44,514 nt of DNA from Acholeplasma sp. (lineage in GTDB: Bacteria > Bacillota_I > Bacilli_A > ML615J-28 > CAG-698), in contig DUOW01000036.1 in the NCBI GenBank assembly GCA_012838635.1, forward strand, positions 1 through 44,514. The letters are read 5' to 3'. The notes beneath the pieces are model-generated. The model saw only the letters and a list, made by a program, of their open reading frames with translations. It did no database searches and had not been told where the DNA came from. The translations under genes and the position numbers were made by a program. Below, piece by piece: positions 1 through 44,514 of the stretch; position 1 is the first letter of the stretch, and the number at the start of each line of letters is the position of its first letter.

Positions 1-127
1 AAAACACCTAACAGAAAATCCTCCAGTTACTGAGAACATGATTAGAGCGATGTTTAAATCAATGGGTAGAACACCATCAGAAAAACAAGTTCGTCAAGTT
101 ATGGCCAGTATGGAACAAAACAAATAA
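1..127 (+). CDS. yneF: UPF0154 (YneF-like) protein, C-terminal part
   Basis: The open frame enters from the left edge and stops with TAA at 125-127, so only about 41 C-terminal residues are visible. They read KHLTENPPVTENMIRAMFKS and continue with a GRTPSEKQ segment. This matches the conserved cytoplasmic tail of the UPF0154/YneF family, small proteins of about 70 residues with one N-terminal membrane helix. The helix would lie outside the window. The biochemical function of the family is unknown. The gene converges on plsY and shares a bidirectional terminator with it. Assignment rests on family recall of the NPP...GRTPS..K pattern. Confidence 0.75.
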   Translation, partial: KHLTENPPVTENMIRAMFKSMGRTPSEKQVRQVMASMEQNK

Positions 128-130
128 GAT

Positions 131-161
131 AAAAAAAGATGATTTAGATCATCTTTTTTTT
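131..161. terminator. bidirectional intrinsic terminator between yneF and plsY
   Basis: GATGAT-TTAG-ATCATC forms a 6-bp stem with a 4-base loop, flanked by seven A residues on the left and eight T residues on the right. It can therefore stop transcription in both directions. The plsY stop codon (TGA, complement of 149-151) lies inside the hairpin, so the last plsY codons and the terminator share sequence. Confidence 0.85.
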
Positions 162-799
162 ATTAAGTGTATTTTTCTTTCCTCGCCCCTTCGAATTCTT
201 TTAATATTTGAGATGTGATTTAAAAAGATATAAATACAGAAAATTCCTAAAGCAATCACAAAGTCAAAGTCGAGTTGTAAACCAGTAATAAAGTCTTTTC
301 CGCCAGTATATGGAATAATAAAAGAAACTAAAAAGGTAACTAAGATAGCCATCATTGAGCTTAAAGAAACATATTTAGAAATAAATAGTGTTACAAAAAA
401 GACAAAAGCAAAGATAATTGTAGTAAAAGGAGAGTAAACTAAGAGTACACCTGCTGTACAAGCTACAGCTTTACCGCCTTTAAACTTTAGGAAGATTGAA
501 TTAGTGTGGCCGATTGCGGCAGCTAGACCATAAAAGATTGGATCAATAATAATACCTTCATTAGGAATAACGTTATATCTTACTAAGCCTAAAATAATAA
601 CAGCTTTTAAGACATCTAAAATTAAAGTAAGTATTCCTAATCCTGGTCCTAGGTTACGCCAGGCATTTGTAGTTCCAATGTTTTTTGAGCCAACTTCCCT
701 TAAGTCAATTCCTTTTAGTTTACCTAGTAAAAGCCCAAAGGGAATAGATCCTAAGATATATGAAAGTATTAATAATAAAATTTCTAATAAAATAGTCAT
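149..799 (-). CDS. plsY: glycerol-3-phosphate acyltransferase PlsY
   Basis: Integral membrane enzyme that transfers the acyl group of acyl-phosphate to glycerol-3-phosphate, the first committed step of phospholipid synthesis in Gram-positives. The sequence has the family N-terminus YILGSIPFGLLLGK, then VGSKNIGTTNAWRNLGP and FKGGKAVACTAG, the conserved loops for glycerol-phosphate and acyl-phosphate binding, between about five hydrophobic helices. The C-terminus is basic (KKR). The ORF track begins at an upstream GTG, but AAAGGTG lies just before the ATG at 799 (protein MTILLEIL), giving 216 residues, the normal family length. It is divergent from parE, as in many Firmicutes. Confidence 0.95.
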   Translation of the reverse strand: MTILLEILLLILSYILGSIPFGLLLGKLKGIDLREVGSKNIGTTNAWRNLGPGLGILTLILDVLKAVIILGLVRYNVIPNEGIIIDPIFYGLAAAIGHTNSIFLKFKGGKAVACTAGVLLVYSPFTTIIFAFVFFVTLFISKYVSLSSMMAILVTFLVSFIIPYTGGKDFITGLQLDFDFVIALGIFCIYIFLNHISNIKRIRRGEERKIHLIKKR

Positions 800-816
800 A
801 AAAATCACCTTTATAT

Positions 817-822
817 ATTGTA
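817..822 (-). promoter_or_regulatory. extended -10 promoter of plsY
   Basis: On the minus strand TGATACAAT (TGn plus TACAAT) lies about 20 bases upstream of the plsY ATG. No convincing -35 element is seen, so this would be an extended -10 promoter. Moderate support only. Confidence 0.5.
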
Positions 823-906
823 TCACATTAGTTTTGTTTTTTAAAGAAGAATAGTTAACATTTTAAGTTTCATTTATTTGAGTTTTTTTATACAAATCAA
901 CTATAA

Positions 907-937
907 AATATACTCAATTATATAAAATGAGTATATT
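907..937. repeat. 10-bp perfect inverted repeat between plsY and parE
   Basis: AATATACTCA (907-916) and TGAGTATATT (928-937) are perfect inverse complements separated by 11 bases. The element sits between the divergent plsY and parE promoters, about 20 bases upstream of the parE -35 hexamer. No T-run follows it, so an operator is as likely as a terminator. Confidence 0.6.
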
Positions 938-955
938 AAAATATAAAAATAAGTG

Positions 956-984
956 TTTACTTTTGTTTTAATATATGGTATAAT
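956..984 (+). promoter_or_regulatory. sigma-A type promoter of parE-parC
   Basis: TTTACT (956-961) and TATAAT (979-984) are separated by 17 bases. A TATGG precedes the -10, making it also an extended -10 type. A ribosome binding site AAAGGAG (991-997) and the parE ATG at 1005 follow. Confidence 0.8.
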
Positions 985-1004
985 ATAATAAAAGGAGTGG
1001 TTTT

Positions 1005-2948
1005 ATGGCAAAACAAAGTTACACAGAAAAAGATATCCAGGTTTTGGAAGGGTTAGAGGCTGTTAGGAAAAGGCCGGGAATGTATATTGGCTCAACTGAT
1101 TCAAGAGGCTTACATCATTTACTTTGGGAGATTGTTGATAACTCAATTGATGAGGCTTTAGCAGGTGAGGCTAATGTAATTCAAGTTACAATTCATAAAG
1201 ATTATTCGGCTACTGTTACCGATAATGGTAGAGGTATTCCAATTGGCAGACACAAGTCAGGTAGACCAACTCCTGAAGTTGTTTTTTGTACCTTACATGC
1301 TGGGGGAAAGTTTGATGCATCAGGTGGATATAAAGTATCTGGTGGATTACACGGTGTAGGTTCAGCTGTCGTTAATGCTTTAAGTTCTAAAGTAGAAGTA
1401 AGAATTAGAAGAGATGGCAAAGAGTTCTACCAAAAGTATGAAAAAGGTGGATCTGTAATTAGAACCCCAAAAGTAATTAATTATAGTGGTAATCGCACAG
1501 GGACAGAAATTACTTTTAAACCAGACCCTGCAATTTTCAGTACAACAAGATTTGATTACAATACGATTAGAGAACGTTTAAAAGAATCAGCGTTTTTAAT
1601 TAAAGGTTTAAAAATTAAGTTAGATGATGAGCGTAATGGTAAATCAGAAACATTTCAGTTTAAAAATGGAATTATCGAATTCTTAGAAGATAAAACTAAA
1701 GGACGTAAAAGTTTCCATGAGCCTTTGTTTTTTGAAGGAACTAAAGATGGAATAAGTATTGAAGTTGCTATGCAATTTGGTGCTGATAGTTATGGTGAAG
1801 ATGTTGTTTCGTTTGTAAATAACATTAATACAAAAGATGGAGGAACTCATGAAACGGGATTTCGAGCTGGCCTAACAAGAGCTTTTAATGATTATGCAAG
1901 AATGAAAGAGTTCTTAAAAGATCGTGATCCTAATTTAGAAGGTTCAGATATTAGAGAAGGCTTAACAGCAATAATCAATATTAGAATTCCCGAAACAATT
2001 TTACAATTTGAAGGTCAAACAAAAAATAAACTTGGTACGCCTGAAGCTAAAAATGTTTTAGAGAGTTTTGTAAATGAGCGCGTTGGTTTCTTCTTAGCAG
2101 AAAAAGGAGAAATAGCTAATAAACTAATCGATAAAATGATTAGAGCGGCAGCTGCAAGAGAAGCAGCACGTAAAGCAAGGGCTGATGCAAGAAAGGTTAA
2201 GAAAATTGTTTCTAAAAAAACTAATCTTACAGGAAAGTTAGTTCCAACGCAAAAGAAAAATCCAGATAAAAATGAGTTATTTATTGTGGAAGGAGATTCA
2301 GCAGGTGGATCTGCTAAGCAAGGTCGTGATAGCACTTTCCAAGCAATCCTACCTTTAAGAGGTAAGGTTTTGAATGCTGAAAGGACAAAGCCAGAAGATT
2401 TACTTAAAAATGAAGAGATTCTATCATTAGTCCATTCAATTGGAGCTGGTTTTGGTCAAGATTTTAATATTAGTAAATCTAACTATAAAAAGATTATTAT
2501 CATGACTGATGCTGATGATGATGGAGCTCACATTCAAATATTATTACTAACATTTTTCTTTAGATATATGACTGAGTTAATTGAGGAAGGTTATGTTTAT
2601 ATTGCTCAACCACCTTTATATAAAGTCACTACAAGAAAAGATTATCAATATGCATGGAATGATGATGAGTTAAGAGAACTAACTGCAGGTAAAAATGTAA
2701 TGATCCAAAGATATAAAGGTTTAGGTGAGATGAACTATGAACAACTTTGGGAAACAACAATGAATCCAGAAACAAGGACATTAATTCAAGTTAAGATTGA
2801 AGACTTTGATTATGCCGATGAAAAGATAGAAATTTTAATGGGTGATCAAGTAGAACCAAGAAGAAATTGGATTGAAAATAATGTTTCATTTGAGAATGTT
2901 GATAACTTTACTTTAGAAAAAGCTGAAGCAGGAGGAGATTATGAGTAA
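1005..2948 (+). CDS. parE: DNA topoisomerase IV subunit B (ParE)
   Basis: ATPase subunit of the type IIA topoisomerase that decatenates daughter chromosomes. In order: GHKL ATPase domain with [11 protein letters not shown] and DNGRGIPIG (about residues 45-80); the ATP lid [20 protein letters not shown] (about 107-126); the transducer domain; and the Toprim domain with [14 protein letters not shown] and [11 protein letters not shown]. Length 647 is typical of ParE without a GyrB-type insert. ParE rather than GyrB is chosen because the partner directly downstream is ParC-like and no dnaA/recF context is seen. Tyr109, in the conserved YKVSGG segment, corresponds to the Tyr AMPylated by Fic toxins in GyrB/ParE, which matters because a Fic-like gene follows parC. 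The stop overlaps the parC start. Confidence 0.95.
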
Positions 2949-5418
2949 CAATAACAATAAAATTAATAAATTTATTGAAGAGAAAATACTCGAAGAAAAT
3001 ATTGAAGATATTTTTGCTTCTCGTTTTGCTCGTTATTCGAAAGCAATTATCCAAGATCGTGCCTTACCTGATGTTAGGGACGGTCTAAAACCTGTTCAAA
3101 GAAGAATCCTTTATGCGATGTATAAAATTGGCGTTTTTTCTAATAAAGGCTATAAAAAGTCAGCTAGGATTGTTGGGGATGTTATTGGTAAATACCATCC
3201 TCATGGTGATTCATCAATCTATGATGCTTTAGTTAGAATGAGTCAAGATTTTAAAATGAGACTACCTTTAATTGATATGCATGGTAATAATGGTTCAATT
3301 GATGGTGATCCAGCAGCAGCAATGCGTTATACTGAATGCCGTTTAAGTAAATACGCGGAGATGCTTTTAAAAGATATTGATAAAAGGACAGTTGGTTTTG
3401 TACCTAACTTTGATGATGAAGAGTTAGAACCAGTAGTATTACCAGCAAAATTTCCTAACATTTTAGTAAATGGAGCTACTGGTATTTCTTCCGGTTATGC
3501 TACTGAAATCCCTCCTCATAACATTAATGAAGTAATTAATGCTACAATTTACCGTATTGATCATCCTAATTGTTCTTTAGATGAGTTAATGACTTTCGTT
3601 TTAGGGCCTGATTTTCCAACTGGGGGAATTGTTCAAGGGTTAAAAGAACTAAAAAAAGCCTATAAGACAGGCCGTGGAAAGATTATTATCAAAGCAAAAT
3701 CAGAGATTAAAGAAGGTAAAAAGATTAATCAAATTATCTTTACGGAGATTCCTTATGGTGTAAATAAGGGAAATGTTGTAAAGAAAATGAGTGAAGTTTA
3801 TGTACAAAAGAATATTGCTGGTGTAATCGAAGTTAGAGATGAAACAGATCGCGAAGGATTAAAGATTGTAGTTGATTTAGAAAAGGGCGTTGATCCTAAA
3901 GATATTCGTGATTTCTTCTATAAAATGACAGAGTTACAAGTAAACTATAGTTTTAACGTAACATGTATTAGTGATAAACATCCTAAATTAATGGGATTAG
4001 CAGAAATCTTAGATGCTTACATTAACCACCAAAAGGAAGTAACTACAAACCGTTGTAATTATGAGCTTGAGTTTGCGAAAAGAAGAGCACATATTGTTGA
4101 TGGTTTGATTATGATGACGTCAATTTTAGATGCTGTTATTCAAACAATTAGAAACTCGAAAAATAAAAAAGATGCTAAAGATAACATTATGAATTTTTAT
4201 GGATTTACTGAACTTCAAGCTGAAGCAATTGTAATGTTACAATTATACAGATTAACTAATACCGATATTTTTGCTTTAGAAGAAGAAGCTAAAGAATTAG
4301 ATGAGAAAATTAAATCTTTAGAGAAGATCTTAGAAGATGAAAAGAGTTTAATGGGTGTTATTAAAGATGAATTAACACAAACATTAAAGGAATTATCATC
4401 TGAAAGAAGAACAAAAGTAGAAGCAGAAATTGATACAATTACAATTGAGCAAAAAGAGCTAATTATTAAAGAAGATGTAAGAGTATTATGTACATATGAT
4501 GGTTATTTAAAGAGAATTAACGAAAGAAGTTATAATAATGATTTAGTTGAAGCTAAATATAAAGATGATGACTTCTTACTTAGTGAGTTTAAAGTAACAA
4601 CAGCTGACACAATTTTATTTTTTACAAGTCTAGGTAATTATGTTTATCTTCCTGTAAAAGATATTCCAGATGCAAAACACAAAGATTTAGGTTACAATAT
4701 TTCAACTTTAGTTAAAATTGAAGCAAAAGAAAAGATTATTTTTGCTTATCCTGTATCAGATTTTAATAGCGAAACTTACTTTTTATTTACAACAGCTAAT
4801 GGATTAACTAAAAGAACAATCCTTAAAGACTTTTATGCTGTTAGATATTCAAGAGCCTTAAAAGCAACCCAAATTAGAAAAGGTGATCGTTTAGTTTCGG
4901 TAGATGTTGATAGTGGCTCAAGAAAAGAAGTAGTTATGATTACCAAAAAAGGTTATATGAACCGCTATAATGCTAATGAAATAAGCATTATGGCACCACC
5001 ATCATTTGGTGTTAAAGCAATGGAACTAAAAAGTAGACCAGATGATCATATTGTAGCTGGATTATATGTAGATCGAAAAGATGAAATTGTTGTTTTAGGT
5101 AAAAATAATACTATTACTACCTATAAATCACAAGATATCAATAAAGGTCGTAAGAATAATGTTGGTAAAGCATATCTAGAAATGACAAGAACATCTGATA
5201 ATAGTTATGTTTCTGCAAATGTAGTTCGTAAAGAACACAATCCAAATAACTTAAATATCTTTACCGTTGGTGCTAAAGGTTTTGATACACTTCAATATAA
5301 AGATGTTAAAGGTTCTACAAACAGAAGAGGTAAAAAGATTTCTAAATTAGATCTTAGCCCAATGGAAAACATCATTGTTTTTCGTAATAATAGCGATTTT
5401 GGGGTAGATGAAAAATGA
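2941..5418 (+). CDS. parC: DNA topoisomerase IV subunit A (ParC)
   Basis: DNA breakage-reunion subunit that pairs with ParE. The winged-helix/tower core carries [21 protein letters not shown] and the quinolone-resistance region [21 protein letters not shown]. The catalytic tyrosine lies in [13 protein letters not shown] (Tyr130). A coiled-coil stretch around residues 440-490 is followed by a beta-pinwheel C-terminal domain. Length 825 suits ParC. The quinolone-contact position usually Glu in Gram-positive ParC is Asp here (Asp95 after SSIY), as is usual in GyrA. The start overlaps the parE stop by 8 bases and the stop overlaps the next gene's ATG (ATGA), so parE, parC and the following gene are one translationally coupled operon. 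Confidence 0.95.
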
Positions 5419-6413
5419 TTTGTCTTAATAATATTGATCATTTAGTTATACCTCATAGTTTAGGTAAAAAAATAACTAAGTTATATACATATATTGGTAA
5501 GAATCAAACATTTGAAGAAGTACTAGACTCTGATTTAGATAAAGTAATTGGTCAAACAATTGAAAGAGACTGTTATTATTTATCCTTACTTTTAGATTTA
5601 AAGATTACTGATAACAGATTAAGACTAATTACTTTAAAAGATTCTAAACCAAGAACTAATGAAGAGAAGATCTTATATCGTCTTAAGGAAGCTTTAAAAG
5701 ATTTTCAATACAATTATCAAGATAAACTTCTTCAAAGCAATGATTTTATCAACCTAACAAGCTATATTTTAGATGAAAAACTAAACTATACTGAATCTTA
5801 TCGTCAAGCAACATCGGTTTTGCTAAGTCAAAGCAAGATGAGTAAAAGAAAGCTTTTAGATGATTTAAATGAAAGCTATTTAAGTAAAACTAGTGAATAT
5901 GAGGCAATTGTTTTACTTGCTAACTATTTAATTGACTTTTATAACTTAAAACCATTTACTAATGGTAATGAAATTGTATTTTATTTAGTAATGTATTATC
6001 TGTTACTGAAAAATCAATTATTATCATTAAAGTATGTGAGCTTTTTTGAGGCTTTATATAACACAAAAGAACAGTTAAACCAAGTTCTAACAGAAGCTAG
6101 TATTAACTGGAGTCAAGGATTTATTCAAAGTTTATCATTTATTGATTATTTAGTAGATCTATTATTGGATAGTTATCAAAAGGTACAAATTGTGTTAAAT
6201 ATTTATCAAAAAGATTTAGAAATCTCTAAACAAGACAATTTAGAGTTAACAATTTTAAACTTTAACGGCATCTTTAGTAAAGATGATATTAGGCAAATTC
6301 ATCCATTTGTTTCTGAATCTACTATTAACAGGGCTTTAAAAAAACTAAAAGATGAAGGTAAAATCGAACCTTTTGGCCGTGGAAGAAGTGCAAAATGGGC
6401 TAAAATTTTATAA
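5415..6413 (+). CDS. degenerate Fic-like protein with C-terminal winged helix
   Basis: A 332-residue protein whose central region is alpha-helical and contains [20 protein letters not shown] (178-197). This aligns with the Fic motif HPFxxGNGRxxR, but the catalytic His is Lys179 and the GR dipeptide is replaced by Glu-Ile. AMPylation by the usual mechanism is therefore unlikely. Residues about 285-332 ([29 protein letters not shown]) look like a winged helix-turn-helix, as found at the C-terminus of many class II Fic proteins. The ATG overlaps the parC stop in ATGA, giving strict coupling to topoisomerase IV. That is suggestive because Fic toxins (FicT) modify GyrB and ParE. Function is inferred only; it could instead be a transcription regulator on a dead Fic scaffold. 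Confidence 0.6.
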
Positions 6414-6514
6414 AAAAGGCCTTAAATTTGACTTTATTTAGGTTTAAAAAGGAAATGTGATTATTTAATCATCCCTTATTTTAAACCTTGCAAAGCAAAA
6501 AAATGTCATTTTGA

Positions 6515-6543
6515 TTGTATAAGATGGTAAAATAATGTATAAT
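6515..6543 (+). promoter_or_regulatory. probable promoter of the membrane-anchored helical protein gene
   Basis: TTGTAT (6515-6520), 17 bases, then TATAAT (6538-6543), followed by the AGAAGAGG ribosome binding site. It suggests that the downstream gene can be expressed apart from parE-parC. Confidence 0.6.
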
Positions 6544-6567
6544 GAAAAGTAGTAGAAGAGGTTGTTT

Positions 6568-7350
6568 ATGGTAAAAAGGAATTTTTGGCTAAGAATGGTA
6601 ATTATGTTACTAGCACTTACAGGCATGATTAACATCTTGTTTAACCAAACAGAAGTAGGATTAATCATTATCTTTTTAAGTTTAGTTGTGCTTTGGATTA
6701 ATGTTATGTTAAATGCAAAAGACAAGAAGAAGTACCAACAAATAGCAATGTTATTTTTAGAAAAGTTAGATGTAGAAGCATATATTGAAGAATATACTAA
6801 ATTCAGAGCTAATCTATACACAAATGATTTTGAAAAGAGTATTGATGAATTGTCAATTTTACTTTGTAAGACAACAATTTCTCATAAATATCCTATTTAT
6901 GATGAGTTAATGGCCAAAGTAGAAGTTGAGAAAGAATATAGTTCAGTTGAAAAGTTTCTCTATTATCAAGCATGGTTTGAGTATTATCTAGATCAAAGAA
7001 ATATTGGTAAAGCTGAATACATGCAATATCAAATGGAAAGACTTTACCCAAGACTTCCTGTACAAATCAAAAAGTATATATCTAAAGAAATAAGCGTAAA
7101 CAGATTAACTTTAAATGTTTATTTAAAAGAACATATTCCTCAAACAGAGATGATTCTTTCAAGACTTTTGCAACAAAAAATCTCTAAACTATCTTTTATT
7201 CAAACAATGTATTTATTAGGAATTATTTCTTATAATCAAAAAGACTATCTTACAGCAAACTATCGATTTAGTTATGTGTACAATAACAGTAATGACACTA
7301 AATGGAAAGAAGCAGCAAAAGCTTATTTAGATGTATTAGAGACTATTTAA
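6568..7350 (+). CDS. membrane-anchored helical-repeat protein, function unknown
   Basis: I do not recognise a named family. The start at ATG 6568 is chosen over the TTG at 6562 because AGAAGAGG lies 7 bases upstream of it. Residues about 5-50 hold two hydrophobic helices (MVIMLLALTGMINILF and GLIIIFLSLVVLWINVML). The remaining 210 residues are soluble and strongly helical, rich in Tyr, Lys and Glu, with TPR-like spacing (YYQAWFEYYLDQRNIGKAEY; IISYNQKDYLTANYRFSYVY). A cytoplasmic scaffold tethered by a hairpin is a reasonable reading. It has its own promoter downstream of the Fic-like gene and ends before a long non-coding region. Confidence 0.65.
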   Translation: MVKRNFWLRMVIMLLALTGMINILFNQTEVGLIIIFLSLVVLWINVMLNAKDKKKYQQIAMLFLEKLDVEAYIEEYTKFRANLYTNDFEKSIDELSILLCKTTISHKYPIYDELMAKVEVEKEYSSVEKFLYYQAWFEYYLDQRNIGKAEYMQYQMERLYPRLPVQIKKYISKEISVNRLTLNVYLKEHIPQTEMILSRLLQQKISKLSFIQTMYLLGIISYNQKDYLTANYRFSYVYNNSNDTKWKEAAKAYLDVLETI

Positions 7351-7500
7351 AACCCTTTACTAGAGCCGATTATCTTTTGAAGATGGAGAATTCTAAGTTA
7401 AACCTTTTATAGAAGGCTAGTATAAATAAGGTTTTAGTAGAAGAATAAACAATTGTATATAAAAAGAAAATGTAGACTTAATTAGTCTACATTTTTTATT
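7351..7500 (+). other. structured 3' region, possible small RNA, ending in a terminator
   Basis: No ORF is seen. TACTAGAGCC (7358-7367) can pair with GGCTAGTA (7415-7422) with a two-base bulge. ATCTT-TTG-AAGAT forms a hairpin (7372-7384), and AAACCTT (7400-7406) can pair with AAGGTTT (7428-7434) across the first stem. The block ends in a strong terminator. It is either a structured 3' UTR of the upstream gene or a small RNA. No clear promoter was found inside it. Confidence 0.35.
7467..7497 (+). terminator. intrinsic terminator
   Basis: AAAATGTAGACT-TAATT-AGTCTACATTTT forms a long perfect stem, with a T-rich run TTTTTTATT beginning in its 3' arm. It ends transcription from the parE-parC side. 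Confidence 0.85.
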
Positions 7501-7852
7501 TTGGTTAATATTAAAAATGAACTTTAAGTTAATTGAATATTAATTAAAGAACAAAACTAAATCTTAAGGAAGACTATATTAAAAGAGTAGCAGTAACATT
7601 AATAAATGCCTTATAAACAGTTTAAATTTTGTTACACTATTAAGTGCCGATAACATACATTATGTTAAAGTAAATATATATAGGACAATGGCTTTAATAA
7701 GTAGGTGCTGTGTATAAGTGGATTATGTGGATTACTCTATATCTACAATTATAAGCAATTTATAACTAAAATACAAGGTTTTTAAGGGAAAAAATGATCA
7801 TAAAAAAGGCCTAAAAAGGGGTAAAAAAGAGCAGTTTTAAGCGTAAAAAGCA
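7501..7852. other. AT-rich intergenic region without a gene
   Basis: No ORF with a ribosome binding site was found on either strand. Visible elements are short inverted repeats (TTAATATT...AATATTAA near 7505-7545 and TAACAT-ACATT-ATGTTA near 7652-7668), the DnaA-box-like cluster at 7709-7734, and A-rich purine tracts from about 7770 to 7860. Confidence 0.6.
7709..7734 (-). promoter_or_regulatory. tandem DnaA-box-like 9-mers
   Basis: Read on the minus strand, three nearly abutting direct 9-mers occur: TAATCCACA, TAATCCACT and TTATACACA. Against the DnaA box TTATCCACA they have one, two and one mismatches. The flanks are very AT-rich. No dnaA, dnaN or other origin gene is near, so an origin is not claimed; a DnaA-binding cluster is possible. 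Confidence 0.35.
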
Positions 7853-7856
7853 TGAA

Positions 7857-7882
7857 AAAAGGCTTGTAAAAAGCCTCTTTTT
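7857..7882 (-). terminator. intrinsic terminator downstream of yjbQ
   Basis: On the minus strand AGGCTT-TTTAC-AAGCCT is followed by TTTTTT. It closes the xerD-deoB-hydrolase-yjbQ transcription unit. Between it and the gene lie two more inverted repeats: TCATATTCA/TGAATATGA with an 11-base spacer (7893-7921) and GAATAA-GCG-TTATTC (7920-7934), which overlaps the yjbQ stop codon. Confidence 0.75.
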
Positions 7883-7928
7883 CAATAAATAATCATATTC
7901 ATAATTAGTTTTTGAATATGAATAAGCG

Positions 7929-8345
7929 TTATTCGCCTATTATTTTAATTAATACTCTTTTTGGCCTTTTTCCATCAAATTCACCATAGAATATTTGTTC
8001 CCAAGGACCAAAATCTAGCTTATTATCTGTTATTGCTACAACTACTTCTCTTCCAAAGATAGTTCTTTTTAAGTGAGCGTCAGCATTGTCTTCGTAAGTA
8101 TTATGGTAATATTGATTATAAGGTTTTTCTGGAGCAAGTTTTTCAAGCCAGATTTCAAAATCTCTATGTAAGCCGGATTCATCATCATTGATAAAGACAG
8201 ATGCAGTTATATGCATGGCATTGCATAAAACTAAGCCATTTTGGATTTCACTTTCTCTTACTGCTTCTTCTACATCCCTTGTTATGTTTATAAAGTTTCT
8301 TCTTTGGTTTGTATTAAAAGTTAAAACTTTTCTGTAATGTTTCAT
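7929..8345 (-). CDS. yjbQ: YjbQ/UPF0047 family protein
   Basis: 138 residues, the full family length. Conserved blocks are [34 protein letters not shown] and the C-terminal [19 protein letters not shown]. The family is a small trimeric beta-rich fold; some members show weak thiamine phosphate synthase activity in vitro, but the physiological role is unsettled. The His of AMHIT and the later [11 protein letters not shown] histidines form the putative active site. The start codon directly abuts the stop of the hydrolase gene, so it is co-transcribed as the last gene of the xerD-deoB operon. Confidence 0.9.
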
Positions 8346-9269
8346 TTATTTAATCCTTTCTTCAATAAAGTTAATAATATCTGCTTTAGCTTTATCTTGC
8401 GAGATATCTCTTAAGATTTCATGGCGAGCATTAGGGTATAGTTTCATAGAAACATCGATATTTTTCTTTTTATAAATATTGTAAAGTTTAGTTACACCTT
8501 TACCATAATTACCTACTGGATCCATATCACCAGATAACATTATTACGGGAAAAAGGGGCTGTAGGAGACGATTATCTTTATTTACCCTTGACATTAGCTG
8601 ATAAAAGTCTCTAAAGAAGGCTGTAGAGAAGGCTCCTCCGCACCAAGGATCAGCTAAATACTTATCTACTTCCTTTGGATCACTACTAATCCAGTCAACT
8701 GAAGTTCTTCTGTTTTTGTATTTTTTATTATAAGAGCCAAAGGTAAGTTTAATCACAAATTTAGATTTATATCTCGGACCTTTAAATAAAATGATTAATT
8801 TAGTTAGGAAAGCACCTAAATTAAGAATCAAACTTGGATTTCTTCCTGTACCAGATAATATTACACCAGCTAGTTTATAATTGTGGATTTGGATAAACCT
8901 TTGGGTAATAAAAGATCCCATAGAGTGGCCAAAGATGAAAATTGGCGTTTTAGGATATTTATCTTTTACATTTAAGTAAACATTATTTAAATCGCTTAAA
9001 AGTAAGCCAAAACCATCTTTTTCTCTTAAAAATCCATAATCTTCTTCTTTTTCGATTCCTAGATAATGTCCTCTTTGATTATAGCCGATAGCTAAAATAT
9101 TATGTTCTTTTAAGAATTCCATAAAGTCAATATATCTTTCAATATGTTCACACATGCCATGGACTATTAAAACAATTGCTTTTGGACTTTTTACATCATT
9201 TGAGAAAACAGTTAAATCGAAATTGTTTGAATTAAATAAGTATTTATTTATTTTTGTTTGATTTTGCAT
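8346..9269 (-). CDS. alpha/beta hydrolase, lysophospholipase/monoacylglycerol lipase type
   Basis: 307 residues with the Hydrolase_4 pattern. The oxyanion region is VLIVHGMCEHIERY, followed by YNQRGH. The nucleophile elbow is GHSMGS with Ser116. The acid is probably in SGDMDPVG (Asp250) and the base in NARHEIL (His283). There is no signal peptide, so it is predicted cytoplasmic. The likely substrate is a monoacylglycerol or lysophospholipid, but it cannot be fixed from sequence. The ATG lies inside the deoB 3' end (22-base overlap), with AGGAAG upstream, indicating translational coupling. Confidence 0.85.
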   Translation of the reverse strand: MQNQTKINKYLFNSNNFDLTVFSNDVKSPKAIVLIVHGMCEHIERYIDFMEFLKEHNILAIGYNQRGHYLGIEKEEDYGFLREKDGFGLLLSDLNNVYLNVKDKYPKTPIFIFGHSMGSFITQRFIQIHNYKLAGVILSGTGRNPSLILNLGAFLTKLIILFKGPRYKSKFVIKLTFGSYNKKYKNRRTSVDWISSDPKEVDKYLADPWCGGAFSTAFFRDFYQLMSRVNKDNRLLQPLFPVIMLSGDMDPVGNYGKGVTKLYNIYKKKNIDVSMKLYPNARHEILRDISQDKAKADIINFIEERIK

Positions 9270-10432
9270 AAAAAACTACTTCCTATTGGTGGTGCTTCAA
9301 CACCAAAATTTTCTGCAATCGTTGCTCCAATCGAGCCAAAACTAAATAAAGTGTTTAAGTTTTGAGGAACGATATTATTTGCATATACTAATAAAGGGAC
9401 ATATTCTCTTGTATGATCTGTGCCTTTAAATGTTGGGTCATTACCGTGATCTGCTGTCACAATTACTAAATCATCATCTTTTAGACCTTTAATTAAGGTT
9501 TTTAGTTGGATATCAAATTCTTCTAAAGCCTTAGCATAGCCAATTGGATCTCTCCTATGACCATATTTAGAGTCAAAATCTACAAGGTTAGTAAAGACTA
9601 AACCAGTGAAATTTTCCTTTAAATGCTTGATAGTGATATCCATACCTTCAGCATTAGATTTCGTTTTGTAGGCGTTAGTAATGCCCGCTCCATTAAAGAT
9701 ATCTTTTATCTTTCCGACGGCTATAACGTCAAATTTAGAGCCTTTTAAGGCGTCCAGGACTGTATTCGAGGGTGGATCCAAGACGTAATCATGGCGATCT
9801 GCAGTCCTTACAAAACTGTCTTTATTAGGACCAATAAATGGTCTAGCAATGATTCTTCCTACCTTCCACTCATCATTTTCGATTGTAATTCTTCTGGCGA
9901 TTTCACAAGTTCTATATAGCTCTTTTAGGGAAATTATATCTATATGAGCAGCAATTTGTAAGACAGAATCAGCTGAAGTATAGACGATAATTGCCTTTTC
10001 TTTCATCGCTTGTTCGCCTAAATCTTTGATAATTTCGGTACCCGATGCAGCAATATTACCTAAGACTTTATAGCCAGATTTTTTTTCTAATTGGTCAATT
10101 AATTCTTTAGGAAAGCCAGTATCAGTAAATGAAGGGAAAGGCTTATCTGACTTAATTCCCATCATTTCCCAGTGTCCTGTCAGGGTATCTTTACCAACAC
10201 TTTCTTCTTCTATTTTCCCGTATACACCAATAGGATCCTTACATTTTGCATTATTTACATCAGTAATAGAGCCAATTCCTAACTTGGTTAATGTTGGGAT
10301 AGAAAAGTCTTCTTTACTATAACTTAAGTGTTTTAAGGTATTACTTCCAACATCTCCATATAAATGGGCTTTATCATCATAACCTGCCCCAACAGAATCA
10401 ATGACGATTAAAAAAATTCGTTTAAATTTCAT
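9248..10432 (-). CDS. deoB: phosphopentomutase DeoB
   Basis: Interconverts (deoxy)ribose-1-phosphate and (deoxy)ribose-5-phosphate in nucleoside salvage. It is an alkaline-phosphatase superfamily enzyme with two manganese ions. Seen: the N-terminal metal motif VIDSVGAGYDD, the catalytic threonine in KDTLTGHWEMMG (Thr85, the same number as in the characterised Bacillus enzyme), and C-terminal metal ligands in TADHGNDPTFKGTDHTREYVPLL. Length 394 is normal. The start overlaps the xerD stop by one base (TAATG). The xerD-deoB order is also seen in Bacillus (ripX-drm). Confidence 0.96.
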   Translation of the reverse strand: MKFKRIFLIVIDSVGAGYDDKAHLYGDVGSNTLKHLSYSKEDFSIPTLTKLGIGSITDVNNAKCKDPIGVYGKIEEESVGKDTLTGHWEMMGIKSDKPFPSFTDTGFPKELIDQLEKKSGYKVLGNIAASGTEIIKDLGEQAMKEKAIIVYTSADSVLQIAAHIDIISLKELYRTCEIARRITIENDEWKVGRIIARPFIGPNKDSFVRTADRHDYVLDPPSNTVLDALKGSKFDVIAVGKIKDIFNGAGITNAYKTKSNAEGMDITIKHLKENFTGLVFTNLVDFDSKYGHRRDPIGYAKALEEFDIQLKTLIKGLKDDDLVIVTADHGNDPTFKGTDHTREYVPLLVYANNIVPQNLNTLFSFGSIGATIAENFGVEAPPIGSSFLCKIKQK

Positions 10433-11337
10433 TATTTATCCTTTCTTGCTCGTGGGTGATGAGCTAATGTTTTCTTTAAGTGTTCTTGGCCAATGCTTGT
10501 ATAAATTTCGGTTGTGGAAATGTCAGAGTGGCCTAAGAGTTCTTGGATCATTCTTAAGTCCAAACCTTTGTTTAGAAGGTGGGTTGCAAAAGAATGCCTT
10601 AAGATATGGGGGCTAACCTTTTTCTTTATCCCGGCATTAATACATGCTTCTTTTAAGATCTCATAAAAAGTAACCCGATTAATTGTTGTCCCTTCCCTAG
10701 TTAGAAAAACAGATTCTTTATCTTTTCCTTTATCAAAAAAAGGTCTTGCATTTTTTAAGTAGTCATCAATAGCTAAAGCTGCTTCAATGCTTATTGGAAC
10801 AATTCTTGTTTTTCTTCCTTTACCAGTAATGTTTAATAGTCTTTGTTCTAACCTTAAGTTAGAGAATTTTAAAGTGCAAAGTTCAGTTACACGAAGACCG
10901 GCAGAGTATGCTAAAAGAATCATGGTCTTATTTCTAATTCCTTCTTCTGTTCCTTGATCAATGCTTTTTAGTAAAATGTCAATTTCTTTTTCTGATAAAA
11001 CAACAGGAAGTTTTTTTTGCTTTTTAGGGCTATCTATGACACTTGCATAATTGTAATCTGTATATTTTTCAATCATTAAAAAAGTATGAAATGATTTTAT
11101 TGCAGTTAGTTTACGGGCAATTGATGATGGTTCTAAGTTTTTACGTTTTAAGCTTTCGATGTGCTTACGAATATCATTAGCAGTAATATCTCTGACATCA
11201 TCTTTCTTCTGATATTTAGAAACGAACGCTAAATAATCAGAAACGTCCTTCTCGTAAGCTGCAAAAGTTGCCTTGGAAACATTTTTATCGCCTCTTAAAT
11301 AGTAACGAAACTCAACTAAGGCATCTTTTAAATTCAT
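10432..11337 (-). CDS. xerD: tyrosine recombinase XerD
   Basis: Site-specific recombinase that resolves chromosome dimers at dif. The N-terminal SAM-like core-binding domain (about 1-95) is followed by the catalytic domain with all six expected residues: Arg149 (AGLRVTEL), Lys173 (GKGRKTR), His244 and Arg247 (HILRHSFATHLL), His270 (LGHSDISTT) and Tyr279 (IYT). Length 301 fits XerC/XerD. XerD is preferred because deoB follows it. Start ATG with GGAGG seven bases upstream. A 124-base structured leader separates it from hemW. No dif-like 28-mer was recognised in this window. Confidence 0.92.
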   Translation of the reverse strand: MNLKDALVEFRYYLRGDKNVSKATFAAYEKDVSDYLAFVSKYQKKDDVRDITANDIRKHIESLKRKNLEPSSIARKLTAIKSFHTFLMIEKYTDYNYASVIDSPKKQKKLPVVLSEKEIDILLKSIDQGTEEGIRNKTMILLAYSAGLRVTELCTLKFSNLRLEQRLLNITGKGRKTRIVPISIEAALAIDDYLKNARPFFDKGKDKESVFLTREGTTINRVTFYEILKEACINAGIKKKVSPHILRHSFATHLLNKGLDLRMIQELLGHSDISTTEIYTSIGQEHLKKTLAHHPRARKDK

Positions 11338-11461
11338 TTATAAAACCTCCATTTTCTTCTAAAAATAGGCAAAATTAGACCCTTTCTGTGAGAAGATTAT
11401 CTTTTTTTTGCGAAGAATTCCCCACTAATCGCCCCACAGAGCGCTCTAATAAAGGGTCATT
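11338..11461 (-). promoter_or_regulatory. structured leader between hemW and xerD
   Basis: GACCCTTT (11378-11385) and AAAGGGTC (11451-11458) are perfect inverse complements enclosing about 65 bases. An inner CTGTG/CACAG pair stacks on that helix. The interval also holds the palindrome AGAGCGCTCT and two GTGGGG blocks. On the minus strand it lies directly after the hemW stop and before the xerD ribosome binding site. No T-run follows the outer stem, so it is not a simple terminator. No known riboswitch class was matched. Confidence 0.5.
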
Positions 11462-12604
11462 TTAGTCCAAAAATTCGACTAAAATACTGTTGATTGTATA
11501 AAGGTATTTTTCAGAAATTTTAAATTTATTTTTACTAAAAATTACTTTTTCTTCTTCTATTAGTTTATCTAAAACAGGAAAAATAGTAAAAGGAGATGCT
11601 TGGAATTTCTCTTCAAAGGTTTTTAAATCAACTCCTGCTTCTAACCTTAATCCTAAAATAAATTCTTCAATCATTTGCTCTTTCAAACTAAGATTTTGTT
11701 TTTCTAAAAAAATTAATTCTTTAGAATCAATCCCTAAATAATATTTTTGGAAATTGTTGATGTTGGTGTAACGAGTATTATTGTAATAATAACTAGCATT
11801 AGCACCTAGACCTAAGTATGGCTTATTTTCCCAGTATGTTAGATTATGTTTTGCTTCATACCCAGGTAAGGCAAAATTGCTTAACTCATAATGGTTGTAA
11901 CCATGAGCTTTTAAGTAACTAACAATTTTGTAATAAAGTTTTGCTTCTTGATCTGGATCAAAAATTTGGTATTCTCCTTTTTTATATAAAGCATAAAGAA
12001 TCGTCTTTTCTTCTAAAATTAAGCTGTAAGTAGAAATATGAGGAATTTGATTTTTGATCATAAAATCAAGATCTTTTTTAATTCTCTGCCATGAGTCACC
12101 AGGAAGACCATACATTAAGTCACAGCTAATATTTCTAAAATCTTCTTCTTTTAAAATCTCGATACTTTTTATAATTTCTGCTTTTTTATGTGATCTTCGT
12201 AAAAACTTAAGTAAATTTTCATCTAGTGCTTGAACCCCTAAACTAATTCGGTTAACACCAATATCAGTTAAAGCTTTTAAGTATTCTTTTGTTAAATCAT
12301 TGGGATTAACCTCAAAGGTAAATTCTTCGATATTTAAGGCTTCACCTGAGTAGATTATCTTTAAAAGCATAGATAAATCTCCATAAAGTTCTGGTATCGT
12401 GATTTTAGAAGGGGTTCCTCCACCAATATAGATTGTTTTTAAGTCTTTAAAGAGATTTTTCTTTAGTTCTGCTTCTTTAATTAAATAATGTAAATATTCT
12501 TTTCGTTTTTGGTCATTATTGATTATTTTGAAAAAGTCACAATAAATACAAATTGATGAACAAAAAGGAATATGAATATATAAAGCTTCAATCTTGTTTT
12601 TCAT
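11462..12604 (-). CDS. hemW: HemW-type radical SAM protein (heme chaperone family)
   Basis: 380 residues. The 4Fe-4S/SAM motif is HIPFCSSICIYCDFF, giving Cys15, Cys19 and Cys22 (Cx3Cx2C). IYIGGGTPS, FEVNPNDLT and RISLGVQALDENLL follow in the order expected for HemN/HemW radical SAM barrels. The YCxF form and missing HemN N-terminal extension favour HemW, a heme-binding chaperone, over coproporphyrinogen dehydrogenase. lepA-hemW is a common Firmicutes order. The ATG lies only six bases after a -10 hexamer and has no clear ribosome binding site, so the mRNA may be leaderless. Confidence 0.9.
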   Translation of the reverse strand: MKNKIEALYIHIPFCSSICIYCDFFKIINNDQKRKEYLHYLIKEAELKKNLFKDLKTIYIGGGTPSKITIPELYGDLSMLLKIIYSGEALNIEEFTFEVNPNDLTKEYLKALTDIGVNRISLGVQALDENLLKFLRRSHKKAEIIKSIEILKEEDFRNISCDLMYGLPGDSWQRIKKDLDFMIKNQIPHISTYSLILEEKTILYALYKKGEYQIFDPDQEAKLYYKIVSYLKAHGYNHYELSNFALPGYEAKHNLTYWENKPYLGLGANASYYYNNTRYTNINNFQKYYLGIDSKELIFLEKQNLSLKEQMIEEFILGLRLEAGVDLKTFEEKFQASPFTIFPVLDKLIEEEKVIFSKNKFKISEKYLYTINSILVEFLD

Positions 12605-12610
12605 ACTTCT

Positions 12611-12639
12611 ATTTTATCATATTCTAAATATATTTTCAA
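12611..12639 (-). promoter_or_regulatory. promoter of hemW
   Basis: On the minus strand TTGAAA (12634-12639), 17 bases, TAAAAT (12611-12616), with TGA before the -10. The predicted start of transcription falls on or next to the hemW ATG. Confidence 0.75.
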
Positions 12640-12647
12640 TTTATAAA

Positions 12648-12676
12648 AAAAGATGAATATGTACTATTCATCTTTT
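12648..12676 (-). terminator. intrinsic terminator of lepA
   Basis: On the minus strand AAAAGATGAATA-GTACA-TATTCATCTTTT continues into a T-run. The lepA stop codon (TAG, complement of 12664-12666) is at the loop of the hairpin, so the last lepA codons form the 5' arm. Confidence 0.85.
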
Positions 12677-14487
12677 ATTGATAAAACAGCTAGGAAAGCT
12701 TCTTGAGGTATTTCTACATTCCCTACTGCTTTCATTCGCTTCTTACCTTCTTTTTGTTTTTCAAGTAGTTTTTTCTTTCTTGTAATATCGCCACCATAAC
12801 ATTTAGCAATTACGTCTTTTCTTAAAGCCTTGACATTAGTTCTAGCGATAATTTTATTACCAATTGCAGCTTGAATTGGAACTTCAAACATCTGACGAGG
12901 AATAACATCTTTAAGTTTTCTTGTAATGCCTGATCCTCTTTTATAGGCTTCATCTTTATGAATAATCATTGCTAGGGCATCTAGCTTTTCGCCATTGATT
13001 AAAATATCCATTCGAACTAAGTTTGATCTTTGATAATTCAAAAACTCATAGTCGTAAGATGCATAACCTTTAGTTTGACTTTTTAGGCGGTCAAAGAAAT
13101 CAAAGATGATTTCACTTAAAGGCATTTCATAGATAATGTTGACTCTGTTTTCTGTAACATAAACCATATTACGAAAAGTCCCTCTTTTTGCTTGACACAA
13201 ATTCATTACATCACCAACATATTGATTAGGCGACATAATTGTTACCTTTACAAAAGGTTCTTCGATATACTTAAATAAATTAGCATCTGGTAGTAAAGCT
13301 GGGTTATCAATGTACTTAACCGTATCATCATTATAGATTACTTTATAGTGAACTGATGGTGCTGTTAAAATTAAAGAAATGTCATACTCTCTTTCAATAC
13401 GTTCTTGGATAACATCCATATGAAGTAGACCTAAAAAACCAACACGAAAGCCAAATCCTAAAGCTTGTGAGCTTTCAAGTTCATAAGTAAGCGAAGAATC
13501 ATTTAAAATTAGTTTTTCTAAAGCTTCTTTTAAGGCAAGGTAATCTTTATTATCAACGGGGAACATTCCTGAATAAACCATCGGATTAAGCTTACGGTAG
13601 CCAGGAAGTTTATCTTTTACTTTATGAGGAAGGCTTGTAATTGTATCACCAACATGAATACTTTCAATCTCTTTAATTCCTGCTACAATATACCCTACAT
13701 CTCCTGTAGTTAGGTAATCTCTTTTGATTTGATTCGGGGAATAAATTCCAACTTCTATAACTTCATATTTTAAGTTAGGTGACATCAGAATAATTTCATC
13801 TTTAGGTTTAATTGTTCCATTCACAACCCTAACAATCGGAATTGCCCCTTTATATTGGTCATAGTATGAATCAAAGATTAAAGCTTGTAGTGGAGCATCA
13901 AGATTACCTTTTGGCGCAGGAACATCTCTTACAATTGCCTCTAAAATATCTTTAATTCCAACACCAGTTTTAGCACTAGTTAGAACAGCATTTTCAGTAC
14001 TAATCCCAATAACTTCCTCAATATCTTTTTTAACACGTTCTGGGTCAGCAGCTGCAAGATCGATTTTGTTTATGACAGGAATAATCTCTAAATTATTGTC
14101 AATTGCTAGATAAGCATTAGCTAGAGTTTGCGCTTGCACGCTTTGGGCAGCATCAACTACAAGCAATGCCCCTTCACATGCAGCTAAACTTCGTGATACC
14201 TCATAGGTAAAGTCGACATGTCCTGGAGTATCAATTAAGTTTAAAATATACTCATTACCATCATCTGCTTTATATAGAACCTCACAAGGAGTAAGTTTAA
14301 TTGTAATCCCTCTTTCACGCTCAATATCCATATTATCTAAGACTTGGTCTTTTAAATCTCTTTCCGAGACAGTATTAGTATATTCTAAAATACGGTCAGC
14401 GATTGTAGACTTACCATGATCTATATGAGCTATAATCGAAAAATTTCTAATTTTCTTTTGTCTTTCAATTAATTTATTCTTATCCAT
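12664..14487 (-). CDS. lepA: elongation factor 4 (LepA)
   Basis: Ribosome-associated translational GTPase. Seen: G1 AHIDHGKST, switch region [10 protein letters not shown]3 DTPGHVDF, G4 NKIDL, then domain II, domain III, the EF-G-V-like domain, and the LepA-specific C-terminus [22 protein letters not shown]. About 607 residues, normal for LepA. The ORF track starts at a GTG, but that GTG is part of the ribosome binding site AGGTG, so the ATG at 14487 ([10 protein letters not shown]) is preferred. It is divergent from recU and precedes hemW on the same strand but has its own terminator. Confidence 0.97.
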
Positions 14488-14503
14488 TATTTTCACCTAG
14501 TAT

Positions 14504-14532
14504 ATTTTATCATAAAAAGCCTACTTTATCAA
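14504..14532 (-). promoter_or_regulatory. promoter of lepA
   Basis: On the minus strand TTGATA (14527-14532), 17 bases, TAAAAT (14504-14509), with a TGA extension. It is back to back with the recU promoter. Confidence 0.75.
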
Positions 14533-14579
14533 TAAAGAAAAAAACGAAAAACAAACTACGATTTATAATATATTTATGG

Positions 14580-14585
14580 TATAAT
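14580..14585 (+). promoter_or_regulatory. extended -10 promoter of recU
   Basis: TATGG directly precedes TATAAT (14580-14585). No good -35 is present at the right distance. The ribosome binding site AAGGTG and the ATG at 14607 follow. Confidence 0.65.
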
Positions 14586-14606
14586 AAAAGAAATAAGGTG
14601 ATAAAA

Positions 14607-15176
14607 ATGAAGGTTAACTATCCAAATGGTGAGACAAAAACACCAGAAATAAAACGCGTTAAAACTCACGGAATGCTTTTTGAGGAAGCAATCAATCAAA
14701 CAAATGAATATTATCGTAATAAAGATTTAGCGCATATTTATAAAAAACCAACTCCAGTTCAAGTTGTCAAGGTTAGTTATCCAACAAGAACAAAAGCAAA
14801 GATTGTAGAGGCCTATTACCGTAAGCCTTCTACAACCGACTATAATGGTATATACAAAGGCAAATATATTGATTTTGAAGCTAAAGAAACAAACAATCTT
14901 ACATTCAGCTTTACTCACATCTTCTCTCACCAACTAAAACATCTAGAAGCTGTTAAAAAACATGGTGGACTTGCTTTTGTCATTATCTTTTATAAAAAGG
15001 TTGATAAAGTTGTCATCATTGATATTGAAAAGTTTATGGAACTATATAATATTGGTTTAAAAGGTGGTAAAAAGTCGATTTCTTACGAAGATGCCTTAAC
15101 AGTTGGAATTGAAGTTGAAAGAAAATTTGCCCCACCAATTGACTATTTAGCGGCAGTTGATAAATTATATTTTTAA
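14607..15176 (+). CDS. recU: Holliday junction resolvase RecU
   Basis: Structure-specific endonuclease of Firmicutes/Mollicutes that cleaves Holliday junctions and modulates RecA. The family signature is strong: GMLFEEAINQTNEYY, HIYKKPTPVQVVKVSYP, STTDYNGIYKGKYIDFEAKET (the catalytic Asp/Glu/Lys cluster) and GGLAFVIIFY. 189 residues from the ATG at 14607. The upstream GTG at 14598 is part of the AAGGTG ribosome binding site and was rejected as start. In many Firmicutes recU neighbours pbp1A; here it is alone and divergent from lepA. Confidence 0.95.
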   Translation: MKVNYPNGETKTPEIKRVKTHGMLFEEAINQTNEYYRNKDLAHIYKKPTPVQVVKVSYPTRTKAKIVEAYYRKPSTTDYNGIYKGKYIDFEAKETNNLTFSFTHIFSHQLKHLEAVKKHGGLAFVIIFYKKVDKVVIIDIEKFMELYNIGLKGGKKSISYEDALTVGIEVERKFAPPIDYLAAVDKLYF

Positions 15177-15183
15177 AATTAAA

Positions 15184-15217
15184 AAAACATGTCTTAAAAG
15201 ACATGTTTTCTTTTTTT
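15184..15217. terminator. intrinsic terminator between recU and the lipoprotein gene
   Basis: AAAACATGTCT-TAAA-AGACATGTTTT is followed by C and a run of seven T on the plus strand. An A-run on the left gives it bidirectional potential for the convergent lipoprotein gene. Confidence 0.85.
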
Positions 15218-15230
15218 AATAGATTATTTA

Positions 15231-15482
15231 TTAAGGAATATGAACGTAAACAATATCACCTCTTGCAAGATCGTCTTTTGTTAGTCCTTCAACACTAGAA
15301 AGTAATATTCCTACCTTATCGCCTACTTCTGCGCTTTCAACAATCGTGTTATTTATCTGGATTCCACGAATTTTAACTGTAAACATTTGGTCTAATTTGA
15401 CTTTGTAAGTTGGTTTGCCACAACTACAACCAACAATTAAAAACACTAGTATTCCTAGTAAAATTAAATGTAGCTTTTTCAT
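15231..15482 (-). CDS. small lipoprotein with an EF-Tu domain-2-like C-terminus
   Basis: 83 residues: a signal peptide MKKLHLILLGILVFLIVG, then lipobox Cys19 (VGC-SCG), so predicted to be lipid-anchored after LspA processing. The mature part contains FTVKIRGIQINNTIVESAEV, GDKVGILLSS and LTKDDLARGDIVYV. This resembles the second half of the EF-Tu domain 2 beta-barrel (AGDNVGVLLRG...REEIERGQVLA), including the final ERG/ARG turn. No GTPase domain is present. The resemblance is my reading and the function is unknown. Start ATG with a good AGGAGG upstream. It is convergent with recU and downstream of thiT, but has its own -10. Confidence 0.7.
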   Translation of the reverse strand: MKKLHLILLGILVFLIVGCSCGKPTYKVKLDQMFTVKIRGIQINNTIVESAEVGDKVGILLSSVEGLTKDDLARGDIVYVHIP

Positions 15483-15523
15483 TTTTTTCCTCCTATTCTT
15501 GAAATAGTAACGCTACCATACGT

Positions 15524-15529
15524 AGTATA
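15524..15529 (-). promoter_or_regulatory. extended -10 promoter of the lipoprotein gene
   Basis: TATGATATACT on the minus strand (TGn plus TATACT). No well-placed -35 is seen. It begins close to the thiT terminator. Confidence 0.5.
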
Positions 15530-15544
15530 TCATATATCAAAAAA

Positions 15545-15567
15545 TAGCAACCTTTTTTTAGGGTTGC
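15545..15567 (-). terminator. intrinsic terminator of thiT
   Basis: On the minus strand GGCAACC-CTAAAAAAA-GGTTGC is followed by TATTTTTT. The thiT stop codon TAA lies in the loop region. Confidence 0.75.
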
Positions 15568-16142
15568 CACTTTTCAAGATCAATTTTATAAAAGATTACT
15601 GGATAAATTGCGAAAGCTACTAATAAACAAATAATTAAAGAAAGCGATAAATAAGAGCCATTATATACAAATGAGTAAATAATAGCACCTAATGTCTTGC
15701 CATAGCGACTCAAATAGCCTTCTGGAGCATAACTTGCAAAAAAGATAACTCCGCTTAAAAACGAAAAGAAAAATCTAGCAAAAACTGCTAATAAGAATGC
15801 CGGGATTAAATAAATGCTAGACTTTCTAATCTTCTTTCTAAATAGTCCAGCTAAACCTAAAACAGGGAAAGCAAGTAAATAATCAAAAACAATTGACCCT
15901 AGATGCCAGTAAAAACCATCTAAAAAGAAATTAATCATTCCAAAAATTAATCCAGCTGCAAACCCATATACAACACCTCTTCTAATACTAATGATTAGAA
16001 TTGGTAACATTGCTAAACTAATACTTCCTCTTTGAGGTAGTCTAAACCCTATTAAGTTAGACAAAAGTTCTAAAACTACAGCTAAAGCAATAAAAATAGC
16101 CGTTTCTGTAATTGAAATTACTAAATCACTTCTTTTTTTCAT
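15558..16142 (-). CDS. thiT: thiamine ECF transporter substrate-binding subunit ThiT
   Basis: Membrane S-component that binds thiamine and docks on the shared EcfAA'T module, which is not in this window. 194 residues with about six hydrophobic helices. Family features: the N-terminal helix TETAIFIALAVVLELL, GSISLAMLPILIISIRRG, AAGLIFGMINFFLDG and FDYLLAFPVLGLAGLF. The gene is preceded by a canonical TPP riboswitch, strongly supporting the substrate. Ribosome binding site AAGGAG. The stop codon sits in its own terminator. Confidence 0.95.
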   Translation of the reverse strand: MKKRSDLVISITETAIFIALAVVLELLSNLIGFRLPQRGSISLAMLPILIISIRRGVVYGFAAGLIFGMINFFLDGFYWHLGSIVFDYLLAFPVLGLAGLFRKKIRKSSIYLIPAFLLAVFARFFFSFLSGVIFFASYAPEGYLSRYGKTLGAIIYSFVYNGSYLSLSLIICLLVAFAIYPVIFYKIDLEKWQP

Positions 16143-16162
16143 ATTTTTCTCCTTAAATTAAA

Positions 16163-16189
16163 AGTCTCTACTTAAGTTAAGTAGAGACT
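16163..16189 (-). terminator. expression-platform hairpin of the TPP riboswitch
   Basis: AGTCTCTACTTAA and TTAAGTAGAGACT are perfect inverse complements about one base apart, followed on the minus strand by TTTTAATTT and then the thiT ribosome binding site. It is probably the regulated terminator, though the T-run is interrupted. Confidence 0.7.
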
Positions 16190-16221
16190 AAAAAAGGTAG
16201 GTTTATAAAAAACCAATTTAA

Positions 16222-16292
16222 TCCCTACGCTAGCATTATCTAGATCAGGTTTAGGGTCGTTTTAAAAACCTCTCAGCCATTTGGCTCCCCTT
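16222..16292 (-). promoter_or_regulatory. TPP (THI-box) riboswitch aptamer
   Basis: On the minus strand the conserved TPP core is complete: GGGGAGCC near the 5' end, GGCTGAGAGG, then ACCTGATCTAGATAATGCTA and the closing GTAGGGA. It lies about 80 bases upstream of thiT and reads in the same direction. Binding of thiamine pyrophosphate would favour the downstream hairpin and lower thiT expression. Confidence 0.97.
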
Positions 16293-16306
16293 TAAATTAT
16301 AGTTAC

Positions 16307-16312
16307 ATTATA
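16307..16312 (-). promoter_or_regulatory. extended -10 promoter of the thiT leader
   Basis: TATGGTATAAT on the minus strand (-10 at 16307-16312). Transcription would start about 10 bases before the aptamer. The region upstream is the 23-bp tandem repeat, so the -35 side of this promoter is made of repeat sequence. Confidence 0.7.
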
Positions 16313-16317
16313 CCATA

Positions 16318-16386
16318 TTTTATTTACAATTGCCAGTTAATTTTATTTACAGTTGCCAGTTAATTTTATTTACAATTGCCAGTTAA
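16318..16386. repeat. three tandem 23-bp repeats at the 3' end of ung
   Basis: TTTTATTTACAATTGCCAGTTAA at 16318-16340 and 16364-16386 are identical; the middle copy (16341-16363) differs by one A-to-G change. The right-hand copy encodes the last Ung residues (NWQL) and the stop codon, so the two others are duplicates of the ung terminus lying in the ung-thiT intergenic space. Confidence 0.97.
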
Positions 16387-17020
16387 TTGGTTTAATATTA
16401 TGTGCTTTTAAATATGCATTAGTTTTCGAGAAAACTTTACTTCCAAAAAATGACCTGTGAGCACTTAATGGTGAAGGATGTGATGATTTTAGAATCAAAT
16501 TATCTTCTTTGTTTAAGTATTGTTCATACTTTTGGGCATATGCTCCCCATAAAATATAGACAATGTTCTTTTTATTTAAAACTAAATACTTAATTACAGC
16601 TTCAGTAAATTCTTCCCAACCTTTATTTTCATGAGTTAAAGGCTCATTTTTTCTTACTGTCAGAATAGCATTAATTAATAAAACTCCTTCATTAGCCCAT
16701 TTTGTTAGATCTCCGTTATTAGGGACGAAGATCTTTAAATCATTAGCTAATTCTTGATAAATGTTTTTAAGACTTGGTGGTAAAGGATATGTTAGGCAAG
16801 AAAATGCTAAACCATTTGCTTGGTTTACACCATGATAAGGATCTTGGCCAATAATAACTACTTTTACTTTTTCAAAAGGAGTTAGTTGATATGCGCGAAA
16901 AATCTCTTCTTTTTTAGGGTAAATTGTGTATTTTTGGTATTCTTCATCTACAAAATCCGTTAATTTAAGAAAATAGTCCTTTTTCTTTTCAACCGAAAAA
17001 AGATCATTCCATGTTCTCAT
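16370..17020 (-). CDS. ung: uracil-DNA glycosylase (family 1)
   Basis: Removes uracil from DNA in base excision repair. Motif A is GQDPYHGVNQANGLAFS with the catalytic Asp of GQDPYH. Motif B is HPSPLSAHRSFFGSKVFSKTN with the catalytic His and the DNA-intercalating segment. 216 residues from the ATG at 17020, chosen because AAGGAGG lies six bases upstream; the longer ORF adds eight residues (MVFKKEDL) and includes the ribosome binding site. The C-terminal codons and stop are part of a tandemly triplicated 23-bp unit. It follows the CorC-type gene, whose terminator ends directly before this ribosome binding site. Confidence 0.96.
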   Translation of the reverse strand: MRTWNDLFSVEKKKDYFLKLTDFVDEEYQKYTIYPKKEEIFRAYQLTPFEKVKVVIIGQDPYHGVNQANGLAFSCLTYPLPPSLKNIYQELANDLKIFVPNNGDLTKWANEGVLLINAILTVRKNEPLTHENKGWEEFTEAVIKYLVLNKKNIVYILWGAYAQKYEQYLNKEDNLILKSSHPSPLSAHRSFFGSKVFSKTNAYLKAHNIKPINWQL

Positions 17021-17039
17021 TAAATCCTCCTTTTTAAAA

Positions 17040-17060
17040 ACCACTTATTAAATAAGTGGT
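17040..17060 (-). terminator. intrinsic terminator of the CorC-type gene
   Basis: ACCACTTAT-TAA-ATAAGTGGT is a perfect 9-bp hairpin, followed on the minus strand by TTTTT. The stop codon of the CorC-type gene lies at the loop. The ung ribosome binding site begins directly after the T-run. Confidence 0.8.
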
Positions 17061-18418
17061 TCTTCATTTAGTTTATCAACAATCATTTCTACTTTTTTAA
17101 TACGGCGATCTACAACTTCTAATACTTTGAACTTAAGCTCATAAGTAATCAGCATTGGTTTTTCACCTTCATAATCTTCTACATTTTGAATATGAACTAC
17201 TTTTTGATTTACTTGAGGTAAGCCATTACACAAACTAAAGACAAAGCCGCCAACAGTATTGTATCTTTGGTTAGGGATAATTCCAAGTTTTAGCTCATCA
17301 AATAACTCTTGTAAGTCTAATCCTTGGTCTAAAAGATATTTATTTTTGCTTAATTGTAAGTATTCATCATCTTCCACAACATCATATTCATCGTAGATTT
17401 CCCCTACTAACTCTTCTAAGGCATCTTCCATTGTTACTATCCCAAAAGTTCCCCCATATTCATCTAAAACAATCGCAAAATGTCTTTGGGCCTCTTGGAA
17501 TTCAGTAATTAAATCATCTACTTTAGTGTTTTTAGAAACATAGTAAGGTTCTGTTACTAAATCTTTGAATTTAAAATTGTCTATTCCTTTTTTAATGATT
17601 GCCGTAAAGAAATCTCTTTCTGATAAAACCCCAACAATCGTATCTTTATCACCTTTATAAACAGGAATTCTTGAATATTGATACTCAAAAAAGACATCTA
17701 AAGCTTCTTGATTGCTTAAATCTTCATCTAAAGCAACCATATCAACTCGAGGAGTCATAATATCATAAACTGTTTTTACTGATAAAACTAAAGCACTTTG
17801 AATCAATTCAACATCATCTTCATCAAAAATACCTGTATCTTCAATATCATCAATTATTTCTTCAATTTCTTCATCAGTAACTTCACCATCTTCTGGTGCC
17901 ACTTCTTCTTTGTTTTTAATTTTCTTTGTTAGAAAATGAAGAAACAACGTAAGTGGTAAAGTTAGTCTTGTCATAAACCAGATAAAATTAGAATATTTTA
18001 AGATCTTTTTCTCTGAATATTCTCTTCCAAGCTTATAAGATACCGCAAAAACAAGACTCAAAACAAAAGCAATAAAGAAAAAGACAACAAGTAAAGCTAA
18101 ATAAATGTTATCAAAAATAGCAAAAGCAATTACAGTTGTTAGAGCTGCAATTAATAATACACTAAATAACTCTAAAACAAAGAATGATATCATAGTAATA
18201 TCTTCTTTTTCCGCCAAAAAGATAGCCTTTTTAATGCCTTTTTTCTCTCCATTATCTTCTGATTTAAGTTTTGCTGTGCTTACTTCTTGGAAAGCATAAT
18301 CGTTAACTAAGTAAATACCTAGTAAGACGATTGCTAAAATTAAACCACAGATTAAGACAATGTCTAGACCTATGTTATTTGTTATGAAATTAAATAAAAC
18401 TTTCGCGAGTGGAATCAC
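17048..18418 (-). CDS. CNNM/CorC-family transporter (hemolysin-like, DUF21-CBS-CorC_HlyC)
   Basis: 456 residues. N-terminal CNNM/DUF21 membrane part with about four hydrophobic segments (to about residue 165), an acidic linker EVTDEEIEEIIDDIEDTGIF, a CBS pair beginning at VYDIMTPRVDMVALDED (about 215-335), and a C-terminal CorC_HlyC domain with GTFGIVTMEDALEELVGEIYDEYD. Members transport or regulate magnesium or other divalent cations; the hemolysin name is historical. Start GTG with AGAGGTG seven bases upstream. A TTGCAT-17-TATAAT promoter precedes it. The protein lacks a closer subtype assignment. Confidence 0.9.
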   Translation of the reverse strand: MIPLAKVLFNFITNNIGLDIVLICGLILAIVLLGIYLVNDYAFQEVSTAKLKSEDNGEKKGIKKAIFLAEKEDITMISFFVLELFSVLLIAALTTVIAFAIFDNIYLALLVVFFFIAFVLSLVFAVSYKLGREYSEKKILKYSNFIWFMTRLTLPLTLFLHFLTKKIKNKEEVAPEDGEVTDEEIEEIIDDIEDTGIFDEDDVELIQSALVLSVKTVYDIMTPRVDMVALDEDLSNQEALDVFFEYQYSRIPVYKGDKDTIVGVLSERDFFTAIIKKGIDNFKFKDLVTEPYYVSKNTKVDDLITEFQEAQRHFAIVLDEYGGTFGIVTMEDALEELVGEIYDEYDVVEDDEYLQLSKNKYLLDQGLDLQELFDELKLGIIPNQRYNTVGGFVFSLCNGLPQVNQKVVHIQNVEDYEGEKPMLITYELKFKVLEVVDRRIKKVEMIVDKLNEEPLI

Positions 18419-18443
18419 TCTTAATCACCTCTTTTATCTATTA

Positions 18444-18472
18444 ATTATAGCAAAAATCTCAATTTAATGCAA
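18444..18472 (-). promoter_or_regulatory. promoter of the CorC-type gene
   Basis: On the minus strand TTGCAT (18467-18472), exactly 17 bases, TATAAT (18444-18449). It lies directly after the mutS2 stop, where no terminator hairpin was seen, so some read-through from mutS2 is possible. Confidence 0.8.
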
Positions 18473-18478
18473 TCTTTT

Positions 18479-20803
18479 TTATTTTAGGGTAACGATTGTA
18501 GAACCCATTCCACCTTCTTTTTCGCCACCATAGCGATATTCTAAAACATTTTGATTTCCTGCTAAAAACTCTTGTACAAGTTTTCTAATAACTCCAGTGC
18601 CATAGCCATGAATAATCGTAATATGCTTTAAGTCACTTAACAGTAAATCATCAAAGTATTCATGTAACAATCTTTCTGCTTCTTCATAACGCATTCCCCT
18701 TAAATCTAAACGTGGACTAACACTTTTCTTAGGGCTGCTTTTACTAGCTTTTGACTTATATTCATCAATAAAATTCTCATTTTCAACTTTTTTTAAGTAT
18801 TTTTTCTCTAAAACTGATGTTAATCTACCAATTGTAACTTCATATTGGTCATTTGGTAAAACTTTTGTCACAATTCCATAAGCATTATAACTTTTTATAA
18901 ATACTCTTGCATTTACCATTAGTTTTTCATTATTTTCTTCAAAAGCAAGATCGGATTTTTTATAAAGTTGTTTAGTTTTATACTTAAGATCAGCTATTTC
19001 ATGTTCCTTAATTAGCTTTTTATTGTTTTCTTCTAATTCTTTAATTAAGTTTTCTAAAGTTTGTTTGTTTTCTCTTAGTAATTTTTCTGCATCCTTCTCC
19101 GCTTGGCTTAAAATGCGTTCTTTTTCTCTTAAAGCTGCTTCTTTTAAACTTTCAATTTCTTTTAGTTTTTCATCTAACTTGTTACTTTGAGCCTTTAAAA
19201 TATCTAATTCTTCACTAACTTTTAAAGATTTCTTTGTTAGCGCATCTAAAACTTGACTTAAATCTGTATCTTTTGACTTTAAATTTGCTTTAGCTTTCGC
19301 TAAAACCTCTTTATTTAAACCAAGATTTTCACTTATTACTAAAGCATTACTCATACCAGGAATCCCCATTAAGAGTTTATAGGTAGGTTTTAAGGTATTG
19401 ACATCAAATTCAACACTAGCGTTCATTACCTTTTCTTTCTTGTATGCATAAACCTTTAATTCAGAATAATGGGTTGTGGCAATAACAAGACAGTTTTTCT
19501 CAAGTAAATAATCAAAAATGGCGATTGCTAGGGCTGCTCCTTCAGTAGGATCTGTTCCAGAACCAAGTTCATCAAGTAAAACTAAAGAATTATCAGTTAC
19601 ATTGTTCATAATATCGATAATTGTCTTTAAATGCGATGAAAAAGTCGATAAGTTTTGGTCAATTGACTGTTCATCTCCAATATCAGCATAAACATTATCA
19701 AAGATTTGAATATTACTTTTACTATCAGCAGGCACTAAAAGTCCAAATTTAACCATTAAAGTAACTAAACCAATAGTTTTTAGTAAAACAGTTTTACCAC
19801 CTGTATTAGGTCCAGTAATAACAACTCCCTTATTATCTTTAATCACAACATTGTTCTTTACAATATTAGGAACATTAAGTAAAGGATGATAAACATTATA
19901 TAGTTCAAAGATATTGTTATTATTTACCTTAATTCTTTCACCTTTTATCTTATTACTTAACGATGCTTTGCCAAAAATTAGGTCTAATTCTTTAATAATA
20001 TAGTAATTTTGCACCAAAGAATCGTAATTTAGGGCGATTTGTGATGAAAGATCCATCAATATTTTATTAATCTCCTTAGATTCATCGTTTTTAAGCTGAT
20101 TTATCTCAATATTTAACTGATTTACTGCTTCTGGCTCTAAATATACTGTTTCACCACTAGCAGATTCATCATGAATAATACCCCTAATTGAGTTTTTAAA
20201 GCTACTTTTCACTGATAAACAAAAACGATCATTACGAATAAAGATCTGTTTTTCATTTAGCTTTGGTGAGTGTTTATTAATTAACTCAGTTAGTTTACTT
20301 TGAATACTAGCTTCTTTGCGAGAAATATCTTTTCTGATTTTAGTAAGAGTTAGCGAAGCACTATCTAGAATATCACCATAAGGAGTCATAACATCAGTAA
20401 TAGCTCTAGATAATTGTTTTAAATCAACCATTTGCATAACAAACCCTTTATAATGTTCTAAAGGTATTTCAGACTTTTTATAACTATTTACTAAAGCAAT
20501 ATTTTCTTGAACTGTTTTAAGAAGCTTGTATACTTCTAAAATCTCCTCAACACTTAAAACCCCTGCTTTAGTTGTTTTCGATAACAAATGCTTCAAGTCT
20601 TTTTTGAAATATAAAGGCATACGTCTAATTCTAATTAAAATACTAGAAAACTCACTTGTTTGATCTAACATTAAATTAATCATATCTAGATCATTAGTTA
20701 AAGTTACATTTTCTAAATCTTTAATATTTCCTTCTAATTCAAGATGATCTTTTAGTAAAGCGATAATCTTATCAAATTCTAAAACTTTTAAATATTTTTC
20801 CAT
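18479..20803 (-). CDS. mutS2: MutS2 (endonuclease/ribosome-rescue MutS family protein)
   Basis: 774 residues. MutS core and clamp region, ATPase with Walker A GPNTGGKTVLLK (about 331-342) and Walker B LVLLDELGSGTDPTEGAALA, a long coiled coil (about 510-620), a KOW-like segment, and a C-terminal Smr domain with LDLRGMRYEEAE and HGYGTGVIRKLVQEFL. It lacks the MutS mismatch-binding domain. Family knowledge: suppresses homologous recombination in some species and splits collided ribosomes in B. subtilis. Start ATG with AAAGGAAAGAAG upstream; divergent from rnhC, a common Firmicutes arrangement. Confidence 0.95.
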   Translation of the reverse strand: MEKYLKVLEFDKIIALLKDHLELEGNIKDLENVTLTNDLDMINLMLDQTSEFSSILIRIRRMPLYFKKDLKHLLSKTTKAGVLSVEEILEVYKLLKTVQENIALVNSYKKSEIPLEHYKGFVMQMVDLKQLSRAITDVMTPYGDILDSASLTLTKIRKDISRKEASIQSKLTELINKHSPKLNEKQIFIRNDRFCLSVKSSFKNSIRGIIHDESASGETVYLEPEAVNQLNIEINQLKNDESKEINKILMDLSSQIALNYDSLVQNYYIIKELDLIFGKASLSNKIKGERIKVNNNNIFELYNVYHPLLNVPNIVKNNVVIKDNKGVVITGPNTGGKTVLLKTIGLVTLMVKFGLLVPADSKSNIQIFDNVYADIGDEQSIDQNLSTFSSHLKTIIDIMNNVTDNSLVLLDELGSGTDPTEGAALAIAIFDYLLEKNCLVIATTHYSELKVYAYKKEKVMNASVEFDVNTLKPTYKLLMGIPGMSNALVISENLGLNKEVLAKAKANLKSKDTDLSQVLDALTKKSLKVSEELDILKAQSNKLDEKLKEIESLKEAALREKERILSQAEKDAEKLLRENKQTLENLIKELEENNKKLIKEHEIADLKYKTKQLYKKSDLAFEENNEKLMVNARVFIKSYNAYGIVTKVLPNDQYEVTIGRLTSVLEKKYLKKVENENFIDEYKSKASKSSPKKSVSPRLDLRGMRYEEAERLLHEYFDDLLLSDLKHITIIHGYGTGVIRKLVQEFLAGNQNVLEYRYGGEKEGGMGSTIVTLK

Positions 20804-20833
20804 TCTTCTTTCCTTTTTTAGCCAAACTTATGA

Positions 20834-20839
20834 TATAAT
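20834..20839 (+). promoter_or_regulatory. extended -10 promoter of rnhC
   Basis: TATGATATAAT (TGn plus TATAAT at 20834-20839), then AAAGGAG and the ATG at 20861. The same 11-mer precedes the small membrane protein gene at 30661. Confidence 0.7.
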
Positions 20840-20860
20840 TTATTAATAAAGGAGTTAATT

Positions 20861-21709
20861 ATGCCTAAATCTTGCAAACTAACTAAAGAACAAGCAAATT
20901 TAATAATCAAACATTATCAAAAATACATGTCTACTTCTACTAGTAATTATACCTTATTTTCAGCTAAAAATAAACCAGAATTTACGATTACCATTTATAC
21001 AAATCTTACACTTCTAGTCCAAGGAACAAAAAGTGAGGAAGTATATCAAGAGATTTGTAAATTGATTGGACTTGAAATAGAATACTCAATTATTGGTAGT
21101 GATGAAGTTGGAACAGGTGATTTTTTTGGTGGGGTTGTTGTTTGTGCTGCGTTTATTGATAAAAAGGACTTAACTAAAGTTAAAGCTTTAGGAGTTAAGG
21201 ATTCTAAACTTTTAAGTGATGCCCAAATTAATAAAATCGCTCAAGAGCTAATTAAACTTATTCCTTATGAAGTAATTGTTTTAAGTCCAAATCGTTACAA
21301 TAAATTAATTGCATCTGGCAATAACCTAAATAAAATCAAAGCCTTAATGCACAATCATGCACTACGCCTTTTAAGCCGAAAAGTAAAATATGATAAAATA
21401 ATTGTAGATAAATTTGCATCAGAGAAAAACTACTACGCCTATTTAAAAGATGAAAATTTAATTATTGAAGATAAAGTTACACTTTTAGAAAAAGGCGAAA
21501 GCAAGGTTTTGAGTATTGCAGCTGCTTCGATTATTGCTCGCTTCTTCTTTAATAAACAAATAGATGATTTATCTTCGAAAATTAACTATAAACTACCAAA
21601 AGGTGCAGGAAGTATTGTAGATAAGGCAATTAAAGAGTTAATGTTGAAACATGGAGATAAAATCTTTAATGATATTGGAAAAACACATTTTAAGAATTTA
21701 AAAAAATAA
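20861..21709 (+). CDS. rnhC: ribonuclease HIII
   Basis: Cleaves RNA of RNA-DNA hybrids. 282 residues, longer than RNase HII because of an N-terminal TBP-like substrate-binding domain (about 1-70). The catalytic domain opens with IIGSDEVGTGDFFGG (Asp81, Glu82 of the DEDD/E set), followed by KALGVKDSKLLSDAQI, the DKFAS segment and SIAAASIIARFFF. Start ATG with AAAGGAG. The stop codon lies in the arm of a 22-base palindromic terminator shared with the convergent rluD. Confidence 0.95.
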   Translation: MPKSCKLTKEQANLIIKHYQKYMSTSTSNYTLFSAKNKPEFTITIYTNLTLLVQGTKSEEVYQEICKLIGLEIEYSIIGSDEVGTGDFFGGVVVCAAFIDKKDLTKVKALGVKDSKLLSDAQINKIAQELIKLIPYEVIVLSPNRYNKLIASGNNLNKIKALMHNHALRLLSRKVKYDKIIVDKFASEKNYYAYLKDENLIIEDKVTLLEKGESKVLSIAAASIIARFFFNKQIDDLSSKINYKLPKGAGSIVDKAIKELMLKHGDKIFNDIGKTHFKNLKK

Positions 21710-21726
21710 GGCAAATTTGCCTTATT
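21705..21726. terminator. palindromic bidirectional terminator between rnhC and rluD
   Basis: AATAAGGCAAATTTGCCTTATT is a perfect 22-base palindrome, flanked by an A-run on the left and a T-rich run on the right. The rnhC TAA is part of the left arm. Confidence 0.8.
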
Positions 21727-21727
21727 T

Positions 21728-22621
21728 TTATTTATGTTTTTTGATAAATTCTTTAAAATATTCAGGAATATCAGTTTTAAATTCTAAATACTTACCTGTT
21801 CTAGGATGATTAAAACCTAAAATGTAAGCATGTAAATATTGTCCTTCAGCAGTTTTTGCTTTGTTATACAAAGGATCTTCGAGAATCGGAAAACCAATAT
21901 ATTCCATATGAACTCTAATTTGATGAGTTCTTCCAGTTACTAAACTAAATTCCACAAGACTATAACCATTAAATCTTTCTAATACAGTAAAATTAGTAAC
22001 AGCTTTTTTTCCATCTTCTAAAACAGCCATTTTAAGACGATTATCTTTACTTCTTGCAATTGGAGCTGTAATTTTACCTAAATTATGACTAATTTCACCA
22101 GTTACAATACCTAGATACTTTCTTACAACAGTTTGCTTTAAAAACTGTTCTGCTAGTTTATTATGAGCATAATCATTCTTACAAGCAACTAAAAGCCCAC
22201 TAGTATCTTTATCTAAACGATGAACAATTCCTGGTCTTAAAATGCCATTAATTCCCGATAAATCATAACAATGATACTTTAAAGCATTAACTAGCGTTTC
22301 GCTTGGATTACCTGCACCAGGATGAACAACTAATCCTTTAGCTTTGTTTATGACGATAATATCACTATCTTCATAGATAATATCTAAAGGAATATTTTCA
22401 GCTAAAACTTCATCTTCTTTAGGTTCTGGAACAGTTAAAGAAATTTCATCTTGATAATTTAATTTATAACTTGCTTTTACGACATCATCATTTACATAAC
22501 AATAATTATCTTTAATTAGTTTTTGAATTTTACTGCGGCTAAATTCAGGCAGCATTTTAACTAAATATAAATCTAATCTTTCTTCTTTCTTGGAATCATA
22601 GATAAAGTTATATTCGATCAT
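21728..22621 (-). CDS. rluD: RluD/RluA-family 23S rRNA pseudouridine synthase
   Basis: 297 residues. N-terminal S4 RNA-binding domain (ERLDLYLVKMLPEFSRSKIQKLI), then the pseudouridine synthase domain with LDIIYEDSDIIVINKAKGLVVHPG and the catalytic segment GIVHRLDKDTSGLLVA (Asp137). The GRTHQIRVHMEYIGFPILED block is also present. Family members modify large-subunit rRNA; the exact uridines cannot be told from sequence. It overlaps the lspA stop by four bases (ATGA), and lspA-rluD is a conserved Firmicutes pair (lspA-ylyB). Confidence 0.93.
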   Translation of the reverse strand: MIEYNFIYDSKKEERLDLYLVKMLPEFSRSKIQKLIKDNYCYVNDDVVKASYKLNYQDEISLTVPEPKEDEVLAENIPLDIIYEDSDIIVINKAKGLVVHPGAGNPSETLVNALKYHCYDLSGINGILRPGIVHRLDKDTSGLLVACKNDYAHNKLAEQFLKQTVVRKYLGIVTGEISHNLGKITAPIARSKDNRLKMAVLEDGKKAVTNFTVLERFNGYSLVEFSLVTGRTHQIRVHMEYIGFPILEDPLYNKAKTAEGQYLHAYILGFNHPRTGKYLEFKTDIPEYFKEFIKKHK

Positions 22622-23091
22622 TCTATTTTAACTTCTCCTAAAATTAAAGAAATAATCATAACTGTTACCCCACAAACAATACACATATCAGCGAAATTGA
22701 ATGTGGCAAAAGATTGCCAAAAAGCAAACTGAATATAATCAACTACATAACCTCTAAAAATACGGTCGATAAAATTACCAATAGTTCCACTCATTATTAA
22801 GACTATTCCAACGCTATAAAAAGGATGGTTTTTAAAATCCATATCTTTTGCTAGATAGCCAAAAAAAGCTAAAGCAGCTAAAGTAATAAGAATAAAAAGC
22901 CATAATCTCCCCGCAAAAATCCCAAAGGCAGCACCAGAATTCTCTACATATTGAATATCAATAATTTTGGGAATTGCCTTTACAACTCCTGCTTCTTTAA
23001 AACGAGAAATTACCCATAATTTAAGTAATTGATCAATTACTACTAAAATAATGGTAATTGCTAGTCCAATAATAATATCCTTTTGTTTCAT
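22618..23091 (-). CDS. lspA: lipoprotein signal peptidase (signal peptidase II)
   Basis: Aspartic protease in the membrane that cleaves prolipoproteins before the lipidated cysteine. 157 residues and four hydrophobic helices. Conserved blocks: VIDQLLKLWVI, VENSGAAFGIF, SGTIGNFIDRIFRGYVVDYIQF and FNFADMCI. The catalytic aspartates are Asp118 and Asp135. It would process the small lipoprotein encoded at 15231-15482. Overlaps rluD and lies one base after the upstream membrane protein gene. Confidence 0.96.
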   Translation of the reverse strand: MKQKDIIIGLAITIILVVIDQLLKLWVISRFKEAGVVKAIPKIIDIQYVENSGAAFGIFAGRLWLFILITLAALAFFGYLAKDMDFKNHPFYSVGIVLIMSGTIGNFIDRIFRGYVVDYIQFAFWQSFATFNFADMCIVCGVTVMIISLILGEVKIE

Positions 23092-23092
23092 T

Positions 23093-23530
23093 TTATCCTC
23101 CTAAAAATTTTAATCCGAAAAATGCAAGTAAAAGTAAAACAAAGATGGCAAATCCAGGATTTAAAAATTGATAAACAAAAATTGCCGTATCATCAATTTC
23201 TTGTAAGTTAGCCATATCAGGATTGTAACTCTTAACAATTCTGATTGTAAAGAAGTTAGAAATTCCATTAACTAACATAATTAAAACCCAAACGATTACT
23301 AAAAACAATCTAAAAATATTTGCATTATACTTAAAGACATTTAAAATCTGATACATTACTAAAGCTAAAGGTAAAACAATAATAATTCCAATTAAGAAAC
23401 CAAAAATAAAACTCTTAATATTCGTACTTTTGCGAAAACGCATTTTAGTAAACTTCTTAAAATCTTTTTTACCTTTTTTCCAAAGACCATCAGGAACAGC
23501 TTTTTCTAATTGTGGTTTATTGTTTTCCAT
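23093..23530 (-). CDS. integral membrane protein, function unknown
   Basis: I do not recognise a family. From the ATG at 23530 (AGGTGA five bases upstream) it has 145 residues. The ORF track uses a TTG six codons earlier that overlaps the preceding gene. The N-terminal 45 residues are basic (KKGKKDFKKFTKMRFRK), followed by three hydrophobic segments (FIFGFLIGIIIVLPLALVM, LFLVIVWVLIMLVNGI and GFAIFVLLLLAFFGLKFLG). It sits between the YlbL-type protease and lspA with one-base gaps, so it is certainly co-translated with them. Confidence 0.7.
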   Translation of the reverse strand: MENNKPQLEKAVPDGLWKKGKKDFKKFTKMRFRKSTNIKSFIFGFLIGIIIVLPLALVMYQILNVFKYNANIFRLFLVIVWVLIMLVNGISNFFTIRIVKSYNPDMANLQEIDDTAIFVYQFLNPGFAIFVLLLLAFFGLKFLGG

Positions 23531-23531
23531 A

Positions 23532-24638
23532 TTATTCACCTGCCTCAAAATAAGCTAATATATCTGAAAATGTACTAACGGCTACTAAATCAAAGCCTTT
23601 TTTATTTTCATAAATCTTATCATATTCAGCTTTTGCTTCTTCATAATTTGCTTGAGGAACAAAGAAAACATCAAACTTACCATAACTTGCTGTTATAATC
23701 TTTTGCCTTACGCCACCAATTGATTTGATATTTCCATACATATCAATTGCCCCCGTCCCAACAACATTTAATCCTAGAGTAATGCTTTTATGATGCATTG
23801 CATCATAAATAGCAAGTGCTGTCATAGCTCCTCCTGAAGAGCCAATAGTATTAGTTTTTGAAAGTAAAACTAAAGGTTCTAGTTTATGAAGTCTAATATA
23901 GTCTTCTAAGTAATAAGGAAGTATCCTTTGTTCATCTTTTTCAACTGGCCTATCAGTAACTGGAAAACTAGTTTCTTTTTCAGTATTATAATTTCTGACA
24001 ATTGTTAACTCATAATCATCATTTGTCTTTAAATGGAGTCTAAGATCAGCTAAAAACTCATCAAAGGAAACGATTAACTTTCCATTAAGGTGAGTAATTA
24101 AATCATCTGGTTTTAAAGGGCCATCATATTCCTTTCTTAAAGCTGAAACTAACAATCCTTTATATTCTGCGTCCATAATCTTTTCTGGGGGCAAATAAGG
24201 ATTATAATGGGTTTTAAACTGACTTGGATATTTAGCTTTATATGCATTAAATGCTACATAAATCGCATTGATATTAGCAATATTATGACTAACAGTTCCA
24301 TAGCGATTATATTCTTTTTCATCTAATTGCGTTTTAGGATCATAAGGTTCTAAATCTGATTTTGGATCAGCTTTTAAAAGCCAAGATTCAAAAATCGTTA
24401 CTTTTCTTTTTCCATAAACTCCTAAAGTATAAATATTACCACGGTTATTACCATTAACTACATAAACATCAGCTGTTGCTTTTGTAGAAACACCTGGGGT
24501 TGTCATTTCATAGTTTAAAGGAACTACGGTAATTACTAGTAAAAATATCCATAATAATACTAAAACTACAAAACTAATTTTAAATGAAAGTTTACGGTCT
24601 TTAAATGTTTTAAAAAAATTCTTGAAATAACTAATCAT
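23532..24638 (-). CDS. YlbL/SepM-type membrane-anchored PDZ-Lon serine protease
   Basis: 368 residues. A basic N-terminus and one membrane helix (VVLVLLWIFLLVITVVPLNY), then the extracytoplasmic region typical of the family (TTPG, NIYTLGVYG), a PDZ-like segment (GPLKPDDLITHLNGKLIVSFDEFLADL) and a Lon-type catalytic domain. The nucleophile is Ser268 in IGSSGGAM and the lysine is Lys313 in IGGVRQKI, giving the Ser-Lys dyad. Relatives process peptide signals or degrade secreted proteins. SepM specificity cannot be inferred. The start overlaps comEB by four bases. Confidence 0.88.
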   Translation of the reverse strand: MISYFKNFFKTFKDRKLSFKISFVVLVLLWIFLLVITVVPLNYEMTTPGVSTKATADVYVVNGNNRGNIYTLGVYGKRKVTIFESWLLKADPKSDLEPYDPKTQLDEKEYNRYGTVSHNIANINAIYVAFNAYKAKYPSQFKTHYNPYLPPEKIMDAEYKGLLVSALRKEYDGPLKPDDLITHLNGKLIVSFDEFLADLRLHLKTNDDYELTIVRNYNTEKETSFPVTDRPVEKDEQRILPYYLEDYIRLHKLEPLVLLSKTNTIGSSGGAMTALAIYDAMHHKSITLGLNVVGTGAIDMYGNIKSIGGVRQKIITASYGKFDVFFVPQANYEEAKAEYDKIYENKKGFDLVAVSTFSDILAYFEAGE

Positions 24639-25105
24639 TTCTCAATCCTAACCTTAATTGGCTTCATTTTACGATATTTAACTTTTGCACTGTCTAACAT
24701 CTTTTTTGAAGCTAAAGTAGGGGTAGTATGAGCATATTTATCATCTAAATAAACAATTTCTTTAATTCCTGATTGAATAATTAGTTTAGTACATTCATTA
24801 CAAGGAAACAAAGTTACATATAAAGTACAATCATCTAATTTTTCTGTACTATTTAGAATAGCATTTGGCTCTGCATGGACTACATAAGGATATTTCGTAT
24901 CTAAGAATTCTCCTTCATTTTCCCATGGAAATTCATCATCATCGCAGCCAAAAGGAAGGCCGTTGTAGCCTATCCCAATAATTCTCTTTTTAGGATTAAC
25001 GATACATGCTCCTACTTGAGTATTAGGATCTTTACTTCTCATACTTGAAAGTAGAGCAACACCCATAAAATACTCATCCCAAGAAATATAATCATTTCGT
25101 TTCAT
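24635..25105 (-). CDS. comEB: dCMP deaminase (ComEB-type)
   Basis: Zinc enzyme converting dCMP to dUMP for thymidylate synthesis. 156 residues from the ATG at 25105, selected because AAGGTG is six bases upstream; the ORF-track start adds MKVKK and includes the ribosome binding site. Zinc/catalytic motif VVHAEPNAILNS (His77, Glu79) and PCNECTKLI (Cys102, Cys105). DPNTQVGACIV and GYNGLP are typical. The dUTP pool it produces makes nearby ung a functional neighbour only in a loose sense. The 5' end lies inside the small Cys-rich gene. Confidence 0.93.
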   Translation of the reverse strand: MKRNDYISWDEYFMGVALLSSMRSKDPNTQVGACIVNPKKRIIGIGYNGLPFGCDDDEFPWENEGEFLDTKYPYVVHAEPNAILNSTEKLDDCTLYVTLFPCNECTKLIIQSGIKEIVYLDDKYAHTTPTLASKKMLDSAKVKYRKMKPIKVRIEK

Positions 25106-25352
25106 CTTCTTCACCTTCATATAAGCCTTTTTCTTCGCATTCTTTTAAACTAGCTTTAATTTCCGCCTTTTTCTTTTCTAAATCTTCTGTTTTTAAAATG
25201 CAAGTTTTAGAATGACAGTTGCCACACCTTTCAGAAATTTTCACTCCTTCAGGGGCCTTAACTAACCTATTTAAAATTGTCACAACAATAAATAAAATTA
25301 CTACTCCACCAATAATTAACCATTGGACTAGAGTTGAAGAAAGAATCATCAT
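25092..25352 (-). CDS. small single-pass membrane protein with CxxC-type cluster
   Basis: 86 residues, no recognised family. One membrane helix near the N-terminus (LVQWLIIGGVVILFIVVTIL), then a cysteine cluster ERCGNCHSKTC (CxxCxxxxC) and an acidic, helical tail ending EGEEDETK. The layout recalls FeoB-associated Cys-rich membrane proteins, but no feoB is nearby and the spacing differs, so this is only a comparison. Two consecutive ATGs follow AGGTGAT; either may be used. It overlaps comEB by 14 bases and lies five bases after aspS, so it belongs to the hisS-aspS operon. Confidence 0.65.
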   Translation of the reverse strand: MMILSSTLVQWLIIGGVVILFIVVTILNRLVKAPEGVKISERCGNCHSKTCILKTEDLEKKKAEIKASLKECEEKGLYEGEEDETK

Positions 25353-25357
25353 ATCAC

Positions 25358-27118
25358 CTACTTCACAATTTTAATTTTTAATTCATCTAATTGCTTTTGA
25401 CTTACTTCTCCTGGTGCTCCACTCATTAAGTCAGTAGCACTAGCAGTTTTTGGAAAAGCAATAACATCACGAAGTGATGCTGATTTAGTAAGAATCATTA
25501 CTAATCTATCTATTCCTAAAGCAATTCCTCCATGAGGAGGTGTTCCATATTTCAAAGCCTCAATAAAGAAACCAAACTTTTCCTCAATTTCTTTTTCAGT
25601 TAAGCCAATAGCTTGGAACATATCACTTTGAATTTTCTCATCAAAGATTCTAATTGAACCACTACCAAGTTCATAACCATTTAACACAACATCATAACAC
25701 ATTGAATAGCAGTTTTCTGGCTCAGTTAAAAGTTTATCTTCCCATTCTTTTTTAGGGCTTGTAAATGGGTGATGAGCTGCAACTAAGCGGTCTTCTTCTT
25801 CACTATATTCAAAAGAAGGCCAATCAGTAATCCATAAAAATGCGTATTCATCTTCATTAATTAACCCTAAATCTTTACCAAAGAAGTTTCTTAAATAAGA
25901 TAAAGATTGATTGACAATATTTTCTTTTCCAGAAACAATTAAAATTAAATCATTTTCTTCAATCTTTAATTCTTTTGTAAGTTTAGAAACATATTCATCA
26001 TTTAAATATTTTTTAATTGATCCGGTAAATTCACCATTTTGATACTTAAGCCACATTAAGCCAGGTGCTCTATAAGTTGATTTAATTTTATCAGCTAAAT
26101 TATCTAAATCTTTTCTTGAATATTTAGCAGCACCATTCTTAACATTAAGGGCTTTAATTATTCCTTTTTCTTCAATAGTTTTATTAAAGATCTCAAAATC
26201 AATTAATTTAGCAAGTTTAGTAATATTAAACAATCTTAAATCAAAACGTAAGTCTGGTTTATCAGTACCATATAAGTCCATTGAATCTTCAAATCTTAAA
26301 CGTTTAAAAGGGATTTCAATATCAACGCCAACTGAATCTTTCATCATTTTCTTAAGCATACGTTCAGTTGTAGCATAAATATCTTCTTCTCCTACAAAAC
26401 TCATCTCTACATCAATTTGGGTAAATTCCATTTGACGATCAGCTCTTGCATCTTCATCACGATAACACTTAGCAATTTGATAATAACGATCAAAACCAGC
26501 AATCATCAGTAACTGTTTATATGTTTGAGGAGATTGAGGTAAAGCATAAAATCTTCCTGGATTTACTCTTGATGGAACTAAATAGTCACGAGCACCTTCA
26601 GGAGTTGACTTACCAAATGTTGGGGTTTCAACTTCAATAAAACCTTCGCTATTATAAAATGAGCGAATAGAGTTGACGACTTTACTTCTTAAAAACATAT
26701 TTTCTTGCATTATTGGGCGTCTTAAATCTAAATAACGATACTTCATCCTTAAATCTTCTAAAGCATCAGTTTTATCAGCAATAATCATCGGTGTTTGTTT
26801 AGCTTTTGATAGAATTTTTAACTCTTCTACATCTATCTCAATATCTCCAGTAGGAAGATTACTATTTTTACTTTCACGTTCTACAACTGTTCCTATAACT
26901 TGAAGTACGTATTCATTACCTACTTCTTCCATTAAAGAATAGTTTTTGTTTTCAGGACGAGCAACAATTTGCACAATCCCTGATCTATCACGTAAGTCAA
27001 TAAAAATTAAACCACCTAAATTACGTTTTTTAGCACACCAACCGCATAAACTAACCTTTTTTCCTAAGTCTTCAATACGTAAAGTGCCATTCATTTGACT
27101 TCTTAATTGTGTTTTCAT
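25358..27118 (-). CDS. aspS: aspartyl-tRNA synthetase
   Basis: Class II synthetase charging tRNA-Asp. 586 residues of bacterial type: N-terminal OB-fold anticodon domain ([22 protein letters not shown]), motif 2 [22 protein letters not shown], the GAD insertion (about 280-420), and motif 3 [14 protein letters not shown]. The insertion is present and its length normal. The ATG overlaps the hisS stop by four bases. hisS-aspS is a conserved Firmicutes operon. Both are governed by the leader upstream of hisS. Confidence 0.97.
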
Positions 27119-28371
27119 AAATTTTCTCCTAAATATTTCTCTAAATCTTTAATTTTAATTGTCTCTTGTGTTCCAGTTTTTTGATTTTTAATTTGAACTT
27201 CTTTATTTTTCGCTTCTTCTTCACCATAAATCAAAACAAATTTCGCATTTAGCTTTTCTGAAAGTCTAAATTGTTGTTTCATCTTTATTGATGCATAATC
27301 AAGTTCAACTTTATATCCTACTTTTCTTAAATCATTAGCAATTTTCAAACTTTGTTTTTTTGTATTTTCATCTAAACTAATAATTACTAAATCTACTTTT
27401 TGTTCTAAGTCTTTAAATAAATTTAGCTCATTCATTAGCTCTATTAGCCTTTCAATTCCAAACGAATAGCCAATACCTGGAATATCAGGACCACCCATAT
27501 TTTTAACTAAATCAGAGTATTTCCCTCCCCCACAAATCGTTAAGTAATTATCACCAAGCATCGCTTCAAACTCAAAAACAACGTCAGTATAATAATCTAA
27601 ACCTCTAACTAAAGTATCATCAACTTCATATGGGACATTTAATAAATCTAAAGCACTTAAAACATTCTTAAAGTAGGTTTTTGCTTCTTCATTTAAATAA
27701 TCTTTGATTTTTGGTGCTTGCTTTAAAACTACACTTTCACTATCAACTTTACAATCTAAGATTCTTAAAGGATTAGAAACATATCTTTCATTGCAATCAG
27801 GGCAAAGTAAATCAAGTTTTGGTTTAAAATATTCTTTTAAAGCTATCGCATAATCTTTTCTTGATGAAAAATCACCAATTGTATTAATCTTTAAACGAAT
27901 ATTTTCAATACCTAAAGCTTTAAAAATAGCATAGGCAGAATAAATTACATCAACATCAAGTAAATAACTGCTTTTACCGAAAACCTCAACCCCAAATTGA
28001 ATAAACTGGCGATATCTTCCCTTTTGCGGTCTTTCGTATCTAAACATTGGACCAAAGTAATAATACTTCTTTAAGTCTAAATTAGCATATTCTTTACTTT
28101 CTAAAAAGAAACGTACAACACCAGCCGTACCTTCAGGACGTAAAGTAAGGCTACGCTTACCTCGATCGTTAAAAGTATACATTTCTTTTCTAACGATGTC
28201 GGATGTCTCACCAGATGATCTTGTAAATACTTCCGTATTCTCGATAATTGGTAAAACTACTTCTTCATAGCCAAAGTTTTCAATTGTATTTTTCACTTTT
28301 TCAGAAACAATTTGTAATTTTTTAGCTTCAACGCCGTAATAATCAATTGTTCCTTTCACTTTTTGATACAT
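27115..28371 (-). CDS. hisS: histidyl-tRNA synthetase
   Basis: Class II synthetase charging tRNA-His. 418 residues. Motif 1 region [19 protein letters not shown], motif 2 [14 protein letters not shown] and [19 protein letters not shown], the His-specific [14 protein letters not shown], motif 3 [15 protein letters not shown], and a C-terminal anticodon-binding domain. First gene of the hisS-aspS operon, with a perfect consensus promoter and a 125-base attenuator-like leader. Ribosome binding site GGGAGG before the ATG at 28371. Confidence 0.97.
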
Positions 28372-28497
28372 GATTATCCTCCCAATATAAATAAAAAGTC
28401 CTTAATTATTAAGGACGATAAACTAAAGGTGCGACCAATAAAAGTGCACTTTATAACTAGAGAACGTTAATAGGCGCCCTTAGGTTTTATTCTCATA
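28372..28497 (-). promoter_or_regulatory. attenuator-type leader of hisS-aspS, class unassigned
   Basis: On the minus strand TAAGGGCG (28475-28482) can pair with CGTCCTTA (28410-28417) over eight positions with one G-U. The second segment is also the 5' arm of the terminator at 28391-28416, so the two folds exclude each other. Between them a stem AAAGTGC/GCAC-CTTT encloses a loop with TTGGT, and TAAC/GTTA can form a short hairpin. The leader lacks a recognisable T-box stem I and the TGGNACCGCG box, so no known class is assigned. Confidence 0.6.
28391..28416 (-). terminator. intrinsic terminator in the hisS leader
   Basis: On the minus strand GTCCTTAAT-A-ATTAAGGAC is followed by TTTTTAT, about 20 bases before the hisS ATG. 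Its position before the gene means it must be bypassed for hisS expression. Confidence 0.85.
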
Positions 28498-28503
28498 TAG
28501 TTA

Positions 28504-28532
28504 ATTATAAAACAAAATTAGAGATTTGTCAA
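28504..28532 (-). promoter_or_regulatory. consensus sigma-A promoter of hisS-aspS
   Basis: On the minus strand TTGACA (28527-28532), 17 bases, TATAAT (28504-28509). Both hexamers are perfect, the strongest promoter in the window, which fits a gene whose output is limited by attenuation. Confidence 0.93.
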
Positions 28533-28549
28533 TAAGATTAAGATTTACA

Positions 28550-29401
28550 TTAAAGCGATTTTTTCAAAATTGTTTTATCCTCTAAAAGCTCAACTTCACC
28601 TTTTTTATACAAGTTTCCTAAAGCTTTTTTAAAAGAACTTTTACTCATACCAAAAACTCTTTGAATAATCATTGGGGAAGTATTTGAAGCATAAGGCATT
28701 GTTCCACGATGACTTTTTAAATAATCTAAAATAATCTTGCTATCATGCTCTATATTTGATAATACTCCACCAGGTAACATTCCTAAGTAAGTTTGATCTT
28801 CTAGCTTTTCTGTAATTCTAAACTCAACTTTTTCACCTAATTTATACTCTTTACGTAAGTTTTCCCTCGCAATAAAGATTAAATTTAAATCTTCTGTAAG
28901 AAGGTTAATTCCTTTTTCCCCCGCAAAATATACTAATCCTAGATAATTAACACTAAAATCTAACTCTTGTGGCGTTTTTTCTAGAGCCATTAATTCATCT
29001 TTTCGTAAAATATTAAAATAAAGTTTATCTTTCTTTACTCTTAAAATTCCATAAAGATTACTTTCAACTTCTGGCCAGTAATCTAAATTATAAGGCAAGT
29101 TATCTTTTGATAATAAAATATCTTTACTAATGCCAATATTTACAAAACAGCCTAAACTATGGTTTACTGTAACAACTTTGCCTAAACCTGCTTGATCAAC
29201 AGTAACTTTAGGAATCACCATTGTTACTGCTTCTCTTCCTTTTTTATCTAAATACAAAAAACCTTTGATTAAATCTTTAGGTTTTAGTTTTGCGAAATTA
29301 GTTTCATTGCGATGCAAGAAATACTCTTTTCCATCTTTTATTAAAGTATAACCAATATCTGTTTCACGGTCTACTTTATAAGTTTCAATCTTTCCTAACA
29401 T
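28550..29401 (-). CDS. cvfB: CvfB/YitL-type S1-domain RNA-binding protein
   Basis: 283 residues. N-terminal S1-like OB repeats (LGKIETYKVDRETDIGYTL, DLIKGFLYLDKKGREAVTM, GLGKVVTVNHSLGCFVNIG) and a C-terminal winged helix (PMIIQRVFGMSKSSFKKALGNLYKKGEVEL). This is the architecture of the CvfB family (S. aureus conserved virulence factor B, B. subtilis YitL), which binds RNA and affects expression of virulence factors in staphylococci. Its role here is unknown. The start overlaps dinB by 17 bases, so the two are coupled. No terminator was seen between it and the hisS promoter. Confidence 0.88.
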   Translation of the reverse strand: MLGKIETYKVDRETDIGYTLIKDGKEYFLHRNETNFAKLKPKDLIKGFLYLDKKGREAVTMVIPKVTVDQAGLGKVVTVNHSLGCFVNIGISKDILLSKDNLPYNLDYWPEVESNLYGILRVKKDKLYFNILRKDELMALEKTPQELDFSVNYLGLVYFAGEKGINLLTEDLNLIFIARENLRKEYKLGEKVEFRITEKLEDQTYLGMLPGGVLSNIEHDSKIILDYLKSHRGTMPYASNTSPMIIQRVFGMSKSSFKKALGNLYKKGEVELLEDKTILKKSL

Positions 29402-30596
29402 TATCTTTCCTATAATATCCTTTCTTTATTATTCCTTTACCAAACTTCTCTTCTACATCTTTTACCAAGTTATCGATTTGTGTTTCACTTTCGATTTCTT
29501 CAAGATTATCTAAAAAGGAAATTTGTTTGATTTCTTTTTCGATTCTAGGGGCTAGTTTTGCAAGCCCAACTCCTAATAATCTAACGGCTTTTGTTTCATC
29601 ATAGTTTTCAATAAAAAGTTCCTCCACAATTTCATAGATTTCTCCTGTCTCAGTTACAGGAATTGAAACTGTTTTGTTTCTAGAAATGGAAGTAAAATTG
29701 CCGTATTTTATTTGTAAGCTTACAGTGTATGCTTGCATTTTTTCTTTTTCTAGCCTATCACTAACAGTATTTACTAATACTTTAAGCATTTGTTTTAGTT
29801 CTCTAACATCATAAACATCATACATAAAAGTATTAGAATTAGAAATTGACTGCACATCTTCATAGCGATTAGGGTCAACTTTGCTATCATCATTTCCCCA
29901 AGCCCAGTTATAAAGAGTTGAAGCAGAAACGTTACCTAAAACTGTTTTTAAACGATTATAATCAGGATATGTAGCAAGATCTTTAATCGTTTTAACGCCA
30001 ATACTATTTAGTTTAGCTTTTGTTTTTGGTCCAACGCCATACATCTTTCCAACATCCATTGGCCAAATTGTTTTTTCGATTTCCCTTTTTCTAAAGATAG
30101 TAATTCCTAAAGGCTTTTTATAATTTGATGCCATCTTTGCTAAAAACTTATTTGGGCCAATACCAATTGAACAAGGTAAATCAAACTTTTCATACAAAGT
30201 AGTTTGAATGTATTGAGCAAGCATTAAAGGATTTTCAACTTTTTTAACTGTTTCAGTAACATCTAAATAAGCCTCATCAATCGAACCTTGTTCTACTTGA
30301 TCAGTAATTAAATATAAAAACTTCATAAAAGTTTTAGAAATCTCGCTATAATATGCATGATCTGGCTCCACAACAACTATATAAGGATCAATTTTCATTG
30401 CCTCTTTAACTGACATTGTTGTCTTAATCCCTTTATCTCTTGCAATATAGTTTGGAGATAAAATTATTGCTCTTCTTTGCTCATCATTACGAGCAACAAC
30501 AACAGCTTTGTTTTTAAGCTCTGGTCTTCGCTTAATCTCGCAAGATGCAAAAAAAGCATTCATATCAATATGAAAAATTATTCGTCCTTTTTGCAT
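29385..30596 (-). CDS. dinB: DNA polymerase IV (Y-family)
   Basis: Translesion polymerase. 403 residues. Catalytic acidic motifs FHIDMNAFFASCEIKRRPEL (first metal Asp) and QGSIDEAYLDVT (second metal pair), SIGIGPNKFLAKMASNYKKP, a helix-hairpin-helix segment GVGPKTKAKLNSIGVKTIKDLA, and the little-finger domain to about residue 360. The C-terminus is short and lacks an obvious beta-clamp peptide such as QLxLF, though QISFLDNL at about 355 may serve. First gene of dinB-cvfB; ribosome binding site AAAGGA. Confidence 0.94.
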   Translation of the reverse strand: MQKGRIIFHIDMNAFFASCEIKRRPELKNKAVVVARNDEQRRAIILSPNYIARDKGIKTTMSVKEAMKIDPYIVVVEPDHAYYSEISKTFMKFLYLITDQVEQGSIDEAYLDVTETVKKVENPLMLAQYIQTTLYEKFDLPCSIGIGPNKFLAKMASNYKKPLGITIFRKREIEKTIWPMDVGKMYGVGPKTKAKLNSIGVKTIKDLATYPDYNRLKTVLGNVSASTLYNWAWGNDDSKVDPNRYEDVQSISNSNTFMYDVYDVRELKQMLKVLVNTVSDRLEKEKMQAYTVSLQIKYGNFTSISRNKTVSIPVTETGEIYEIVEELFIENYDETKAVRLLGVGLAKLAPRIEKEIKQISFLDNLEEIESETQIDNLVKDVEEKFGKGIIKKGYYRKDNVRKD

Positions 30597-30626
30597 ATTA
30601 TCATTCCTTTTTTTAAAATTTTATGA

Positions 30627-30632
30627 TATAAT
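30627..30632 (+). promoter_or_regulatory. extended -10 promoter of the small membrane protein gene
   Basis: TATGATATAAT (TATAAT at 30627-30632). Followed by AGAGGTG and the ATG at 30661. It overlaps the 5' flank of the divergent dinB. Confidence 0.65.
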
Positions 30633-30660
30633 ATATCCAAGAATAAAAGAGGTGAAAACT

Positions 30661-30852
30661 ATGGCAAAGAAAGAAAAAAAGGAAAAAGATCCAGTTGTAG
30701 TTACGAAAAAACGTAGAGATGATAGTATTGAAGTTGAAATCAAAAAATCACCTGCGAAAACTACACTTGGAAAAATAACAATTGTTTTAATAATTATTGG
30801 CACTATTGTTATTCCCGTTGTTGCTTTAATCTTTTTATTAAGTAAAACCTAG
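30661..30852 (+). CDS. small Lys-rich single-pass membrane protein
   Basis: 63 residues from the ATG at 30661; the ORF-track GTG start falls in the AGAGGTG ribosome binding site. The first 38 residues are highly charged (MAKKEKKEKDPVVVTKKRRD), followed by a single membrane helix (ITIVLIIIGTIVIPVVALIFLL) and a three-residue tail. That gives a cytoplasmic basic N-terminus anchored to the membrane. No family recognised. It has its own promoter, ribosome binding site and strong terminator, so it is a real gene despite its size. Confidence 0.75.
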   Translation: MAKKEKKEKDPVVVTKKRRDDSIEVEIKKSPAKTTLGKITIVLIIIGTIVIPVVALIFLLSKT

Positions 30853-30883
30853 AAGTTATTTATTATAAATAACTTCTTTTTTT
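30852..30883 (+). terminator. intrinsic terminator of the small membrane protein gene
   Basis: GAAGTTATTTA-TTA-TAAATAACTTC, an 11-bp perfect stem followed by seven T. It lies between this gene and the convergent recN, and its T-run reaches the recN stop codon. Confidence 0.9.
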
Positions 30884-32528
30884 ATTTCTTTAATAGTTCT
30901 AAGGCTAAGTTATAACTAGCATCAGTTACAACGCCATTAGAGATCATCTTGGCAATCTCTATGACACGCTCTTTGTTTTCTAAATGTTTTAATTTAGTAA
31001 CTGTTCTTCCATCAAGAACTTCTTTACTAATATATAAATGACTATCAGCTATTGCAGCAACTTGAGGAAGATGGGTAATTGATAAAACTTGACTAAAATT
31101 AGCAATTTGTTTTAACTTACTAGCAATTGCATATGCTGTTTTACCAGAAACACCACTATCAATCTCATCAAAAATCATCGTTTGATAGTTCATTTTTTCA
31201 TTAATCATTACTTTTAATGCAAGCATAAAACGTGATAACTCACCACCACTTGCAACTTTAGATAATGATTTTAAAGGCTCACCTTCGTTAAAACTTACTA
31301 AAAAGTCAACCTTATCAAAACCATTATCACTTAATTCATTAAGCTTAATAAACTCAATTTTAAATTTCGTCTTTACTAATTCTAAATCTTTCAAGTTAGC
31401 AGTAATTTCTTTTTCAAAAGTTACTGCTTTTTCTTTTCTTAAGTTGCTAATTGTTTCTGCTTCTTTATACGCATCACTATATGCTTTATCTAATTTAGCC
31501 TTAATTTCCTTTAAATCTAAGTCATAAGTATCAATTTTAGAAACCTTATCAGCTAATTCTCCTTCTAAATTAATTAATCCTTCTGTAGTAAGCTTATATT
31601 TGCGTTTTAGGGAAGAATAGACACTTAATCGTTCATTAATCTGCTCTAAAGCTTCAGGATCATATTCTAAAGAACGATTCATCTTCTTTAACTCATCATA
31701 ACTTGCCTCTAACTCATAATAACTTGACTTGATTTTCTCAATTAGTTCTTCTGCTTCTGGATTAAATTTACTTAACACAGAAAGACGTGAGAATGTAGAA
31801 GCAATATTATCTAAAGCCCCTCTTTCTTCAAGTAATTCTTTTACTTCCTCAAAAGCAGTTGAAATAACTTCATAATTTTTAAGATAGTTTTCTTGATTTT
31901 TTAAGTCTTCTTCTTCAGTCAAACTTAAATGAGCAGTTTTTAATTCTTTAAGTTGATACTTAATAAAATCTATTTGCTTTGTATTTTCTTCATTTTCTTT
32001 TACTAAGGCTTCATACTCTTTTTTGATTTGTTTATATTCATTTAAATAGATTTTATAATTATTTAACTTGGATTTAATTATATCATCTTCTAAAAAGCTT
32101 AAATAATTTTTAGGATGGGTTAAAGCTTGGCTATCAAATTGATTATGAATATCACCTATTAACTCTCCAAGTTCAGCTAAAATGTTTATCGAAACAATAT
32201 CGCTATTTACTTTCGCAACCGAACTAGAGTTTAAATAAAGATCACGAGAGATAATTAATGATTCTCCATCACCTAAATTAAGACTTTGTGCTTCTAAATA
32301 TTCAAGAATTTCAGGTGTTGCAGTAAAGATACCAGTAATTGTAGCTTTAGTTTCTTTATACCTAATAAATTCAACACTAGCTCTCTTACCAAACAAAAGA
32401 CCGATAGCATCAATTATTAAGCTTTTTCCTGCTCCAGTTTCACCTGATAAAACAGTCATCTTATCTTTAAACTCTATCTCAATATTTTCAATTATTGCAA
32501 AGTTTTTTACTATCAATCTTTGTAACAT
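30882..32528 (-). CDS. recN: DNA repair protein RecN
   Basis: SMC-like ATPase acting early in double-strand break repair. 548 residues. Walker A GETGAGKSLIIDAIGLL at the N-terminus, long coiled-coil arms (about 150-370), ABC signature VASGGELSRFMLALK and Walker B/D-loop MIFDEIDSGVSGKTA near the C-terminus. GDIHNQFDSQAL is also typical. Last gene of the nusB-xseA-xseB-dxs-recN operon; nine bases separate it from dxs, with AGGAGG upstream. Confidence 0.96.
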   Translation of the reverse strand: MLQRLIVKNFAIIENIEIEFKDKMTVLSGETGAGKSLIIDAIGLLFGKRASVEFIRYKETKATITGIFTATPEILEYLEAQSLNLGDGESLIISRDLYLNSSSVAKVNSDIVSINILAELGELIGDIHNQFDSQALTHPKNYLSFLEDDIIKSKLNNYKIYLNEYKQIKKEYEALVKENEENTKQIDFIKYQLKELKTAHLSLTEEEDLKNQENYLKNYEVISTAFEEVKELLEERGALDNIASTFSRLSVLSKFNPEAEELIEKIKSSYYELEASYDELKKMNRSLEYDPEALEQINERLSVYSSLKRKYKLTTEGLINLEGELADKVSKIDTYDLDLKEIKAKLDKAYSDAYKEAETISNLRKEKAVTFEKEITANLKDLELVKTKFKIEFIKLNELSDNGFDKVDFLVSFNEGEPLKSLSKVASGGELSRFMLALKVMINEKMNYQTMIFDEIDSGVSGKTAYAIASKLKQIANFSQVLSITHLPQVAAIADSHLYISKEVLDGRTVTKLKHLENKERVIEIAKMISNGVVTDASYNLALELLKK

Positions 32529-32537
32529 AGATCCTCC

Positions 32538-34316
32538 TTAAATTTTCTTGATAAATTCTTCTCTAGTCATTAAAGCATCATCTAATAGTTCTTTTTTGGT
32601 CCCAACATCTAAAAATTTATCAATGCCTGTTGTATGAATTTTAATCCCTAAATTCTCATTACTATTAAATAAATGTAAACTAGAGTTTAAGCCACCAACT
32701 TCGATTGCTTCTTCATAGACATAAAGATCTGTATCTTTTAAGTTTCTTAATAACTCATAATCTAAAGGTTTAATAAATAAAGCATTAATTAAACCTATTT
32801 TTTTCTTTTGTTTTAAGATTTTTTCCTTTAATAAGTTAACATTTTCTCCATAACTGATAACATTTTTCTTTTGTAAAGGAAGTTCTATTCTATATTTACC
32901 AAATTCTAGCTCTTCTTCTTCAATTTTATCTTTGACACTTCCTTTAGGAAAACGAAAAGCAACTGGACCTTTTAGATCATTAATTGCAATCTTTAATAAT
33001 GCTTTTGCCTCTGATAGATCTTTTGGCATCATAATTGTCATATTAGGTAGACTATTAAGTAAACTCAAATCAAAGATTCCTTGATGTGTTGAGCCATCAC
33101 TTGAAATTATCCCGGCATGATCTACAAGTAAAATCGCATGTAAATTAGGACGAGCAAGATCATGGTTAATCCCATCATAGGCACGTTGCAAGAATGTAGA
33201 ATAGATAGGAATTACTGGAATTAATCCTTCTTTTGCCATACTTGATGCCATAACGCTAGCATGAAGTTCTGCAATCCCAACATCAGTAATTCTATTAGGA
33301 TATTTTTCTTGAAACTCGCTAAAACCACCTGAATAGATCATTGCAGGGGCAATAATATGAATTTTATCATTCTTTATAGCTTCTTCTGTTACTAAATTAG
33401 CGATAGCCTTACTCCAAGAAAGTCCTTTATCATTTACTGATTTTCCTGATTCAATATTAAAAGGTGCAACACTATGCCATTTGCCAATTTGGTCTTGTTC
33501 AGCTGGTTTGTAACCTTTACCTTTTTGTGTTCTTACGTGAATTACAATTGACTCTTTGCTTTTTTTCGCAAGTTCTAAATATTTGAATAATTGTTTGAAA
33601 TTATGGCCATCAATTGGTCCATAATACTTAAAACCAAAGGCAGAAAAGACATTATCGCCATATGCTAAGGCTCTAAACATTCTTCTTAGACCTTGAGGAA
33701 TAATCTTTTTAAAAGAAATATACGATTTTTTTACCCTTAATTTACGAAAAGATTTACTTAAACGACCAACATTTTCCGAAATTGACATCTTATTGTCATT
33801 TAAAATAATAATCGCTTTTTGGTTTTTTAACCCTCCTAAATAGTTCAATGCTTCAAAAGCAAGTCCGTTTTGTAAAGAAGCATCACCTATAAGGGCAATT
33901 ACTTCCCCGATATCTTTTCCTAACTCTTTTGCTTTTAAAAACCCCGCTACAGCCGAAAGAGATGTAGATGAATGCCCTGCTTCAAATACATCATAGTTAC
34001 TTTCATCATAACTTAAAAAGCCACTAACTCCGTCTTTTTGTCTTAAGTTTTTAAAGTCTTTTGCGCGTCCTGTTAGAATTTTATGGGTATATGCTTGATG
34101 TCCAATATCAAATACTAAACGGTCGTAAGGTAAATTAAAAATATAGTGTAAAGCAATAACTAGCTCAACAGTACCTAGATTACTAGCTAGGTGTCCTCCT
34201 GTTTTACTAACAGTTTCAATAATGTATTCTCTTATTTTGAAAGCTAGTTCTTCTAATTCTTTAATTGAAAGATCTTTAATAAACTTTGGATCTTTAATTT
34301 CCAATAAAGAATTCAT
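32538..34316 (-). CDS. dxs: 1-deoxy-D-xylulose-5-phosphate synthase
   Basis: Thiamine-diphosphate enzyme condensing pyruvate and glyceraldehyde-3-phosphate, entry to the MEP isoprenoid pathway. 592 residues, slightly short of the usual 620. Seen: HLASNLGTVELVIALHYIF, DIGHQAYTHKILTGR, GHSSTSLSAVAG, the cofactor motif IGDASLQNG...LNDNKMSIS (GDA instead of the usual GDG), and the transketolase middle domain with DVGIAELHA and DHAGIISSDGSTHQGIFD. Two bases separate it from xseB; ispA, usually between them, is absent. Its product also feeds thiamine and pyridoxal synthesis. Confidence 0.95.
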   Translation of the reverse strand: MNSLLEIKDPKFIKDLSIKELEELAFKIREYIIETVSKTGGHLASNLGTVELVIALHYIFNLPYDRLVFDIGHQAYTHKILTGRAKDFKNLRQKDGVSGFLSYDESNYDVFEAGHSSTSLSAVAGFLKAKELGKDIGEVIALIGDASLQNGLAFEALNYLGGLKNQKAIIILNDNKMSISENVGRLSKSFRKLRVKKSYISFKKIIPQGLRRMFRALAYGDNVFSAFGFKYYGPIDGHNFKQLFKYLELAKKSKESIVIHVRTQKGKGYKPAEQDQIGKWHSVAPFNIESGKSVNDKGLSWSKAIANLVTEEAIKNDKIHIIAPAMIYSGGFSEFQEKYPNRITDVGIAELHASVMASSMAKEGLIPVIPIYSTFLQRAYDGINHDLARPNLHAILLVDHAGIISSDGSTHQGIFDLSLLNSLPNMTIMMPKDLSEAKALLKIAINDLKGPVAFRFPKGSVKDKIEEEELEFGKYRIELPLQKKNVISYGENVNLLKEKILKQKKKIGLINALFIKPLDYELLRNLKDTDLYVYEEAIEVGGLNSSLHLFNSNENLGIKIHTTGIDKFLDVGTKKELLDDALMTREEFIKKI

Positions 34317-34317
34317 T

Positions 34318-34500
34318 TTACTCTCCCATATTCTTTACAACAACTTCTTTTGCTTCTTCTAATTTTTCCTTACAAAGTTTGGAAAGTTCAATTCCACGTT
34401 GATATTTCTTTAAAGATTCTTCTAAACTTAAATCTCCTTTTTCTAATTCTAAAACGATTTGTTCTAATTCTTTTAATAATTCTTCAAATTTAACTGCCAT
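34318..34500 (-). CDS. xseB: exodeoxyribonuclease VII small subunit
   Basis: 60 residues, a little shorter than the usual 70-80. The family core is complete: [39 protein letters not shown] and [12 protein letters not shown]. Helical hairpin that assembles on the XseA coiled coil. Its ATG overlaps the xseA 3' end by 11 bases. Confidence 0.93.
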
Positions 34501-35842
34501 TGTTATTCCTTTCTATTTTTGTAATTTTTGTTTCAACTTTACCATCACTAAACTTAACTTCTAAAGGTTTAGCTTGATCTAATTTAGTAACTGTTTTAAT
34601 TATTCTTCCTTCTTGATAGGCTAAGACATAACCTTTTTTCATTAAGTTTAAAGGATTAATAATAATTAATCTATCTATATGATTATCTATTTTTCGTTCA
34701 AATTCATTTATTTTGTTTCCAAGAACTTGATCTAGCTTTAAACTATAATCATAAACTTTATCATTTAAGGCTTTAATTTTTTCTAAAGGCTTAATTAAAG
34801 CTAATCTTTTCTTAAAGCTTTCTAAATTGCTAAAACCAATGTTAATCTTATTTAATGGTGATAATTGATTAAGTTTAAAGTATAAATTGTTTAAATCTTT
34901 GATTTTTAAATCTAAAACTTCATGATAATTTTTAAAATAATAGTTATTTTTTAAAGTATGATATTGATGTTCTAAATTAGTAATTTGTCTTGCAATTATT
35001 GAATTTAGTCTTAACTCAACTTTCGTTAATTGTTTTTTTAACTCACCAGAATCAATTGTAACTAGTGTTGCAGCTGCAGTTGGTGTTGCTGCTCTTTTAT
35101 CAGCTACAAAATCAGCAATCGTAAAGTCACCTTCATGACCAATACCTGTTACAATGGGAATTTTTGAATTAAAAATTGCATAGGCAAGCTCTTCATTATT
35201 AAAACAATTTAGATCTTCCCAGCTTCCGCCACCACGAGCTAAAATAATTACATCAACTAAATTATCTTTGTTAGCCTTATCCAAGGCTTTGATTAATGCT
35301 TGAGGCGCACTTTCGCCTTGAACAAGTGATGGATATAAATAAATCTCAGCGCTTGGAAATCTTCTTGTGATTGTAATTTTAATATCATTAAATGCTTCTG
35401 CTGTAGCAGCGGTAATAACACCTATTCTTTCACTAATTCTTGGAATAGGTTTTTTATACTCTTCTTTAAATAACCCTTCTTTTTCTAACTTTTCTTTTAA
35501 AAGTAAGAATGCTTTATGTAAATCACCTTTACCAAACTCATCTATTTTAAAGCACATAATACTATAATATCCACCAGCTTTATAAAGATTAAGTTTGCCG
35601 TAAACTAATACTTTCATTCCATCTTTAATTTCAAGATTGTTTTGGTCAAGGTAATTCTTAAACATAACACAACGAACAACTGCGCTTTCATCTTTTAAAT
35701 TAAAATACAAATGTCCTTTAGATACTCTTGATGAAGAAACTTCACCTAAAACAATTAGTTTTCCTAAATACGGATCTTGGTTAATTAAGTATTCTAAATA
35801 CGACGAAACAGCAGTAACCGTTAAATACTTAACTTCTTCCAT
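34490..35842 (-). CDS. xseA: exodeoxyribonuclease VII large subunit
   Basis: Single-strand exonuclease with XseB. 450 residues. N-terminal OB-fold domain ([41 protein letters not shown]), the catalytic core with [43 protein letters not shown] and [28 protein letters not shown], then a long coiled coil and a C-terminal beta segment [15 protein letters not shown]. Start ATG with AAGGAG. Overlaps nusB by 14 bases. Confidence 0.96.
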
Positions 35843-36230
35843 CTTTAGTCTCCTTATAAATTCTATCTAGAAGCGAATTCACTAATCTAGATGACTCACC
35901 ATGCTCAAGTTCTGTATACTCATGACATAAATCTAAAGCCGTATTAATTACAACTTCAGGTTTAGCATCAGTATAAATAAGTTCATATGTAGCAGAACGA
36001 ACAATGCTTCTTGTAACATAGTTTAAGCGATTAAGTGAATAATTCGTAATATATTTATTTATCAAAAAATCAATCGAATCAAGTTTCATAAGAGTACCAA
36101 TAATAATTGAATAAGCTAACTTATCATTACACTTTTCTTTAATAAACTTAGCATCTAAATCTAACTCATTATTTATATCGGCATTATAAAGATAGATCAT
36201 CGCTTTAATTCGAGCTATTTTATCTTCCAT
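35829..36230 (-). CDS. nusB: transcription antitermination factor NusB
   Basis: 133 residues, all-helical. KARIKAMIYLYNADINNELD at the N-terminus and the conserved C-terminal block RSIVRSATYELIYTDAKPEVVINTALDLCHEY...RLVNSLLDRI identify NusB, which binds boxA RNA with NusE/S10 in rRNA antitermination. First gene of the nusB-recN operon; AAAGGAG upstream. Confidence 0.93.
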   Translation of the reverse strand: MEDKIARIKAMIYLYNADINNELDLDAKFIKEKCNDKLAYSIIIGTLMKLDSIDFLINKYITNYSLNRLNYVTRSIVRSATYELIYTDAKPEVVINTALDLCHEYTELEHGESSRLVNSLLDRIYKETKDGRS

Positions 36231-36254
36231 AATTTATTCTCCTTTAATATAGAT

Positions 36255-36260
36255 ATTTTA
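36255..36260 (-). promoter_or_regulatory. extended -10 promoter of nusB operon
   Basis: TATGGTAAAAT on the minus strand, 25 bases before the nusB ATG. No clear -35. Confidence 0.6.
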
Positions 36261-36286
36261 CCATAAAACTTGTAATTTGAAAAGTG

Positions 36287-36313
36287 AAAAAAGTCTGTAT
36301 AAACAGACTTTTT
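36287..36313 (-). terminator. intrinsic terminator of the DUF1189-like gene
   Basis: On the minus strand AAAAAGTCTG-TTTATA-CAGACTTTTTT. The stop codon TAA of the upstream gene overlaps the base of the stem. Confidence 0.88.
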
Positions 36314-37421
36314 AAATAGTTTCTTGATAGCTATTAATTTTGGAAACTACGACTAAGTAATAGATAGCAAATGCAAATACATACCAAGAAAGAACATCAG
36401 GCCAGAACCACGATACAATAAATACAACTAAAACTGGTATTAATGAGGCGATTGCAGCTATATTATAATATTCTTTAAACTTCTTAAGTTGTGAACTTTG
36501 CTTTCTAAAGGCAAGCCAAATTAAGAAGACAATTACTAATGGATAAATAAATGTATAAATAAAGCTCCAGAATGAAGTTGCTGTTGCAGCATTTCTAGCA
36601 TATCCTAAAACAACGATTCTTGACATATAATCAAAGAATTGTTGGGCATTATTACCTTCATAATCTTTATATGTGTATAAATAATCACTATTCCAAAATC
36701 TTTTGCTTTGAAGTTGATTAGCTACATCAACAATATCACCATTTTCATTAAGCATTTTACAGTCAATTACATAATGAATAGCATCTGTATTTAAGACAAT
36801 AGAAACATAATTTTCAATTTTGATATTACCAGCATCATCTTTCCAACTATATGCTTCAGCTCTAAATTCAGGATACTTAGCTGGCATATCTGGATTTGCT
36901 ACAAAATCACGATAAGGAACAATCTTTAGTTTATCTTTATCTTTTAGTTCATGATCAGTAGTTTTATTAAATAAATCTACATATAAATTAATATGTACTG
37001 TCTCTACATCATCTTTTTTGTATTGCATCTTAAAGATATGTCTTTCATCTTCGTCAAATTCACCATTTTCTTTCACAAGATCCCAAGTGTTTGACTTTTC
37101 ATTTTTCTTCACAAACAGTTTAAGATTATAGAAATCTTCTAAAACCTCATTTAAGTTACCTACTTTTCCAATAACTACATTATTCTCATCAACTTCATTA
37201 TCACTTACAGGTACCTTAGTTAAATACTGTAAACCTAAAACATTTCTGTTTTCAATCCATGAATAGTTGTTATGCTCATAGTTATAATTTACTGGTACTA
37301 CTGTTATTACCGATGCTGCCACAAAAATCAAAACAGAAATTAAAACAGACATATACTTATATCGAGCCATTTTAATTGGTATTACTAATGATTTTAAAAA
37401 ATCTAAAAACTTTTCTTTCAT
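36312..37421 (-). CDS. DUF1189-like integral membrane protein
   Basis: 369 residues. Cytoplasmic start KEKFLDFLKSLVIPIKMARYK, one membrane helix (SVLISVLIFVAASVITVVPVNY), a large extracytoplasmic domain of about 220 residues, then three or four C-terminal helices (FIYPLVIVFLIWLAF, IAAIASLIPVLVVFIVSWFW, YVFAFAIYYLVVV). The order resembles DUF1189 (YvdJ-type) proteins, but I am unsure of the family. The extracytoplasmic part is rich in Asp, Asn and Tyr with no catalytic motif. It has its own promoter next to the stop of the HEPN-like gene. Confidence 0.6.
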   Translation of the reverse strand: MKEKFLDFLKSLVIPIKMARYKYMSVLISVLIFVAASVITVVPVNYNYEHNNYSWIENRNVLGLQYLTKVPVSDNEVDENNVVIGKVGNLNEVLEDFYNLKLFVKKNEKSNTWDLVKENGEFDEDERHIFKMQYKKDDVETVHINLYVDLFNKTTDHELKDKDKLKIVPYRDFVANPDMPAKYPEFRAEAYSWKDDAGNIKIENYVSIVLNTDAIHYVIDCKMLNENGDIVDVANQLQSKRFWNSDYLYTYKDYEGNNAQQFFDYMSRIVVLGYARNAATATSFWSFIYTFIYPLVIVFLIWLAFRKQSSQLKKFKEYYNIAAIASLIPVLVVFIVSWFWPDVLSWYVFAFAIYYLVVVSKINSYQETI

Positions 37422-37447
37422 AAAAATCTCCTATCGCATGTTTAGTA

Positions 37448-37476
37448 ATTTTATCATATTTTCCTTAAAAAAGCAA
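37448..37476 (-). promoter_or_regulatory. promoter of the DUF1189-like gene
   Basis: On the minus strand TTGCTT (37471-37476), 17 bases, TAAAAT (37448-37453) with TGA before it. The -35 touches the stop codon of the upstream gene. Confidence 0.75.
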
Positions 37477-37477
37477 T

Positions 37478-38590
37478 TTAATTATACTTCAAATAAGAAC
37501 CAAAAGCATATAAAAGTACTTGATCATTTTCTTTAATGATTTTATCTAACCAATTAGCTAAATCATTATATTTTTTATTCTGCTTTAACTTTTTAACTAA
37601 ACTTTTGAGAAACTTAAGATATAAAGGATGAGTATAATCGTTATATAAATTATAATTCTTATCCTTTTGTTTACGTAAATCACGTTTCAAACGATTTAAA
37701 TCAGCAGCACCATCAAAAACTAACTTTTGTTTTCTAGCTTGACTATTTACTTGTCTTTCTAAATCATACAAAGATTCATATAGCTTCTTAATTTCTAAAA
37801 AAGTTAAATGTTTGACATATTTATTTTCTTCTAAGTTAAACAGATAATTAATATTGTTTACACGCCAAATAATACGATCATTTGTATTATCAATTTCCAT
37901 TAACTTTTGATAATTTTCTTTAATTTGGTTTAGATTTTTAAAATCTTTTTCCCCATTTACATAATTATTAAATAAAACAGTAGCTAGATCTAATAGATTT
38001 ACTGCTTCTAAATTTAACTTTAAATCCAAGAATCTTGAAGTTGATTGTAAGTTCGTCATTGTTTCTAAAAGATAACTATTAATTACTTCAATCATATCAA
38101 CAGTTCTTCTTTCAACATCATCACTATCATCAGTATAAATTGAATAAGAAATCTTTGATTCTGTCATTTTATCAAAATCTAAAATACAAAAACCAATTGT
38201 ATTATTATCATAATAACGATATGTTGGGTGCCCAACAACATCATTTCTAATTCTTTTGATTTCTTTTAAAACTTTATTTTGGTTTAAACCGATTAAAATC
38301 TTATTTAAACCTAAAGACCTGCTAAGAGAATATAAAGCATCAATCCCCGCAAATATCCCTTGTAATAGGCCAAATAAAAGCAATAACTGCTCTTGTTTCT
38401 TCCTTTCTACCTTATAACTTACTAAATATTCATCAATAATATAAGAGATATTTTCTAAAGTGAAAATTGAAGTATAAGCCATTTTTTTGTAAAACTTTGA
38501 TTGAAAAATTTTGTCTTGATAAGCTGGATCTTCTAGTTTTTGTTTTAAAATTTGAATCTTTTGAAAATTATTTTGTAGCAACAAGTTCAC
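37478..38590 (-). CDS. HEPN-motif-like helical protein, function unknown
   Basis: Predicted all-helical and soluble. It holds VLKEIKRIRNDVVGHPTYR, an Rx5H motif preceded by a helical region (LFGLLQGIFAGIDALYSL). This is the pattern of HEPN proteins, whose Rx4-6H forms an RNase or nucleotidyl-transfer site. The rest is charged and rich in Lys/Asn/Leu. The ORF runs to 38647, but the first codons lie in the 3' end of the upstream gene with no ribosome binding site; GTG 38590 or TTG 38584 after AAGAAGGGA is more likely (about 370 residues). Either way it overlaps the GGDEF/EAL-like gene and is coupled to it. HEPN membership is my inference. Confidence 0.5.
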   Translation of the reverse strand: MNLLLQNNFQKIQILKQKLEDPAYQDKIFQSKFYKKMAYTSIFTLENISYIIDEYLVSYKVERKKQEQLLLLFGLLQGIFAGIDALYSLSRSLGLNKILIGLNQNKVLKEIKRIRNDVVGHPTYRYYDNNTIGFCILDFDKMTESKISYSIYTDDSDDVERRTVDMIEVINSYLLETMTNLQSTSRFLDLKLNLEAVNLLDLATVLFNNYVNGEKDFKNLNQIKENYQKLMEIDNTNDRIIWRVNNINYLFNLEENKYVKHLTFLEIKKLYESLYDLERQVNSQARKQKLVFDGAADLNRLKRDLRKQKDKNYNLYNDYTHPLYLKFLKSLVKKLKQNKKYNDLANWLDKIIKENDQVLLYAFGSYLKYN

Positions 38591-41576
38591 TTCCCTTCTT
38601 AATCTTCTTTCCTCTAACAAGAATCTTCTCATAATCAGGATAAGCATAGTTTGTAAGTAAAGTTAAGTCATTTTCTTTTGCAAATTTCAAAACAAAATCG
38701 CGCTCACTGCTAACAATGTTACTATCAATATTAATTCCTTCAATCTTTAAATTATATAAATCACTTGTCTTTAATTTTTTAAAACTATCTAAATCTAAAA
38801 ACACTTTTAAGTTATATTGCTTTAAATATTTAATAACGTCTAGTAAATCTTGATGGTAATCATAAATGATTAAATTAAGTTTTTCATAAATTTTACTATC
38901 ATCTAAAGCAAATTCATTTTTGCCAATTAAATCAAGAATTGTTTTAATATTTATTTTAAAATAAAATTCACCTTTTTTATTTTCAATTTCAAGTAAAACT
39001 TTATTAAATAAGCTACTTTCAAACTCAATTAACTCATTAACATCTAAATAACTTAAAGGGTTAGTAGCTGTAGGCATACCTTTTAAATTAAAGAAAGCTT
39101 CATATTGATCCTTTTTTGTATAACTTAAATAAAGAATTTCTAAATCTTCTTCTTCAATTTTCTCAAAAGCTGCTTTTATTGCTTTTTGTTCTAAGTAAGA
39201 TGCTCTTAATTTACGATCAAACATTGTAATTTCATCTGTGTTCATTAAGGCAAGATTTAAAGCATCAAAGCATTCTAAAACTGGCATATTATCACGAGGA
39301 TAACGAATATAAGCAGTTTTTAGCTCCAAATTGATCTTTCGACCTTGATAATCTATTCCTAAACTTAATGTTTGGAAAAGATCTTTAATTTCCTTTTCAA
39401 TGCTTCTTTGATTTGTTTGCTCGGTAAAAACAAATAAATCAAAATTATCTAAAAGATAAATATTCTTAGGATAACATTCTTCTATCTTTTTGTAAACTTC
39501 TTCAATTAGATGATTGTGTAAATCTTTTTGATAACTAAATTTATTTAAGTTTACAATTCTAAAAGCTATTACCGTAAATTTATACTCTAAATCTTTAAGT
39601 TTGTCTTCTTCTAACTTTAATCTATTTTGAAAATCAGTTTGATTATAAACAGTTGTTTTAAAGTCAGCAACTTTAAGTCTGCTTGCTTCTTCTAACTTTG
39701 TTATCGTCCCTACAAACGTAACTAGTTTTCCATCACTAGAAATATATGGTCTTAAGTTTTCTTTTACTAAAAACTCTTGGTCTTGAATACTTAAAGCATA
39801 AATTATCTCATTAGCTTCAAGTTTACCTATATTTTTATAGGCAATTTCATATTTTTGTAAATGCTTAGGACTAATTAACTTTTTATATTCAGACCTTGCA
39901 AGAATAGGATTATGGACATTCAAAAACTTTTGTAAAGCTTCATTAATGATCATTTGATCTTTAGATAGATCTAAATAAAACATTCCTTCTTGGAGAGATT
40001 CAATTGCTAAGTTTAAAACATTAGACTGAAACTCTTCATTTTCTTTATAAAAGTAAGCAGTTAAATAATAAGTAAGTAAAGATGCCCCTAATTTTAATAG
40101 CATAATATTTTCATTATCCATCATTTTAGCTGATGAGTCTTTAAAAATGACACTAGCAAATAAGTCCTCATGAAAATATAAAGGCACAGCTACAACTCCT
40201 GCAGTCTTCATTGCATCATATGTAGGTCCTTGAATGATTGTTTTATAGTTTGCAAGTTCGATATCAGAAGCAATAATTGTTTGATTTTGTACCATTAGTT
40301 TTTCTATAACCGTATGTTCTAAATCAGAATATGATAACAATCTTTCATATAATCTTTCTTTTTTATAGTTATAACTTTTAATACGATCTTTATTTCTTAA
40401 GAAATCAGGAAGTTTATCAAAACTAGTTTCATTAAAAACAACTAATAAACTTGAATCAAATGAAGCATATTCACTAAGTTCTTTAAAGAAACTAATTAAA
40501 CTCGTTCTAATATCTTCTTTTTCAAATAAAACCTTAGTTAAGTGAATTGTCTTCTCAATCTTTATAATTGCTTCATTTAACTTAGCGTTTACTTCTAAAT
40601 ATTTATCATCTTCATTAATGTCATGGAAAAGTAAGTTTTCACTTCTTCTAATCTCTTGATCTAAAGTAATAATTTGCATAATAATTGAATATAAACTATT
40701 CTTATATTGCATATTACTAGAAACTAAACCTAGCAAATTGTTTTCTAAAAATAGTTTCTTATTGTATGCATCATTACTAGATAAATACGATGAACGATAT
40801 CGATTAATAAAACTAAACAAAGTCTCATAATCTTTTAAGTCAAGTAATAATTTTAAATATTCATTACCAATTCCTAAAAAACTTTCCTCAAGTTCAGTAC
40901 GTTCTTTAAATAATACTTGGAATTGCATTTTAGCCATTAAATAATTATCTTCTAAAACATAAAGTTTTGCATTTAAATAATTAATATATTCTAGGCCTTC
41001 ATAGTCTTCTAATTTCTTTATTAAAGGTATGCATTTATTAATTGCATCTTTAGCTTTTCCTAATTCTTTTTCATCAATATATAACCTAGCAAGGTTAGAT
41101 AATACTAATGATTCTAATTCCATTGTAGGGTAGTTATTTAAAATAACAAGTAAATTAGTAATAGCTTTATCCTTTTGATCTAACTCAGCATAAATATAGC
41201 TCATCTCTAAATACCAACGATTAACAACGTCAGTATTATTATCGTCTAAATAATTTCTTTTAATTAAAGCATAACGATAAGCAGATTTATAATTCTTTTT
41301 TGAAACACAAATATAAATAATAACCTCTAAATAAGAGATATAAATATTCGGATAATTAATAATGTTTAAATCGTTAATTGAACTACTTGCAAGTTCAAAA
41401 GCTTGATCTAACATATTGTTTTCTAAATACAAATTAATAATCAAAAGGTTAAAACGATAACTAGTTTCATTATCTCCTTGAATTTTTGCCTGTCTTACAA
41501 AATCTTCAAGTTTTGGTAAATCATTTAAACCTATATACGAATTAGCTATTGTTTCATATTTTTCTTTTAAACTCAT
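38568..41576 (-). CDS. TPR-GAF-PAS protein with degenerate GGDEF and EAL domains
   Basis: 1002 residues, no signal peptide or membrane helix. Residues 1-290 are TPR-like helical repeats (AYRYALIKRNYLDD, YAELDQKDKAITNLLVILNNYP). About 355-510 reads as GAF, 520-635 as PAS-like (ESLQEGMFYLDLSKDQMIIN), 640-785 as GGDEF and 790-995 as EAL. The signature GGDEF is NFDLF (711-715), and EAL is EAF in QYEAFFNLKG (826-828). Later EAL metal/catalytic positions are also lost (KINIK for the NxS position, FLDLDSF for the DDFG segment). It is therefore probably a c-di-GMP or nucleotide sensor rather than an enzyme. The start has AAGGAG upstream and its own promoter. Confidence 0.7.
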   Translation of the reverse strand: MSLKEKYETIANSYIGLNDLPKLEDFVRQAKIQGDNETSYRFNLLIINLYLENNMLDQAFELASSSINDLNIINYPNIYISYLEVIIYICVSKKNYKSAYRYALIKRNYLDDNNTDVVNRWYLEMSYIYAELDQKDKAITNLLVILNNYPTMELESLVLSNLARLYIDEKELGKAKDAINKCIPLIKKLEDYEGLEYINYLNAKLYVLEDNYLMAKMQFQVLFKERTELEESFLGIGNEYLKLLLDLKDYETLFSFINRYRSSYLSSNDAYNKKLFLENNLLGLVSSNMQYKNSLYSIIMQIITLDQEIRRSENLLFHDINEDDKYLEVNAKLNEAIIKIEKTIHLTKVLFEKEDIRTSLISFFKELSEYASFDSSLLVVFNETSFDKLPDFLRNKDRIKSYNYKKERLYERLLSYSDLEHTVIEKLMVQNQTIIASDIELANYKTIIQGPTYDAMKTAGVVAVPLYFHEDLFASVIFKDSSAKMMDNENIMLLKLGASLLTYYLTAYFYKENEEFQSNVLNLAIESLQEGMFYLDLSKDQMIINEALQKFLNVHNPILARSEYKKLISPKHLQKYEIAYKNIGKLEANEIIYALSIQDQEFLVKENLRPYISSDGKLVTFVGTITKLEEASRLKVADFKTTVYNQTDFQNRLKLEEDKLKDLEYKFTVIAFRIVNLNKFSYQKDLHNHLIEEVYKKIEECYPKNIYLLDNFDLFVFTEQTNQRSIEKEIKDLFQTLSLGIDYQGRKINLELKTAYIRYPRDNMPVLECFDALNLALMNTDEITMFDRKLRASYLEQKAIKAAFEKIEEEDLEILYLSYTKKDQYEAFFNLKGMPTATNPLSYLDVNELIEFESSLFNKVLLEIENKKGEFYFKINIKTILDLIGKNEFALDDSKIYEKLNLIIYDYHQDLLDVIKYLKQYNLKVFLDLDSFKKLKTSDLYNLKIEGINIDSNIVSSERDFVLKFAKENDLTLLTNYAYPDYEKILVRGKKIKKGSELVATK

Positions 41577-41597
41577 AGTATTTCTCCTTACTCGTAT

Positions 41598-41603
41598 ATT
41601 ATA
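41598..41603 (-). promoter_or_regulatory. extended -10 promoter of the GGDEF/EAL-like gene
   Basis: TATGGTATAAT on the minus strand, 22 bases before the ATG at 41576, followed by AAGGAG. No clear -35. Confidence 0.7.
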
Positions 41604-41616
41604 CCATAAAATATAA

Positions 41617-41643
41617 CAAAAAAGGATAGAAAAATTCTATCCT
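41617..41643 (-). terminator. intrinsic terminator of dtd
   Basis: On the minus strand AGGATAGAA-TTT-TTCTATCCT and then TTTTT. The dtd stop codon TAG is at the base of the 5' arm. It closes the apt-rel-dtd unit. Confidence 0.88.
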
Positions 41644-42079
41644 AAAATTCTAATGTAATTGTAACTGGACCTAAGTTAGTAAGAGATATTTCCATTTCAC
41701 TTTGGAAAATACCTTCTTCTACATTAATTCCATAGTTTTTAAGTTCTAAATTAAATAAATTATACAACTTTTCTGCATCAACTGGATTTAAACTTTCGGT
41801 AAATGAAGGTCTATTGCCTGAGTTAGTATTAGCATATAAAGTAAACTGAGAAATTGATAAAATCTCACCCTTAACATCTAAAATTGATTTATTCATTTTA
41901 CCGTTTTCGTCATTAAAAATTCTTAAGTTAGCAATTTTTTTTGCCATTTTCTTAACAGTGTCTAGGTTATCACCTTCAGTAAAACCAACTAAAACAACAT
42001 AACCAAAGTTAACCTTTCCCGTAATTTTACCATTAATAACACATTTACCATCTTTTGCTCTTTGGATAACTGCTCTCAT
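41642..42079 (-). CDS. dtd: D-aminoacyl-tRNA deacylase
   Basis: Hydrolyses D-amino acids from mischarged tRNA. 145 residues, the full length of the family. Conserved: MRAVIQRAKDGKCVINGK, LRIFNDENGKMNKSI, ILSISQFTLYA, GNRPSF and the C-terminal NLGPVTITLE containing the cross-subunit Gly-cisPro motif. Overlaps the rel stop by four bases; the rel-dtd pair is conserved in Firmicutes. Confidence 0.96.
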   Translation of the reverse strand: MRAVIQRAKDGKCVINGKITGKVNFGYVVLVGFTEGDNLDTVKKMAKKIANLRIFNDENGKMNKSILDVKGEILSISQFTLYANTNSGNRPSFTESLNPVDAEKLYNLFNLELKNYGINVEEGIFQSEMEISLTNLGPVTITLEF

Positions 42080-44265
42080 CTTGTACCTCTTTTTATTTCA
42101 TAAATATCGGAAATCTTTTGTAAGTTTACAATGACATTCGTTAATGTTTTTGTGTCTTGAATTGCAACTCTTACATCAGTAAGAATATCTGTTCCCCCAT
42201 TGATCTCTTTAGAACTAATCGCTTTAATATAAACTTTCATTGAGTTTAAAACATTAATTATTTCTGCAATAATATTATTTCTATTAAAGGAAGAGATTGT
42301 AAGAATAATCTCATAGGTATGATTGTTATCAGCTGTATCCCAAGAAAGGGGAATTGTTCTTTGCATTTCTTGTTCAGAAATATTAGGACAATTTGCCCTG
42401 TGAACAACGATACCTCTTCCTTTAGTAATATAGCCGACAATTTCATCGCCATAAAGTGGAAAACAGCAACTTGCAAGTTTAATCTTGGCATTATCTAATC
42501 CCTCTACAACAACTCCTAACGCACTAGTTTGACGTGTTAGATTAGTCTTTTTCTCATTAATAGTTTGCATTAAGATTTCATCAGTAGTTTTTTGGTCTAA
42601 ATTGCCACTTAAAATATTCATTGCAGCTTTAGGTGAAATATTATTTTTACCAATTTCGTAATAGAAATCATCAACAGTATCAATTTTATATTTAGAAAAC
42701 TTACTTTCAATTAAACTATCATCAAGTTTAGGTCCATTATATTTTTCTTCTTTAGCTACTCTTTCCCAAGACTCAATTCCTTGTTTAATAAAATTATCTC
42801 TTTGTTTTTTATTTAAAAAAGAGGTAATTTTATGACGAGCATGACGTGTTTTTGCAAGTTTTAGCCAAGATTTATTAGGACCTTGCGATTGTTTGGAAGT
42901 TTTAATTTCAATAACATCGCCAGTTTGAAGTTTATATGATAATGGTACAATCTTTCCATTAACAATTGCCCCAACAGTTTTATCACCAACTTCTGTATGG
43001 ATACGGTAAGCAAAATCTAAAGGTGTTGACCCTTGAGGAAAGTCTAAAGGATCTCCTTTAGGCGTAAAAACATAAACATTAGCACTAAAAATATCTTCAG
43101 TAATATTACTTAATGGATCTTCATCGCTTTCGGCATCAAGCTCTACATATTCAAGTAAATCACGATACCATTTAAGTTTGCTAGAAACTTCCATTTGCGC
43201 TTTTTCAGTTGTAAAGCCTTGTCTTGACTCTTTATAAGCCCAGTGAGCGGCAACACCATATTCAGCTACAGCGTCCATTTCAAAAGTTCTGATTTGAATT
43301 TCATAAACTTTTCCATTTACCCCAACAACCGTTGTATGTAATGATTGATAAAGGTTTGGCTTTGGTGTTGCAATATAGTCTTTAAATCTTTTTGGAATTG
43401 GACTCCAAGCTCCATGGACTAAACCTAAAACTTGATAGCATGCTTCAACTGTTGGTACTAAAATTCTTAAAGCCATAAGGTCATAGATTTCATTAATACG
43501 AAGTTGTTTTGTCTGCATCTTCTTTACAATACTATAAATATTTTTTAATCTGCCCTTAATTTCATAATTCTTAACATCATGACTATCAAGTTCTTTCTTA
43601 ATAGCATCGCTCATTTTCTTAATATCTTCTTCACGAACTTCACGTTGTTCTTTAATTTCATTAGAAACAGTTTCATAAGTTTCTGGTTCTAAATAGCGAA
43701 AGGCTGTATCTTCAAGTTCAGCTTTAATGCGATACATACCTATCCTATGAGCAAGTGGTACATACAAATCAAGTGTTTCTTGAGCAATTCTAATTTGTTT
43801 GTCACGTGGTAGGTAATCTAGAGTTCTCATATTGTGAACACGGTCAACTAGCTTTACTAAAACAACACGAATATCTTTAGCCATAGCTAATAAAATCTTT
43901 TGATGCGATCTAACTAAGGCTTTTTCTTTTGTCATGTATTTTAGTTTACCAATCTTGGTAACCCCATCAACCATACTAACAATATCTTCACCAAACTTCG
44001 CAGTTAGGCTTTCTTTAGTTTCGGCTGTATCTTCTAAAACATCATGTAAGAAACCAACCGCAATTGTTTGAGGTGAAGTTTGAAGTTCAGCTAAAATATA
44101 AGCAACTTCAATTGGATGTTGAATATAAGGATCTTTAGACTTACGAAACTGCCCTTCGTGACGATCACGTGCTAAAAGATAAGCATCAGTAATCAACTTT
44201 AAGCTTTGTTCGTTAGAAATATATTCTTTTGCTTTATTTAGAACATCGTCAAAAGTATGTTTCAT
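42076..44265 (-). CDS. rel: bifunctional (p)ppGpp synthetase/hydrolase Rel
   Basis: Stringent-response enzyme. 729 residues: N-terminal HD hydrolase domain with HPIEVAYIL and GFLHDVLEDTAE (His74-Asp75, Glu78-Asp79); synthetase domain with IYDLMALRIL and RFKDYIATPKPNLYQSLHT; TGS domain (NVYVFTPKGDPLDFPQGSTPLDFAYRIHTEVG); conserved-cysteine region (LASCCFPLYGDEIVGYITKGRGIVVHRANCPN); and C-terminal ACT domain. The intact HD residues and RFKD motif mark a bifunctional Rel rather than a hydrolase-dead RelA. AGGAGG lies upstream of the ATG. It follows apt by 46 bases without a terminator. Confidence 0.97.
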   Translation of the reverse strand: MKHTFDDVLNKAKEYISNEQSLKLITDAYLLARDRHEGQFRKSKDPYIQHPIEVAYILAELQTSPQTIAVGFLHDVLEDTAETKESLTAKFGEDIVSMVDGVTKIGKLKYMTKEKALVRSHQKILLAMAKDIRVVLVKLVDRVHNMRTLDYLPRDKQIRIAQETLDLYVPLAHRIGMYRIKAELEDTAFRYLEPETYETVSNEIKEQREVREEDIKKMSDAIKKELDSHDVKNYEIKGRLKNIYSIVKKMQTKQLRINEIYDLMALRILVPTVEACYQVLGLVHGAWSPIPKRFKDYIATPKPNLYQSLHTTVVGVNGKVYEIQIRTFEMDAVAEYGVAAHWAYKESRQGFTTEKAQMEVSSKLKWYRDLLEYVELDAESDEDPLSNITEDIFSANVYVFTPKGDPLDFPQGSTPLDFAYRIHTEVGDKTVGAIVNGKIVPLSYKLQTGDVIEIKTSKQSQGPNKSWLKLAKTRHARHKITSFLNKKQRDNFIKQGIESWERVAKEEKYNGPKLDDSLIESKFSKYKIDTVDDFYYEIGKNNISPKAAMNILSGNLDQKTTDEILMQTINEKKTNLTRQTSALGVVVEGLDNAKIKLASCCFPLYGDEIVGYITKGRGIVVHRANCPNISEQEMQRTIPLSWDTADNNHTYEIILTISSFNRNNIIAEIINVLNSMKVYIKAISSKEINGGTDILTDVRVAIQDTKTLTNVIVNLQKISDIYEIKRGTR

Positions 44266-44311
44266 CTTTAAATCCTCCTATTCTTTAATCTTTTTTATTT
44301 AAAATAAGTAA

Positions 44312-44514
44312 TTAAAATTTCATAATAGTTTTAATATTATATTTTGTTAATTTACTTCTTCCTTTTAAATCTTCTAGTTCAATTAAGAACCCTAGCCCAA
44401 CAACTTCTCCGCCCAACTTTTCTACAAGTTCAGCAGCTGCTTTCATTGTTCCTCCAGTAGCTAAAAGGTCATCAATAATTAAAACTTTTTGGCCTTTTTT
44501 GATACCATCTTTAT
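44312..44514 (-). CDS. apt: adenine phosphoribosyltransferase, C-terminal part
   Basis: Reverse-strand frame entering from the right edge and ending with TAA at 44312-44314, about 66 residues visible. The PRPP-binding signature [17 protein letters not shown] is present, followed by [20 protein letters not shown] and LKGRSKL, typical of Apt. It converts adenine and PRPP to AMP. apt-rel-dtd is a conserved Firmicutes order, which supports the call. Confidence 0.93.

Follow-up and report, generated by a model that had tools for sequence, protein, structure and literature searches.

Two genes, here called X and Y, form a conserved, translationally coupled pair that is real and old; they lie on the minus strand of the window, the whole stretch of 44,514 nucleotides from Acholeplasma sp. 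that was analysed. X descends from a c-di-GMP enzyme with the domain order TPR-GAF-PAS-GGDEF-EAL and has, to judge from its residues, lost catalysis, and Y is a probable RNA-cutting protein, a putative HEPN-type endoribonuclease to judge from its sequence motif. Since several bacterial families have retained the two proteins as a pair, they are probably an undescribed regulator of RNA turnover, and literature searches for the X-Y pair found nothing. We tentatively propose, as a reading that could well be wrong, that X and Y constitute a conserved two-gene sensor-effector module controlling RNA turnover, in which X would be a CsrD-like platform for the HEPN-type Y. The features of X are the following (positions are those of the window):

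38568-41576, minus strand: X, 1002 aa, reading frame open throughout, TPR-coiled coil-GAF-PAS-degenerate GGDEF-degenerate EAL
40716-41570, minus strand: TPR region, residues 3-287 (AlphaFold helices, Foldseek TPR matches, Pfam TPR in many orthologues)
40047-40511, minus strand: GAF-like domain, residues 356-510 (AlphaFold, Foldseek GAF matches, alignment)
39696-40004, minus strand: PAS domain, residues 525-627 (Pfam, PDB profile, AlphaFold)
39222-39668, minus strand: degenerate GGDEF domain, residues 637-785 (PDB profile, AlphaFold, Foldseek, alignment)
38595-39215, minus strand: degenerate EAL domain, residues 788-994 (AlphaFold, Foldseek, alignment; homologues of other families score above the Pfam threshold for EAL)

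The preliminary description of this DNA had read X as a cytoplasmic TPR-GAF-PAS-GGDEF-EAL protein, and this layout, with the coiled coil included, is now near certain. The AlphaFold model of X (pLDDT 83.9) matches PAS-GGDEF-EAL structures such as DosP and PA0861, and also LapD, with a Foldseek probability of 1.00, so that the structure prediction suggested at the time confirms both the GGDEF fold and the EAL barrel. Pfam matches of the single sequence are weak (TPR E 2e-4, PAS E 0.0024, GGDEF E 0.64, EAL none), and PDB profiles match the PAS domain to 3mr0 (E 2.8e-4) and the GGDEF domain to 6khu (E 0.049); X homologues of two other families, f10 and f15, exceed the Pfam EAL cut-off, the EAL domain being there significant but dead. 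No hydrophobic segment above 1.6 (Kyte-Doolittle, 19-residue window) and no membrane segment were found in X, in agreement with a cytoplasmic protein. The best-conserved part is the TPR region, with invariant columns in an NRWYLEM motif at 41196-41222, and the least conserved part is the GGDEF-EAL region; a YKKERLY motif in the GAF-like domain (40338-40367) is shared with the Acholeplasma-type X.

The loss of the catalytic signatures, noticed earlier from the letters of X, is upheld by alignment. NFDLF (residues 711-715, 39432-39446) stands in the alignment where intact proteins of the same family have GGDEF, and no catalytic position of this domain is left, RYPRD being retained in this domain at 39291-39305. 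In the same way, EAF (residues 826-828, within 39090-39101) aligns with EAL, FLDLDSF at 38781-38801 replaces xLDDFGxG, and of the EAL set (ExLxR, N, ExTE, DD, K, E and Q) everything is changed except the first E. This holds across the aligned X proteins, where the first E of EAL is usually kept and the rest of the catalytic set is lost; none of them has the GG[DE]EF active site with the metal-binding Asp set, lone acidic residues occurring sporadically in some columns. Recognition of c-di-GMP by X is thus almost certainly lost. Many relatives of the family carry intact GGDEF and EAL enzymes; no further GGDEF or EAL domain was found in the window's genome or in its sister species, and X and Y persist in such genomes. 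As the window's genome is without any other such domain, c-di-GMP sensing by X is unlikely, and the nucleotide sensing first suggested for X is not supported.

Downstream of X, the following features of Y were recognized:

37478-38647, minus strand: Y, 389 aa in the original call, putative HEPN-type RNase (reading frame open, AlphaFold model)
38228-38248, minus strand: RNDVVGH, residues R134 to H140, where helix 3 ends; candidate RNase active site (conservation, model position)
38330-38344, minus strand: IDALY in helix 2 with the invariant D103, candidate acidic active-site residue (conservation, model)

A candidate TTG start of Y lies at 38584/38581 behind AAGAAGGGAAGTGAAC, and the same start is used by the sister species. 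It is probably the real start and gives about 367 aa; the overlap with the 3' end of X, first taken as 80 nt, is therefore probably 14-17 nt, and the description of the two genes as a translationally coupled pair stands. The mere presence of the motif R[NDH]x3-5H means little, since 6% of shuffles of Y contain it by chance. Its conservation is of another order: in RND[VI]VGH the R, N, D, G and H are invariant in 16 of 16 homologues from four families, and eight of the 19 invariant columns of Y fall within 11 residues (p about 6e-7), which is not expected by chance. The homologues are very divergent (24-47% identity), yet R, N, D, H and the helix-2 D are invariant in all of them; the G inside RNDVVGH and the P behind it vary no more than R and H do. 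HEPN proteins are defined by a conserved Rx4-6H motif with a polar residue after R (PMC3710099), a description that fits Y. In the AlphaFold model (pLDDT 84.6, pTM 0.82; adding 6 to its numbering gives that of the 389-aa frame), the helix 119-132 holds R128 with H134 just after it, and the invariant D97 lies in the helix 78-105, but not as the Ex3[KR] typical of HEPN helix 2. The predicted fold resembles the HEPN layout, the motif standing where helix 3 ends and helix 2 offering a candidate for the acidic residue.

The HEPN assignment made in the preliminary description agrees with the motif and its position, and probably with the helix-2 D, but a significant match was obtained neither with Pfam, NCBIfam or PDB profiles nor with hhalign against HepT or Foldseek. 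The best Foldseek hit had an E of 0.7, PDB and BFVD gave nothing usable, and hhalign against 22 HepT-like sequences was not significant (P 0.32), with its best local alignment on the RN motif. Weak Pfam matches of Y to DUF2278, oligogalacturonate lyase, the LED repeat and SLATT_6 were discarded, since they concerned a single member or arose by chance from the motif; the one to the lyase is no more than GHPxYR-like text.

The link between X and Y is strong. In a class-wide sample of 395 genomes, X was present in 47 of the 51 genomes that carry Y (Fisher p 1.5e-39), and outside the window's own family, f1, in 41 of 45. Among the Y-bearing genomes of f1, f10 and f15, the two genes are adjacent and on one strand in 32 of 32, with frames mostly overlapping or touching, and the surroundings are of two unrelated kinds; Acholeplasma laidlawii, which is cultured in the laboratory, seems to have the pair as well. 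X orthologues occur in 25 of the 28 genomes of f1; a search of the contigs for X found none with a single-protein query and 24 loci with an alignment query. The expectation that the two genes would be conserved as neighbours is confirmed in three families but not in most genera of f1, from which Y is absent, X standing without Y in 19 f1 genomes. In the family f21 the two genes are unlinked; together with the f1 genomes that have X alone, this means that neither gene strictly needs the other. As X occurs without Y in most genera of f1, it probably has a second role. The tree of Y follows the families, which indicates vertical inheritance, and the pair is single-copy and part of the core gene order.

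The surroundings include two further features:

41623-41643, minus strand: intrinsic terminator-like hairpin after dtd (fold z-score -3.0)
36312-37421, minus strand: Z, a 369-aa membrane protein with weak Yip1/DUF1189 similarity, the constant downstream neighbour of X in f1 and the sister family f2

A TATAAT lies near 41605, after the hairpin and upstream of X, and this succession suggests that X and Y probably start their own transcript. In f10 and f15 the pair is located away from rel, with a choline-kinase-like gene upstream. The rel (ppGpp) neighbourhood, earlier taken as a functional hint, was accordingly dropped: it is family-specific, and the terminator-like hairpin stands in between.

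Family f1 has a constant gene order, dtd-X-(Y)-Z-nusB, and in f2 a shortened X' precedes a Z homologue. Together with the f1 genomes that keep X alone, this could point to X as a housekeeping scaffold acting mainly with Z, for example in membrane or envelope stress control, with Y an accessory in some lineages. We consider it unlikely, since the neighbours of the pair differ in f10 and f15, where the inspected stretches showed no Z, and the co-occurrence of X and Y is very strong outside f1. X could also, as first suggested, have kept the ability to bind a nucleotide, cyclic dinucleotide or other, and as a receptor pass the signal to Y, as LapD does to its partner; its fold and the intact enzymes of its relatives would suit such a role, for which LapD offers a precedent of binding without catalysis (PMC3032553). 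The changed EAL residues, the absence of any other GGDEF or EAL domain from the window's genome and its sister species, and the poor conservation of GGDEF-EAL within X make this quite unlikely.

For Y, the missing HEPN matches and the invariance of G and P are consistent with a non-enzymatic helical adaptor of X, RNDVVGHP then being a structural or binding motif. This is unlikely as well, the invariant R, N, D, H and helix-2 D amid such divergence forming an active-site pattern and the motif position agreeing with the HEPN description. A role in conflict systems is known for many HEPN families (PMC3710099) and X and Y are translationally coupled, which could indicate anti-phage defence or a toxin-antitoxin pair with Y as HEPN toxin and X as sensor or antitoxin. 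Vertical inheritance and the core location argue against both; no Y homologue was found in the viral contigs, plasmids or phages searched, PADLOC gave no credible match, the neighbours include neither MNT nor another known antitoxin, X is 1000 aa long, and this reading is very improbable.

In the sensor-effector module that we propose, X would be a non-enzymatic, allosteric, protein-binding platform, receiving an input signal through GAF/PAS and contacting proteins through TPR and EAL. Y would be translated from the end of the X reading frame as a HEPN-type, metal-independent endoribonuclease, and its binding by X would set its activity or its choice of target RNA. Against this stand the searches that fail to place Y in HEPN, the f1 genomes with X alone, the unlinked genes of f21 and the fact that TPR, not GGDEF-EAL, is the best-conserved part of X. 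Still more tentatively, the dead GGDEF-EAL protein could have become a dedicated regulator for a HEPN-type ribonuclease of its own. The pair would then be an RNA-decay switch that works without c-di-GMP in Acholeplasma-type bacteria, and Y would belong to a fast-diverging HEPN family absent from Pfam, NCBIfam and PADLOC.

Degenerate GGDEF-EAL proteins are common and few have a known output; to our knowledge, CsrD is the main one described as governing RNA decay. X has been kept with its own putative RNase over several families, after the loss of every other GGDEF/EAL domain, and if the proposal is true, evolution can make a device for RNA control out of the c-di-GMP scaffold. In E. coli, the dead GGDEF-EAL protein CsrD detects sugar transport via EIIA-Glc on its EAL domain and lets RNase E cut the CsrB/C RNAs (PMC5027483). 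The degeneracy is common to CsrD and X, and the c-di-GMP independence of X is suggested by the absence of other GGDEF/EAL domains; CsrD has a membrane anchor, whereas X is cytoplasmic, carries TPR, GAF and PAS domains and has a putative RNase of its own as partner. The LapD protein of Pseudomonas is transmembrane and still binds c-di-GMP through its EAL domain (PMC3032553). X resembles it as a dead GGDEF-EAL fold with a predicted action on a partner and matches its structures in Foldseek, but lacks the corresponding c-di-GMP residues and a membrane segment. DosP and PA0861, the best Foldseek matches, share the order of sensory, GGDEF and EAL domains, to which X adds TPR and a coiled coil, with both sites catalytically dead. 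Y resembles the HEPN RNases (HepT, RNase LS, LA2681-type, Csm6/Csx1) in R-N-x4-H at the end of helix 3 and probably in the acid of helix 2, and Csx1 also in a beta-hairpin after the motif; it differs from them in its length of about 370 aa, in a C-terminal half that is large and helical, in having a GGDEF-EAL protein as partner, and in that neither its sequence nor its structure matches any of them significantly. The MNT nucleotidyltransferase of HEPN-MNT toxin-antitoxin pairs is absent here, the neighbours of Y being X and Z. As a side observation, HepT-like genes occur elsewhere in the window's genome.

The genome carrying the window (1.04 Mb, 98% complete) belongs to family f1, whose named records are uncultured Acholeplasmatales-like Bacilli, metagenome bins for the most part; the window is one whole contig of 44,514 bases. 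The gene order on the reverse strand is rel, dtd, X, Y, Z, nusB and xseA.

Features of the X-Y-Z region (reverse strand) and domains of X in the AlphaFold model
41643-41623, (-): terminator-like hairpin after dtd, fold z-score -3.0
near 41605, (-): TATAAT upstream of X
38568-41576, (-): X, 1002 aa
37478-38647, (-): Y, putative HEPN-type RNase, 389 aa (first call)
36312-37421, (-): Z, membrane protein, 369 aa
X residues 3-287: TPR
X residues 292-352: long helix
X residues 356-510: GAF-like
X residues 525-627: PAS
X residues 637-785: GGDEF-like
X residues 788-994: EAL-like

In a single-sequence search against Pfam, X alone gave weak matches, and its family profile detected TPR and PAS, GGDEF being marginal. 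The AlphaFold model of X was built on 22 sequences (pLDDT 83.9); since the overall pTM was low (0.37), as expected for a chain of separate domains, the model was read per single domain only. Foldseek with X retrieved DosP, PA0861, PA0575, MorA and LapD, each at a probability of 1.00. When the X proteins examined were aligned with three GGDEF-EAL proteins from f1 as reference, the GGDEF catalytic set was lost, as were the EAL positions except the first E. The most conserved part of X is the TPR. The preliminary description had suggested that X may bind a nucleotide without making or cleaving it; judging from these residues, the making and cutting of c-di-GMP are gone and its binding is probably gone too.

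No GGDEF or EAL domain besides X was found in the whole genome or in the sister species, whereas most relatives carry 1-12 GGDEF and 1-6 EAL domains, a pattern of lineage-specific loss of c-di-GMP signalling. This signalling is gone from the lineage and X is still kept: X has outlived it. The Acholeplasma laidlawii genome encodes 14 GGDEF/EAL proteins, and the paper does not describe an X-Y-like pair (PMC2408644). A protein of a coral-associated mollicute, U1, which is unannotated and has an EAL-like region, was reported to be very highly expressed (PMC11535214).

X was present in 25 of 28 f1 genomes and in 14/14 of those of good quality. Six f1 genomes carry Y, always directly after X and before Z wherever the contig continues. 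Beyond f1, a sample of 395 genomes from across the class showed Y in f10, f15 and f21, and none of 392 phylum genomes added a further family. In f10 and f15, Y lies directly behind the gene of a protein of ~1000 aa whose Pfam EAL match is above the cut-off (E 1e-7 to 3e-14), and the gene upstream of the pair is choline-kinase-like instead of rel-dtd. The EAL of this partner is dead as well (Y-E-S-[DE]; LDTTSVE replaces LDDFGxG). Two partner proteins were already matched by the f1-only X profile (E 1e-9 and 7e-18), and the combined X profile covers the f10 and f15 partners over the full length. According to the coordinates, X and Y are neighbours in 26/26 Y-bearing f10 and f15 genomes. Overall, X occurs in 47 of the 51 Y-bearing genomes (Fisher p 1.5e-39, uncorrected for kinship); in the other four, all from f21, it may have been missed, as the scoring took in just two candidates per genome.

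In f21 both genes are present and unlinked, with Y beside typA/BipA. At four f21 loci (L145, L146, L147, L148) Y is immediately upstream of this translation GTPase gene and X is elsewhere in the genome, which hints at a ribosome or RNA role of Y. In one f15 genome (G188, around C1:1082569-1086748), X and Y are each split into two frames, as if the pair had decayed jointly, or through one sequencing error in both. The Y sequences group by family in their tree, and Y presence mapped on the X tree needs only 4 changes; vertical inheritance with losses is thus the simplest account.

Most f1 genera possess X and Z and lack Y. In the sister family f2, a shortened ~570-aa protein, X', with weak similarity to X (E 1e-4 to 1e-9), precedes a Z homologue. 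At the f2 loci L106-L114, X' lies between dtd and this homologue; besides a GAF-like part it shows what appear to be decayed remnants of GGDEF-EAL, and TPR and Y are absent. X must therefore have another function or partner besides Y. The obvious candidate is Z, which shows weak Yip1/DUF1189 similarity and is the constant gene downstream of X in f1 and f2, duplicated at times (L037, L039).

The hairpin after dtd and the TATAAT suggest that X-Y probably has its own transcript start. The promoter part of this reading is weak, since consensus promoters in the AT-rich region near X are at chance level and the TATAAT is absent from the full promoters listed by the scan. Upstream of Y, AAGAAGGGAAGTGAAC is followed by TTG TTG; this arrangement, together with the start position in the sister species, places the Y start at 38584 or 38581, with a reading-frame overlap with X of 14-17 nt.

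CsrD, a GGDEF-EAL protein without catalytic residues or a c-di-GMP role, binds EIIA-Glc through its EAL domain and licenses RNase E cutting of CsrB/C (PMC5027483). It is the precedent for the proposed role of X: by this analogy, X would integrate inputs via GAF/PAS and protein contacts, and would control Y, the putative RNase encoded alongside, the path from binding to RNA cutting being inferred.

RND[VI]VGHP is conserved in 16/16 Y homologues from four families. In the AlphaFold model of Y (pLDDT 84.6, pTM 0.82), a helical bundle, R ends the third helix, H is just beyond and an invariant D lies in helix 2; beta-hairpins and then a fourth helix come after the motif. This layout agrees with the HEPN description in the motif site, the polar residue after R and a Csx1-like beta-hairpin (PMC3710099). 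However, Y matched no Pfam, NCBIfam or PDB profile, Foldseek with the model returned nothing significant, and hhalign against HepT-like proteins gave P 0.32, so that Y is a likely but still putative HEPN member. Two HepT-like HEPN genes are located elsewhere in the genome that carries the window (C57:7234-7461 and C45:25397-25603).
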